The notes under the pieces were generated by a model. The model was not told the DNA's origin and ran no database searches. It saw nothing but the letters and a program-made list of their open reading frames with translations. A DNA stretch of 48,693 nucleotides. It comes from a virus. Made by a program: the position numbers and the translations under genes. This document shows positions 1 to 48,693 of this stretch, piece by piece; position 1 is the first letter of the stretch, and every line of letters begins with the position of its first letter. The stretch covers positions 1 through 48,693 of IMG/VR virus record IMGVR_UViG_3300021598_000740, one strand, 5' to 3'.

Positions 1-45
1 TCTTAAAAAAATAAAAAAATTACTTTTAAAACCACCCTTTTTCAT
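1..45 (-). CDS. 5' end of an unidentified gene (runs off the window)
   Basis: An ATG on the minus strand at 45-43 opens a reading frame of 15 codons (MKKGGFKSNFFIFLR) that continues past the left edge. It lies about 20 bases downstream of a strong promoter match (64-94), which is the main support for it being a real gene. The product cannot be identified from so few residues. Confidence 0.5.
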   Translation of the reverse strand, partial: MKKGGFKSNFFIFLR

Positions 46-63
46 AATTATTAATTTTAAAAA

Positions 64-94
64 CAAATATATGCAAATATATTAATATAACAAA
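64..94 (-). promoter_or_regulatory. Bacteroidetes-type promoter TTTG-N19-TATATTTG
   Basis: On the minus strand TTTG (94-91) is followed after exactly 19 bases by TATATTTG (71-64). This fits the Bacteroidetes primary-sigma consensus TTTG-N19-21-TAnnTTTG. A second TATATTTG lies 10 bases upstream (81-74). The site overlaps the 3' end of the primase gene and points at the partial gene at the left edge. Confidence 0.7.
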
Positions 95-1038
95 CTTTCT
101 TTTATCTTTTTTGCAGTACTTAATACATCTATAACACCTTTTTTACCTAACCTCTGATTAACATCAGATATATCATAACCTTCTGGTAATTTTATAATCA
201 TAACTCTACCCATTAATTTAGTAGAATTTAATTTTTTGTATAGTTTGATTGAATCGTTATAGGCATCCGAATCTAATAAAATAATAACTTTACACTCCGC
301 CTTCCTTACTAATTTACTGAATAAGTTTTCACTCATCACTTTACCTAACATTGGTATACTATTAGGGACTACTATGTGATCGAATACACCCTCTACTATA
401 TAGATATTAGAATCCCATACAATTTTATTCTCATTAAATATAATTTCAGATTTAGGTATATCAGGATTCTTATACTTTAGTTTACTATATTTATCATAAC
501 TCCTACCTAAAAAGTAATTAATATCATTATGAATATCATAAGAAGGGAATATTACCCTACCCGCATATTCACCAGTTTCACAATAACCTATATTATATTT
601 TTCAATAATGTCTATACCGATATTCCTCTTTTTAAGATACTCCATAGACTTTTTATATGCGGTAGTGAAAGATTCAACAGATAAAGGTATAAATTCTTTA
701 GGTAAACCTTCTAAAGTTTTTACCTCAACTTCCTTTTTAAAATTATCTACTAACTCAGGTGTAACTAATTTATATTTTTTAAGATCCGATTTGGTACCGT
801 ATTGTTTAACTAATTTATAGACTGAACCATGTGTATTATTTGTTTCGGAACAAGCCCAACATTTATAGACGTTACTTTCATAATTAATTTCTAAATTACC
901 TTTACCGTCACCCTTTTCTAAACCTTTTATATCGTATGAGCAGACAGGACAATCAAAAGATATTTGTGATTTATCTTTATAATGTTTTCTGGGTTGCCCC
1001 AAAATACCTTCTAATATTTCTACAATTATTTCAGACAT
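82..1038 (-). CDS. DNA primase, zinc-finger plus TOPRIM type
   Basis: The 318-aa product should make RNA primers for lagging-strand synthesis and is expected to work with the helicase encoded at 32479-33687. An N-terminal zinc-finger pattern is visible (C30, C33, C60, C63), followed by a DnaG-like core with GRVIFP near residue 160 and FLGRS near 176. The TOPRIM signature follows: VEG with E216, then LLDSD with D256 and D258. The C-terminal helicase-binding domain of bacterial DnaG is absent, as in T4 gp61-sized primases. It starts with ATG just downstream of a perfect host-type promoter and lies after the RuvC terminator, so it is probably a separately controlled early or middle gene. Confidence 0.9.
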   Translation of the reverse strand: MSEIIVEILEGILGQPRKHYKDKSQISFDCPVCSYDIKGLEKGDGKGNLEINYESNVYKCWACSETNNTHGSVYKLVKQYGTKSDLKKYKLVTPELVDNFKKEVEVKTLEGLPKEFIPLSVESFTTAYKKSMEYLKKRNIGIDIIEKYNIGYCETGEYAGRVIFPSYDIHNDINYFLGRSYDKYSKLKYKNPDIPKSEIIFNENKIVWDSNIYIVEGVFDHIVVPNSIPMLGKVMSENLFSKLVRKAECKVIILLDSDAYNDSIKLYKKLNSTKLMGRVMIIKLPEGYDISDVNQRLGKKGVIDVLSTAKKIKESLLY

Positions 1039-1044
1039 CGATTA

Positions 1045-1075
1045 CAAATGTAATAATATTTTTTTAATACGCAAA
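1045..1075 (-). promoter_or_regulatory. Bacteroidetes-type promoter of the primase gene
   Basis: On the minus strand TTTG (1075-1072) is followed after 19 bases by TACATTTG (1052-1045), an exact match to TTTG-N19-TAnnTTTG. The primase ATG is at 1038, so the transcript would have almost no leader. The TTTG overlaps the T-tract of the upstream terminator. Confidence 0.75.
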
Positions 1076-1100
1076 AAAAATATCGCCTAAAAAGACGATA
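1073..1100 (-). terminator. Rho-independent terminator after the RuvC-like gene
   Basis: Read on the minus strand, TATCGTC pairs with GGCGATA (7 bp with one G-U pair) around a TTTTTA loop, followed directly by eight T. It lies 28 bases beyond the stop codon of the RuvC-like gene and ends the long tail-gene transcript. Confidence 0.85.
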
Positions 1101-1128
1101 CTTCAAATTATCAGTAAAATAAACGATA

Positions 1129-1761
1129 TTATTTCCACTTACCTTCTTTTCTCATTTGTCCTAAAACACAAGCGTAAGCATCTGTCATATCATAATTTTC
1201 TTTAGCCAACTTTTGATGTTTATCATACATCCATACTATTTGAGGTTCTCTTTCGTTAACTTTTTCCCAAACAACTACTTTTTTATCTATATCCCAAGGA
1301 TATGAACCAAACAATACAGGTTGTTTCTTATCAACTTCTTTATCACTATATGGTTCACCTTTTTTATTGTGAGTTCTAATCTGCATTAAATCAGGAAACG
1401 CAAATTTTCTAGCGTCATAAGATGATATAAATTCTGGCACAATATTTAAAACTTCATACACTGATCGACATATCATACCATTAAATCTTAATAGAGTAGA
1501 AACAGTATTAACATTATTAGATTGTAATAAAGGTTCTTCAATGATAACTCTACTAATATCAATATCACTATATTTTTCCAAAAAATCAAACTGAAATATT
1601 TGTGCTTTTTTAATTAGTAATTCAATACTATCAGTAGGTTTTGGTTTAACTTTAGGTGTAATGTGTGTTAATAATTGTAACCTACCATTATCCCCATTAT
1701 CTTCAAAAAGAGATATACCTATTGTTTTGGTGGAAACATCCAACCCTAATATTCTACTCAT
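1129..1761 (-). CDS. RuvC-like Holliday junction resolvase (RNase H fold)
   Basis: The 210-aa protein begins MSRILGLDVSTKTIG, the first RuvC/RNase H-fold strand with catalytic D8. It has an acidic IIEEP motif (E75, E76) and a C-terminal YDMTDAYACVLG helix carrying D191 and D194. This order of acidic residues is that of RuvC-type resolvases, which cut branched recombination intermediates. In T4 the same job, clearing branches before packaging, is done by endonuclease VII, which is unrelated. It is the last gene of the long structural cluster, 20 bases after the 431-aa tail gene, and is followed by a terminator. The family is clear, but the exact substrate is inferred. Confidence 0.85.
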   Translation of the reverse strand: MSRILGLDVSTKTIGISLFEDNGDNGRLQLLTHITPKVKPKPTDSIELLIKKAQIFQFDFLEKYSDIDISRVIIEEPLLQSNNVNTVSTLLRFNGMICRSVYEVLNIVPEFISSYDARKFAFPDLMQIRTHNKKGEPYSDKEVDKKQPVLFGSYPWDIDKKVVVWEKVNEREPQIVWMYDKHQKLAKENYDMTDAYACVLGQMRKEGKWK

Positions 1762-1781
1762 AAAAACTTTAATAAAAAATG

Positions 1782-3077
1782 TTATATTATAATTTGTACA
1801 TCGAATACTACAAAATCATTTTTCTTTTTCACAATATGTCTATCTGTTTTACCTATCGCTAAAATATTTCCTGCGGTATCTGTTATTGCCACTTCACTAA
1901 TTCTAACATCATCATAAACTGTTAATGTTTCATTTTGTGAATTGTAAAACTCACCTCTTGCTGCGATACAAACAATATTCTGAACTAAATCTTTTTGTAC
2001 ACTATCGATTACCGTATTATAAGTACTCGCACTATAATAGTAAAGATTTAAACCAGTATTTATAGTATTTGTGTCTGTATCACCACTAAAATTAGTTGCA
2101 ATATTATTAACTATTGTTTGATTAGTTATCGCAAAAATACCTTTATCTAAATAAATAACACCCACTATTTCATCAGCGTTAATACCTGTAGATGATACTG
2201 TTTGAACATTAATTAATTCCTTAGAATTTAAACTAAATGGTTTAAATGTATCATACCCTGTCGACCAACTTTTTGTTGAATCGTTATTTGGTTTTTTTAT
2301 TTGATCGGAAACTAAATAAGATACATTAATTTTTCTACCAAATAAAGACTGTGGATAACTACTCTCATCAATATAATGATTATCTAATTCTGTCTTAGAA
2401 ATAGTTGTTCTAGGAAATGTACTATAAATATTATAAGTAGTTATTCCTGTACCTACCCCACCACTAGTAAATCCAGTATAAACAGGTAAATTAATTTTAA
2501 CACTTTTACCATCTATTATCTCACCATATTTACTATTATCAATAATACCCATCAACACTTTTGTCACACCTAATCCACTAAAAGGTGTATCTGACCAACC
2601 ACCATTTTGTGATGTAGTTCCTGTAAAAATGTTAACCGTATCTAATTTTATTGGTAAGGATAAAGATTTAAAATAGTTTGTGTTTATATTAGTCGTATTA
2701 GTTTTATCCATTTGTAAATACGTTAAATTAGAACCAGTTAATGTAGTCTCACCTATTTCACTAACAATCAAACTTACCGAAGATGAATTAGGTTCAACAG
2801 TTTTCTTAATAATAGGTGCAACAGTGACAAATAATTTACTATTAATGTCTACATTTGCGGAAATATTATCGTTTGTTCCGTTATCATTACCTAAATCCCC
2901 ACTATCAACAGGTATTCTACCAGTAGGTAATGGAGTTTCTGTATTGTAATTTGCATCTGAATCACCTAAAATAAAGTGAGAGAATATTGTATTATTACCA
3001 GTCAATAATCTTTCTCTTCCAAGATTAGTTAATCTAGCTCTAATTGATACTGTTGTTGCACTATTTATAAATCCCAT
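1782..3077 (-). CDS. Tail or baseplate structural protein, paralogue of the 744-aa neighbour
   Basis: The 431-aa protein has an N-terminus (SATTVSIRARLTNLGRERLL ending in GDSDANY) that matches the 744-aa protein just upstream (STTLVRVKLTDIGREQLA ending in GDSEVDY). Its C-terminus also matches: RISEVAITD with an IGKTDR strand, against YISEIGILD with VGKLSR. That C-terminal pattern resembles the collar/anchor domains of phage tail fibres. The middle is Ser/Thr/Asn-rich and differs between the two proteins. I infer a tail-tip or fibre-anchor role from composition, paralogy and position. The family name is not known to me. Confidence 0.65.
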   Translation of the reverse strand: MGFINSATTVSIRARLTNLGRERLLTGNNTIFSHFILGDSDANYNTETPLPTGRIPVDSGDLGNDNGTNDNISANVDINSKLFVTVAPIIKKTVEPNSSSVSLIVSEIGETTLTGSNLTYLQMDKTNTTNINTNYFKSLSLPIKLDTVNIFTGTTSQNGGWSDTPFSGLGVTKVLMGIIDNSKYGEIIDGKSVKINLPVYTGFTSGGVGTGITTYNIYSTFPRTTISKTELDNHYIDESSYPQSLFGRKINVSYLVSDQIKKPNNDSTKSWSTGYDTFKPFSLNSKELINVQTVSSTGINADEIVGVIYLDKGIFAITNQTIVNNIATNFSGDTDTNTINTGLNLYYYSASTYNTVIDSVQKDLVQNIVCIAARGEFYNSQNETLTVYDDVRISEVAITDTAGNILAIGKTDRHIVKKKNDFVVFDVQIII

Positions 3078-3087
3078 TTTTTTATAT

Positions 3088-5322
3088 TTAAAAATCTATT
3101 GTTAATTCTATTGAAGCGGTTGTAGAATCAGCCAATCTTATTGGTCTGGATAATTTACCCACCAAAACTAAATTTTGACTACTATCTAATATACCAATCT
3201 CACTTATATATCTGTCATAACCAAACTCATATGTTGGATTACTACTAGATGATATAGTTGCCCCATCAACATTTATATTGAATAGTGACTTGTATATTGT
3301 TGCCCCTATATATGTTCTAAGGTTACCATAGAATAATCTTTCTTTACCAAAGTTTAATCTACCATAGTAACTAGCGTTAGGCATATCCAATTCTGCACCT
3401 AAATTAAATGTAGACGACCCACTATAAAGTGAACCTGTCATAATAAATCCAGTAATATTAGGATTTTGGTTTTCTAATAATGATGGACTAATTGTTTCAC
3501 CACTATTGACTGTAATTTTATTACTAGTGAAGTCCATAACCTTCCAATTAGATGGTATCGGTCTTAACTGAGTATTTGGGTTAACCACTTGTGCCAACAC
3601 TTTAAATGTATCTGCAAAGAATCCATATCCGTCATAAGACGCATCTTCTTTTTTCCTCATATATGGTAATTGACCAAGATTGTTAATTCTAAACTGAACG
3701 TCTTTATCTGAACTAGTGTTATTATCTATAACCGAATATCTTTGGCAAGGTAATATAGGTGTTGTAACATTAGTCGTACCTGTTCCTACGTTCTCTAACC
3801 AATAAGTTAAATACATTCTCTCACCAGCTTTAAGAACTCCCGTACAATTACCACTAACCGATGTTATTAATTCCGCTGATAAATCAGGTAATGTATAATT
3901 TCTATTCGATCTATATGACATAGCCGCAATTAATTCCTCATTATCGATAACAACTATTTGTAATTGAGGGAAAACTTTACCAACTACTAAAGGTAGTGTA
4001 GGTGTAACTGACATTCCACTATACTCTATTAAATCATAATATTCTACATCATTATTAGAACTCAATGTTTTCTTAACTCCATCAGATGTAAATCTCATAC
4101 CTAATGTCGTACCACTTGATGTACCAACATCATTTCTTCTATGCCACATAACAGGTATATCTAAATTTAAAAGTTTACCAGTTTCTGCATCAATGTAAAA
4201 TTGTTCACCATAAAAATTAGAAATACAACTATTCGTATAATGTATTATAGAAATAGATTTTCTATATGGGTCAATATAACTAATTGACTCATTAACACCA
4301 CATATAGAATTAGCGTCATTAGTATCACAAACTAAATTTTCATTATACCCTAAATATTGTTTTGTACCAGTGTATTCTTCAGAACCAAATAAATTATGTT
4401 CGTGAAAATTAACTGGCGAATCTTTATAAAGTCCTGCGGGGTTTTCTGTCCAAACATTATTCATATTCCATACAGGTATGTTCTCAACACAAACATCACA
4501 ACTACTTTCGAAGGATAGTGTACCTGTATTCCAATACGCAGTAAGTGAATTTAATCCATAATAACTATCTGTGGGATCATCACCACCAGGTATTGTATAA
4601 TAACTAATAATTGTGCCTGAGTATGCACTTAATGTAGGTAATGTTCTATCTACCCTTATTGTCGAACCACTTAAATATGTGATACTATAAGTAGTATTTA
4701 TTGTCGCTGCAGTCATAGTGTCTCCAGTAACGTTACCTAATGTTGGATTACTAAATCTAAATACTATATAATCGTTTACGCTAGTTGCAGTTAATGGAGT
4801 ATCTAAAACTAAAACCCCTTGTGTATATGTACTTAAATTAATATTACCATTAAATTTACCTAAATCTATAGTACCACTCTCTTTTATAAATTTAGTATCT
4901 GATTGAGCAATTAATCCTGTGTCTACTGTTGATCCAGAAAAGAAACCTCTATCTTCTGCCTTATTAGACACTAAACCTTTAATTAATTGTATATTACTTT
5001 GTTGATTTAAAGGAAATAAAAACTGGTTACTTTGATTAAGTAGAAAAGTAGAGAAAAATGGATTATCATCTTTTGGTCTCAGTACTTTAGAGAATATATT
5101 TTTTTGAATGTTACCATCAGGATTAGTAAAATAAAATTGTCCTGTTGCTGCCCCAGCAGATGGGACAAATTCTTTCCAACCCTTTACGTAATTATAATCA
5201 ACCTCAGAATCACCTATAATGTAGTTGGTGAAGGTTAATTGTCCTTTTGCTAATTGTTCTCTACCTATATCTGTTAGTTTTACTCTTACTAACGTAGTAC
5301 TTTGTTTATTTATGTAACTCAT
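3088..5322 (-). CDS. Tail or baseplate structural protein, larger paralogue (744 aa)
   Basis: The 744-aa protein shares its first ~45 residues (motif LTxxGRExL followed by GDSEVDY) and its last ~50 residues with the 431-aa protein encoded next to it, and carries a much longer central region. The centre is rich in Thr, Ser, Asn and aromatic residues, as in beta-rich fibre proteins, and holds a Cys pair (CDVC) near the sequence SSCDVCVEN. The ATG is preceded by a copy of the recurrent ATATTTAT motif. I infer that the pair arose by duplication and that the centres diverged for different surface contacts. Confidence 0.65.
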   Translation of the reverse strand: MSYINKQSTTLVRVKLTDIGREQLAKGQLTFTNYIIGDSEVDYNYVKGWKEFVPSAGAATGQFYFTNPDGNIQKNIFSKVLRPKDDNPFFSTFLLNQSNQFLFPLNQQSNIQLIKGLVSNKAEDRGFFSGSTVDTGLIAQSDTKFIKESGTIDLGKFNGNINLSTYTQGVLVLDTPLTATSVNDYIVFRFSNPTLGNVTGDTMTAATINTTYSITYLSGSTIRVDRTLPTLSAYSGTIISYYTIPGGDDPTDSYYGLNSLTAYWNTGTLSFESSCDVCVENIPVWNMNNVWTENPAGLYKDSPVNFHEHNLFGSEEYTGTKQYLGYNENLVCDTNDANSICGVNESISYIDPYRKSISIIHYTNSCISNFYGEQFYIDAETGKLLNLDIPVMWHRRNDVGTSSGTTLGMRFTSDGVKKTLSSNNDVEYYDLIEYSGMSVTPTLPLVVGKVFPQLQIVVIDNEELIAAMSYRSNRNYTLPDLSAELITSVSGNCTGVLKAGERMYLTYWLENVGTGTTNVTTPILPCQRYSVIDNNTSSDKDVQFRINNLGQLPYMRKKEDASYDGYGFFADTFKVLAQVVNPNTQLRPIPSNWKVMDFTSNKITVNSGETISPSLLENQNPNITGFIMTGSLYSGSSTFNLGAELDMPNASYYGRLNFGKERLFYGNLRTYIGATIYKSLFNINVDGATISSSSNPTYEFGYDRYISEIGILDSSQNLVLVGKLSRPIRLADSTTASIELTIDF

Positions 5323-5334
5323 TTCCCTTTATTT

Positions 5335-5346
5335 TTAAATAAATAT
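5335..5346 (-). promoter_or_regulatory. Variant copy of the recurrent ATATTTATTAAT motif
   Basis: On the minus strand the sequence is ATATTTATTTAA, 12 bases upstream of the ATG at 5322. It is a near copy of the motif seen before several other genes. The function is unknown. Confidence 0.4.
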
Positions 5347-5361
5347 TCTAATTTTTAATTA

Positions 5362-8261
5362 TTAATATGCATTACCAGCATTTGTCAATATTTGTATTTT
5401 ATTTACATCACTATATGACACATCATAAATAGTTTCACCTATAATTGGTGTATAAAATTTTTCATTTTTAACTCTATATATAAATTTATCTCCTGCCACC
5501 GCATTTGTCAACGTTATCATCTTACTATAAGTTTTTTGATTTAATTCATAGTCTACTATTTCACTATATATGACACTTTGGAACTCTATGTCTGTTGAAG
5601 AAGTAATCTCAACAGTAAAACGACCATATATTTCGGTAGATGGTGCACTATTTATTGACCAACTTATTATTGGTGTGTTTGTACTTATTCCACCATTAAT
5701 CGCTGCGTTAGGAACATAAAACGCCTCTAATACATCTCCAACATTTAAATTATTTTCTAAAATTATTCTTCTATTGTCACTAATTGATCTATAATATTCG
5801 ATATCTTTAGACAAAATTGATCCATTTAAAGATAAAACTACATCAGTTGCTGGAGAACTAGTTAAATAAAATTCATATTTTAAAGTAGTTGTATTAAAAA
5901 ATACTCTATCTGACGTAGATTGAGTTACCCCACTACTGATTGGTGACGTTATCGGATATGTGTCTGCCAATAAATCATTTGTTTTACCGTTTGAAATAAA
6001 TGCGTATGTTAATATTTGATTATCTAATGGACTAAATGAAAGTCTTATAAATGGTGTTGCACCTGTTGTTATAGCACTATACTCAATATCCTTTGCCAAT
6101 ACAGAACCATTATAACTTACTATTGGGTCAGATAACCCATCTATAAAATAATCAGTTTGTCCTGAATTAGTAAATTGTGTCGAAACGGTAAATGTGTTTA
6201 AAGATGGTGGAGATGGTGCAACACTATTATTAAATAGTGGTTTATCCGCAGAAAAAATATTAATAAAATACCAATCTGTTTCAGGATAGTAGATACCATA
6301 TAAATTACCTCTTTTATATGTGTCTAAACTATTCTTTCTTACTAATTGTTGTTTAGCCAAAAGTGTATTGACATCATAATTCCAATAAGATTTTAATAAA
6401 AATTCCCCTTCACCTATGTTCAAAGAAGGTATAAAAATTGTGTTACCTGTATTTGCAGTTAAAGTTTCATATGGTAGTGAAAAATTATACAATGCAGAAT
6501 TATTAAAAACTTGTGTATTACTATTGTATTTATAAATCTCACCATAATACGATAACTTATTTGTTTCAATAACTCCATTTATGTTATTAACCAATAAATC
6601 AAACTGAAAACCTGATTGAGTTTTTGGGGTTATAAACACACATCTATCACAAGAAATACTTTTAGAAGTGATGACGTTTGGTAATCCCCACAATGATGTT
6701 GTACCTGTCACTGTAGACGATGTTAATGTGAATCCATCTTCCTGAAAATTACATTGAACACCTAAACCATTTGGCCTATGTATTATATGTAATTTATCAC
6801 TATTATAATCTGCCACATAAATTCTCTCATCAGGACCCATTTGTAATGCACCTAAAGTAGCCCCACTAATATCTGCCACCTCTATTACATTATTAACCAT
6901 TTCCGTTGCCGATGTATATGATAAATCAAATTGGTAGATTTTTTCGCCTGCACCATCAGAAACATAGAACTTAGACGAATCTGAAGAAAATTCTAAACCA
7001 TACGGACCAACATTAAATGTCATTCCCGTAATACTAATCAAATTAGATAGTGTACCTGCAGAACTTTCAAAATCTAAAATATCTATAATGTCTTCATCAT
7101 ATAGTAAAGAAATTAATTTATTACCATCTGGAGATGTTTTCATATACCCCCTAACAGTATTGTGAACACTACCAATATTTGTAGTTACTGGTGCAGTTAA
7201 ACCTATAGACGAAACGTAATAACTATAATATGTACTATCACCACTTGTGTGTGTTATTACCCAATAATCTTCACCATTACTATGGCTACAAGCAGTAACT
7301 TTTTCAGTTAAAGGGTTACTAATTAGTTGTATATTTTTTGTAGTAACTTGACCGTCACCATTTTGTAAACTCATGTCTACTATAGAATAATTAAACCCAT
7401 TTGTTAAACCATTATAGTTAGTAGTAAATATATAATATTTATCCGTATTCGGTCTAGGGACAATAATTGACGATTGTGTTGATGTTCCTGAACTAGATAA
7501 ACTATCACCACTAAGCATAATAGTATTAGCACTAGTAAATACTGTTTCACCATTAGTGTAAAACAATAACTTACCTTCTTCGTTAGATATTGATGAGCAT
7601 CCTTCCTGCGTTACCATCGCACCACTTATCGTAATTGGATTATTACCATTTTGTATTGGGTTAAAACTTATACCCACATTTTGCCCAAAAAACCAATTAT
7701 AGTTTAATCTATCATATGTATACCCAGTATAAGATACAGGACCACATAAAGTTTCCGCACTAGATGTAGGAATTTTACGAACAGATCTCATCGTAATTTG
7801 AGGAAAATCAAAACTATCAAAATCTGACCTCTCCACATGAATATAAGGTTCAGTATTACTTATATCCACTTCAATATGTAAACTTTCTCCCCTACTAGCC
7901 AATAATTGATATTTTCTACCCCCATCAATATATCTAATTTGATTATTAGGTATTATTGGGGTAGTTAAAATACTATCACTACTATTACCAGAAAAATATA
8001 ATGGAATAGTTTTTTCAATTAATTTATCTCTAAAAATAGACTGCCCATATTTTTCTGGTTTAGATAATACAAAAATATTATCTATCATAGATAAATTTGT
8101 TGGTAAAAACAATGCTGATTCGGTTTCTAAAAAAGAAGACAGAGATGATGCTTGATAGTTAATGTCTGTACCAACTCTTAAAACAACAGGTGTCTCAATT
8201 TCTCTAATAACCTCACCACCACTTTTTATAGGATTTATTATTTACCACTTATTTTTGCCAT
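5362..8261 (-). CDS. Tail protein with a Bacteroidetes surface-type beta-propeller; start disrupted by a one-base frameshift
   Basis: The open frame from 5362 stays open to 8241 but has no ATG there; the first listed start would be TTG at 8112. The natural start is ATG at 8261 (MAKISGK), which hits a stop after seven codons. Adding one A to the AAA run at 8243-8241 joins the frames as MAKISGKIINPIKSGG and gives a product of about 965 aa. Residues ~185-530 resemble the propeller found in Bacteroidetes secreted gliding-type proteins: WFFGQNVGISF, EGCSSISNEEGKLLFYTNG, SSIIVPRPN, YWVITHTSGD, GYMKTSPDGNKL, GPDERIYVAD and a final WGLPNVI. The rest is Ser/Thr/Asn-rich. I infer a tail-tip protein that binds a host surface structure. 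Confidence 0.7.
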
Positions 8262-8262
8262 T

Positions 8263-8274
8263 ATTAATAAATAT
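8263..8274 (-). promoter_or_regulatory. Recurrent ATATTTATTAAT motif
   Basis: An exact copy of ATATTTATTAAT on the minus strand, one base upstream of the ATG at 8261. Its presence supports 8261 as the true start of the frameshifted propeller gene. Confidence 0.45.
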
Positions 8275-8306
8275 TACTCTTTATTGATTTTGATACCAAT
8301 AATTAT

Positions 8307-11300
8307 TTAAGATCTGTTGTAAAAGTAATCCCAATAGTTTCTAGCTCTTTCCCAAGACGACTCACAGTTATGAATTAACTCTTTATTATTAAAAGGTCCA
8401 CCGTCAACCCAATCATCATCACCTATTATAGTAACATTACCTTCATATTCATTAGTATCATAAATTTGAGTTATAAAAACAGTGTTATAATCAGTTACTA
8501 ATACATTTGATTTTCTAACACATCTATAATATTTATCCTTAATCGATGCTATAAAATTTCTTTGTCTTTCATACGATGTTGTGCCAGGGACATAATTAGT
8601 TAAATTATCTTCCGCAGTTTTTAAAGTTTCTGATAAACCACTACAACTCATAAAATTTTTATCAAAATTATTTTGTTGTTCTTTATATTTTGTTTCCAAA
8701 GTACCCAATTGAGATGTCAACCCAAGTACTTTACTATTTAAAGCTTTTATCGAATTATTTAATAGTTGTATTTGATTATTTAATAGTCGTATTTGATTAT
8801 TTAAATTTGGTGTGTCAACATCTTTTAATTTTAACGAACATAATACTTTTTCATAGTTTTTTAACGCCCTAATATTATTATTGATACGAATATTTTCAAA
8901 TTTTATTCGTTTTTTTAAATTCTCAATTTCAGGATTAGTAGGGTATATTGGTTTTTGTTCAACTAAAGAATGAATAGTTTTTGAACCAATACTATATTCT
9001 GTTTGTGCACTTAAAGGACAAACTACTGTGGCATCTACAAAATTTAAACTAGATTTTTTATATTTAAATTTATTTTGATCGAATATAGTATTCCTATAAA
9101 TTTTACCTGAATTATCACAACCTTCCCATATTGTAGTTGCAGGAACTACTTGTTCAATTAAATCTAACCAGTAGTCACCTATTTTATCCATAAATTCAAA
9201 CATACTGTCATATGTAAATTTATTTGATAAATTTTTACCACAATTATTAGCCTTTAAATAAAGTTCGTAGAATAATCTTAATAATGGGTAATCGCTAATT
9301 GTTTGTCTACTTTTCGCATCTATCAAATTACTTAAAACTAAATCATCAAAAATATCTTTAATGTTGATGTTTGATGTATCGATATCCAAAAAGTCTAATG
9401 GGTTAATACAAACACTATATGTATCACCAGAAGTTACCCCACTTACACAACTTTTACTTTTAGAACAATACTCACAATCCCCTTTACAATCAGAACAATC
9501 GTCATTTTTGTACCAATTACAAGAATTATTTTCTTCGTCCCATTGATAATTTTTACCTAATCCTAAACCATTAATACCATTAACATTTAATAAAGTGTTA
9601 ATAGATTCACAACATTCTTTAGTCAAATTATTTGTTTGGTTGAATGTTTGTGCAGTTACACCAGATAAAATTTCTTGTATATAACCACCACTATATGTAG
9701 GTGTACCTGAATATGTATAAACATCAAATAACCCTAAAGTACCATCACTATCTTCTACTATTAGATTAAACAAACTACCAATTTGGTTATTGTTATTAAG
9801 AACCAAAGTATCCCCACCACAATTATTTTTATTTATATAAAAATTAGAAAGTGTTTCACCTTTTTCTAATAAATCGTAATAAGTTGAATTTAATGAATCT
9901 GAATAATTAGAAGTTAATGTATAATACTTATTTTTAAGTTCTATTACTTGATTTTGTAATGTGTTTGTATATGTTTCACAACTAAATGATAAACTATTAA
10001 ATGTTGCATTACCTAAATTTAAATTATAATTAAATGAAGTTCCTGTTACATCTAATGTATCATTAAAATTACTATATGTTATAATTTGATCTTGAAAGAT
10101 GTAATCGTCACCTTCCATAAACAAATAATCTTCAGCGGTTTGGAATATATAATTGTCTGAATCGCAATTATTAGATGTAGGACAATTATCACAATCAATA
10201 TTTCTCCAAAAATTAAATACGTCACATTCTATAGATTTTGCAGGATCAATACTAAAAGTTGTATTTTTAACATTTAATAATAAATCTGAATGATAGTTAT
10301 CATAATTAGTATATCTATATTCTAAATCTGTCCATAGTCTTTCTTGTGGTGCATTTATTTTAACCACCTCAAAATTAGTAATGGATTCACCATTACATTC
10401 ACCATTAGGATAAACGGTTTCTTTAACTACACCATCTTCATAATACACCCAAGATTTTTTGTTATCTATTACACAACTTAATTGTGGTATTAAACAATTA
10501 TTAATCGAAACTATCCTATCTGTTTTACAATCAGATACGTTTACCATTATATTGTCAACTAATAAACACACATCACATTCATAATTTTCTATCTCAATAC
10601 TAAAATAAAAATCTTTGTTAGGATATAATCTTCTTAAATCGTCACACACACATTCAGGTATAGTAAAATTAAACGTCTTCCAATCTGGTTCAAACAAATT
10701 AGAATTGTAATTAATATTTTTAGACGATAACGTATCAAAAATAGATTCTTCAACTAACGCCAAACTTTGTTCATCACCTTCTAATAAAATACCACTATAT
10801 CCTTCTGATGGATTAAATTCCCATATAGGATTTATTGATTGAGTGTATGGTAAATAAGTTAAAGATGTGTCTATACTATTATTCACATCAATATTATTAT
10901 TATCAACAAATAATTTAAAATTGATTTTTAAATCATCGATATATTTTAAATAATTTGTACTACTTTCAATATAATTTTCATAACTATTTTCTAAGGTATC
11001 ATTCCATCTATTATACGCATTATACACATTTGTTTTAATAAAATTAATACTTTCTTGTACATCAAGTAAAATATCATTTAAAACCTGTATTGTATTGTTT
11101 TCTTTAAGTTTTAAGTATGCTAAACAACAATCTGAAAAATTACCTGTACCAACATTAACTACTTGAGCAACTTCTTCAGTTTTATTGTACTCTCCCCCTA
11201 TAGAGGCGTCAAACCCATTATTAATAGGTTTAGTCGGAATTAAATCTTCAGTAATAAATTGATTATAATCCGTTCTAACTGGAATAAACTCTTCCGTTAT

Positions 11301-14300
11301 TGGGTTATAATCAGGTTTAACCCAAGTAAGATTGTTAAACTCTCCCGTATATTGATTATAATCCATATTCGAGATTTTATTATCTGTGGTAGGAGATATA
11401 CCTATTCTTTGAGTAGTTGGTTGAGTTATTGGTGGATCAACCAAATTAATATTATTAATATTAGTCTTTAAATCGTTTTGAATAAAATTAGTACCATACT
11501 CTATATATTTTTGATTCTGTATATTTTCATTTAAAGAATCAAAATAATTTTGAACATCTCTATTTAATCCAGATATTTGTGACTCATTTTTAGTTAATTC
11601 TACATTTAATTTTAATTTTTGTGAATCAGAAATAACTAAATTACCACTACTGTCTGTTATACTTTGAGGACTTACGTTCAATATTTCTGAAACAACGTTA
11701 ATAGTATTTTGAGTATCATTTTCTAATAATTTAGAATTTTGGTAAGACTCATTTACTGCGATAACACTATTAGCATTAGTAGTTAATTCATTAATTTTTA
11801 CATTTAATTGTTGAATTTGATTTTCTAATGTCGTAGTTAATACTTGATTATTTTCAAATTTAGAATTTACTAATTGACTATTAAGTTGGTTTTTTAAAAT
11901 ACAAGAATTTAATAACTCAGAATATACTAATTTTTGTTCACTATTTTCAATAGTTTTAGTAGAAACACAATTATTATAATCTACATTTTTAGATCCATCA
12001 TTAATACCTCCGTTATAAATAATAGTGTTACAATATTCTTTATAATTAAAATTATCAATCTCTTTTATACTAACTTCATATATGCTACAATCTAAATCCG
12101 AATTAACACTTGTTAATGCTTTTCTTATTACAATGTTGGTAGATTCTTTTTCCCCAATAGTATTTTTAAGATCATTTATATTAGAAGTCAAAGTTACTTC
12201 ATCCGCCCTTAAAATTGCAATTTGTTCTACTTTCTGAGTTTCTAAACTATTTAAAGTCCTTTCTTTATCAACCACAACCATTTCTGCCATTGGGGGAACG
12301 TAATTACTTTCAGATGGTGAAACAGATTCATAGGAATAAGGTACAACTTGATTGTAAGTGGTACCACCACAATCTGCAATGTTAGTATTATACTCTTCAC
12401 CTGAACCGTCAAAACCACCTACACCTTCTGAAATTACCGCATAAGGTAACGAATCATAAAATATACTTTTTAAATCAAAATATTTAATTGCCTGATTATA
12501 TATAGGTGTATAGTCAAAATCTAAAGAATTTAAAACAGAAGTATTTCGTTGATAAATCGCAATGTATGTATCCTCTATTTTTTTAACCCATGTCTGATTA
12601 GACTCAGCCCATTCTCTAAACGCAACCACATTACCTGTAACTGCCTTACAACACTCTACATTAGGTTCTAATATAGTAGAATTTTGCCATAAAACATATT
12701 CTTCGGTAACAAAGGTTGAATCATTAAAATTTCTTTGTAAATTAACTGACGTATTAGCGTTATTAGTAAATGCAACAAAATTTAGGCAATTGATGTTATC
12801 AATAGTATTGTCGTAAATAAATGCAGGATAACAACTTATTCCACTAGCACATCTAGTTAAGTTATTCACATCATATTTTAACATGTAATCAAAAGAGAAG
12901 TCTATAGTGCAACTACAATCATCTAATTTAGGTAAATTAAACCCTTTCCATTTTTCACTAGCGAATACTACCGCAACACTATTTACATCACCACAAGCTA
13001 CTCTATTAGAATCCACTGCCGCAGTGATTACAGAATTAGGTCTATCACTATATAAATTATCACCCACAAAAGGCACTAAAACATTATTATTATAATCAAA
13101 AGTAAATTTACTAAACTTATAACCATAATATGTGGCAACTGTCTTATATAAATCACTTAATAAGTCAGAACTATACCAATCTAATATAAAATTATCAGTA
13201 AAAGTTTTTGGTGTAAAACTAACTCTACCATATTCATCAATAGAATCTACCTTCCAATTTGATGGTGTCATAAGGGAAGGATCCTGTAATACAGATGATG
13301 GTTGCAGAGATAATGATTTTGATCCTGGAACAACTTCCTTAACTATTCTTGCCTTATTAAAATTGTCCCAAAAAATCTCCGTTGAGTAATAATTGTATAC
13401 ATCCCCTATTGGGTTTTGTAAATTATAATAACTACTATTTACTGAAAAATCTATTATAGGTAGGGTATATTCATTATAATATTTTGTACCAATACCTGTT
13501 CTTCTAGGTCCAGGGGTAGTAAGTTGATTTTTTTCTTTACAAACAATAAATTTATAATCCCCTTGTTCAATTATTTCAAAACCATACCCATACCAAGCAC
13601 AACATTCAGGACTACTAACAATCGATGTACTATTACAAGTAACTTCTTTAAAATATGTTCCACAATTAGTGCGACCATAACCATATTGGTAAGTAAACTC
13701 CCTATCAACAAAGCCTAAACAAAAATCGCTAACATATGATGTTGCATCAACTCGAGCACTAAAATCTTCAAAACTAATGGTAGTATTAATATATTGAAAA
13801 CACCTAGTTTCTATTTGTATTATATCTTTTGGTGTGGTGTTGTTAACCATTTCAAATTCTATAACACCGTTAGGTAAAGTTGAAATAGGGTTACCAACAC
13901 AAGGTGCTAAACTAGAACAATATTCTGTTTGTCTACCATATTCATTTACATATGAAACATATTTTGCGTCCTGTGATGCACAACATGATGGGAATTCGTC
14001 AAAAGATACTTTTACACCATCACTATTAGTGTAATATATAAAAGGGGAAGCATTTTCTAAATTTAAATTATTACAACTATATACCACAAGATCTTTTGGG
14101 TTCTCAGATAAACATATTTCTAATGTTTTGTTAATATCACAGTTTTCTGTTGATATTTCATTTAAACAATTTTTTAAAGATAATTCATAATTATTTTTTA
14201 TTGTTTCCCATTCAGGTGAATATTGTAAATAACTATTTTCTTTAATCAGTTGTAAGTATCTATTATACTCTGCCTGTGCCCCAGAAAACGCTTGTTGTAA

Positions 14301-16397
14301 TGTAGTTTTACCATCATTTTGTAATGGTGTTTCTATTATCGAATAATTAACGTTTAAACATTCATTAATTGGTTGATAACTATTGGTAAGTGCGTTAAAT
14401 GTTAATTGGTTAGTAAATATCTCAGAATTATCATTAATACCATTAAAAATACCATAATTATAATTAATAAAATAATTTTGTACTAATGTTTTTGCAGTTA
14501 AAGTTACTGTAGGTTCATTATCAAAATTAGGTATGAAACACCTACTAAAGTATTGTAAATATTCATTACCGCCATCATATTTTCCCACATGTGGATTATT
14601 ACCATTTAAAACAATAGGACTATTAGACCCATAAGTCTCTCTATACCAACCACCCCCTTTTTGGAAGTACATTTCTGTAAAATCATTCTCTACTATTTCT
14701 CCAGTTTCTGGATCAATATAATTTGATATTACAATATCTCCATTAATAGGTGGTAACGGAAAACCGTTTTCATCGTATGGTATATTATCTAAATTTACGT
14801 CACCAGTATATAGATATAAAAGTTTTTTAATCTCTACCATATCTAATGGTTTATCGACAATTACCACATATTCATTGAAATTTGCCAAAGACTCTGGTGC
14901 CCCAATAAATCTAAATAAAAATTCTACTGCTTTTCTAGAACCTTTACTTTTCCATAACCAAGCAATATTTAAAATTATTCTCCTATATAATTCAACATCA
15001 ATCTCTGATTCAGTTAGATTTGTTGAAGTCCCGCTAAATAAACCTGACCCATTACTAGGTAAAAATAATTTACTTAAAGATGAACTATCAATAAAATTAA
15101 TAGGTTCAAAACCTAACATTAATGCCAAATCTTTTATCAAAGTATCTGGAACATTATTCTTCTTATCGTATGTTACAACATGTGCAAATTTAATTGCATT
15201 TATATATTTTTTAACGTAATCAAACTCAACACCATAAATTCTTAATAGTTTAGTTGCTTTCTCACCGTTTAAAACTAAGTCGTTTCCATCCGCTCTAGGG
15301 ACAGTATCAAAACTAGATATCGCTTCAGTAGTATATTTTCTTACTATGATATCAGTTTTTGTATCATCTAAACCTTTACCTAAATCATTTAATTGATCGA
15401 TATAGGCAATATAAAAACTATCAAAAAAGTTTAAATTGTATCCATCATCTAAAACAGGAAAAGTTAAAACTGATTTAGATGTTAATAATACACCATCATC
15501 AGTATAATTTGTACTAATAACTTCAGATTTATATTTTGGGTATATGTTTCTATTTAATAAATTACTCTGTAATTCATTTAATCCACTAAAAAATTTTTCT
15601 ATTTCCGATTCATTAGGTTTAATAAAATATGGTATTGAACCATCTACATTATTAAATAAAAATGATAACTGAGGTATGTATATACCTGTCAATTCAGGAA
15701 ATGGGTTACCTTCTACCACTAATTCAATAGTAGAATTAGTTTTTTGAGTGGAAGGCGTTATACTTTTAATTTTTTTACTAATTCCATTATGTTCAATTAA
15801 ATATGAACCATAATTTAAAGTAAAATTTCTTAAAGGATTTGCACTATCGTTATTACCCACATATTGAGCATCAATAGTGTATTTAATACCGTAAGGGTTA
15901 ATAAAGTAATTACTATTAACCGTAAATGTAGATTCATCGGATTCTATATCATAAACATAGTTAGTGATATTGTTTCCAGTAACACTACCTACTTTATTAT
16001 CCACATAAATCGCTGCAGGCCATTTTTCTTGTATTTCAATTAAAGAAGCCTTTACCATTTCTTTCGCAGAACCATACCAAATATAACTTAACGGATTTGT
16101 TAAATCTATATTTAATTTAGTTTTTATATTTTTTTGAATCTCTAACTGTGGTGTATCAGACTCTACAATATCTTCTAACGTAAAAAATTTAGATTTCTTA
16201 CCCTGTATAAATAACGTATCAGGTTTAGGATCTAAATTTGTCGATATTGTAAAGTTACCATTAGTAAATAGAGTAGTCCCTCCATCACTAGTAAGTTGTA
16301 ATCCTACTAAATCAGGACTAAAATCCCTATATTCAATGTTATCATTGAAAAATATTCTTTGGGCGTAACCTGCTACTTTTATTCTTTTATTTGCCAT
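8307..16397 (-). CDS. Giant tail/baseplate structural protein (2696 aa)
   Basis: This single frame of 2696 codons is the largest gene here. Near residues 475-505 the sequence IAWLWKSKGSRKAVEFLFRF followed by IGAP resembles the segment of P2 gpI-type tail proteins, which sit at the baseplate edge and connect to fibres. Much of the rest is Asn/Ser/Tyr-rich with scattered Cys pairs (CC, CxxC). Long heptad-like coiled-coil stretches lie near 1370-1600 and 2470-2590; the second includes the 7-residue repeat LLNNQIR/LLNNQIQ. It lies between a 300-aa tail protein and the propeller protein. I infer a baseplate-to-fibre scaffold. It lacks the long uninterrupted hydrophobic and coiled architecture expected of a tape measure. 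Confidence 0.7.
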   Translation of the reverse strand: MANKRIKVAGYAQRIFFNDNIEYRDFSPDLVGLQLTSDGGTTLFTNGNFTISTNLDPKPDTLFIQGKKSKFFTLEDIVESDTPQLEIQKNIKTKLNIDLTNPLSYIWYGSAKEMVKASLIEIQEKWPAAIYVDNKVGSVTGNNITNYVYDIESDESTFTVNSNYFINPYGIKYTIDAQYVGNNDSANPLRNFTLNYGSYLIEHNGISKKIKSITPSTQKTNSTIELVVEGNPFPELTGIYIPQLSFLFNNVDGSIPYFIKPNESEIEKFFSGLNELQSNLLNRNIYPKYKSEVISTNYTDDGVLLTSKSVLTFPVLDDGYNLNFFDSFYIAYIDQLNDLGKGLDDTKTDIIVRKYTTEAISSFDTVPRADGNDLVLNGEKATKLLRIYGVEFDYVKKYINAIKFAHVVTYDKKNNVPDTLIKDLALMLGFEPINFIDSSSLSKLFLPSNGSGLFSGTSTNLTESEIDVELYRRIILNIAWLWKSKGSRKAVEFLFRFIGAPESLANFNEYVVIVDKPLDMVEIKKLLYLYTGDVNLDNIPYDENGFPLPPINGDIVISNYIDPETGEIVENDFTEMYFQKGGGWYRETYGSNSPIVLNGNNPHVGKYDGGNEYLQYFSRCFIPNFDNEPTVTLTAKTLVQNYFINYNYGIFNGINDNSEIFTNQLTFNALTNSYQPINECLNVNYSIIETPLQNDGKTTLQQAFSGAQAEYNRYLQLIKENSYLQYSPEWETIKNNYELSLKNCLNEISTENCDINKTLEICLSENPKDLVVYSCNNLNLENASPFIYYTNSDGVKVSFDEFPSCCASQDAKYVSYVNEYGRQTEYCSSLAPCVGNPISTLPNGVIEFEMVNNTTPKDIIQIETRCFQYINTTISFEDFSARVDATSYVSDFCLGFVDREFTYQYGYGRTNCGTYFKEVTCNSTSIVSSPECCAWYGYGFEIIEQGDYKFIVCKEKNQLTTPGPRRTGIGTKYYNEYTLPIIDFSVNSSYYNLQNPIGDVYNYYSTEIFWDNFNKARIVKEVVPGSKSLSLQPSSVLQDPSLMTPSNWKVDSIDEYGRVSFTPKTFTDNFILDWYSSDLLSDLYKTVATYYGYKFSKFTFDYNNNVLVPFVGDNLYSDRPNSVITAAVDSNRVACGDVNSVAVVFASEKWKGFNLPKLDDCSCTIDFSFDYMLKYDVNNLTRCASGISCYPAFIYDNTIDNINCLNFVAFTNNANTSVNLQRNFNDSTFVTEEYVLWQNSTILEPNVECCKAVTGNVVAFREWAESNQTWVKKIEDTYIAIYQRNTSVLNSLDFDYTPIYNQAIKYFDLKSIFYDSLPYAVISEGVGGFDGSGEEYNTNIADCGGTTYNQVVPYSYESVSPSESNYVPPMAEMVVVDKERTLNSLETQKVEQIAILRADEVTLTSNINDLKNTIGEKESTNIVIRKALTSVNSDLDCSIYEVSIKEIDNFNYKEYCNTIIYNGGINDGSKNVDYNNCVSTKTIENSEQKLVYSELLNSCILKNQLNSQLVNSKFENNQVLTTTLENQIQQLNVKINELTTNANSVIAVNESYQNSKLLENDTQNTINVVSEILNVSPQSITDSSGNLVISDSQKLKLNVELTKNESQISGLNRDVQNYFDSLNENIQNQKYIEYGTNFIQNDLKTNINNINLVDPPITQPTTQRIGISPTTDNKISNMDYNQYTGEFNNLTWVKPDYNPITEEFIPVRTDYNQFITEDLIPTKPINNGFDASIGGEYNKTEEVAQVVNVGTGNFSDCCLAYLKLKENNTIQVLNDILLDVQESINFIKTNVYNAYNRWNDTLENSYENYIESSTNYLKYIDDLKINFKLFVDNNNIDVNNSIDTSLTYLPYTQSINPIWEFNPSEGYSGILLEGDEQSLALVEESIFDTLSSKNINYNSNLFEPDWKTFNFTIPECVCDDLRRLYPNKDFYFSIEIENYECDVCLLVDNIMVNVSDCKTDRIVSINNCLIPQLSCVIDNKKSWVYYEDGVVKETVYPNGECNGESITNFEVVKINAPQERLWTDLEYRYTNYDNYHSDLLLNVKNTTFSIDPAKSIECDVFNFWRNIDCDNCPTSNNCDSDNYIFQTAEDYLFMEGDDYIFQDQIITYSNFNDTLDVTGTSFNYNLNLGNATFNSLSFSCETYTNTLQNQVIELKNKYYTLTSNYSDSLNSTYYDLLEKGETLSNFYINKNNCGGDTLVLNNNNQIGSLFNLIVEDSDGTLGLFDVYTYSGTPTYSGGYIQEILSGVTAQTFNQTNNLTKECCESINTLLNVNGINGLGLGKNYQWDEENNSCNWYKNDDCSDCKGDCEYCSKSKSCVSGVTSGDTYSVCINPLDFLDIDTSNINIKDIFDDLVLSNLIDAKSRQTISDYPLLRLFYELYLKANNCGKNLSNKFTYDSMFEFMDKIGDYWLDLIEQVVPATTIWEGCDNSGKIYRNTIFDQNKFKYKKSSLNFVDATVVCPLSAQTEYSIGSKTIHSLVEQKPIYPTNPEIENLKKRIKFENIRINNNIRALKNYEKVLCSLKLKDVDTPNLNNQIRLLNNQIQLLNNSIKALNSKVLGLTSQLGTLETKYKEQQNNFDKNFMSCSGLSETLKTAEDNLTNYVPGTTSYERQRNFIASIKDKYYRCVRKSNVLVTDYNTVFITQIYDTNEYEGNVTIIGDDDWVDGGPFNNKELIHNCESSWERARNYWDYFYNRS
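8754..8803. repeat. 21-bp tandem repeat encoding coiled-coil heptads
   Basis: Two copies of a 21-bp unit (8754-8774 and 8775-8795, differing by one base) are followed by a partial third. Each encodes one heptad (LLNNQIR, LLNNQIQ) of a coiled coil in the 2696-aa protein. Confidence 0.8.
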
Positions 16398-16404
16398 TTA
16401 CGTT

Positions 16405-17307
16405 TTAAAAATTAGTTATGTCATCAAAATCTTTTGTAGGATCAATAGTAAATTTTTGTTCCCTAACTTCAAACAATGGTTTACCACTAAATTGATCTTT
16501 AACTTCATATAAATTGTATTGTCTATAAATTTCATTACCGAAATTGTATATAGTATAAATACCATCTTCTAAAGATTTTGTTTGGTTGGAGAATAATGCA
16601 TATGCTAAAGTTTCTTCATCATACTCTACCATTTCTATTTCCAACATAACTGGATTAAAAAACGTATTTGTTATTATAACTTCTTGTTGTGGGTTACCAA
16701 TAAACGGTGTTGCGTTAGGTTTAAATGAAGGTGCTGATGCGGGTGTAACCGTACAAAAAACACTTGTAGAATTATCATTAAACGTATACGCTTGCGACGC
16801 ATTAGAATTACCTTGATTTTGAGTTATTGGTAATGCCCTGTTATTTGATGTTATAATTCTAAATAAATTTTGTATTTTATCCTGTCCAGTACCACTTTGT
16901 TCTTTTAAATATTCAATCCTATAACCAACAAGATTACCATTTTCAAATCTATTTTGTAATTCTAAAGGAATCTGATTGATATCGAAAACAATACCTTTTA
17001 CATCTTGATTATCAATTAAAATCGAACAATCTTGAATTGTCGCTCTTATTTGTTTTGGTCTAATTATTATACTATAAAATCCCTTTGTTCCAAATACTGA
17101 AGTAGGTAATTTTAACGTATATAAACCACCAAATATTTCATTCACATTATCAGGATTAGCTGCTGGTACCAAAACTTGAGCAGGATCTAAAGGTTGTAAA
17201 TCTACTTCAGTTACCGATTCTCTATTTGGTGTGAAACTGTAAAAAATTTCTATATCCTGTGTTGATACATCTGCTGGTCTTATTGTTCCGTAATTTCCTG
17301 TTGCCAT
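16405..17307 (-). CDS. Tail/baseplate protein of unknown function (300 aa)
   Basis: The 300-aa protein begins MATGNYGTIRPADVSTQDIE and reads as a compact beta-rich protein without membrane segments or signal peptide. I do not recognise the family. It lies 7 bases upstream of the 2696-aa gene and 10 bases downstream of the 291-aa gene in a tightly packed structural operon, so a baseplate or tail role is inferred from position. Balanced hydrophobic content and few repeats suggest a folded core component rather than a fibre. Confidence 0.7.
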   Translation of the reverse strand: MATGNYGTIRPADVSTQDIEIFYSFTPNRESVTEVDLQPLDPAQVLVPAANPDNVNEIFGGLYTLKLPTSVFGTKGFYSIIIRPKQIRATIQDCSILIDNQDVKGIVFDINQIPLELQNRFENGNLVGYRIEYLKEQSGTGQDKIQNLFRIITSNNRALPITQNQGNSNASQAYTFNDNSTSVFCTVTPASAPSFKPNATPFIGNPQQEVIITNTFFNPVMLEIEMVEYDEETLAYALFSNQTKSLEDGIYTIYNFGNEIYRQYNLYEVKDQFSGKPLFEVREQKFTIDPTKDFDDITNF

Positions 17308-17317
17308 AACTTTATTT

Positions 17318-18193
17318 TTATATTCTTATAAATCCACCCCTATTTGTGTCAATATCATTAGTTGTTTTTATTTCAGATAATATTGCGTGTCTTTCAAATA
17401 TATCAGCAATACCTCTATTTATAAATACTACACTCTTAACTTCTGGTTTAAAAACTACACCTAAAAATTCTTCTTTTTTTATATTCGCACTTAAAGATGT
17501 GTTATATTGATTCCATCCACCGTTTGATGCCTTAAATTCTGTCTTATTATATGTAATAGATTTACCAAATTCGTCAATTGTTTTCACAAAATCATTTTTA
17601 TATGTAGTGAATAAAACCCCTGTATTTGGGATGTTATTTACATTCGCACCAATTTTATAAGTTGTGAATGTAGAACTATCCGTTAAAACCCCATCAAAAA
17701 TATTTTTAGGGTCTTGTGATACATTTAAATTAGGAACGTATATATCATTACCAGATGAATCTTTTCTATAAGATTTAACCTGTTTTAAAAAACCATCATC
17801 GGTAGTCCCCGTAATTGTTGCTACATTACTAAAATAGAAGTTAAGTGGTGCACCAGCCAATCTACCATACTCAAAAGAATTAAACCCTAAAGGTTTATTA
17901 TTTAAAAGTGGTGTTTTAGGTATATAACTTTGATCACTAAATAATCCCATATCATCAATATCTTGTGTCAAAAACAAGTCGACATCAATAGTATTAACAA
18001 TTTTTTGCCCAAAAGAATTTAAAATAAAATTACCTTCTTTATCTATTTTATAATCAGGAATTTTACCATAATAATATTTAGGGTTTGTTTCATCTATAAC
18101 AGTTTTACCATCAGCGTCTTTTTTTAAAACACTTTTAGGTATACTTCTTACAGTATAATTCTCTAAATTCCTTTTTTTTCTAATTATTTCCAT
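17318..18193 (-). CDS. Structural protein of unknown function (291 aa)
   Basis: The 291-aa product begins MEIIRKKRNLENYTVRSIPK and is rich in Asn, Asp and Thr. No family is recognised and no catalytic motif is visible. The segment LGVVFKPEVKSVVFINRGIA near residue 250 and the FERHAILSEI helix near the C-terminus are the most hydrophobic parts. The gene sits 13 bases downstream of the 301-aa gene. The ATG follows directly after an exact ATATTTATTAAT motif. A tail/baseplate role is inferred from the operon. Confidence 0.65.
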   Translation of the reverse strand: MEIIRKKRNLENYTVRSIPKSVLKKDADGKTVIDETNPKYYYGKIPDYKIDKEGNFILNSFGQKIVNTIDVDLFLTQDIDDMGLFSDQSYIPKTPLLNNKPLGFNSFEYGRLAGAPLNFYFSNVATITGTTDDGFLKQVKSYRKDSSGNDIYVPNLNVSQDPKNIFDGVLTDSSTFTTYKIGANVNNIPNTGVLFTTYKNDFVKTIDEFGKSITYNKTEFKASNGGWNQYNTSLSANIKKEEFLGVVFKPEVKSVVFINRGIADIFERHAILSEIKTTNDIDTNRGGFIRI

Positions 18194-18205
18194 ATTAATA
18201 AATAT
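18194..18205 (-). promoter_or_regulatory. Recurrent ATATTTATTAAT motif
   Basis: An exact copy on the minus strand immediately precedes the ATG at 18193. Because it touches the start codon, it cannot be a -10 element of an ordinary leadered transcript here. Confidence 0.45.
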
Positions 18206-18206
18206 T

Positions 18207-19109
18207 CTAAGGAGTTATTTGCCAAAAAGTTAATGTAGGTATCCCTCCGTTTGAAGGATTTAAATTAACCCCTGGTGGTAATTGAATCTGTTTTGAATTT
18301 GGTTTAAACATATATTTGTAAACACCATTATCATTTTTTAAAGTTATTCTTAAATATAATAATCCTTGATTACCTTCTAAATTAGAAACTGTTATATTAT
18401 TAGGGTTAATGGCTTTTGATGCCGCCATATCATATGTCTTACCATTACCTGCATTATTAAACTGTAAAACGGCATAAAGGTCATATTCTTTATTAGGAGC
18501 ATTATCAACTAAATCTTTAAACCAATATATTTGAAATCCTTCATTAACTTTATCAGGTTGTGTGACAGGATCACCCAAAGTGAATGTTATCGGACAAGAT
18601 TCTATAGGTAATGTAAACCCAAAAGAATTTTCCTGATCATTACCTACCTGAGTATAGACATCATAAAAACTTAATAGTTTATTTTGCCCACTATAAGGTT
18701 TATCGTATAAAGATATTCTGAAAAAACTATTTATAAACCTATTTGTCCTACAAAAAACATCATCAAATAAAAACCCTAAATCTTTATATACTCCAGGTTC
18801 TGCACCCGTTCCCCTATGTATAGGTGAACCATTTTCTATTGATTCAGGAGTATAAAAATTTAAATTAATTTTAAACGATTCAATCAAATCCCAAGCACCT
18901 GTCTGTGGATTAATTCTAGCAGGTTTAAAAATTACCTTTTTATAGTCTACTATTGGGTTTATAGATTTTTTTACTTCTTCATCTACAAATTTAACTTGTA
19001 TCAATTCTGAATTATCAACAGGGAAAAAGTTAGTTCCCAATACTATATCAATAGTAGTCCCACTACCAATATTATCAATTAATATTTTTCTTTTATCAAC
19101 AAACATCAT
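18207..19109 (-). CDS. Structural protein of unknown function (~300 aa)
   Basis: The product has about 300 residues. Two in-frame ATGs (19109 and 19106) follow a TTG at 19112; I chose the first ATG. It overlaps the end of the 80-aa gene by 14 bases, so the two are probably translationally coupled. The sequence (FVDKRKILIDNIGSGTTIDI near the start, FWQITP at the end) shows no recognised family. The segment DDVFCRTNRFINSFFRISLY near the middle suggests a beta-strand core. A baseplate or tail role is inferred from position only. Confidence 0.7.
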   Translation of the reverse strand: MMFVDKRKILIDNIGSGTTIDIVLGTNFFPVDNSELIQVKFVDEEVKKSINPIVDYKKVIFKPARINPQTGAWDLIESFKINLNFYTPESIENGSPIHRGTGAEPGVYKDLGFLFDDVFCRTNRFINSFFRISLYDKPYSGQNKLLSFYDVYTQVGNDQENSFGFTLPIESCPITFTLGDPVTQPDKVNEGFQIYWFKDLVDNAPNKEYDLYAVLQFNNAGNGKTYDMAASKAINPNNITVSNLEGNQGLLYLRITLKNDNGVYKYMFKPNSKQIQLPPGVNLNPSNGGIPTLTFWQITP

Positions 19110-19338
19110 CAATATCTTTTTCTTTTATTAGTGATAAGTCAATACAAGATCCCCCAACATCTCTTTTACCTAATTCATATTCACCTATATAATCTGCCAA
19201 AGTAACCTCTAATTCTAAAGGAGTAACACCATTATAGTTCACTAAATTTAATACACCGTTTGAGCCACTACTGTTTATTACACCAGATATTGCACTTCCT
19301 GATTTAAATCTATATTGTAAAAATGTAGGATCCTCCAA
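19096..19338 (-). CDS. Small structural-operon protein (80 aa), TTG start
   Basis: The 80-aa product begins with TTG at 19338, six bases after the stop of the 507-aa gene, and overlaps the following gene. No ATG is available between the last upstream in-frame stop (near 19395) and 19338, so either TTG or a rarer start is used, or the protein is made by coupled re-initiation. The sequence (SGSAISGVINSSGSNGVLNL, then YNGVTPLELEVTLADYIGEY) reads as a beta-rich small domain. The family is unknown. Confidence 0.55.
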   Translation of the reverse strand: MEDPTFLQYRFKSGSAISGVINSSGSNGVLNLVNYNGVTPLELEVTLADYIGEYELGKRDVGGSCIDLSLIKEKDIDDVC

Positions 19339-19343
19339 TAATT

Positions 19344-20867
19344 TTAAAAATTTATTCTGTTGTACGTTTCCAACATCCGATGAACAGTTATATTATATTT
19401 ATCCACAATAGATTGTAAATCTACTATTGGATTTATATAGTTCATAAATTCTTTAATTTGAATTAAATTAAATGGTGAATAAATGTAACCCTCTTTTTTA
19501 TTTTCTTGTGTAGAATCAATACTATTTAATTTCTCTCTATAAACTGTATTGACTCTATGATATATGATTTCTAATCTTCTTTCTAGTAATTCAGACTCAT
19601 TATATTCAACAATATCCCCATCAAATACATCATCTGATTCATCAATGTTTTCAAAATATGTTGAACCATTATAATTCGTATCTCCGTAAGATCTAATATT
19701 ATAATTTATATTAGTATTATTCTCTAAAAGATAACCTGCAGAAATTTTAGTCCAAAATCTAGTGTTAAAAGGAATTTGTAAATTTTTTTGTTTATTTAAC
19801 CAATACTGTGTTGATATATTTCCTGAAGATGTGTCATTATCATTTTTTATAATTGTAAGATATAATTCTGTTAAAGGTCTATTTAAATTATCGACTAAAC
19901 CAGTAATATTAATATCTTTTTTAAAGTTAAACGCCGCAACATTATCATCAAAATAGGTAACTCCATACGCTGCAGGATATAAATCATAATCTTTATAGTC
20001 TGAACTAGTTAATGATTTAAATTGTCTAACATAATATGACGAAGGTTTATCTTTAACTACCCTTTTTACTGTACTTACACCAATCGTAAAACTTATATCG
20101 TTAGGATCAACATCAATTACAAAATTTCTAAGTTTATTATCATTAGTTTCGTTACCTAATTTAAATACTCTATAGAATTTTGAGTTAAGGTTTAATGTAT
20201 TATTTGATGTATTATCAGTAAATTTTAATAAACTAATCCTATCTCCCTCAATTAACCCATGATTCATCGCAGTTCTAAATCCCGTATAATTTCTACCATT
20301 TAATTTAATTAAAAATTTTTCAATAATAGGGATACCATCTTTTAATGAAACATTTGTATTATTTTTTACTAAAACAATATCTTTAGTTTTAAATGGGTAT
20401 GTTATTTTAATCAAAAAATTTTGTGTACCATCACTATCTAAAAAATTTAATCTATCATATCCCGGATCAAATGGGAAAAATTCACACAATGCACTTTTAT
20501 TATCATTAAACTGTAATGCAGTCTGATCAAGTTCATCATTAAAATACCCTACCCAACCATTCTTTTCAAAAATACTACTACTTAATATTGTCTTACTAAC
20601 AACATTATTTTTATCATCTTTATATATCTTAACATTTTTATTAAACAAAGGATTACTTATTACGGGTTTTACTACACCATAAAATCTGTATATATTACTT
20701 TCTTTTCGTTCCTTTTCAAATTGTTCATATTGACTTACTGTAGTATCTACATCATTCAATGGTATAGGTTTAGTAATATTTTCTATACCTAATTGAATTT
20801 GTGTGTCTACATTAACGTTATTTGGTAATCTAGAGCTATTTAATAATATTTTTTTAGTTTCTTCCAT
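19344..20867 (-). CDS. Structural protein of unknown function (507 aa)
   Basis: The 507-aa product starts with ATG (MEETKKILLNSSRLPNNVNV). Its aromatic- and Asn-rich central part resembles phage baseplate proteins in composition. The C-terminal ~100 residues are helical (ESELLERRLEIIYHRVNTVY and later IKEFMNYINPIVDLQSIVDK). No family is recognised. It lies 15 bases downstream of the 1326-aa gene and 5 bases upstream of the 80-aa gene in one operon. A role in the baseplate is inferred from this context. Confidence 0.7.
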   Translation of the reverse strand: MEETKKILLNSSRLPNNVNVDTQIQLGIENITKPIPLNDVDTTVSQYEQFEKERKESNIYRFYGVVKPVISNPLFNKNVKIYKDDKNNVVSKTILSSSIFEKNGWVGYFNDELDQTALQFNDNKSALCEFFPFDPGYDRLNFLDSDGTQNFLIKITYPFKTKDIVLVKNNTNVSLKDGIPIIEKFLIKLNGRNYTGFRTAMNHGLIEGDRISLLKFTDNTSNNTLNLNSKFYRVFKLGNETNDNKLRNFVIDVDPNDISFTIGVSTVKRVVKDKPSSYYVRQFKSLTSSDYKDYDLYPAAYGVTYFDDNVAAFNFKKDINITGLVDNLNRPLTELYLTIIKNDNDTSSGNISTQYWLNKQKNLQIPFNTRFWTKISAGYLLENNTNINYNIRSYGDTNYNGSTYFENIDESDDVFDGDIVEYNESELLERRLEIIYHRVNTVYREKLNSIDSTQENKKEGYIYSPFNLIQIKEFMNYINPIVDLQSIVDKYNITVHRMLETYNRINF

Positions 20868-20882
20868 ATATCTAAAATATAA

Positions 20883-23800
20883 TTATTTTTTAATTTGTTT
20901 TACTAAAGTCTCACCTAAACAAGTTTTATAAACAGTGAAATTATTTTCAGTACCACTATTAATATTAGGTGTATTATTAACATTACTATCTACTTTATTA
21001 TTTGATGCCCCTATACCTTTAAGTGTAGTCGCACTTATTTTATCCGCAAAGAATAAAGAAACTGTTTTATGTAAAGTAGTTTTTCCGGGTACTAATCCAA
21101 AATAAAGGTAATATGGTGTTTGTATCCTATTAAATGTAATACCATAAATATCTTCATCACCATTTACATCATCATTTACTAAATCAACACCATTACCGTA
21201 AGCGGTTTGACCAAAATTAATTGTTTGTGATCCATTAGGGTAATTAATAAATGTTGATGTTTGACCAGGTGCTAAACCATAAAAATAGTCTGAAGTATTA
21301 TTTGTGTTTCTATATCCACAAGCGTCTCCAGGTATAAATGAATCACCATCATTATATTCTGATAATATATATTCACCATCTAATTTATAATAAAGTGGTG
21401 CACCATCAGATAAGGATATTGATGGGTAAGTTTGATAATTGTTATCGAATTCGATTGATCCTGGTCTACTGTGATGAAAATTTAAATTAGGTGATTTATA
21501 TCCGTTAAAACGTTTACAAAAATATTGTCTAACTTCTTCATCATGTTCAAATCTTAAAAAACAATTACCTATTTCGATACCAATATCATTAGTATCTATC
21601 ATACTCACACCTAATTGCGACTGATTAACAGTTGCCGCAATATTACTACATACTGTACTAAAACAAGAGAATTCTACATAAGCTCTAAGATTTAATGAAA
21701 TGTCTTTTCTATCATCAAATTTTAAAATAGGTTTATATGTACTACCATTAGTGTATGATTGTTTTTGACCAATACTATATTTAATTTCTTCATAACTCAC
21801 ATTAAATGTTGTGGTTGGTATGGATTCTAAAATAAATGGGACATCATCTATATCACAATAAACACTACTACCCAATTCCATTATAGTTGTAGGTAACATC
21901 AAATTTGCCTTATATTCTATTTTATTAAATTTAACATCTGAATTAGAAATGTATGGGGTATAATATATTTCATTTTCTGACCAACTAATTAAACCATGTT
22001 TAACAATTTGAGTATATTGTTCATATTTTGCTTTATCATATACACAAGGTGCAATACCATTAGAACCACAATCAGGTTCACAAGTATATTCTGGACAAAC
22101 GTTGCTTTCTCCACCAGTACCACCTTCACTTGTAGGTTCGTTGAACTTGTCGAAACCACTCGTTTCTGGCACAAACTCGTCTTTCACACCTCCCACACTA
22201 ACCGTTGTACAATCTAAAGAAGTTTTAAAATATTCTTTTCTTTCTATCATTCTAGTGTTGTCACATATATTTCTATGGTGACCATGACCACCAATGTTTT
22301 CCCAAGAAGTTGTTCCGTTAGGATCAACACTTTCTACATATTCTGGTTTACCATGTTCCCCTGGAACTTCTCTATCTTTTATTTCGTAAGGAATACCTTG
22401 ACTATTAAACGTATTTTGAAATGACGCAAACGTATCAAATTTTATCACACACCCATCAAAAGAACTAGTATTACCTTTAAATTCTAATTCTTTAACTGCC
22501 AAATTTAAGTTAGGTGTTTGGAGATCATTTTCTTCTGTCCCATACCAATCAGTAACTCTTCTACCTTTTATTTTTGCAGTACACCCATTTACTGTTATTC
22601 TAGGATTTGCGAACACAATGGATTTTATTTTAATTCTCCACTGATTAAAAGTAGGATTACCTTGAAAATTACTACTATTACCTCTTTCTCTACAATCGAA
22701 ATCACAAAATTTATCTTTTTTAATTTGTCCAAATTTTCTTTTAGATTTTTTTAATTTATATTTTCTTTTAATTAATGGGAAATAAAGTGAACCACCAACC
22801 CAATCATTATAAAAATCAAACTTAAGCATCCTTAAAAATACTGCAACTGGTTCCATGACACATGATACCCAATCTTTTATACCTGGTGTTTGTATACCAC
22901 CACAATTTTTACAAGAGAAAGGTCTTACATATGGTGAATTACACCCACTGTTGTCACCAAATGGTGTTTTTATTAAAGTTATTATATAATTTTTGCCTTC
23001 ATCAGAACATTTTAAAGGTATTAAAGGCACTTTAACACAACACGTACGACAACAAGGTATATAGTCAGGTGGACCATCTTTTGCAGGTATGTTTTCAATT
23101 GCATTATTACTATAACAACCTTCTGCCCAATTATACGGACAACAACTATGTTTATCATTTGTACAAATATTTTTACAAAATCTACATAAGAGAGGACTAA
23201 AAATACATTTATAATCGATTGTTATCCAAACTTTAAAGGTGAAGGCAACAAAATCGATATTCCAATCAAGACCAAATCCGACAGGTATTTTTATAGAACA
23301 TATTGCAGTAATTAAACCATTAATAATATTAAGAATACCATTTAAGAAACCCACAACATGCCCAAATAATGTTAATAATAAACATATTATAGTATATATC
23401 GGATTTAGATTTATATCTATTCTATTTGTTGGAAATTTATTTACACCTTCAGCATTTAATATATCTTTAATACCAATAAATCCTCTAGCCTCATCATTTT
23501 GTATTTTTTGCATTCTACCGATATACTGTTTAACGGTATACACTTTTTTCCATCTAAATGGATAAAATTCTTCTAAGTAGTTATATTGATTTCTTAAATC
23601 AGTCGCATAAGGTGTTCCTGTCGTTATAGTAGATAATTGTTTATTTATTGTAAAATCTTGACTATTTTTTAAATCTTTTGAACTATATTCACCAAAATTG
23701 AAGTTGTTGTTTGTATTTGGAACTAAGAATTTCGCCCTTTGTCTTAATCTTTGGTCATTTGTTGTTGCATCCATAGATATTCTGAATCTATAATCACCTT

Positions 23801-24863
23801 CAGTTGCAACACCTTTTATACCATCAGGAGAAGGAACTAAATTACCAAATTCGTCAGTAACAACTTTTCTTATATTCATAGGAACTAATAAAGACCAGTT
23901 ACCATTTTCATCTATTCCATTACCCTTAAAACTATATCTTTCTATTGTACCATCTACGGTTCTTCTAATTGCTTCTACATTACCAGGACCTGTGACAACT
24001 TCATTCATTTTACCCATTTCTCTGGCAGGTTTACAATTCTTATTTAAAGAATCTTTTTCGTCATCAGTAAAAACACTACCCATAAAAATTGCAGTAGGGG
24101 TTAATTCTAAATTATTAATAGAAATATCATATCTATTAATACCTAACGCATTACCCACACTTAAACTATCACACCAGTAAGGTTCAACTCTAACAGGTAT
24201 ATTTTCAGAAAAAATTTGTGGTAAACTATCTAAATTATTAGACGATTTAAATTTAAACCTATCTTTAAATAAGTCATCACTATATCCTTGTTCAATCAAT
24301 TCAAATGGTCTAACCGATAAAAAACCAATATCACTTACATCCATATCATAATGTAAGAAATGATCCCCTACAGGTACACCAAATAAAATATAATCACCTG
24401 CCTCATTGGTTGTAGTAGTATATTTATAATACTTTTCATAAATTTCTAAAGTAGTATTATTATCTAATACTTCTCTTTTCTTTGGAAAAGTCCCAACAGG
24501 AGTATGATCTAATGTTTGTTGGTTTTTTGGTAATACATTATATCGTATACCATTTTTGTTTTTTTGATCAGGAAATGGTTCTGTATATGGATATATTGCA
24601 GATTTAACTGGATCACTCAAATCGACTTCATCTACAGGTACAAATATAGATACCCTAACATTTGGTACACCAAACCCATTATTTATAATGACTCTACCCG
24701 CAATTACACCATATTCAGCACAAAAACTTTGGTAGTCATCGTTTTGAGATATTTTTAAACTTAATATTTCTAAATGATCGTAGTTCTGATTAAGATCAAC
24801 ATTAACTTTTAAATATCCATTATCATTACCTGGTGTTGTCCTAATTCTAAATGATTTAGACAT
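20883..24863 (-). CDS. Large tail/baseplate protein with transthyretin-like domain and hydrophobic Cys-rich core (1326 aa)
   Basis: Residues ~52-175 look like a carboxypeptidase-regulatory/transthyretin-like beta-sandwich: GVIAGRVIINNGFGVPNVRV, then TTNEAGDYILFGVPVGDHFL. Such domains commonly decorate phage and surface proteins. Residues ~485-550 are unusually hydrophobic (IICLLLTLFGHVVGFLNGIL and following). About 16 cysteines follow within ~110 residues (CRFCKNIC, SCCPYNW, PCCRTCC and others), suggesting disulphides or a metal cluster. The C-terminal half is beta-rich. A 141-aa membrane protein is encoded just upstream. I infer a baseplate or tail-tip component; the hydrophobic stretch could be a buried core or a membrane-interacting element. 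Confidence 0.65.
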   Translation of the reverse strand: MSKSFRIRTTPGNDNGYLKVNVDLNQNYDHLEILSLKISQNDDYQSFCAEYGVIAGRVIINNGFGVPNVRVSIFVPVDEVDLSDPVKSAIYPYTEPFPDQKNKNGIRYNVLPKNQQTLDHTPVGTFPKKREVLDNNTTLEIYEKYYKYTTTTNEAGDYILFGVPVGDHFLHYDMDVSDIGFLSVRPFELIEQGYSDDLFKDRFKFKSSNNLDSLPQIFSENIPVRVEPYWCDSLSVGNALGINRYDISINNLELTPTAIFMGSVFTDDEKDSLNKNCKPAREMGKMNEVVTGPGNVEAIRRTVDGTIERYSFKGNGIDENGNWSLLVPMNIRKVVTDEFGNLVPSPDGIKGVATEGDYRFRISMDATTNDQRLRQRAKFLVPNTNNNFNFGEYSSKDLKNSQDFTINKQLSTITTGTPYATDLRNQYNYLEEFYPFRWKKVYTVKQYIGRMQKIQNDEARGFIGIKDILNAEGVNKFPTNRIDINLNPIYTIICLLLTLFGHVVGFLNGILNIINGLITAICSIKIPVGFGLDWNIDFVAFTFKVWITIDYKCIFSPLLCRFCKNICTNDKHSCCPYNWAEGCYSNNAIENIPAKDGPPDYIPCCRTCCVKVPLIPLKCSDEGKNYIITLIKTPFGDNSGCNSPYVRPFSCKNCGGIQTPGIKDWVSCVMEPVAVFLRMLKFDFYNDWVGGSLYFPLIKRKYKLKKSKRKFGQIKKDKFCDFDCRERGNSSNFQGNPTFNQWRIKIKSIVFANPRITVNGCTAKIKGRRVTDWYGTEENDLQTPNLNLAVKELEFKGNTSSFDGCVIKFDTFASFQNTFNSQGIPYEIKDREVPGEHGKPEYVESVDPNGTTSWENIGGHGHHRNICDNTRMIERKEYFKTSLDCTTVSVGGVKDEFVPETSGFDKFNEPTSEGGTGGESNVCPEYTCEPDCGSNGIAPCVYDKAKYEQYTQIVKHGLISWSENEIYYTPYISNSDVKFNKIEYKANLMLPTTIMELGSSVYCDIDDVPFILESIPTTTFNVSYEEIKYSIGQKQSYTNGSTYKPILKFDDRKDISLNLRAYVEFSCFSTVCSNIAATVNQSQLGVSMIDTNDIGIEIGNCFLRFEHDEEVRQYFCKRFNGYKSPNLNFHHSRPGSIEFDNNYQTYPSISLSDGAPLYYKLDGEYILSEYNDGDSFIPGDACGYRNTNNTSDYFYGLAPGQTSTFINYPNGSQTINFGQTAYGNGVDLVNDDVNGDEDIYGITFNRIQTPYYLYFGLVPGKTTLHKTVSLFFADKISATTLKGIGASNNKVDSNVNNTPNINSGTENNFTVYKTCLGETLVKQIKK
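22135..22157. repeat. Imperfect palindrome resembling dispersed Bacteroidetes REP-type sequence
   Basis: Within the 1326-aa gene the plus strand reads GGTTCGTTGAACTTGTCGAA followed by ACC, an imperfect inverted repeat in a locally GC-richer patch. Its core (TCGACAAGTTCAAC on the minus strand) resembles a palindromic repeat common in Bacteroidetes chromosomes. It is kept in frame as GFDKFNEP. Confidence 0.35.
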
Positions 24864-24884
24864 ATTAGTATCATTTTATTTTTA

Positions 24885-25310
24885 TTATTTTTTATTTTCC
24901 TTACCATTAAAAATTTCTATATCATTAAAATTCACATCATCTTCAGATTTTTCATCATATGAAATATTTTCACCAAATTGTTTTTCACGTTTTTTTATTT
25001 CTTTATTATACTTAAATTTTCCATACACATTTAAGATTCCAGTAAAAAAGTTAAAAAACTTTTTTCTGACTTTCGGTAAAGATTTAGGTAAAAAGAAAGT
25101 TAGAAAAACCTGACCAATTAAAACTAAAAGAATAAGTGGTAATGCAATACTGATTACAAAAAATGCAATAACTTTAAAAAAGAAATTGCCATTATAATCC
25201 CCTTTTTGAATTTCCTCAGAAATTAAATTCATACTAAAACCATTTCCTTTATTTTGTTTTTCACTGTTGTTAGATTTTTGATTTTTTTGTTTACACGTTT
25301 TACATTCCAT
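24885..25310 (-). CDS. Small membrane protein in the tail operon (141 aa)
   Basis: The 141-aa protein has a short N-terminal region with a CxxC pair (MECKTCKQKN) and a hydrophilic stretch to residue ~40. One long, strongly hydrophobic segment follows (about 43-74, FFKVIAFFVISIALPLILLV and onward), then a basic and finally acidic C-terminal tail. One or two membrane passes are likely. There is no cleavable signal sequence. It lies between the gp6-like wedge gene and the 1326-aa gene. A holin-like, tail-chaperone or membrane-anchoring role is possible, and the sequence does not decide between them. Confidence 0.7.
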   Translation of the reverse strand: MECKTCKQKNQKSNNSEKQNKGNGFSMNLISEEIQKGDYNGNFFFKVIAFFVISIALPLILLVLIGQVFLTFFLPKSLPKVRKKFFNFFTGILNVYGKFKYNKEIKKREKQFGENISYDEKSEDDVNFNDIEIFNGKENKK

Positions 25311-25358
25311 AATTTTATTTTTTTATTAAAACTAATTATATTTTTAAAAAAGTAATTA

Positions 25359-27188
25359 CTATGAAGTAGAAATAGTGATTTTAATATCTTTATTTGGATA
25401 TTTAATTTCGAACATCGCATTTGGAGCACCAAATAAAGTATATCTACCTAACAAATCTATTTGTCTAGTTGTATCATCGATATATGGTTGAGCAATCTCG
25501 TTTAATGAATATTTACCATTTTCATTTACTTTATTATAAACTCTAAGATCAGTAACATTTAATACACCTGCAACATTATTGATATTTTCAACTAATTGTG
25601 ATAGATATACATTATCACCCATATGCCACTTATTTATATCAAAATATTGTGTTACTGATGAAATTACACCTGATATCACCTCACCTTTTGGTACCGCTTT
25701 ATCTGCGAAAACATCTATTTCAAAACCTAAATTAATTACCCTACCATTTTTCACAGTAACATAATCATTTATCATCCTAAAATCCGCTAAATAATCTGCA
25801 ATATTCTGTTTTAGTGTTGATGTGGATTCTGTTGTAAGTTTACTACTAGAATCTAACGCTAAAATGTAAACATTGATTTTATTTCTTTCTTCCCACACAC
25901 CAGTTCTAAAAGGTACACCAAATTTACCTGGCATAAGTGGTATTCTACTTTGGTAATCTTTGATTGTTACACACCTATTTTGTGCAGAAAAATTATATCT
26001 AACTAAATTTCTTATTTCTTCTACTGATGGTTCTTCTTTACCACCTAAAGCAGGAATAGGATTATTAACTGTAATACTATTTTTTATAATTCTATTTAAA
26101 TTATTATCATCACCATTGACGATTACACCTGTAGTCCCCAAAGATGTGATGGTATTAGGTCCAATATTAGAATCTTCTCCACCACCTATTCTATATCTAA
26201 CATACATTGTATTATTAGTTTGTGGAATCTCACCCAAAGATAAATTATTTACTACTTTACCTATTCTTTCAATTTGTCCTCTACAACCAACAAAATCATT
26301 TAATTCGGAAATATCTGTATCACCAGCACCAAATATGATTTTACAGAAACCATTATCAGTATATTCTTGTATAAATCTTTTTGGGGCATTTTTCCATTTA
26401 CCGACTACTACACCAGATCTATCTGAAACGGCATTTTCATCCTCAATATATATTTCACCTTGTGCCAATGCAGGAACTTCATACCAACTTAAATCAAAAT
26501 TAGAAAATTCGTCTTCTGTTGGGTTATTTACAAAATTTGTACCTTCCTTAGTTATAATATTTTCTATCGACAATACGTTATCTTCTGGTAAGATTATTTC
26601 TAAAAATGGTCTATAATCTTCTCTACCCAATACTTTTTTATATATTTTTGTGATACCATTTAACATAATTTCTCTTTTAGTAAGAGAATAATTTTGTATA
26701 ATACCACTCCCATCTATGTTTGGAATCACCAATCTATTAGGGATACCTCCTGTCGTAAACGGAGATGCGAAATCACAGTCTTCCTGTAATTCAAATATTT
26801 TACCCGCACCAGTTGCTTGTGACCCTTTTAGTATTTTTGGAGCATAACTTATATCAAATGTATCACCATTTACAGGTATATTAGTTACTGTCCAATCAAC
26901 GATAGTTATACTAGGTCTTTTACCTGGTACATTTAAACCGAATGTTCTTGCCAGTTCTAATAATGAAGATCTTTCTTGTGCGTAATTTATTTGAGTCTCA
27001 TTAAACATTCTATCGGTATGGAATGATAACATATCCCCAACCGCAGCGTTTAACTCTAATAACATCATACCGACAGAAGCGTCATTAAAATCTGAAAATA
27101 TTTCTGGATAATATTTTTGTATGAATTCTATAAGTTGTAATCTTACATCTGAGAAATTACGTGCATTATAATCTATTTTCTTTGCCAT
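25359..27188 (-). CDS. Baseplate wedge protein, gp6/baseplate J-like
   Basis: The 609-aa protein shows the N-terminal signature of the T4 gp6/baseplate J family: IQKYYPEIFSDFNDASVGMM (~24-42), then LLELNAAVGDMLSFHTDR (~43-60) and MFNETQ. gp6 forms the ring of wedge dimers that holds the baseplate together. The length is close to T4 gp6 (660 aa). The stop codon of gp25 lies 2 bases upstream of its ATG, and the gp25-gp6 order is shared with T4-like phages, which supports the call. The C-terminal half contains the family's beta-rich repeats and is less recognisable. Confidence 0.85.
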   Translation of the reverse strand: MAKKIDYNARNFSDVRLQLIEFIQKYYPEIFSDFNDASVGMMLLELNAAVGDMLSFHTDRMFNETQINYAQERSSLLELARTFGLNVPGKRPSITIVDWTVTNIPVNGDTFDISYAPKILKGSQATGAGKIFELQEDCDFASPFTTGGIPNRLVIPNIDGSGIIQNYSLTKREIMLNGITKIYKKVLGREDYRPFLEIILPEDNVLSIENIITKEGTNFVNNPTEDEFSNFDLSWYEVPALAQGEIYIEDENAVSDRSGVVVGKWKNAPKRFIQEYTDNGFCKIIFGAGDTDISELNDFVGCRGQIERIGKVVNNLSLGEIPQTNNTMYVRYRIGGGEDSNIGPNTITSLGTTGVIVNGDDNNLNRIIKNSITVNNPIPALGGKEEPSVEEIRNLVRYNFSAQNRCVTIKDYQSRIPLMPGKFGVPFRTGVWEERNKINVYILALDSSSKLTTESTSTLKQNIADYLADFRMINDYVTVKNGRVINLGFEIDVFADKAVPKGEVISGVISSVTQYFDINKWHMGDNVYLSQLVENINNVAGVLNVTDLRVYNKVNENGKYSLNEIAQPYIDDTTRQIDLLGRYTLFGAPNAMFEIKYPNKDIKITISTS

Positions 27189-27190
27189 AA

Positions 27191-27574
27191 TTAGAATGTT
27201 AAAGTTATTGTATCTGTACTAGTGAAAGTTCCTTCTGTAACAGTATAGGTTAATTCCACAATTATTAATTCTTCGATATCATCATTTCTAAATGATATGT
27301 CATTTATGATTAAATTAGGTATATATAATTTAATTGTATCATTTAAATTATCTCTAATTTGTTCATGTGTGATTGAATCATTTGGTTCAAAAATGTATTT
27401 TTTTAAATCACTACCAAAATCAGGGAGATATAACCTTTCACCTTTATTAGTTAAAAGTAGATGTAATAAATCCGCCCTAATAGCGTCTTTATCTGTTTTA
27501 TTCATCTGAAAATAAAACCCATTATCACCATCCCTAAAAGGGAAATCAATATTTATATACCTAGTCTTTGCCAT
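27191..27574 (-). CDS. Baseplate wedge protein, gp25-like
   Basis: The 127-aa product matches the small gp25/IraD-like family, which locks the inner baseplate to the first sheath ring. Visible features are the FPFRDGDNG start, ADLLHLLLTNKGERLYLPDF near residues 34-53, GSDLKKYIFEP, and a closing beta-strand pair (IEELIIVELTYTV). The older name 'gp25-like lysozyme' does not mean enzyme activity, and no catalytic motif is evident. It is directly followed by the gp6-like gene. A variant of the recurrent upstream motif lies just before its ATG. Confidence 0.9.
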   Translation of the reverse strand: MAKTRYINIDFPFRDGDNGFYFQMNKTDKDAIRADLLHLLLTNKGERLYLPDFGSDLKKYIFEPNDSITHEQIRDNLNDTIKLYIPNLIINDISFRNDDIEELIIVELTYTVTEGTFTSTDTITLTF

Positions 27575-27576
27575 AT

Positions 27577-27588
27577 GTATATAAATAT
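27577..27588 (-). promoter_or_regulatory. Variant of the recurrent ATATTTAT motif before the gp25-like gene
   Basis: On the minus strand ATATTTATATAC lies two bases upstream of the ATG at 27574. It deviates in the last bases from the exact motif. Confidence 0.35.
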
Positions 27589-27634
27589 TATACTATAAAA
27601 TTTTTGAAAAGAAATATTAAAATAATAAATATTA

Positions 27635-29560
27635 TTATTCACATTTAACTTCCATCGTAAATATTGTTCTATCTAATGGTGAAAATACCATTATTATCAG
27701 TTGGAAATTCTCTTCTTCTTTGGTAATTTTAAATGATGTACCAGATTTCATTATTTGTTTATATCTAACAATGTTATCTTTTATACTACCACTATTAATA
27801 ATATCATCAGTTATTTTTTCTGCCTCAGCATCACCATTTTTAAAGATATCTTTAACTGTCAATTTTCCCCCTTCAGATTTAATTGCTTCATTTATACTCT
27901 CTAATAAACCATCTTGTCGTTTATACATTACTAACTCACCAACAAAATTCCTTACAACATTATCCATCCCACTATAATCGTTATCACCAGCATTTAATTC
28001 ATCTTTAACAATATCTTTAACATATTTAGACTGTAATGGTAACATTTTTTTCTTTTCTTTAACACTTAAAGCAACTTGTCTATATTCATCATTATAGACA
28101 TCTCCCATAAATCCGCTAAAGAACTCTTGATCACCATACTTAACATAAAATGCGTCAGGAACAACCAATGAATCAAATGAAATAGTTACCGTATCCCCTT
28201 CCCCAACAGGGAATCCACTTTTAACTGTTGCTGCAACAAAGTTATTTTGTTTAGTACCTCTACCCCCTTCTTTTTTCTCATTATACCCACATTTTAATGG
28301 TGGTTTTGGTGTTACACAATTACACGCATCTACAGTAGGTTTAATTTTACCTTCAGGACAATCACATTTTTGTGTCTCTTCATTAAATGTCATACCATTA
28401 GGACATTTACAATCACCATTTTCATCACGTTTTTGACATTTATCAGGACATTCTCTTTCTTTTTCTTTCAAACATTCACAATCATCTGTCTTTTTGAAAC
28501 CTTTAGGACATTCACATTGTTTTGTAGATTCATTAAATGTCATACCTTTAGGACATTCACATTTTTTTGTTTCTTTGTTAAATGTCATACAAGGATCTGG
28601 ACAGTTTGTACATTCACAATTTTCATCAGGTTCTTTACCATTAGAACAAAAACACTTACCATCTTTTTCTGTTAAACCTTCTTTACATTTACATTGTTTA
28701 GTTTTTGGATCTCTAATCATACAATTAGGACATGGGTTGTATGGTGTAAAACATAAAACTGCGTCTATCATTACTAATTGACCCGCATTTAATTCACCAC
28801 TTTTAATTGCTGCTGCTACTACTGAATGAGTATCTGTTTTATCTTCAGTATAAATGGAACCAGAAGTAATATTTTTTATTTCTTTTTTGAAATCGGCTGG
28901 AACTTTAATATTATTTTGTTGAGCAAAAGTCACAATTTTTTTAGTTAATTCATCTAAAACTTTTTGTGCCCTTCTTTTTGCCAAATCTTCATTACTTTTT
29001 TTACCTGAAGAATTTTTATCATAAACCTTTTTTTCGGTTTTACCAAAACCTTTACAACCAGACGCCCAAGTTTTTAATGAAGTTATCCCAACGTTAACAT
29101 CATATTCATTACAATACTTAGGTTCTACCGCAGGAAATTTATTACTATTACTACCCTTCCAATAATTACTAGCACCCCCAAATACGTTGATGTCCTCAAT
29201 AGTAAATTCACCATCTGCAAACAAACCAAACTGTTCTTCAACTTTTTGTTTGAACTTCTGAAAGAACTTTTCAGGTACTTCTTTATTTACATCACTTTCA
29301 GTTTTATATACCTCAGTATTTGTAATAGACACACAATTCTTTTTACTTGGTTCTTTACCACCTTCAGTTTTTGATTCTTGTTCTACATTATTTTTTTCGT
29401 TTTCACTATCCGCAGGTTTATTTTGATTTTCACTACCACCATCACCTTCATCAGTATCACCACCTTCAACGGATGCAGTACTAACTTCATTAATCTTTAC
29501 ACCTTGTTCGTAAACCATTAAAGACTTTATTCTTTGTAACTCCTCAAAAAGATTCTTCAT
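27635..29560 (-). CDS. Phage protein with OmpA-like segment and EGF-like Cys repeats (641 aa)
   Basis: An N-terminal helix (MKNLFEELQRIKSLMVYEQG) is followed by an acidic, low-complexity linker to ~75. Residues ~95-275 include NEDLAKRRAQKVLDELTKK, which recalls the helix of OmpA-like domains. Residues ~270-420 are a Cys-rich array with repeated units such as MTFNEETKKCECPKG and MTFNESTKQCECPKG, of EGF-like/TIL-like character. The C-terminal ~200 residues form a mixed domain. Its neighbours are gp25 (downstream) and the divergently oriented metalloprotease (upstream). The function is unknown. A surface-binding or injected role is inferred, not shown. Confidence 0.65.
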   Translation of the reverse strand: MKNLFEELQRIKSLMVYEQGVKINEVSTASVEGGDTDEGDGGSENQNKPADSENEKNNVEQESKTEGGKEPSKKNCVSITNTEVYKTESDVNKEVPEKFFQKFKQKVEEQFGLFADGEFTIEDINVFGGASNYWKGSNSNKFPAVEPKYCNEYDVNVGITSLKTWASGCKGFGKTEKKVYDKNSSGKKSNEDLAKRRAQKVLDELTKKIVTFAQQNNIKVPADFKKEIKNITSGSIYTEDKTDTHSVVAAAIKSGELNAGQLVMIDAVLCFTPYNPCPNCMIRDPKTKQCKCKEGLTEKDGKCFCSNGKEPDENCECTNCPDPCMTFNKETKKCECPKGMTFNESTKQCECPKGFKKTDDCECLKEKERECPDKCQKRDENGDCKCPNGMTFNEETQKCDCPEGKIKPTVDACNCVTPKPPLKCGYNEKKEGGRGTKQNNFVAATVKSGFPVGEGDTVTISFDSLVVPDAFYVKYGDQEFFSGFMGDVYNDEYRQVALSVKEKKKMLPLQSKYVKDIVKDELNAGDNDYSGMDNVVRNFVGELVMYKRQDGLLESINEAIKSEGGKLTVKDIFKNGDAEAEKITDDIINSGSIKDNIVRYKQIMKSGTSFKITKEEENFQLIIMVFSPLDRTIFTMEVKCE

Positions 29561-29574
29561 ATTTTTTAATAATT

Positions 29575-29605
29575 TTTGTTTATTTAAGAAAAAATTATAT
29601 ATTTG
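29575..29605 (+). promoter_or_regulatory. Bacteroidetes-type promoter of the metalloprotease gene
   Basis: TTTG (29575-29578), 19 bases, then TATATTTG (29598-29605): a perfect TTTG-N19-TAnnTTTG. It lies 25 bases before the ATG of the only plus-strand gene. Confidence 0.8.
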
Positions 29606-29611
29606 TTTTAT

Positions 29612-29619
29612 TATAAATA
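29612..29619 (+). promoter_or_regulatory. TATAAATA box, identical to the T4 late promoter core
   Basis: TATAAATA starts seven bases after the host-type -7 element and ends 10 bases before the ATG at 29630. It equals the T4 late consensus. No gp55 or gp33 homologue is visible in this window, so late use is an inference, and chance is possible in such AT-rich DNA. Confidence 0.4.
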
Positions 29620-29629
29620 CAAAACAACT

Positions 29630-30193
29630 ATGAAAAATTTAATAATTGCACTATTAATTTTAAACCCTATTTGGTTTTTTTCTCAAAGTCTTTTTACTAA
29701 AGAAGAACTTTTATTAGCAACAGAAGGTGGGGATAGATGGTATAAAGATATTAAAATATGTTTATACGGTAAGTACACCAAAAAAGACTCATTGGATGTT
29801 GTTGAAACTATTAAAATTTTTAAACCACTTATTAAACCTATTAATATAAGTATGGTTAAAAATAAAGATTCTGCTAATGTGGTTATATATTTCTTATCCG
29901 ATACAGAGTTTGCCAATATGTTTAAATGGTCAAAATACGATTTAGTTAATATAGGTATAACTTTTACAGAACCTATAAACCATAAAATTAAAAGTGTTTA
30001 CATACATATAGATATTGTAGAAAATAAAGAATTTAAATCATTTTCTAATACAATTAGACACGAAATGTTTCATATGTTAGGTTTTTCTCATTATGAAAAA
30101 GAAAATAATTCTATTTTAGATCACAATAATAATTTTACTGAAAAGGATATTGAAATGATAAAATATCTTTATTCTAAAAAATTTAATACATAA
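29630..30193 (+). CDS. Secreted metzincin-like zinc metalloprotease (187 aa)
   Basis: This is the only rightward gene. The start at 29630 gives a typical signal peptide, MKNLIIALLILNPIWFFSQS, ending in a flavobacterial-style FSQS cleavage region; an upstream in-frame ATG at 29603 would bury it. The zinc motif HExxHxxGxxH is complete (H144, E145, H148, G151, H154). The following SIL (161-163) occupies the place of the matrixin SIM Met-turn, with Leu for Met, and a terminal helix EKDIEMIKYLY fits matrixin/DUF2927-type proteins. It is preceded by a perfect host-type promoter and a TATAAATA box, and converges on the DUF5522-like gene. It is likely exported to the host periplasm or outside. Its substrate is unknown. 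Confidence 0.8.
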   Translation: MKNLIIALLILNPIWFFSQSLFTKEELLLATEGGDRWYKDIKICLYGKYTKKDSLDVVETIKIFKPLIKPINISMVKNKDSANVVIYFLSDTEFANMFKWSKYDLVNIGITFTEPINHKIKSVYIHIDIVENKEFKSFSNTIRHEMFHMLGFSHYEKENNSILDHNNNFTEKDIEMIKYLYSKKFNT

Positions 30194-30226
30194 AAAAAAT
30201 CACTACGATTGTAGTGATTTTCTTAT
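30192..30226. terminator. Bidirectional terminator between convergent genes
   Basis: AAATCACTAC (30197-30206) pairs perfectly with GTAGTGATTT (30211-30220) around a GATT loop. A run of A lies on the left and TTTTCTT on the right, so it can stop transcripts from both sides. It overlaps the last codons of the DUF5522-like gene and the stop of the metalloprotease gene. Confidence 0.9.
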
Positions 30227-30430
30227 TTCTGTGTTACCTTTTATATGTTTGGGTTCATAAGGACAATGTAAACATCCATTACCACAACAAGATCCTCTTC
30301 GTTTATGATATTGTTCATTCATAACTATTCTACCATCATTATCATAATAGAACTCATTTGGTTGTAGTTTAGGACCGAATTCCCTTATGTATAGTTGTTG
30401 TACCCAATCTTTTGATGCCCCTACATTCAT
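30203..30430 (-). CDS. Small Cys-rich DUF5522-like protein (75 aa)
   Basis: The 75-aa product carries the motif RGSCCGNGCLHCPYEP (C48, C49, C53, C56), preceded by YDNDGRIVMNEQYHKRRG. This is the hallmark of the short DUF5522 proteins widespread in bacteria including Bacteroidetes. The four cysteines suggest a metal or Fe-S site, but no activity is established to my knowledge. An extra ~25 residues precede the conserved domain. It lies downstream of the ribonucleotide reductase terminator and ends in the shared bidirectional terminator. It was probably acquired from a host; a link with the reductase is only positional. Confidence 0.75.
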   Translation of the reverse strand: MNVGASKDWVQQLYIREFGPKLQPNEFYYDNDGRIVMNEQYHKRRGSCCGNGCLHCPYEPKHIKGNTEIRKSLQS

Positions 30431-30460
30431 TTTTTTTAATTCTTTTTTCTTTGATTATAA

Positions 30461-30490
30461 AACGCTAACATAATTTGATATGTTAGCGTT
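30461..30490 (-). terminator. Terminator hairpin after the ribonucleotide reductase gene
   Basis: AACGCTAACATA (30461-30472) and TATGTTAGCGTT (30479-30490) form a perfect 12-bp stem with a 6-base loop, 30 bases beyond the reductase stop. The T-tract on the minus strand is short (TTTT, then ATAATC), so termination may be partial, allowing some read-through into the DUF5522-like gene. Confidence 0.75.
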
Positions 30491-30519
30491 ATATCGTTAC
30501 CCCATTTTACGTTCACAAC

Positions 30520-32379
30520 TTATATAATTTCACAAGCTCCTCCAGCACAAGCAACTTCACCTGAAAGATTAGTGTTATCTTGTAATTCTATAACTTTAGT
30601 TAAATCAACTGAAGATAAAGACTTCATCATAGTTTCGTATGTTTCGATATTACAATCCTCAAAAGGTGCTTGTTGGTATGTGCCTCCATTATAAGGTAGA
30701 ACTGATAATCCATTATAGAATTTTCTATTCGTCCACATCCATTCACCAGCCAATTCCCAATCTTCTTCTTTCAAAGATATTGTCGCAGATACATTATGTG
30801 TATTTTGCCCACTTCTGTGTCCTGGTTTAATCCATTCTTGTGATACCTTTTTAACTCTTTCTAATAAATCAAAAGGAGATTCATATCTTAATATAGAACC
30901 TTCTGGTGATTTTTGTGGGATAGATATCACTGCAGTATCGTGTGGTCTAAAAATTTCATCTTCTACTAATTCAGGATGGTTTATAGATAAGTAAGTATAT
31001 ATTGCTTCATTTTTACCAACTCTGATTCTTCTAATATAGTAGTCATTATGCCAAGCATGAATCCCTGATGATGTACCCAAAACTAATGATGAGGTACCTG
31101 ATGGTTTAACAGTAGTAGTTCTAGCGGCAGAATTGATACCGATTAATGTCGCAACTCTTTCATTTTCATCTTTAACTGCTTCAGAAGCTGCTTTCATATC
31201 ATAACCTAAAACAACTCCAGATCCAATACCTGTCATACCTACACCAATAAGTGCATCTTTTTCAGTAGTTCTTTTCCATACATCTCTTAAATAATGGAAG
31301 TCTGTATAACCAGCCTGTAATGTCCCAATAAACGCTGCACCTCTAACTCTTTTTTCAAAGTCTTCTTGCGATTCGATGTCCGATGCGTTCACTTCACATA
31401 AATTACAGAACTGATAAGGTCTAAGACCTATCTCACAACAAGGGTTTGTACCCCAATCTTTGTCATTTGAGAAGTAGATTCCTGGTTCACCAGCACCACT
31501 CAACTCAATTCTTTTCCATAAATCTAAAAAGAATTCTTTAGTAACTTTATGTCTTAATAATACTGCCGAATTATTTGCTCTACCTCTCTGAGGATTTAAT
31601 TCCCACCAGTTTCCTGCTTTACAAGAAATCATTTCATTGTCATCCGCAGAAAATAAACTAATTAATGCTGCTCTACGAATACCACCCGCTAAAACTGCAT
31701 CTGCAATATGACATACGATATCATGTGTTTCAATAGGTGTTAATTTTTCTCCATCAGTTTTAGAGTCCAATACTTTTTTAATATTATGTATACAGTCTTT
31801 TAATGGTTGTGGACCTGGTGCTTTACCACCCGATGTCACTAATAATGCCCCTTTATGTCTAATGTCTGAATAATCAAATATCGGAGTAGATGACTTTACA
31901 CCAAAATAAGATTCTACTAATAATTTAATTGCGTCTGCCCATCCTTCTATTGAATCCCCTATTAAATATCTTCTTTTTCTATCAGGATTAGGTTTTCTAA
32001 TTTCTGGTAGTTTATCTACGTGATGTTTTTGTACCGAATAACCTACACCTGTCCCACCTAACAATAAAAACATTGTTTCTGAAAAGGCATCCGTATGATC
32101 GATAGGTAAATATGCACAGTTATAAACTCTATTAGGAGATATTTCAATAGGTTTACCACCAAATTGTAAACTTCTCATTGAAGGTAGTATTTTTTTATCA
32201 TAAACTAATTTATAAACTTCTTCAATTTCATCTTTAATATTGGGGTATTTTTTTTGATGCATTTCTTTGTTTCTAGTAACTAATTCTTCCCAAGTTTCTC
32301 TTCTATTCATTTCTGGTAAGAATTTAGCATACTTCATATAAACCGTAATGTCAGACAAAATTTTATTTGATAATTCCAT
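30520..32379 (-). CDS. nrdJ: Adenosylcobalamin-dependent ribonucleotide reductase (class II)
   Basis: The 619-aa enzyme should convert ribonucleotides to deoxyribonucleotides using vitamin B12 coenzyme. The three active-site cysteines are visible: C88 (VYNCAY), thiyl-forming C314 in NPCCEI with E316, and C325, spaced 11 residues on as in the Lactobacillus enzyme (C408/C419). A C-terminal CAGGAC pair (C611, C616) can shuttle electrons. LGGTGVGYS and KPSGTSSLVLGTSSG are further family motifs. At 619 residues it is shorter than the monomeric Lactobacillus type (~740), so allosteric parts may be reduced. It is the last gene of the replication unit and feeds DNA synthesis; it depends on cobalamin from the host. 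Confidence 0.93.
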   Translation of the reverse strand: MELSNKILSDITVYMKYAKFLPEMNRRETWEELVTRNKEMHQKKYPNIKDEIEEVYKLVYDKKILPSMRSLQFGGKPIEISPNRVYNCAYLPIDHTDAFSETMFLLLGGTGVGYSVQKHHVDKLPEIRKPNPDRKRRYLIGDSIEGWADAIKLLVESYFGVKSSTPIFDYSDIRHKGALLVTSGGKAPGPQPLKDCIHNIKKVLDSKTDGEKLTPIETHDIVCHIADAVLAGGIRRAALISLFSADDNEMISCKAGNWWELNPQRGRANNSAVLLRHKVTKEFFLDLWKRIELSGAGEPGIYFSNDKDWGTNPCCEIGLRPYQFCNLCEVNASDIESQEDFEKRVRGAAFIGTLQAGYTDFHYLRDVWKRTTEKDALIGVGMTGIGSGVVLGYDMKAASEAVKDENERVATLIGINSAARTTTVKPSGTSSLVLGTSSGIHAWHNDYYIRRIRVGKNEAIYTYLSINHPELVEDEIFRPHDTAVISIPQKSPEGSILRYESPFDLLERVKKVSQEWIKPGHRSGQNTHNVSATISLKEEDWELAGEWMWTNRKFYNGLSVLPYNGGTYQQAPFEDCNIETYETMMKSLSSVDLTKVIELQDNTNLSGEVACAGGACEII

Positions 32380-32478
32380 TTTTTAATACTTTTTTTAATT
32401 TTTATTATTAATTATTTATTAGTGTGTAGATTCCTATATGACCTATAAAATAACTCATTTTTTTTCAAAAAAATCACA

Positions 32479-33687
32479 TTAATTAAATGATTCCCTTTTT
32501 TTGTTTAATGTTTCTTGAATAAATTTAGAATCTTTTTGTTTTGATATTTTATCATGTTCTAATAAAGTAACATCTCTACTATCACTAGTATCAATAACTA
32601 ACGTACCATTATCGAATAAAATATCCTCAAATACAACACCATCTTTACCAAACCTAGATTTAAGTATCGCTAAAGTTGCCCTACCTTCTTCTTTTTGTTC
32701 TAATGTTTTAGCTGCAGATAAAATGAAATGCCCAATTTGCCCTTTTTTAATGGATCCACCCATCATATTAGCCTCCACTAATTCAGCACCAATCGCACTT
32801 CTATTTCCTTGTACCGCAGTCCACCCAGCAACACCTAATTCAGATAACATAGTTTCAAACTGTCTCATTACATTACCTTCACCACTAAACTCATCTTTAA
32901 ATTGTTTCGTAGGTTGTACACAGTCTATGTAGTCTAAGAAAATAACATCAGGTTTTACACCATTAGAAATTAATTTTTTTAGATATTGTCTAATGTGTGG
33001 TATTGTAGTACCATCACTAGGCATTCTTTTCAATATTAAATTCCCTGTTAAGTCTTGAAAATTAGTTAACTTTTGTTCTACCTCATCACTTCTTTCCTCT
33101 AATTCATTTAAAGGGATTTCAGTAAAACATGTGTAGTGTTTTCTTTGTATTACTTCTGCATTATCTTCAAAGAAGATTTGTACTACATTTTTACCCATCT
33201 TATAGGCAGTATTCGCCATTCTAGTGATTAATGTAGTTTTACCTACACCAAACGCCGCCAAAATAACTCCTAACTCACCTTTTGATAGTCCACCACCCAT
33301 TAGGTTATCTATTCCAATTAAACCTGTAGGGATTGGGCTTCTAAAATCCGCTGATAAAACATTTTTAATATTATGAAAAACATCTATACCATCGTCTTTT
33401 TCTGTACCAACAATTAACTCATTTGCTGATTCTCTTGCAATTTCTCTTCTTACTTCAGTTTTAATAAGGTTAAAGATGGTATCATAAGACGGTATGGTTT
33501 CATATTTCTCATAATAATTTTTGACACTAGCAACAACTAACCTCATATACTCATTATCAAAATAATTTGGATCGATTATAGTGATAATACTTTCCGAAAA
33601 TTTTTGATCTTCAATTAATTGCTTAACTAGTTTTACTTGAAAACTATATCCTAAATACCCTAAATTAGAACTTTCATTTTTTGCCAT
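32479..33687 (-). CDS. Replicative DNA helicase, DnaB/gp41-like
   Basis: The 402-aa protein has a small N-terminal domain (1-110) and a RecA-fold motor. The Walker A is AAFGVGKTT (144-152). An IFFEDNAEVIQRK segment follows, then the Walker B VIFLDYIDCVQP with D252. This order is that of DnaB-family hexameric helicases such as T4 gp41. It should unwind DNA at the fork and recruit the primase encoded at 82-1038. The AEQGNRS-like loop appears as TAVQGNRSAIG. An exact ATATTTATTAAT motif lies 20 bases before the ATG, inside the end of the upstream gene. It is encoded upstream of nrdJ with a 99-base gap that shows no clear promoter or terminator. Confidence 0.9.
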   Translation of the reverse strand: MAKNESSNLGYLGYSFQVKLVKQLIEDQKFSESIITIIDPNYFDNEYMRLVVASVKNYYEKYETIPSYDTIFNLIKTEVRREIARESANELIVGTEKDDGIDVFHNIKNVLSADFRSPIPTGLIGIDNLMGGGLSKGELGVILAAFGVGKTTLITRMANTAYKMGKNVVQIFFEDNAEVIQRKHYTCFTEIPLNELEERSDEVEQKLTNFQDLTGNLILKRMPSDGTTIPHIRQYLKKLISNGVKPDVIFLDYIDCVQPTKQFKDEFSGEGNVMRQFETMLSELGVAGWTAVQGNRSAIGAELVEANMMGGSIKKGQIGHFILSAAKTLEQKEEGRATLAILKSRFGKDGVVFEDILFDNGTLVIDTSDSRDVTLLEHDKISKQKDSKFIQETLNKKRESFN

Positions 33688-33694
33688 AACGTTT

Positions 33695-34192
33695 TTAGAT
33701 TTGGTTATTAATAAATATCTTGTTTAAATCATAATCGCCATAATTTTTTATATAATTTTTTTCACTCAATCCATATTGTATGATTTCGATGATTTTAGGT
33801 ATAATTTTTCTTATATCCACATCATATCTTACCTTTGGTGGGAAGTCATTTCCAGTGAAAATTTTCTCAATAACTACTTTTCCATTAACTTTAATTTGGA
33901 ATGTGAAGAAATCTTCATTTTCATAGATATCCTTTGTTTCATATTCTTCATTATTAATATTTTCTGCAAAATAACTATAATATTTATAAAGATATTCATA
34001 AGTATTGTTCTTAAAGTGTAGTTTAATTACATCTACTACATCGTCTATAACATATTTTAAATCTAAAGAATTTAAACTATCTCTATTAAAATTTTTTATT
34101 GGGAAATTTCTTCCAACAATAGGATTACCGTTAATCATAAATAAGAATTCATACGGGTAACTTTGATAACTCTTTTTCATATTTGTACTCAT
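33695..34192 (-). CDS. Unknown protein made of two copies of one small domain (165 aa)
   Basis: The 165-aa protein appears to be an internal duplication. Residues ~14-75 (EFLFMINGNPIVGRNFPIKN, then YVIDDVVDVIKLHF) align in pattern with ~95-154 (FTFQIKVNGKVVIEKIFTGN, then DIRKIIPKIIEIIQYGL). Each unit is a beta-hairpin followed by a long helix. No family is recognised. Its start codon overlaps the stop of the 5' nuclease gene by 4 bases (ATGA), so it is translationally coupled and likely works in replication or repair. An accessory or inhibitor role is possible. Confidence 0.75.
   Translation of the reverse strand: MSTNMKKSYQSYPYEFLFMINGNPIVGRNFPIKNFNRDSLNSLDLKYVIDDVVDVIKLHFKNNTYEYLYKYYSYFAENINNEEYETKDIYENEDFFTFQIKVNGKVVIEKIFTGNDFPPKVRYDVDIRKIIPKIIEIIQYGLSEKNYIKNYGDYDLNKIFINNQI
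33707..33718 (-). promoter_or_regulatory. Recurrent ATATTTATTAAT motif upstream of the helicase gene
   Basis: An exact copy lies inside the last codons of the 165-aa gene (encoding IFIN) and 19 bases upstream of the helicase ATG. Confidence 0.35.
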
Positions 34193-35232
34193 TTTAAACT
34201 GTTATAAAATTTTTTTTCTTTTTTAATTAATGAAAGGAATGGTTGTAAAAAATTTAAATACCCATCTTGTCCTCCTGGTATTGCCATCATTAAACCATCT
34301 TCCATCATCATTTTAATTACATTTTTAATTTCTCTACCTTCAGGATCAATTGTCGTAGACATTAAATAATCTAAATCTGATTTTATATTTTCTGTAATAA
34401 TAGGGTTGCTTAAATCGATTAGTTTTTCATTAACTTCGAATATTTTTTCTTTTTGTTTACCCTTTGTTACTTTATTAATGATATTATCCAACGATTTTAA
34501 ATTACTTTTTCTATCCTTTTGTATATCTTTAATTTTACTAAAAATATATTCCAATGTCAAAGTTTTTTCTTTAATTTCGGGAAAAAATTTCAATAAAGTT
34601 TTTTCACTTACACCTGTGATACCTTTTATATTATCACTAACGTCACCAGATATAATTTTGATTAATTTTAGATTACTATAATGATGATTAAAGTGGTCCA
34701 AATAATTATCTTTAGTGATTATCTTTTTTAAGTTTATAACATAAATTCCGACTCTCTCATTGATTAATTGACACATATCTCTATCATTAGTCATTATCAC
34801 AACTTTTTCGTCCTCTGAAATGTTCTTTACGTAATAACCAATTAAATCATCCGCCTCAATAATATCATCACTATATTGTCTTATAAACAATTCTTCACAA
34901 TAAAATTTAACTCTTTCTTTTTGTAGATACAATTCAATTTCTGAAGGTGGTTGATCGTTATAAAAATCTTTGTCTCTGTTAGATTTATAATCTTCATAAA
35001 TTTCATACCTTAACCTACCACTAAATTGTCCATCCCAAAACACATATACTTTGTCAAACTTATACTCATTTATAAGTTTCCTAACCATTGTTAGGAACTG
35101 AAAAATTCCGCCTATATGAGTATCTTTGTAGTAAAGATCTTTAGCCCCATGATAGGCGGTTTTAATCAGAGAGTCTCCATCAACAATAAGTGTTTTTTGA
35201 AATGTTTTAGTTTTTCTATTTGGTATTTTCAC
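34189..35232 (-). CDS. 5'-3' exonuclease / RNase H of the FEN family (T4 Rnh-like)
   Basis: The 347-aa protein shows the FEN active-site series: VDGD (D18, D20), VFWDGQ (D67), EADD (E126, D128, D129), TNDRD (D150, D152) and GDVSDNIKGITGVSEKT (D197, D200) leading into the helix-hairpin-helix DNA-binding region. T4 Rnh removes RNA primers and flaps from lagging-strand fragments, which fits its place between uvsX and the helicase gene. The start is GTG (35232), because the nearby ATG is out of frame. A 7-bp hairpin lies just before it. The stop overlaps the next gene's ATG. Confidence 0.9.
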   Translation of the reverse strand: MKIPNRKTKTFQKTLIVDGDSLIKTAYHGAKDLYYKDTHIGGIFQFLTMVRKLINEYKFDKVYVFWDGQFSGRLRYEIYEDYKSNRDKDFYNDQPPSEIELYLQKERVKFYCEELFIRQYSDDIIEADDLIGYYVKNISEDEKVVIMTNDRDMCQLINERVGIYVINLKKIITKDNYLDHFNHHYSNLKLIKIISGDVSDNIKGITGVSEKTLLKFFPEIKEKTLTLEYIFSKIKDIQKDRKSNLKSLDNIINKVTKGKQKEKIFEVNEKLIDLSNPIITENIKSDLDYLMSTTIDPEGREIKNVIKMMMEDGLMMAIPGGQDGYLNFLQPFLSLIKKEKKFYNSLK

Positions 35233-35234
35233 AA

Positions 35235-35252
35235 AACCATTATTTAATGGTT
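35235..35252 (-). promoter_or_regulatory. Hairpin just upstream of the 5' nuclease GTG start
   Basis: AACCATT (35235-35241) and AATGGTT (35246-35252) form a perfect 7-bp stem with a 4-base loop between the uvsX stop and the GTG start. It could attenuate transcription or control initiation. It lacks a real T-tract, so it is not called a terminator. Confidence 0.4.
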
Positions 35253-35258
35253 AAACAA

Positions 35259-36308
35259 TCAATCATCTGAATAATCAACAGGAGATTCAATAAAATTCTC
35301 CTCTACAACATCAAATGATTCTTCATCCCCAACAGTATCGAACACTTCTGCCCAATAATCTTTGTTATCGGATTTATAATCATCAATTGCCTTCTTATCA
35401 TCTTCGATGAATCCGTGTGTAGTTGCCAATATCTTATTATCAGCATAACCTAAACCATTCATATGGTTTTTATGGATACCAACCTTAGTTCTAATTGCAA
35501 AGTTAACTTTTCTACCTTTATTCGTTGCAGAAAGTTTAGACACACCAGAACTCTTTTGATTACCGAATAAGAATACTAAGGCACAAGATAGGTAAATTGA
35601 GTTACCACCTTTAGGTTGTATAGTAGGTTGTCCAAATGGATTGTCTGGCAACGCTACCCAAGGTTGGTTTACAAAAATCATAGTATTAGTATATGGGAAA
35701 CTTTCTTTTCTCGAAGATGTAATTCTTTGAGCCAACCCCATACCCCATTTTTCTGAAATAACTCTCGCAGTATGTTGATTACCACCTTTACCCTCAAAAC
35801 TCATTTGACAAGGTATTGTACCGATTGAGTCCCATAAGAATACTATGTCGTATGGAATTTCACCACTTTTTTGAGCGTCTAATACTTCTGTTACATAATC
35901 AAACGCTTGTTCAATATAATCAAACCCTAATCTATAAAGTAAAAAACCATCCCAATATGCACTAACCTCACCAGTTTTTTCATCTACTTCTTCAATATAT
36001 TCAGTTTCTAAACCCATTTGTTTAGCGTGTTCAAAACTAAATTTTTGTTCAGTAATAATAAAAACAGGTAATATATTTTTTTTCTGAGCATCTACCGCAG
36101 TTTTAATTAATGCAGTTGTTTTACCAGTATCCGAGTGACCTAAAAGCATGTTAATCTGACCCATAGCAGGACCTGGTAATCCTGTAGATTTTTGGAAAGC
36201 TTCTCCTAGATCAAAGTATTTTTGTTCTTTATACTTATCACTAGAAGAGAACTTTTTTCTTATTGACGAAAAATCAGATGCCTTTTTCTTTAATGGTGTC
36301 TTAGCCAT
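35259..36308 (-). CDS. uvsX: RecA/UvsX-type recombinase
   Basis: The 349-aa protein has the Walker A GHSDTGKT (57-64), an IITEQKFSFEHAKQMG segment, and Walker B IVFLWDSIG with D160. IFVNQPWVALPDNPFGQ follows, in the place of the DNA-binding loops. This is the architecture of UvsX/RecA recombinases, which form filaments on single-stranded DNA for recombination-dependent replication and repair. It ends in an acidic tail (SFDVVEENFIESPVDYSDD). It lies 9 bases downstream of the ssb gene, its natural partner. The symbol is used by analogy with T4. Confidence 0.9.
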   Translation of the reverse strand: MAKTPLKKKASDFSSIRKKFSSSDKYKEQKYFDLGEAFQKSTGLPGPAMGQINMLLGHSDTGKTTALIKTAVDAQKKNILPVFIITEQKFSFEHAKQMGLETEYIEEVDEKTGEVSAYWDGFLLYRLGFDYIEQAFDYVTEVLDAQKSGEIPYDIVFLWDSIGTIPCQMSFEGKGGNQHTARVISEKWGMGLAQRITSSRKESFPYTNTMIFVNQPWVALPDNPFGQPTIQPKGGNSIYLSCALVFLFGNQKSSGVSKLSATNKGRKVNFAIRTKVGIHKNHMNGLGYADNKILATTHGFIEDDKKAIDDYKSDNKDYWAEVFDTVGDEESFDVVEENFIESPVDYSDD

Positions 36309-36317
36309 AACTATAAA

Positions 36318-37229
36318 TTAAAATGGTAATTCATCGTCATCATCACTTTCTAAACTGAATGAAGTTGTGTCATCGTCATCATCGTCATCAGAATTATCAG
36401 TAATATTTAATTCTTTTGGTTTTAATGTTTCAGATTTCATCATATTGATTTCTTCACTCAATGATGCAGTTTCTTTTTCTTCTTTGTCTTCTTCAGCAAC
36501 AAATTTCTTTTGTTCAGAATCCCAAATAGGTGTCTTATTTGTTGCTACAATATCCAAATACTCTTGAGATTTTTTAGAGTAAACATCTTTGTGTGTTTCT
36601 TCGTTATTAAACCACTCATTTGCCTTTTCCTTATCTTTTGTTAAGATAGTAGCATCATCAGCCATAATAGAATTAACCACACTATGTCCTTTATCGTTTT
36701 TACCTGTAGTGATAATAATATCTCTACCTTCTCTAGGATCACTAATGTCACCTTTTAATTTAAATAATGGAATGATTTTATCCATAATACCGTCACCAGT
36801 ATATTTATGTTTAAATCTCCAAAATTTAACACCATCTTCTTCGTTGTCTCTGTCAATACCTTTAACAACATAGAATTTTCTAGCAATAAATTCTTTTGCC
36901 AATTTTTTAGCTCTCTCAGAACCATCTTCATAAAGTGCATCCTTTGCCTCACATAAAGGACAATGATCCCCATCATTTAAATGGTTACAATAAATTTTAT
37001 CCCACTTACCATTAACAAGTTTTTCGTGATAGTATACCTCAGTAAATGGGGAAGTCCCATCTTTTTTAGGTAAAATCCTAAATCTTTTAGTTTGTGATTT
37101 TACACCTTTAGGTAACTTTTCACTAAAATACTTTTTCAGTCTGTCTTCATTAGACAACTTAGTAGTAGTTTTCTTATCTTCAGTATTTTTTTCATACTGG
37201 GATAAAATTGCATCTAAAGTTTTACTCAT
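36318..37229 (-). CDS. Single-stranded DNA binding protein, gp32-like
   Basis: The 303-aa protein has the gp32 layout. A basic N-terminal region (KGVKSQTKRFRILPKKDG) comes first, then a zinc-type cluster YCNHLNDGDHCPLC (C81, H83, C90, C93) inside an OB-fold core, and a very acidic C-terminus ending DDDDELPF. The acidic tail of gp32 recruits other replication proteins. It is the first gene of the replication unit and sits behind a probable host-type promoter and a terminator that isolates it from the upstream genes. Confidence 0.88.
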   Translation of the reverse strand: MSKTLDAILSQYEKNTEDKKTTTKLSNEDRLKKYFSEKLPKGVKSQTKRFRILPKKDGTSPFTEVYYHEKLVNGKWDKIYCNHLNDGDHCPLCEAKDALYEDGSERAKKLAKEFIARKFYVVKGIDRDNEEDGVKFWRFKHKYTGDGIMDKIIPLFKLKGDISDPREGRDIIITTGKNDKGHSVVNSIMADDATILTKDKEKANEWFNNEETHKDVYSKKSQEYLDIVATNKTPIWDSEQKKFVAEEDKEEKETASLSEEINMMKSETLKPKELNITDNSDDDDDDDTTSFSLESDDDDELPF

Positions 37230-37258
37230 TTTTATTTTTTTTAATGATTAATAATAGA

Positions 37259-37290
37259 CAATATTACGAATAAATTGTACTAAAGTCAAA
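37259..37290 (-). promoter_or_regulatory. Probable host-type promoter of the replication unit
   Basis: TTTG (37290-37287), 20 bases, then TAATATTG (37266-37259) on the minus strand: one mismatch from TAnnTTTG. It lies between the upstream terminator and the ssb ATG at 37229. Confidence 0.55.
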
Positions 37291-37299
37291 TTATTTTAG

Positions 37300-37329
37300 A
37301 AAAAAAAACCCCACTTTGTTAGTGAGGTT
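37300..37329 (-). terminator. Rho-independent terminator upstream of the ssb gene
   Basis: On the minus strand AACCTCACT pairs with AGTGGGGTT (9 bp, one G-U) around AACAA, followed by a run of T. On the plus strand the G-U becomes a C-A mismatch, so the signal is oriented leftward. It ends transcripts from the 250-aa acidic gene. Confidence 0.88.
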
Positions 37330-37349
37330 CTTTTAAAACAGATATTTTT

Positions 37350-38102
37350 TTATTTTTTAGGGTAATCAAAAGAGGCTTTTATTTCATTTCTGTCAAAATT
37401 CTCAACATCACTTTGTCTTAAAATAAATTCTTCTTCTGAATCATTAGTTGCTTCATAACCTTCTTTATCTGACCAAAAATCTTTTAACTTAACACTATAT
37501 GGGAAGTTAAAATCTTGCATCGATCTCATTTCTAATTTTTCAACAGGTGTTGGGTTTCTTTTTTCTATTTCTTTTTCTAACGAATCAATTTTACTAATGA
37601 CTTCATCCATACCAGATATTTGATTTTCCAATTCTGATAATTTAGAAAGTAATTCTTCCATTTTATCGCTAACATCTGAAACCGATTTTTTAGTTTCTTC
37701 AGTATTATCAACCAAATCAGTTACATCAACTTCAACAGTATCCTCATCTTCGGAAGTGTCCCCTACACCTTCAGTATCGGCAAATTCATCTTCTATTTCT
37801 GGTTCTTCATCTTCAACAGGTTCATCACCAGCAGGTGCTTGTCCCTCAGGTTCTTCTTTTTCTGTATCTCCAGCAGGTGCTTGTCCAGCAGGTTCTTCTT
37901 TTTCTGTATCACCAGCTTCAGGATCGGCAACATCCATAAAAGGATCGTCACCTGCAGGATCTTGTTCCGTTAAAAAAGAATCATCTAATAGTAAATCACC
38001 ATCTAAATCATCTTCTTTTTCTTCTGGAACATAAAAAGTGTATTCCAAAAGTTGTTTATATCTTTTTAAATCCTCTAAAATAAATTTTTTTTTATTGTTC
38101 AT
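37350..38102 (-). CDS. Acidic coiled-coil protein with tandem repeats (250 aa)
   Basis: The N-terminal helix MNNKKKFILEDLKRYKQLLE is followed by a very acidic, Pro/Ala/Gly-rich region (~25-125). This region contains two 14-residue repeats (PAGDTEKEEP followed by E/A-GQA) encoded by 42-bp tandem DNA repeats. Residues ~140-185 form a coiled coil (KMEELLSKLSELENQISGMD). The C-terminal ~65 residues are mixed. No family is recognised. The leader recalls that of the 641-aa protein. A head-core, scaffold-like or packaged internal protein is possible but unproven. The gene ends in a strong terminator. Confidence 0.7.
   Translation of the reverse strand: MNNKKKFILEDLKRYKQLLEYTFYVPEEKEDDLDGDLLLDDSFLTEQDPAGDDPFMDVADPEAGDTEKEEPAGQAPAGDTEKEEPEGQAPAGDEPVEDEEPEIEDEFADTEGVGDTSEDEDTVEVDVTDLVDNTEETKKSVSDVSDKMEELLSKLSELENQISGMDEVISKIDSLEKEIEKRNPTPVEKLEMRSMQDFNFPYSVKLKDFWSDKEGYEATNDSEEEFILRQSDVENFDRNEIKASFDYPKK
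37828..37911. repeat. 42-bp tandem repeat, two units
   Basis: Units 37828-37869 and 37870-37911 differ at three positions and encode the 14-residue acidic repeat in the 250-aa protein. The in-frame length allows unit gain or loss without breaking the gene. Confidence 0.85.
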
Positions 38103-38109
38103 ATATATA

Positions 38110-38298
38110 TTACATTAAAAGTTGTCTACCATCATTAGTTTTGTAAACTTTATTTACTCTTTCAACAATTTCTTTTCCGTCATTAATCAGACATTCATCA
38201 CCTACACACTCTTTAGATTGTGTTTTTTTATTAGTTAAAAAATCATCTAATTTTTTCCCTAAGTTTTCTGTAGATTTTTTATTTTTATTATCTTCCAT
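38110..38298 (-). CDS. Small hydrophilic protein (62 aa), unknown
   Basis: The 62-aa product (MEDNKNKKSTENLGKKLDDF start, Cys pair CVGDEC near the middle, GRQLLM end) is charged and lacks membrane segments. No family is recognised. It lies between the 137-aa gene and the acidic 250-aa gene with short gaps. The ATG has an exact ATATTTATTAAT motif 12 bases upstream. Confidence 0.6.
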   Translation of the reverse strand: MEDNKNKKSTENLGKKLDDFLTNKKTQSKECVGDECLINDGKEIVERVNKVYKTNDGRQLLM

Positions 38299-38310
38299 AA
38301 CTTTATTTTT

Positions 38311-38322
38311 ATTAATAAATAT
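38311..38322 (-). promoter_or_regulatory. Recurrent ATATTTATTAAT motif
   Basis: An exact minus-strand copy lies 12 bases upstream of the ATG at 38298. Confidence 0.45.
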
Positions 38323-38323
38323 C

Positions 38324-38737
38324 TTATTTTTCAGAAAAATCTTTAATAATGTCTATTATTTTTAATTCATCGTTCTTAATAAGAATTATTTTATTTTGAT
38401 AGTTATCCCATTCTATTTTATACTCTAAGTGATTTATATTACCACTATCTAAATTGTAAATAAATTCAATAAGTTTATTCAGAGCGTTAATAGTGTAAAA
38501 ACATTCACCCTTTTTGTGTACAATAATTGTGGGTGGTATTAGACTAGATATGTCTATTTTATTTTCATTCTTTAAAGGTATTCTATATGTTAGTATTTTT
38601 TTACTATCATCATAGAATGAATACTGAAATATGTTTTCGTAATTTATTTTAAATCTTTTTTGTAGATACTTTTTGAATGATTCGATTTTATCTATATATA
38701 CAAAAGATGCTAATGTTATAATTTTAGTCGTTTCCAT
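38324..38737 (-). CDS. Unknown protein (137 aa)
   Basis: The 137-aa protein (METTKIITLASFVYIDKIES start) alternates Lys/Ile/Tyr-rich strands and a helix (INALNKLIEFIYNLD near residue 95). It has no recognised motif and no membrane segment. It overlaps the end of the 199-aa gene by 14 bases and is probably translated together with it. Unlike the neighbouring structural proteins it is rich in Lys and Ile, more like an early regulatory or replication accessory protein. That comparison is composition only. Confidence 0.65.
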   Translation of the reverse strand: METTKIITLASFVYIDKIESFKKYLQKRFKINYENIFQYSFYDDSKKILTYRIPLKNENKIDISSLIPPTIIVHKKGECFYTINALNKLIEFIYNLDSGNINHLEYKIEWDNYQNKIILIKNDELKIIDIIKDFSEK

Positions 38738-39323
38738 TTTTAATAATATACGGGATTAATCTGTTTTTATTTTTTATTTTATATAAAAAATCCCTGTATT
38801 TATTAAATATCTCAGAATCTATCAAAACGGCAGAATTTAAATTATTTATCACCCTTAACGTTTTTTCTTTTTTACCGTCAAAATAATCTAAAATGTTTAA
38901 ATCAATTCCAAAAATTATATTATCACCGAATATATAAACCATATTATTATCTGATACATACACATATGGTTTTACTAACGTTAAAATTTTTTTAATTATT
39001 TTTTTATTAACGTTTTTTTTACCATATAAAATATCTAAATAAACATAAGGTATGTTATCACCAAAACTATTGTAACAAAATTCCTTAAAAGATTCTATAT
39101 CTGTTTCAAAATCTGCCTTCCTCTCTTTAGAATTAAATGTCCAATATGTTTTTAAATTAATAGATTTATGTAAAATGGAAACTTTATTACCATACATTTC
39201 TTTAACTAAATCCCAACCAATAATTAAAATAGGTAAATCGTTATTAATTAAATCATCCTTACCATAATTTTTGAACCCTTCTATACTAATAGGGGAATTA
39301 GATATTATATTTCCAAAATACAT
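38724..39323 (-). CDS. Unknown protein (199 aa)
   Basis: The start is placed at ATG 39323 (MYFGNIISNSPISIEGFKNY), because upstream in-frame residues overlap the promoter-like sequence and read as low-complexity. The 199-aa product has alternating strands and helices (DLPILIIGWDLVKEMYGNKV; TDIESFKEFCYNSFGDNIPY). I do not recognise it. It overlaps the 137-aa gene by 14 bases, forming a coupled pair between the hub gene and the acidic gene, and a promoter-like TATATTTG lies directly before it. Confidence 0.7.
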   Translation of the reverse strand: MYFGNIISNSPISIEGFKNYGKDDLINNDLPILIIGWDLVKEMYGNKVSILHKSINLKTYWTFNSKERKADFETDIESFKEFCYNSFGDNIPYVYLDILYGKKNVNKKIIKKILTLVKPYVYVSDNNMVYIFGDNIIFGIDLNILDYFDGKKEKTLRVINNLNSAVLIDSEIFNKYRDFLYKIKNKNRLIPYIIKNGND

Positions 39324-39327
39324 AGTG

Positions 39328-39335
39328 CAAATATA
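39328..39335 (-). promoter_or_regulatory. Promoter-like TATATTTG before the 199-aa gene
   Basis: TATATTTG on the minus strand lies 4 bases upstream of the ATG. The flanking AAAAAAATATTATTA matches the spacer of the primase promoter. No TTTG is found at 19-20 bases upstream, so the -33 element is weak. Confidence 0.45.
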
Positions 39336-39354
39336 ATAATATTTTTTTAAAATG

Positions 39355-42300
39355 TTAAGGTCCTGGATTAAAATAATTAATAAGTGGTTGATTATTTTTA
39401 TCAACAAAGGTAGTCAATACTTTTTCAAAAGTAGTAAAGGCATTTTCTAACCCCTTTGGACTATATTGATGTGTTAAATTTATACACTTACTATATATTG
39501 ATGCCGAACCAGATGGTAATGAAGAATAATCATACGCATTTTTATCACCATCTTTTAAATAATTCCAAACTTTTAAACTAGTCAATATAGTAGAAGGTTC
39601 TCCTGATGATGCAATTGTAGGTTCTGCCAAACCTGAGTCACCATATATATCATAGTATTGTTTTCTACCAATAACATATAAATAACCTCTAGGTTTATAT
39701 CTATAGGCATCACCCTCAAATATGTTATAATATTTAGTAGTCTTAATTAAATTTTCTTCCTGTTTAGTTAAATCTTTTAATTCTTTTTCTAAAGTATCTT
39801 TTTCAGATTTTTGTTTTGGGTCATTAACATCTAATTTAGATATCCTATTATTTATATCTTGTTTTCTTCCTTCAATCTGATCATTTATTGAATACTCTTT
39901 TAATGTATCGTTACCAGGAAATTTACCGTCATAAGCAATATTGTTAACTGACCCACCCGTAAAAATAGGTAAATATGACAAATATTTATCTGAAGAATTT
40001 GATTTTCCGTAATATTTAATTTTATCAGGATTTATAGGATCAGTACTAGGGAATTTATCTACATATGTCTCTTTGTTTTCCACATCCCAAGAAATTTCAC
40101 TTTTGGATAAATTTTCTGAATTAGAAAGAATTGCAGATAAAAACATAGTAACTTGTGAATTAGTCAAAATGTTATTGAATTTCATTTTACTTTCTAAATC
40201 ATTTATTACTTCTCTTAATTTTTGATCAGTAAAAGTAGTAACACCAATATTTTTAAATTTATTAACACCCTCATCCACATTTGCTACAGTACCAACACCA
40301 AAGTTTTTCTGATAATCAAATAAATCTGTAGGGTTTAAAACACCTATACTAAATATTTCATTTTTATTATTAAGATTAGTGAACTCTATTTTTGGTGTCT
40401 CACTACTTTCATTTAAATCTATATCTAAATCCGCAGTAATCTGTTTTGAAGGTGATGTTATATATTTTGATTGTCTTAACCCCTCAAAACTAGTAGACAT
40501 TTGGTTTGGTGTTATGTTATGGCTAACACTAGTTATAAGATATGCACCATTAAAAAATGGAACATTTTGTAAATCGAAATACATTAATGGTTGTATATTC
40601 ATACATCCCATAGCCTCAACTTTACAAGTATATGATCTAGTTTTAAATAATCTTAATAAATCTGTACCTACATATGCTTTTTGGGTACCACCTCTTTTAT
40701 CTACTAAATCAGATAATGCTTTAAAATATTCCCCTGTCTCTCTATGTTCCTGTTGACTTAATGAAACATTTTTAAAAACTGTCTGATTTTGTGCCCCAAA
40801 TGAAACTCTAAATGCGACTAAAGAAGAATCACCTAAATCAATATCACCTTGATTATTAATAGTATCTGATTTATTTTCATCAACAATATCTGAAGGAATA
40901 TTACCTGTAGTTAAACTAAATCCGTCATCTTTAAAATAATAATTACTTCTCTCACCAATATCTAACGCTTGTGATGCCCCACCAACCCAAATACAACAAA
41001 ATATAGGTCCTGAAGAATCATTATTTTCTAATACCGTTTGTGGTTGGAATATCTTAGCGACTTCAGTAGCACTTTTAAAATTAATATATGTAGGTAATAT
41101 TTGGAAAAGAAAATTACTGTCTCTTAAAAGTTTAGACATAAAGAAATAAACACTAGTATTTAAATTACTACCTAAAGAAAGAAAACTTTTTAAATTAAAT
41201 GTTGCTTCATCCCCAATAAATCTCCAACCTCTATCTATAAATTTAAAATATTCAAATAAATTTTTATCAGAAGAATCTCCACATATACTAAAAGAACCGC
41301 TATTACCTATCCATTTATTACTTATATTTTTAAAATAATTATAAAGTTGTAATTTTATAATATTTGTACTTTTATTATCATCTTTTTTTTCTTCATTACC
41401 TTCTTTTTTACCATTATCATTTTCTTTACCTACCTCATTAAACTTTTGTTTAAAATTACTAACATATTTTTTCAATAATGATTTATCTACAATCAATCCT
41501 TTATTTTGACTTAGTTGTGCAATCTTAACATTATCAAAAATATCAGGATTCAATAAAATTAAATCTGTAGTTTCTTTTAATTTAGTAAAAATATTATTTT
41601 GAGCTAAATCTTGTTCTTGTGTAGTTAGGGTAGTTTGGGTAATTAAATCAGGTACATATAATTTTACTGATCTTTCAAAAAAACCATTTTTACTATTGTT
41701 AAAATTATCACTATCCACCCAACTCTTAAATTTATTAATAAGTTTATCTTTAACCGATTTAGGTAAATTAATTAATTCATCTTCTAATGGTTCTGTTGTA
41801 ACATTTGTGGTTAATCTATGTCCTACCTTATATAAATAAGAATTTGCGGGAGAACTAAAATTAGAATAATCTTTTCCTGTTGAGAAAGTGAATTTTAATG
41901 GATCCACAAGATTTATAGATTCCTCATATCTCCACAATAATGCCCCAATATAATAAACATATAATTTAGGTAAATTAATTACTCTCGCCCCATCAAATAC
42001 TTTGGTATCAAAAACAGACTCTAAAAACCCTTTTTTAAAATTTTTGAACGGGAATGTAGATAACAATAATAATGCCCTAGCGTAATTAGAACTTTGTTTA
42101 TCGTATAGTTCTGAATATGTCATAATATCTTCATAATCAACAGAAGTATTAGTATTCTGTCTAAAATATGTCATATTAATATATTTACTATTATATGTAG
42201 AACCACTCGAATTATTTAATGTAGAAAGACCTGGATTAAAATCAATTATTTTACATTTATTTAAATTACCTAATATTTCATTATCACTAGATTTAAGAAT

Positions 42301-44985
42301 GTTATTACAAACATCATCAAACCAAACATTAAAAGAATTATATGTTGTTAGATTATTTGCACTAGAAATAAAATTTTTAAAGAATAGATTGGTTTTAAAT
42401 TCTTTACTTGGTGGACTAGATTTTTTATCTGCAAATTTTCTATATGTTTCATCGTCTTTTATTTCTTGAAATAATTTTTTACTATTATTAATGATAGACG
42501 GATCATCAAATAAAATATAATCTACTTTATCAGAAAACGTACCACTTATTTTAAAATTCCCTATTTTTTGAAAACTATTCTCTTCACTAATAATATAGTT
42601 ATTAGGTTCTTCTAAAATAAAATCGGTATAGAACTTACATTTTTTTAAATCAAATTTATCATCAGGAACAAAAATAGAACCAGTTGCATTAATTTGAGTG
42701 TCTATATCTATCAATATATTAGATATTGTTTGTCTAGCCTTTTCTGAAAAAATTGTTTTATTTGCCGCAATAGATTCTAATCTAGCGTAACTATCAATGT
42801 CTTTTAATCCAGTATTAGGGGAATATCTTGTATAGTTATCTAATAACGCAATTCTAGTAAAAAATTTTTCAACTAATTCATTACCTATTTTTTTAACGTC
42901 ATTTAAAGAATTTAATTTTATCCAAGGATTTATACTATAATCAATAGGGTTAATAGGAAACCAATTGTCAGTATCTAAACCATTTTTTAATATAGAAGAT
43001 TTACTAACATCTTCTAATTGTTTAGTTTTACCCACTAAGTTTTCAAAAACCCTTTCAACAAAATCCCATTCAGGGAAATCTGATGTATTAACACCAGTTA
43101 TTTCACCCACATATATTTCTTGAATGTCCCCCTTATCATTTTTTTGGTATATTGAAGGCCAAGCAACCCCATCTATTCCTGTTGGAACGTCAGTTTCATA
43201 AGTTTTTAATACACTCTGTCTATTACTAGAAATAGATTTCTGTTCCGCTGCCTGACTAATATCATAAACAGTTTCAACCATTGCTTGTGTATTATTTGCA
43301 ATAATCTCAAAACATTTACCAATTGTAGGGTCAAAATTAACTTTTAATTCTGATCTAAAATTCTCTAATAATTTTTTATTTAATTCTTCTTGTACTTTTT
43401 CTTTTTGTACTTTTATAATAGATTCTAAATCTATTATAATATCTTCTAATAAAGTTCTTTGTTTTCTAAAATCTGCAATCAATACATTTGTTGATTCTAA
43501 TAATTTTGTTTTAGGTGCATAAAAATTTCTTTCATTTACCCTTTTTATAAAAGAACCCACATCAAAACCAGTATTTACTTCAGGTCCACCAACATAAGGT
43601 TTAATTAAATATATTGTTGACCCTGAAGTATATAAATCTTCTAATACGTTTTGTAATTTTTTAAAATCAGGTTTACCACTAGCATTTAATGTCGGTGATA
43701 CAATAAAATTTTCCCAATTATTCTCATCACCTATAGATTTAAAAGATTCTATCAAATTTTTATCTTTTACTTCATCTTTTACAGTTTTTTCTGTAGTATT
43801 AATATATTCTTGATATTTTAATATTATTGAATTTAATGTGCTAACATAAGATTTAAATGCTAACCTATTAACTGAATTAAAAATAATGTAATCACGTATA
43901 GATAAATAATTATTATTAATAATCAACTCATCATCTTTTATAGGTGATGTCTGTATTTGATCTTTTCTATTATCAGTTTCTAAATAAGATTTAGTTTGTT
44001 GATTTTTTTGACTACTACCATTACTATTATTCTCCGCCTCTTTCAATATAGGAGAACCGATAAAAGTTCTAATTGTTTTTAATAAACTTAATTTTCCATT
44101 TAAATCTTTTAATAACTTAAAACTATCTAAATCTGTTTTTATAATTTCAGATTGTACTTGTAATTTACTTATTTGAGTTAAAAAATCATCTATTTTTCTT
44201 ATATTTAAATCACCATTTTTTCTAATCTCTTCTAAAGTTTTACCATTTAAATCGGAAGAACCAATTTGTGAATTACTTTCATCATAAATTTTATTTAATT
44301 TATTATAACCTTCAGGTGTGTTTATCACACCTATTATGTTACCTAAAACCATATCATTTAAAAATGCTTGTTGGAATCCTAAAAAATTTGCACTAATATC
44401 AAAATTACCTGTCGAACCATCAAAACTAGATGTCCAATTAACCATATGTAAACAAAAATCAACTTTTTGTCCAAAATATCCTTTAATTGATAGGTTAAAA
44501 ACTGGATAAGGCATTTTAAAAAATATACTATAAGGTGATAATCTATCATCATCTTTAATAACATCGAACAATGCACCACCTCTAACATCTGTAAATGTAA
44601 TATCTACTGTAGGTACTAAACTAGAATTATATTTTATATCAATAGATTTAATACCAAACCCCTCTAAAGCACCAGCACTTCTTGATTTCACATCTTTAGA
44701 AAATCCACCGATATTTGTCCAATCAGTAGTCGCATAAGATTTTTGTAATGTAGGATCTAATTTACCTGTTTGACTATTATATTTTAAATTAGTTGATATG
44801 AAATGAACTTCATCTTCTATACCACTATTAAAAGTTTTATTCTCACCACCATAAGTTACCCTACTTCTAGGGTAAGCAGAAAATTTAACATAAATGAATA
44901 AATCTTCTGGCGGAACTATTTCCATACCTGGCGGGTTTGGATCAACAATAAATGCTTTACCAATTTTATCTACTTTAGGGTCCAT
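39355..44985 (-). CDS. Baseplate hub protein with C-terminal GH19-like domain (1876 aa)
   Basis: The N-terminal ~220 residues (FTDVRGGALFDVI, SPYSIFFKMPYPVFNLSIKG, NFDISANFLGFQQAFLND) and a later segment near 1450-1500 (SYTCKVEAMGCMNIQPLMYF, then VPFFNGAYLITSVSH) fit large phage baseplate hub proteins. Between them are long helical regions. Near 1600-1625, NSQVTMFLSAILSNSENLSK followed at ~1755-1780 by YRYKPRGYLYVIGRKQYYDI and YG recalls GH19 lysozyme/chitinase motifs (FLAQxxHES; YRGRGxIQLTGRxNY). The catalytic Glu of HES appears replaced by Asn, so the domain may not be active. The next gene upstream is the gp53-like wedge gene. Confidence 0.75.
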   Translation of the reverse strand: MDPKVDKIGKAFIVDPNPPGMEIVPPEDLFIYVKFSAYPRSRVTYGGENKTFNSGIEDEVHFISTNLKYNSQTGKLDPTLQKSYATTDWTNIGGFSKDVKSRSAGALEGFGIKSIDIKYNSSLVPTVDITFTDVRGGALFDVIKDDDRLSPYSIFFKMPYPVFNLSIKGYFGQKVDFCLHMVNWTSSFDGSTGNFDISANFLGFQQAFLNDMVLGNIIGVINTPEGYNKLNKIYDESNSQIGSSDLNGKTLEEIRKNGDLNIRKIDDFLTQISKLQVQSEIIKTDLDSFKLLKDLNGKLSLLKTIRTFIGSPILKEAENNSNGSSQKNQQTKSYLETDNRKDQIQTSPIKDDELIINNNYLSIRDYIIFNSVNRLAFKSYVSTLNSIILKYQEYINTTEKTVKDEVKDKNLIESFKSIGDENNWENFIVSPTLNASGKPDFKKLQNVLEDLYTSGSTIYLIKPYVGGPEVNTGFDVGSFIKRVNERNFYAPKTKLLESTNVLIADFRKQRTLLEDIIIDLESIIKVQKEKVQEELNKKLLENFRSELKVNFDPTIGKCFEIIANNTQAMVETVYDISQAAEQKSISSNRQSVLKTYETDVPTGIDGVAWPSIYQKNDKGDIQEIYVGEITGVNTSDFPEWDFVERVFENLVGKTKQLEDVSKSSILKNGLDTDNWFPINPIDYSINPWIKLNSLNDVKKIGNELVEKFFTRIALLDNYTRYSPNTGLKDIDSYARLESIAANKTIFSEKARQTISNILIDIDTQINATGSIFVPDDKFDLKKCKFYTDFILEEPNNYIISEENSFQKIGNFKISGTFSDKVDYILFDDPSIINNSKKLFQEIKDDETYRKFADKKSSPPSKEFKTNLFFKNFISSANNLTTYNSFNVWFDDVCNNILKSSDNEILGNLNKCKIIDFNPGLSTLNNSSGSTYNSKYINMTYFRQNTNTSVDYEDIMTYSELYDKQSSNYARALLLLSTFPFKNFKKGFLESVFDTKVFDGARVINLPKLYVYYIGALLWRYEESINLVDPLKFTFSTGKDYSNFSSPANSYLYKVGHRLTTNVTTEPLEDELINLPKSVKDKLINKFKSWVDSDNFNNSKNGFFERSVKLYVPDLITQTTLTTQEQDLAQNNIFTKLKETTDLILLNPDIFDNVKIAQLSQNKGLIVDKSLLKKYVSNFKQKFNEVGKENDNGKKEGNEEKKDDNKSTNIIKLQLYNYFKNISNKWIGNSGSFSICGDSSDKNLFEYFKFIDRGWRFIGDEATFNLKSFLSLGSNLNTSVYFFMSKLLRDSNFLFQILPTYINFKSATEVAKIFQPQTVLENNDSSGPIFCCIWVGGASQALDIGERSNYYFKDDGFSLTTGNIPSDIVDENKSDTINNQGDIDLGDSSLVAFRVSFGAQNQTVFKNVSLSQQEHRETGEYFKALSDLVDKRGGTQKAYVGTDLLRLFKTRSYTCKVEAMGCMNIQPLMYFDLQNVPFFNGAYLITSVSHNITPNQMSTSFEGLRQSKYITSPSKQITADLDIDLNESSETPKIEFTNLNNKNEIFSIGVLNPTDLFDYQKNFGVGTVANVDEGVNKFKNIGVTTFTDQKLREVINDLESKMKFNNILTNSQVTMFLSAILSNSENLSKSEISWDVENKETYVDKFPSTDPINPDKIKYYGKSNSSDKYLSYLPIFTGGSVNNIAYDGKFPGNDTLKEYSINDQIEGRKQDINNRISKLDVNDPKQKSEKDTLEKELKDLTKQEENLIKTTKYYNIFEGDAYRYKPRGYLYVIGRKQYYDIYGDSGLAEPTIASSGEPSTILTSLKVWNYLKDGDKNAYDYSSLPSGSASIYSKCINLTHQYSPKGLENAFTTFEKVLTTFVDKNNQPLINYFNPGP

Positions 44986-44991
44986 AAAATT

Positions 44992-45318
44992 TTATTTTTT
45001 AATATATAAATTGATGTATTTCTGTGTTTCATCAATATATTGTTGCACACTATCTCTAAAAGGAAATGGTATTCTAATTATTTCACCATTAGGTATATTT
45101 TCTTCAACACCACCGTATTGTGGGTTTGCTAGTAATATTAACCAACCATGATAAGGGTTATTATAATATTTTTGACTCAACTTATCTAACCTAGAAATTT
45201 GAGATTCATATACAACACTTTTATCCGAACCTTTAGGTGGTATACCGATATAAGGTAATGGTAAATACTTACCATCAAATTTAAAACTCTGATATCTATC
45301 AAAATATTCTTTTCCCAT
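44992..45318 (-). CDS. Baseplate wedge protein, gp53/LysM-like
   Basis: The 108-aa protein carries a gp53/LysM-like module: RLDKLSQKYYNNPYHGWLIL (43-62), LANPQYGG, then NIPNGEIIRIPFP (74-86). In T4, gp53 joins wedges into the complete baseplate ring, and similar small proteins precede hub genes in many contractile phages. The pattern IGxP-RLDxLSxxYY-WLIxxANP is clear. It is separated by 5 and 6 bases from its neighbours, so it is cotranscribed with the 884-aa and hub genes. Confidence 0.85.
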   Translation of the reverse strand: MGKEYFDRYQSFKFDGKYLPLPYIGIPPKGSDKSVVYESQISRLDKLSQKYYNNPYHGWLILLANPQYGGVEENIPNGEIIRIPFPFRDSVQQYIDETQKYINLYIKK

Positions 45319-45323
45319 ATTTA

Positions 45324-47978
45324 TTAATTTAACCCATTTTGAGTGATTGTAAATGTTTTACTCACAGTAGTTGTTTTTTTATTTTTATCTAAATAAGCAA
45401 CTACAGTAACTTTGTCAGAAGCAGATGATTTATATTTTTCTAAATTTTTTTGTTGATCTTTTAAGTCATTTTCTGCTTTCCTTATTTCAGAATTTTTTAC
45501 AGTAGGATCAATTTTAGCAAGCGCAATTAAATCATCTAATTCCTTTTGTTTTTCTGCAACGGCAGTCTCTAAATTTTTCAGTGTTTCAGGTAACATAATT
45601 TTACCTTCAAACTTATCCACAGATAAAACATTTATTACTACTTCAGATGTTTCACTATCAGGTTTTTCATTTACTTTAGTGTTACCAACAGATATTTCCC
45701 CAACAATACTATTCTTACTTTCTTTTTTACCATCAATTTCAATATCTCCTGGTTTCTTACCGTCTTTGGTTTTTATAACTACACTATTTTTATCTTTTAT
45801 TGCAATTTCTAATACTCCTGTATTTTCAGTAGTTTTTGCACCATTAGCATTCTCATTTTCTTTTGTTTGATCAACGATACCTTCTTTTTTAAGTGATTCG
45901 ATATATTTTTCTAAATTCTTTTCACCAACTAAACCTTTTTTAAGTTCACCTAATTTTACCCCATCTACTACTTTACCTGTAGACGAATCGATACTATCAG
46001 ATCTAACATCGTACATTTCTGTATTCGCATAATAATTAAATGAAACTGCGTTTTGTAATCTATTAAGTGGTCCAACTAAAGAATGTCCGCCAATATAATC
46101 AATACTTAAAGATACTGTAGCAATCATAGGTTGTACCCCTATACCTTCAGGGTTAAGATCCCATTGAGGTCCATCATAAGTTATAGATAAACTATTTATA
46201 ACAATTTTAGTGTGGAAAAAATCACCTATTCTTAATATACAAATTGGTGGTCTACCAAAAGATAAGTTTTGTGGTTGAACCCCAACCTCAGTTCCATCTT
46301 TTAAAGTTTTTCTATCATATATACTCGGACCTTGTTTCATACACTGATTTAAAAAAGTTAGTCTACTATTAAAACCTTCTGGTGTAATACTATGAAATCC
46401 AGGATGGAAATATTTTATTTTTGCAGAAATATATTTAAAATAATTAGGGTAATTTTCATCAATGTAATCAAAATATGCCCCCTCATCGATAATTAAATTA
46501 TCTACTAATCTAATATCTTCAGGATCAAAACTACCTGCACCATCTCCTTTATCTTCGTCTTTTGGTTTAGTTTGATCAGAATTTTGGGTATCATTTTCCA
46601 TTTTTACATGAACCCTATAATCATTTTCATTTTCAGTATTTGCCGCAATATTACCTTTAGTCACAATAGGACTTATATTAGATAATAATTTTGTGTCAAT
46701 ACCCGAAGAATTTAATTTAGATTCAATTTCTGTTTTAACTTTATCCGCAAATTCTTTACTTAATTTTGTACCATTATCACTTGTTGGTTCTCCGCTTTTA
46801 TCTACAGTAGCACCCTTTCCTACCCATCCGTTTAATGTAATTTTAACTTTTGGGTTAGTGTTACCACTTTGTTTTTCTACAAATGTTTTTATTTTTGATA
46901 CTATTGAATTTAAATTATCTTCATTTGGTATTCTTTTTGCCTTACAATTTTCAGTTTTAGAATCACAATCTTTTATCTGATCAAGTAATACTGTACCATC
47001 ATCATCTTTACTTTCAACATCTACAGTTTTTTGAGGTTTTTTTTCATAAATTTTCTTCTTTATTTCTTCTAAGTCACTTTGGGTTACTGAACATTCTAAT
47101 GCCCTTAAAAACTCTTCAGGTGTAGCACAACCCGCAAAGAATCTTTCAGTAAGGTTTGTAGAGTTTCCTCTATAACAATTTATAACTCTAGGGTGATCGA
47201 CAATTATTTTAAAACCTAATTGTCCTGACCTACTAGAATTATTATATGTATAAACAGGTTCACTTCTACCTATAAATTCATTTTTATTCCAATTCGCACT
47301 AGTATTTTCATCAAAAGTTAATTCATATGGTGGAAACCACATTATTCTACCTTTGTTCCCATTTAAAATATCTCCAGGACCAATTTCACTCAATGGTAAA
47401 TCTGCTAAGTTATCTGCCCAAGCCAAATTTTCTATGGATAACATAAATTTTTTACGAGTAGTTGAGGAATCTGATAATACAGGATGGTACTTAGGTATAC
47501 CATTATCCATCAATACACTTTGAGACGCTTTACCATTAGTAACTGAAAAACCTTGTAAGTCTTTGTCAGGTGAGAAAAATAAACCTGTATTTCTTATAGC
47601 GTTTGCATAACTATATCTATCATTAACAGTCCAAACTCTACAAAAATTACCATTACCATCTATATCTATTAAATCAAGAGTTTTAATTGCATTACCCCTA
47701 CTTATAATTCTACCTTGTTCTTTATCTTTAAAATACTTTTTAGTTTGATTAATAAACACATCATTTTGATTATTATCAACTAATTGTTGTGTTTTATATA
47801 ATAAAGTTTTTTCATTAAAATTTTGTTCACCACCTGTTGCCCAGAAAAATTTATTTGGTTCACCAAAAGGTTCTCCTACTCCCTCAATTGTAGTTCTTTT
47901 AGCGTTTCCTGATGTATCAGGCCCACCATTAAAGTCATCACTATTAAATTTTTTAGTTATTCTATTACCTCTTCTCAT
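45324..47978 (-). CDS. Baseplate structural protein with OmpA-like insert (884 aa)
   Basis: The N-terminal half contains GRIMWFPPYELTFDE, FIGRSEPVYTYNNSSRSG and LGFKIIVDHPRV. The later half contains RPPICILRIGDFFHTKIVIN, DLNPEGIGVQPMIA and LNRLQNAVSFNYYANTEMYD. These patterns are typical of large-phage baseplate proteins near the tube start. Residues ~340-456 look like an inserted OmpA-like domain: SIVSKIKTFVEKQ, VKITLNGWVGKG, NGTKLSKEFADKVKTEIESK, NDYRVHVKME. The C-terminal ~200 residues are Lys/Glu/Val-rich with a coiled coil (TLKNLETAVAEKQKELDDLI). The ATG overlaps the end of the upstream gene by 14 bases. Confidence 0.7.
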   Translation of the reverse strand: MRRGNRITKKFNSDDFNGGPDTSGNAKRTTIEGVGEPFGEPNKFFWATGGEQNFNEKTLLYKTQQLVDNNQNDVFINQTKKYFKDKEQGRIISRGNAIKTLDLIDIDGNGNFCRVWTVNDRYSYANAIRNTGLFFSPDKDLQGFSVTNGKASQSVLMDNGIPKYHPVLSDSSTTRKKFMLSIENLAWADNLADLPLSEIGPGDILNGNKGRIMWFPPYELTFDENTSANWNKNEFIGRSEPVYTYNNSSRSGQLGFKIIVDHPRVINCYRGNSTNLTERFFAGCATPEEFLRALECSVTQSDLEEIKKKIYEKKPQKTVDVESKDDDGTVLLDQIKDCDSKTENCKAKRIPNEDNLNSIVSKIKTFVEKQSGNTNPKVKITLNGWVGKGATVDKSGEPTSDNGTKLSKEFADKVKTEIESKLNSSGIDTKLLSNISPIVTKGNIAANTENENDYRVHVKMENDTQNSDQTKPKDEDKGDGAGSFDPEDIRLVDNLIIDEGAYFDYIDENYPNYFKYISAKIKYFHPGFHSITPEGFNSRLTFLNQCMKQGPSIYDRKTLKDGTEVGVQPQNLSFGRPPICILRIGDFFHTKIVINSLSITYDGPQWDLNPEGIGVQPMIATVSLSIDYIGGHSLVGPLNRLQNAVSFNYYANTEMYDVRSDSIDSSTGKVVDGVKLGELKKGLVGEKNLEKYIESLKKEGIVDQTKENENANGAKTTENTGVLEIAIKDKNSVVIKTKDGKKPGDIEIDGKKESKNSIVGEISVGNTKVNEKPDSETSEVVINVLSVDKFEGKIMLPETLKNLETAVAEKQKELDDLIALAKIDPTVKNSEIRKAENDLKDQQKNLEKYKSSASDKVTVVAYLDKNKKTTTVSKTFTITQNGLN

Positions 47979-48693
47979 TTAAACCTGCGTCTGATGTACC
48001 TTCTAATCTTCTATCTTCATATAATGGTCTGTAGTCATTTCTATTTAATAAGTTAAACGCAAATGATACTTGTGTTGTACTAGTCCTACTTAATAAAGTA
48101 TTCATCCTTACTTCAGTGGTCATAGTAGGTTCAACACCTTCTTGTATATCTAAATCTGATTTTAATAATTCTGAACCTGATTTTGCACTACTATTATATT
48201 CATTCCACCCAACTGCATTATTTGGTAGAGTATTGAAGAATTGATCATTACCTCTTAATTTATTAACGAAATTGTCAACAATATTATCAATTGGTTCTGT
48301 AATATACCCTGTTTTTTTATTAGAGTTACCAACTTCTTCAGAAACTTGTGCGATTTTATCTATTATAGTTTTTTCTAATTGTTGACCACCTATTAACCCT
48401 AATGAACTTTCTTTTTGGAAATTTAATGATTTATATGTATCAATTACATTAAATGGAAATTTAACACCTTTTTGATCACCTTTATTAACTAAAAAAAATT
48501 GTTCTTGATTATATGATATTGGATAATCATCTCTTACTTTTTCACCAAAACCTTCAGGTAATGGATAACCTAAATTAATAGGGTAAGTTAATTCATAAAC
48601 TTCATATATTTCATCTTGTGGAATATATCTGTTTAAATTAACATTCTGTGTAACTCTATAAAAATTACCTAACGGGAATAATCTTTTATTTAC
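47965..48693 (-). CDS. C-terminal part of a tail/baseplate protein (243 codons, 5' end outside window)
   Basis: A frame open from the right edge ends in TAA at 47967-47965, overlapping the start of the 884-aa gene by 14 bases. The 243 residues include YELTYPINLGYPLPEGFGEK, IGGQQLEKTIIDKIAQ, NPTM-like EPTMTTEVRMNTLLSR and a final NDYRPLYEDRRLEGTSDAGL. The style is that of a structural baseplate or tail-tube protein (MNTLLSRTSTTQVSFAFNLL). No family name is given. Confidence 0.7.
   Translation of the reverse strand, partial: VNKRLFPLGNFYRVTQNVNLNRYIPQDEIYEVYELTYPINLGYPLPEGFGEKVRDDYPISYNQEQFFLVNKGDQKGVKFPFNVIDTYKSLNFQKESSLGLIGGQQLEKTIIDKIAQVSEEVGNSNKKTGYITEPIDNIVDNFVNKLRGNDQFFNTLPNNAVGWNEYNSSAKSGSELLKSDLDIQEGVEPTMTTEVRMNTLLSRTSTTQVSFAFNLLNRNDYRPLYEDRRLEGTSDAGLNEKR

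Follow-up and report, generated by a model that had tools for sequence, protein, structure and literature searches.

The analyzed window is the whole IMG/VR virus record IMGVR_UViG_3300021598_000740 (48,693 bases), which comes from a T4-like phage, a virus of Bacteroidota bacteria. Its T4-like gene set, recognized by Pfam and PHROG, includes gp25-like and wedge baseplate genes, a DnaB-like helicase, a UvsY-like protein, and a ribonucleotide reductase (RNR). All gene-sized open reading frames (ORFs) of the window are located on the minus strand except 29630-30193 (plus strand), which encodes a secreted protein of 187 aa modeled with a metzincin fold. A sequence-only reading had described this gene as the sole plus-strand gene and, in the ORF list read by eye, it is indeed the only plus-strand ORF that does not overlie a longer minus-strand ORF.

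The gene order at this locus is RNR, DUF5522, the metzincin gene, a gene at 27635-29560 (herein referred to as the partner gene), and gp25. The metzincin gene thus lies between two minus-strand genes, 27635-29560 and 30203-30430. The latter encodes a DUF5522 protein (Pfam E 4.1e-16), and the gp25-like baseplate gene (Pfam and PHROG) occupies 27191-27574 on the minus strand. The metzincin and partner genes are divergent and have a 69-bp intergenic region in common (29561-29629). A terminator-like hairpin, read by eye, is found between the convergent metzincin and DUF5522 genes (30198-30219).

DUF5522 proteins are small, Cys-rich, and frequent in viral contigs, where they were found in 273 stretches; among the best 80 of these, the gene adjoins the RNR gene wherever the flank suffices. 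The RNR of the window (30520-32379) shares 67.9% identity with its counterpart in Microcystis phage Mel-JY01 and 62-63% with those of Vibrio and Oceanospirillum phages. Since identity to Mel-JY01 is only 27.6% for the baseplate wedge protein, the RNR gene has perhaps spread recently across phages of different phyla. Several minus-strand-gene queries, including RNR, wedge, and DUF5522, were one codon short at one end, mostly with the start Met absent or the stop retained.

Sequence Features and Predicted Fold of the Metzincin

The observation that 29630-30193 encodes an exported metzincin-type sequence was confirmed. Residues 1-18 (29630-29683) read as a signal peptide of the flavobacterial style, as had been proposed. 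This segment and its cleavage site were assigned by eye, and our own rough signal-peptide script did not flag the gene. The segment is followed by Gln19, which is present in all 29 distinct metzincin sequences, drawn from 47 loci including the window. A Gln right after the signal peptide fits the Q-rule for signal peptidase I substrates of Bacteroidetes (PMC5837995), which Porphyromonas phage proteins are also predicted to follow (PMC10367356). The complete zinc-binding motif HExxHxxGxxH was found at residues 144-154 (HEMFHMLGFSH; 30059-30091), again in agreement with the earlier reading, and is kept in 29/29 distinct sequences. A six-frame search for this motif gave a single match in the window and one in each of G005 and G001, two relatives with more DNA; shuffled sequences (20 each) gave a mean of 0.0. 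The Met-turn slot (residues 161-163, SIL) is in register and is occupied by Leu163 (30116-30118). This Leu had been noted as unusual; its presence holds, but it is normal in the family, which has Leu in 22, Ile in 5, and Met in 2 of the 29 sequences. For the metzincin gene, dN/dS was 0.18-0.33 in eight of nine pairs; the ninth, between very close sequences, gave 0.58.

A structural model built with 30 sequences reached pLDDT 84.7 and pTM 0.82; an earlier model with 15 sequences (pLDDT 58.4) also matched matrix metalloproteinases (MMPs). Foldseek ranked karilysin first (E 3.7e-5) in a list dominated by MMP catalytic domains. In VIA-align, MMP-9 aligned with Z 13.3 over 142 residues at 2.8 A and karilysin with Z 13.2 over 147 residues at 3.3 A. 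The modeled product combines a matrixin-like metzincin fold with an intact zinc motif, and it would be expected to bind zinc and act as a peptidase. The sequence-only reading thus survived the check for a fold prediction without the metzincin zinc site.

Known families share only part of these features. Karilysin of Tannerella forsythia and the vertebrate MMPs resemble the window protein in fold (Z about 13), in HExxHxxGxxH, and in being secreted, and T. forsythia, like the host of the phage, belongs to Bacteroidota. Matrixins (M10A) have a propeptide with a cysteine switch. In the window protein, the aligned fold begins at about residue 29, ten residues past the signal peptide, which leaves no room for such a propeptide. 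It also differs from the matrixins in identity (14-19% for the rows listed), in its phage origin, and in the Met-turn residue, which is mostly Leu or Ile in its family. The protein scores below the Pfam cut-offs for M10 (PF00413; 14.2 of 24 bits), DUF2927 (PF11150; 16.9 of 26.2), SprT-like (16.6 of 25.6), and M8 (13.5 of 21). Among 15 members of the family, at Pfam E<=1, M10 was matched by 13 (best 2e-4), SprT-like by 12, and DUF2927 by 11 (best 7.3e-6). Sequence searches of the PDB gave weak matches only, and no PHROG matched the protein. According to the model, the window protein belongs to a new branch of the metzincin fold in phages.

Distribution of Metzincin Relatives

No relative of the metzincin was found by tblastn (E<=1) in 50,697 records of cultured phages. 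Scans of IMG/VR yielded 21, 46, and 51 loci, with identities of 42-98%. All 16 phage records searched by profile have a single copy. Outside these 16 records, the loci L156 and L157 hold a second, divergent metzincin-like copy.

In bacteria, peptide patterns identified no relatives among 101 candidate stretches, and a profile found none in 12 genomes. Related proteins were found by profile (E<=0.001, with the best eight candidates per genome scored) in 17 of 397 genomes from the family of genome G018, which holds locus L087, titled Zhouia amylolytica. Of the bacterial relatives whose alignments were inspected, some keep HExxHxxGxxH and others have lost it. The host-leader cassette was absent from 199 genomes with three mismatches allowed, so capture of the metzincin gene together with its leader is unsupported.

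Two Promoter Classes and the Conserved Leader Box

Upstream of the metzincin gene, the -33 element TTTG (29575-29578), a 19-nt spacer, the -7 element TATATTTG (29598-29605; consensus in PMC6847099), and the box TATAAATA (29612-29619) all occur on the plus strand where the sequence-only reading had placed them. In Flavobacterium johnsoniae, transcripts start 4-5 nt past the -7 element, and an A at -3 favors translation (PMC6847099). With the same spacing, the metzincin transcript would start near 29610 and have a predicted 20-nt leader (29610-29629) with A at -3. In the window, each strand has a single match to the strict form TTTG-N18-21-TATATTTG, where a Markov model gives means of 0.15 and 0.12. 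Relaxing the -7 element to TAnnTTTG makes the case weaker, with four plus-strand and two minus-strand matches against 1.42 and 1.58 expected. Conservation is a stronger argument than these chance statistics: TTTG-N18-21-TAnnTTTG precedes the metzincin gene in 41/41 loci with sufficient flank, with 17 distinct spacers. The promoter was also present in four of five later metzincin loci, the fifth being cut by the contig end. Thus, the claim of a host-type promoter is borne out.

Promoter classes were compared in G005 (330 ORFs; loci L023-L035) and G001 (106 ORFs; loci L036-L040), using greedy ORF calls. ATATTTG[TA] was found within 60 nt upstream of 27 genes in G005 and 10 in G001, with TTTG at the right distance in 15 and 7 of them, respectively. 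A second box, ATATTTAT, precedes 62 of the 330 and 16 of the 106 ORFs at a distance of 60 nt or less, with TTTG at -33 in none of either set. In G005, ATATTTAT reaches 3.13 per kb in upstream 60-mers vs. 0.09 in genes, and TATAAATA reaches 0.91 vs. 0.14. A position weight matrix seeded with ATATTTAT matched 97 of 328 upstream 70-mers in G005; 33 matches in reverse-complement and 43 in reversed controls indicate that part of this count is AT-rich background.

In the relatives, genes with a promoter of the host-type class include those for primase, an SbcD-like protein, NAMPT, and a peptidase. This company argues for early timing of the metzincin gene, which is probably transcribed early by the host RNA polymerase. 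Of the earlier proposal of early host-polymerase expression, the promoter itself stands, and the timing would follow from the promoter class. The ATATTTAT class precedes gp25 and also DnaB, so early and late genes are not cleanly separated by it; it is probably a phage-type class, middle or late. PHROG assigned names to 4/4 scanned host-class proteins and to two of six ATATTTAT-class proteins, DnaB and a tail fiber with the box 69 nt upstream; most scanned proteins of this class are unnamed.

The box ATATTTAT is directional and may be a phage-specific promoter distinct from TATAAATA of T4. In the window it is located upstream of 3088-5322, 17318-18193, 27191-27574, 32479-33687, and 38110-38298. 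Isolated small genes on the opposite strand with signal-peptide-like starts were also observed in G005 (117761-118177, 119676-119951, and 229726-229944) and G001 (63244-63657); in three of these four, a host-type promoter is combined with a TATAAAATCAAACA(C/T)T leader.

The box TATAAATA had been taken for a T4-type late promoter, so that the gene would be a lone moron, which the host promoter would drive early and this box possibly late. The promoter and the box do occur together, and all 41 of 41 loci have kept TATAAATA, which spans roughly positions +3 to +10 of the transcript expected from the host-type promoter. If used as a T4 late promoter, the box would give a leader only about 5 nt long. 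Its upstream counts are 18 of 330 in G005 and 6 of 106 in G001, against Markov expectations of 11.0 and 2.0, which is at most a weak enrichment; the strongly enriched box is ATATTTAT instead. The assignment as a T4-type late promoter is not supported, given this weak enrichment and the position of the box inside the predicted leader. Together with the constant presence of the partner gene (see below), which means that the metzincin gene is not alone, this makes the dual-promoter moron very improbable.

TATAAATA was also considered as a possible late box for the divergent gene. Its complement, TATTTATA, faces 27635-29560, but it matches ATATTTAT exactly in some clades only, and in the window it reads GTATTTATA. 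Enrichment of the variant GTATTTAT is weak in G005 (0.22 vs. 0.059 per kb) and barely present in G001 (0.13 vs. 0.045, one match).

The Partner Gene and the Two-Gene Module

The partner gene (27635-29560, minus strand) encodes 641 aa, with an N-terminal EELQRIKSLMVYEQ, a weak OmpA-like stretch, and Cys-rich repeats following this stretch. No signal peptide was seen by eye, and no match to TIMP was found in Pfam or in PDB sequence searches. The OmpA-like stretch is below the Pfam cut-off (E 0.1 in the window); it was detected in 4 of 12 members (best 0.083) and in a protein of L313 (0.0077). A PHROG scan of six proteins, partner-family or OmpA-like, gave no match. In the sequence comparison of the partner family, several rows are one codon short at one end and the L264 row begins before the start codon.

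The partner protein starts with MKNLFEELQRIKSLMVYEQ, an N-terminal type found on other G005 proteins. With a loose pattern, this type was found in 26 ORFs of G005, ten with ATATTTAT and none with a host-type -7 element, and in four ORFs of G001, none with either. Short N-terminal peptides (EELxRIKxLM, IRRILKEE, LTEnDLxRIV) are common to many phage proteins, including G005 7217-7822, 39256-39786, 191932-192972, and 225860-227653, as well as window 27635-29560; they are perhaps propeptides or packaging signals. The location beside gp25 and the N-terminal peptide suggest a virion protein, and the partner would thus travel in the virion. Upstream of its gene, there is no ATATTTAT, only TATTTATA 59 nt away; its presumed late expression therefore rests on its position among baseplate genes.

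Pairing was examined in 84 loci, some of which are one contig fetched twice. Both genes were found in 76 loci; six had the metzincin gene alone and two the partner gene alone, all eight being cut by the contig end. Among the best 80 of the 273 viral DUF5522 loci, the metzincin gene was found in 21, neither gene in 49 (with a flank of more than 1.2 kb), and ten were too short. In 16 larger records behind DUF5522 loci, the only profile match was in the already known L264 record. In every relative with enough DNA to judge, the metzincin gene adjoins this one opposite-strand gene. The two genes are gained and lost as one unit, a two-gene opposite-strand module, and the notion of an isolated moron was not upheld.

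The two proteins also change together. Of 25 chosen rows, 19 had all five genes, near relatives among them. Median divergence in these 19 loci was 0.53 for the metzincin and 0.50 for the partner, compared with 0.14 for gp25, 0.08 for RNR, and 0.27 for DUF5522. The partial correlation between metzincin and partner given gp25, RNR, and DUF5522 was 0.726, and none of 2,000 permutations was as high. Given gp25 and RNR only, it was 0.772, with a control value of 0.468 for metzincin and DUF5522; part of the co-divergence could come from block recombination of linked genes. This coupled change suggests that the proteins act as a pair.

These data bear on the possibility that the target of the peptidase is a protein of the host outer membrane or surface, for example a receptor, whose degradation would keep further phages from adsorbing, the pairing being linkage only. 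Export, the early-type promoter, and the zinc site in 29/29 sequences would all suit such envelope shaving, which is nevertheless unlikely in view of the strict co-occurrence and coupled divergence with the neighboring gene and of the zinc-lacking versions that are paired in the same way.

Zinc-Lacking Relatives and DUF2927

A second type of the exported protein lacks the zinc site. In L156 and L157, a second metzincin-like gene that has lost this site (VMYEEITQCFGFLTDS) is located beside an active divergent pair; in L156, it is convergent with a second partner-family gene. The zinc-lacking and active pairs were found in tandem once. In L313, a zinc-lacking-type pair is located at another site, beside an ORF that looks Clp-type by eye. 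In L264, a distant pair has swapped order and no zinc ligands. The partner-family proteins of both types are related (E 4.5e-8 to 8.4e-6). By eye, the promoters of the zinc-lacking members are complete in L313, limited to the -7 element in L264, and imperfect in L156. In a profile scan, the second partner type was found in only five loci, so it is rare in the collection.

Further arrangements were observed around these families. In the region 5001-9231 of L313, an exported protein is twice paired with a partner-type protein encoded on the opposite strand, the two pairs lying in tandem. The second pair combines an exported protein with a weakly OmpA-like protein; no metzincin core was found in this exported protein, for which the profile match covers only residues 1-64, signal peptide included. 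G005 has two further partner-family members, at 225860 and 227668, the latter convergent with a small lipoprotein gene bearing a host-type promoter. For the partner-family gene of L319, no exported neighbor was found within the contig stretch examined.

Of three zinc-lacking relatives scanned, two exceed the DUF2927 cut-off of 26.2 bits, with 51.9 for L156 (6599-7267) and 62.5 for L264 (6486-7085). These are DUF2927 proteins without zinc ligands and relatives of the zinc-competent phage metzincins. The window protein differs from them in its sub-threshold score of 16.9 bits and in its three retained zinc His residues. From these scores, DUF2927 appears to share the metzincin fold, zinc having been lost in these members. 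No paper on DUF2927 was found in one open-access library.

The paired zinc-lacking versions also bear on a role in maturation, in which the peptidase would trim the partner as virions leave or enter the cell, activating rather than blocking it. Such trimming would give the same pairing and coupled divergence; zinc-lacking versions would be unable to trim, though, and an early-type promoter would be unnecessary, which leaves maturation improbable.

Comparison with Known Systems and Proposed Role

Among the papers that one open-access library listed for phage metzincins or exported phage proteases, none describes this pair in its title or the beginning of its abstract. The nearest phage metzincin pair found in this search is Mtz-Tim of Listeria. 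In that pair, a metzincin of phage origin with one neighboring gene is reported to sensitize cells to phage lysis (PMC8235301). Like the module described here, Mtz-Tim has a metzincin exported by Sec and signal peptidase I, with HExxHxxGxxH/D, and a constant neighboring gene (PMC8235301). There, the partner is a TIMP-like lipoprotein and the Met-turn Met is kept (AIMLD), whereas here the partner lacks a signal and lies on the opposite strand.

By analogy with the Listeria proposal, the exported peptidase could loosen the envelope and ease lysis and release, with the neighbor acting at lysis or being merely linked. Such a lysis helper seems unlikely, because the promoter is host-type and probably early, the neighbor is not an exported TIMP-like lipoprotein, and paired zinc-lacking versions exist; moreover, no lysis gene was recognized adjoining the metzincin gene in the non-exhaustive Pfam and PHROG scans.

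In phage T4, Spackle is made early, is periplasmic, and binds the lysozyme domain of gp5, inhibiting it (PMC7677548). Similar to Spackle, the metzincin is proposed to be the product of an early gene of a T4-like phage, to be periplasmic, and to have an incoming virion target. No relation in sequence or fold is claimed; Spackle inhibits the gp5 lysozyme and is not a peptidase, and the action proposed here is conjectural.

Our tentatively favored explanation, held at somewhat less than even odds, is that in the periplasm the exported metzincin cuts or binds the partner protein that another phage brings in, giving Spackle-like exclusion or envelope protection. It builds on the sequence features, the predicted fold, the host-type promoter, the pairing, the coupled divergence, and the zinc-lacking type. 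The host RNA polymerase would transcribe the metzincin gene soon after infection, and Sec and signal peptidase I would export the product to the periplasm, while the signal-less partner would be carried in the virion. With one protein exported and the other signal-less, they would meet only when another phage delivers its partner protein or at lysis. The zinc-active type would cut the partner protein arriving from a second, related phage, and the zinc-lacking type would bind it. The outcome would be superinfection exclusion or protection of the envelope of the infected cell, as for Spackle and the gp5 lysozyme. Restriction of contact to entry or lysis, together with the Spackle precedent, favors exclusion or self-protection.

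A broader and more doubtful reading is that T4-like phages of Bacteroidota possess a family of such modules, which would be entry-protein and immunity pairs deciding superinfection. One protein would be OmpA-like and arrive with the virion; the other would be exported and have the metzincin fold, as a working peptidase or as a DUF2927 form without zinc. In the active type, immunity would be cleavage of the incoming protein.

Beyond the new metzincin branch, the metzincin-partner module is the interesting part of this locus. The analysis ties the uncharacterized family DUF2927 to the metzincin fold, at the strength given above, and tells two promoter classes apart in a large group of uncultured phages. 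If the proposed role is true, a phage would bar its rivals by periplasmic cutting of an incoming virion protein, and the matched active and zinc-lacking sets make this idea directly testable.
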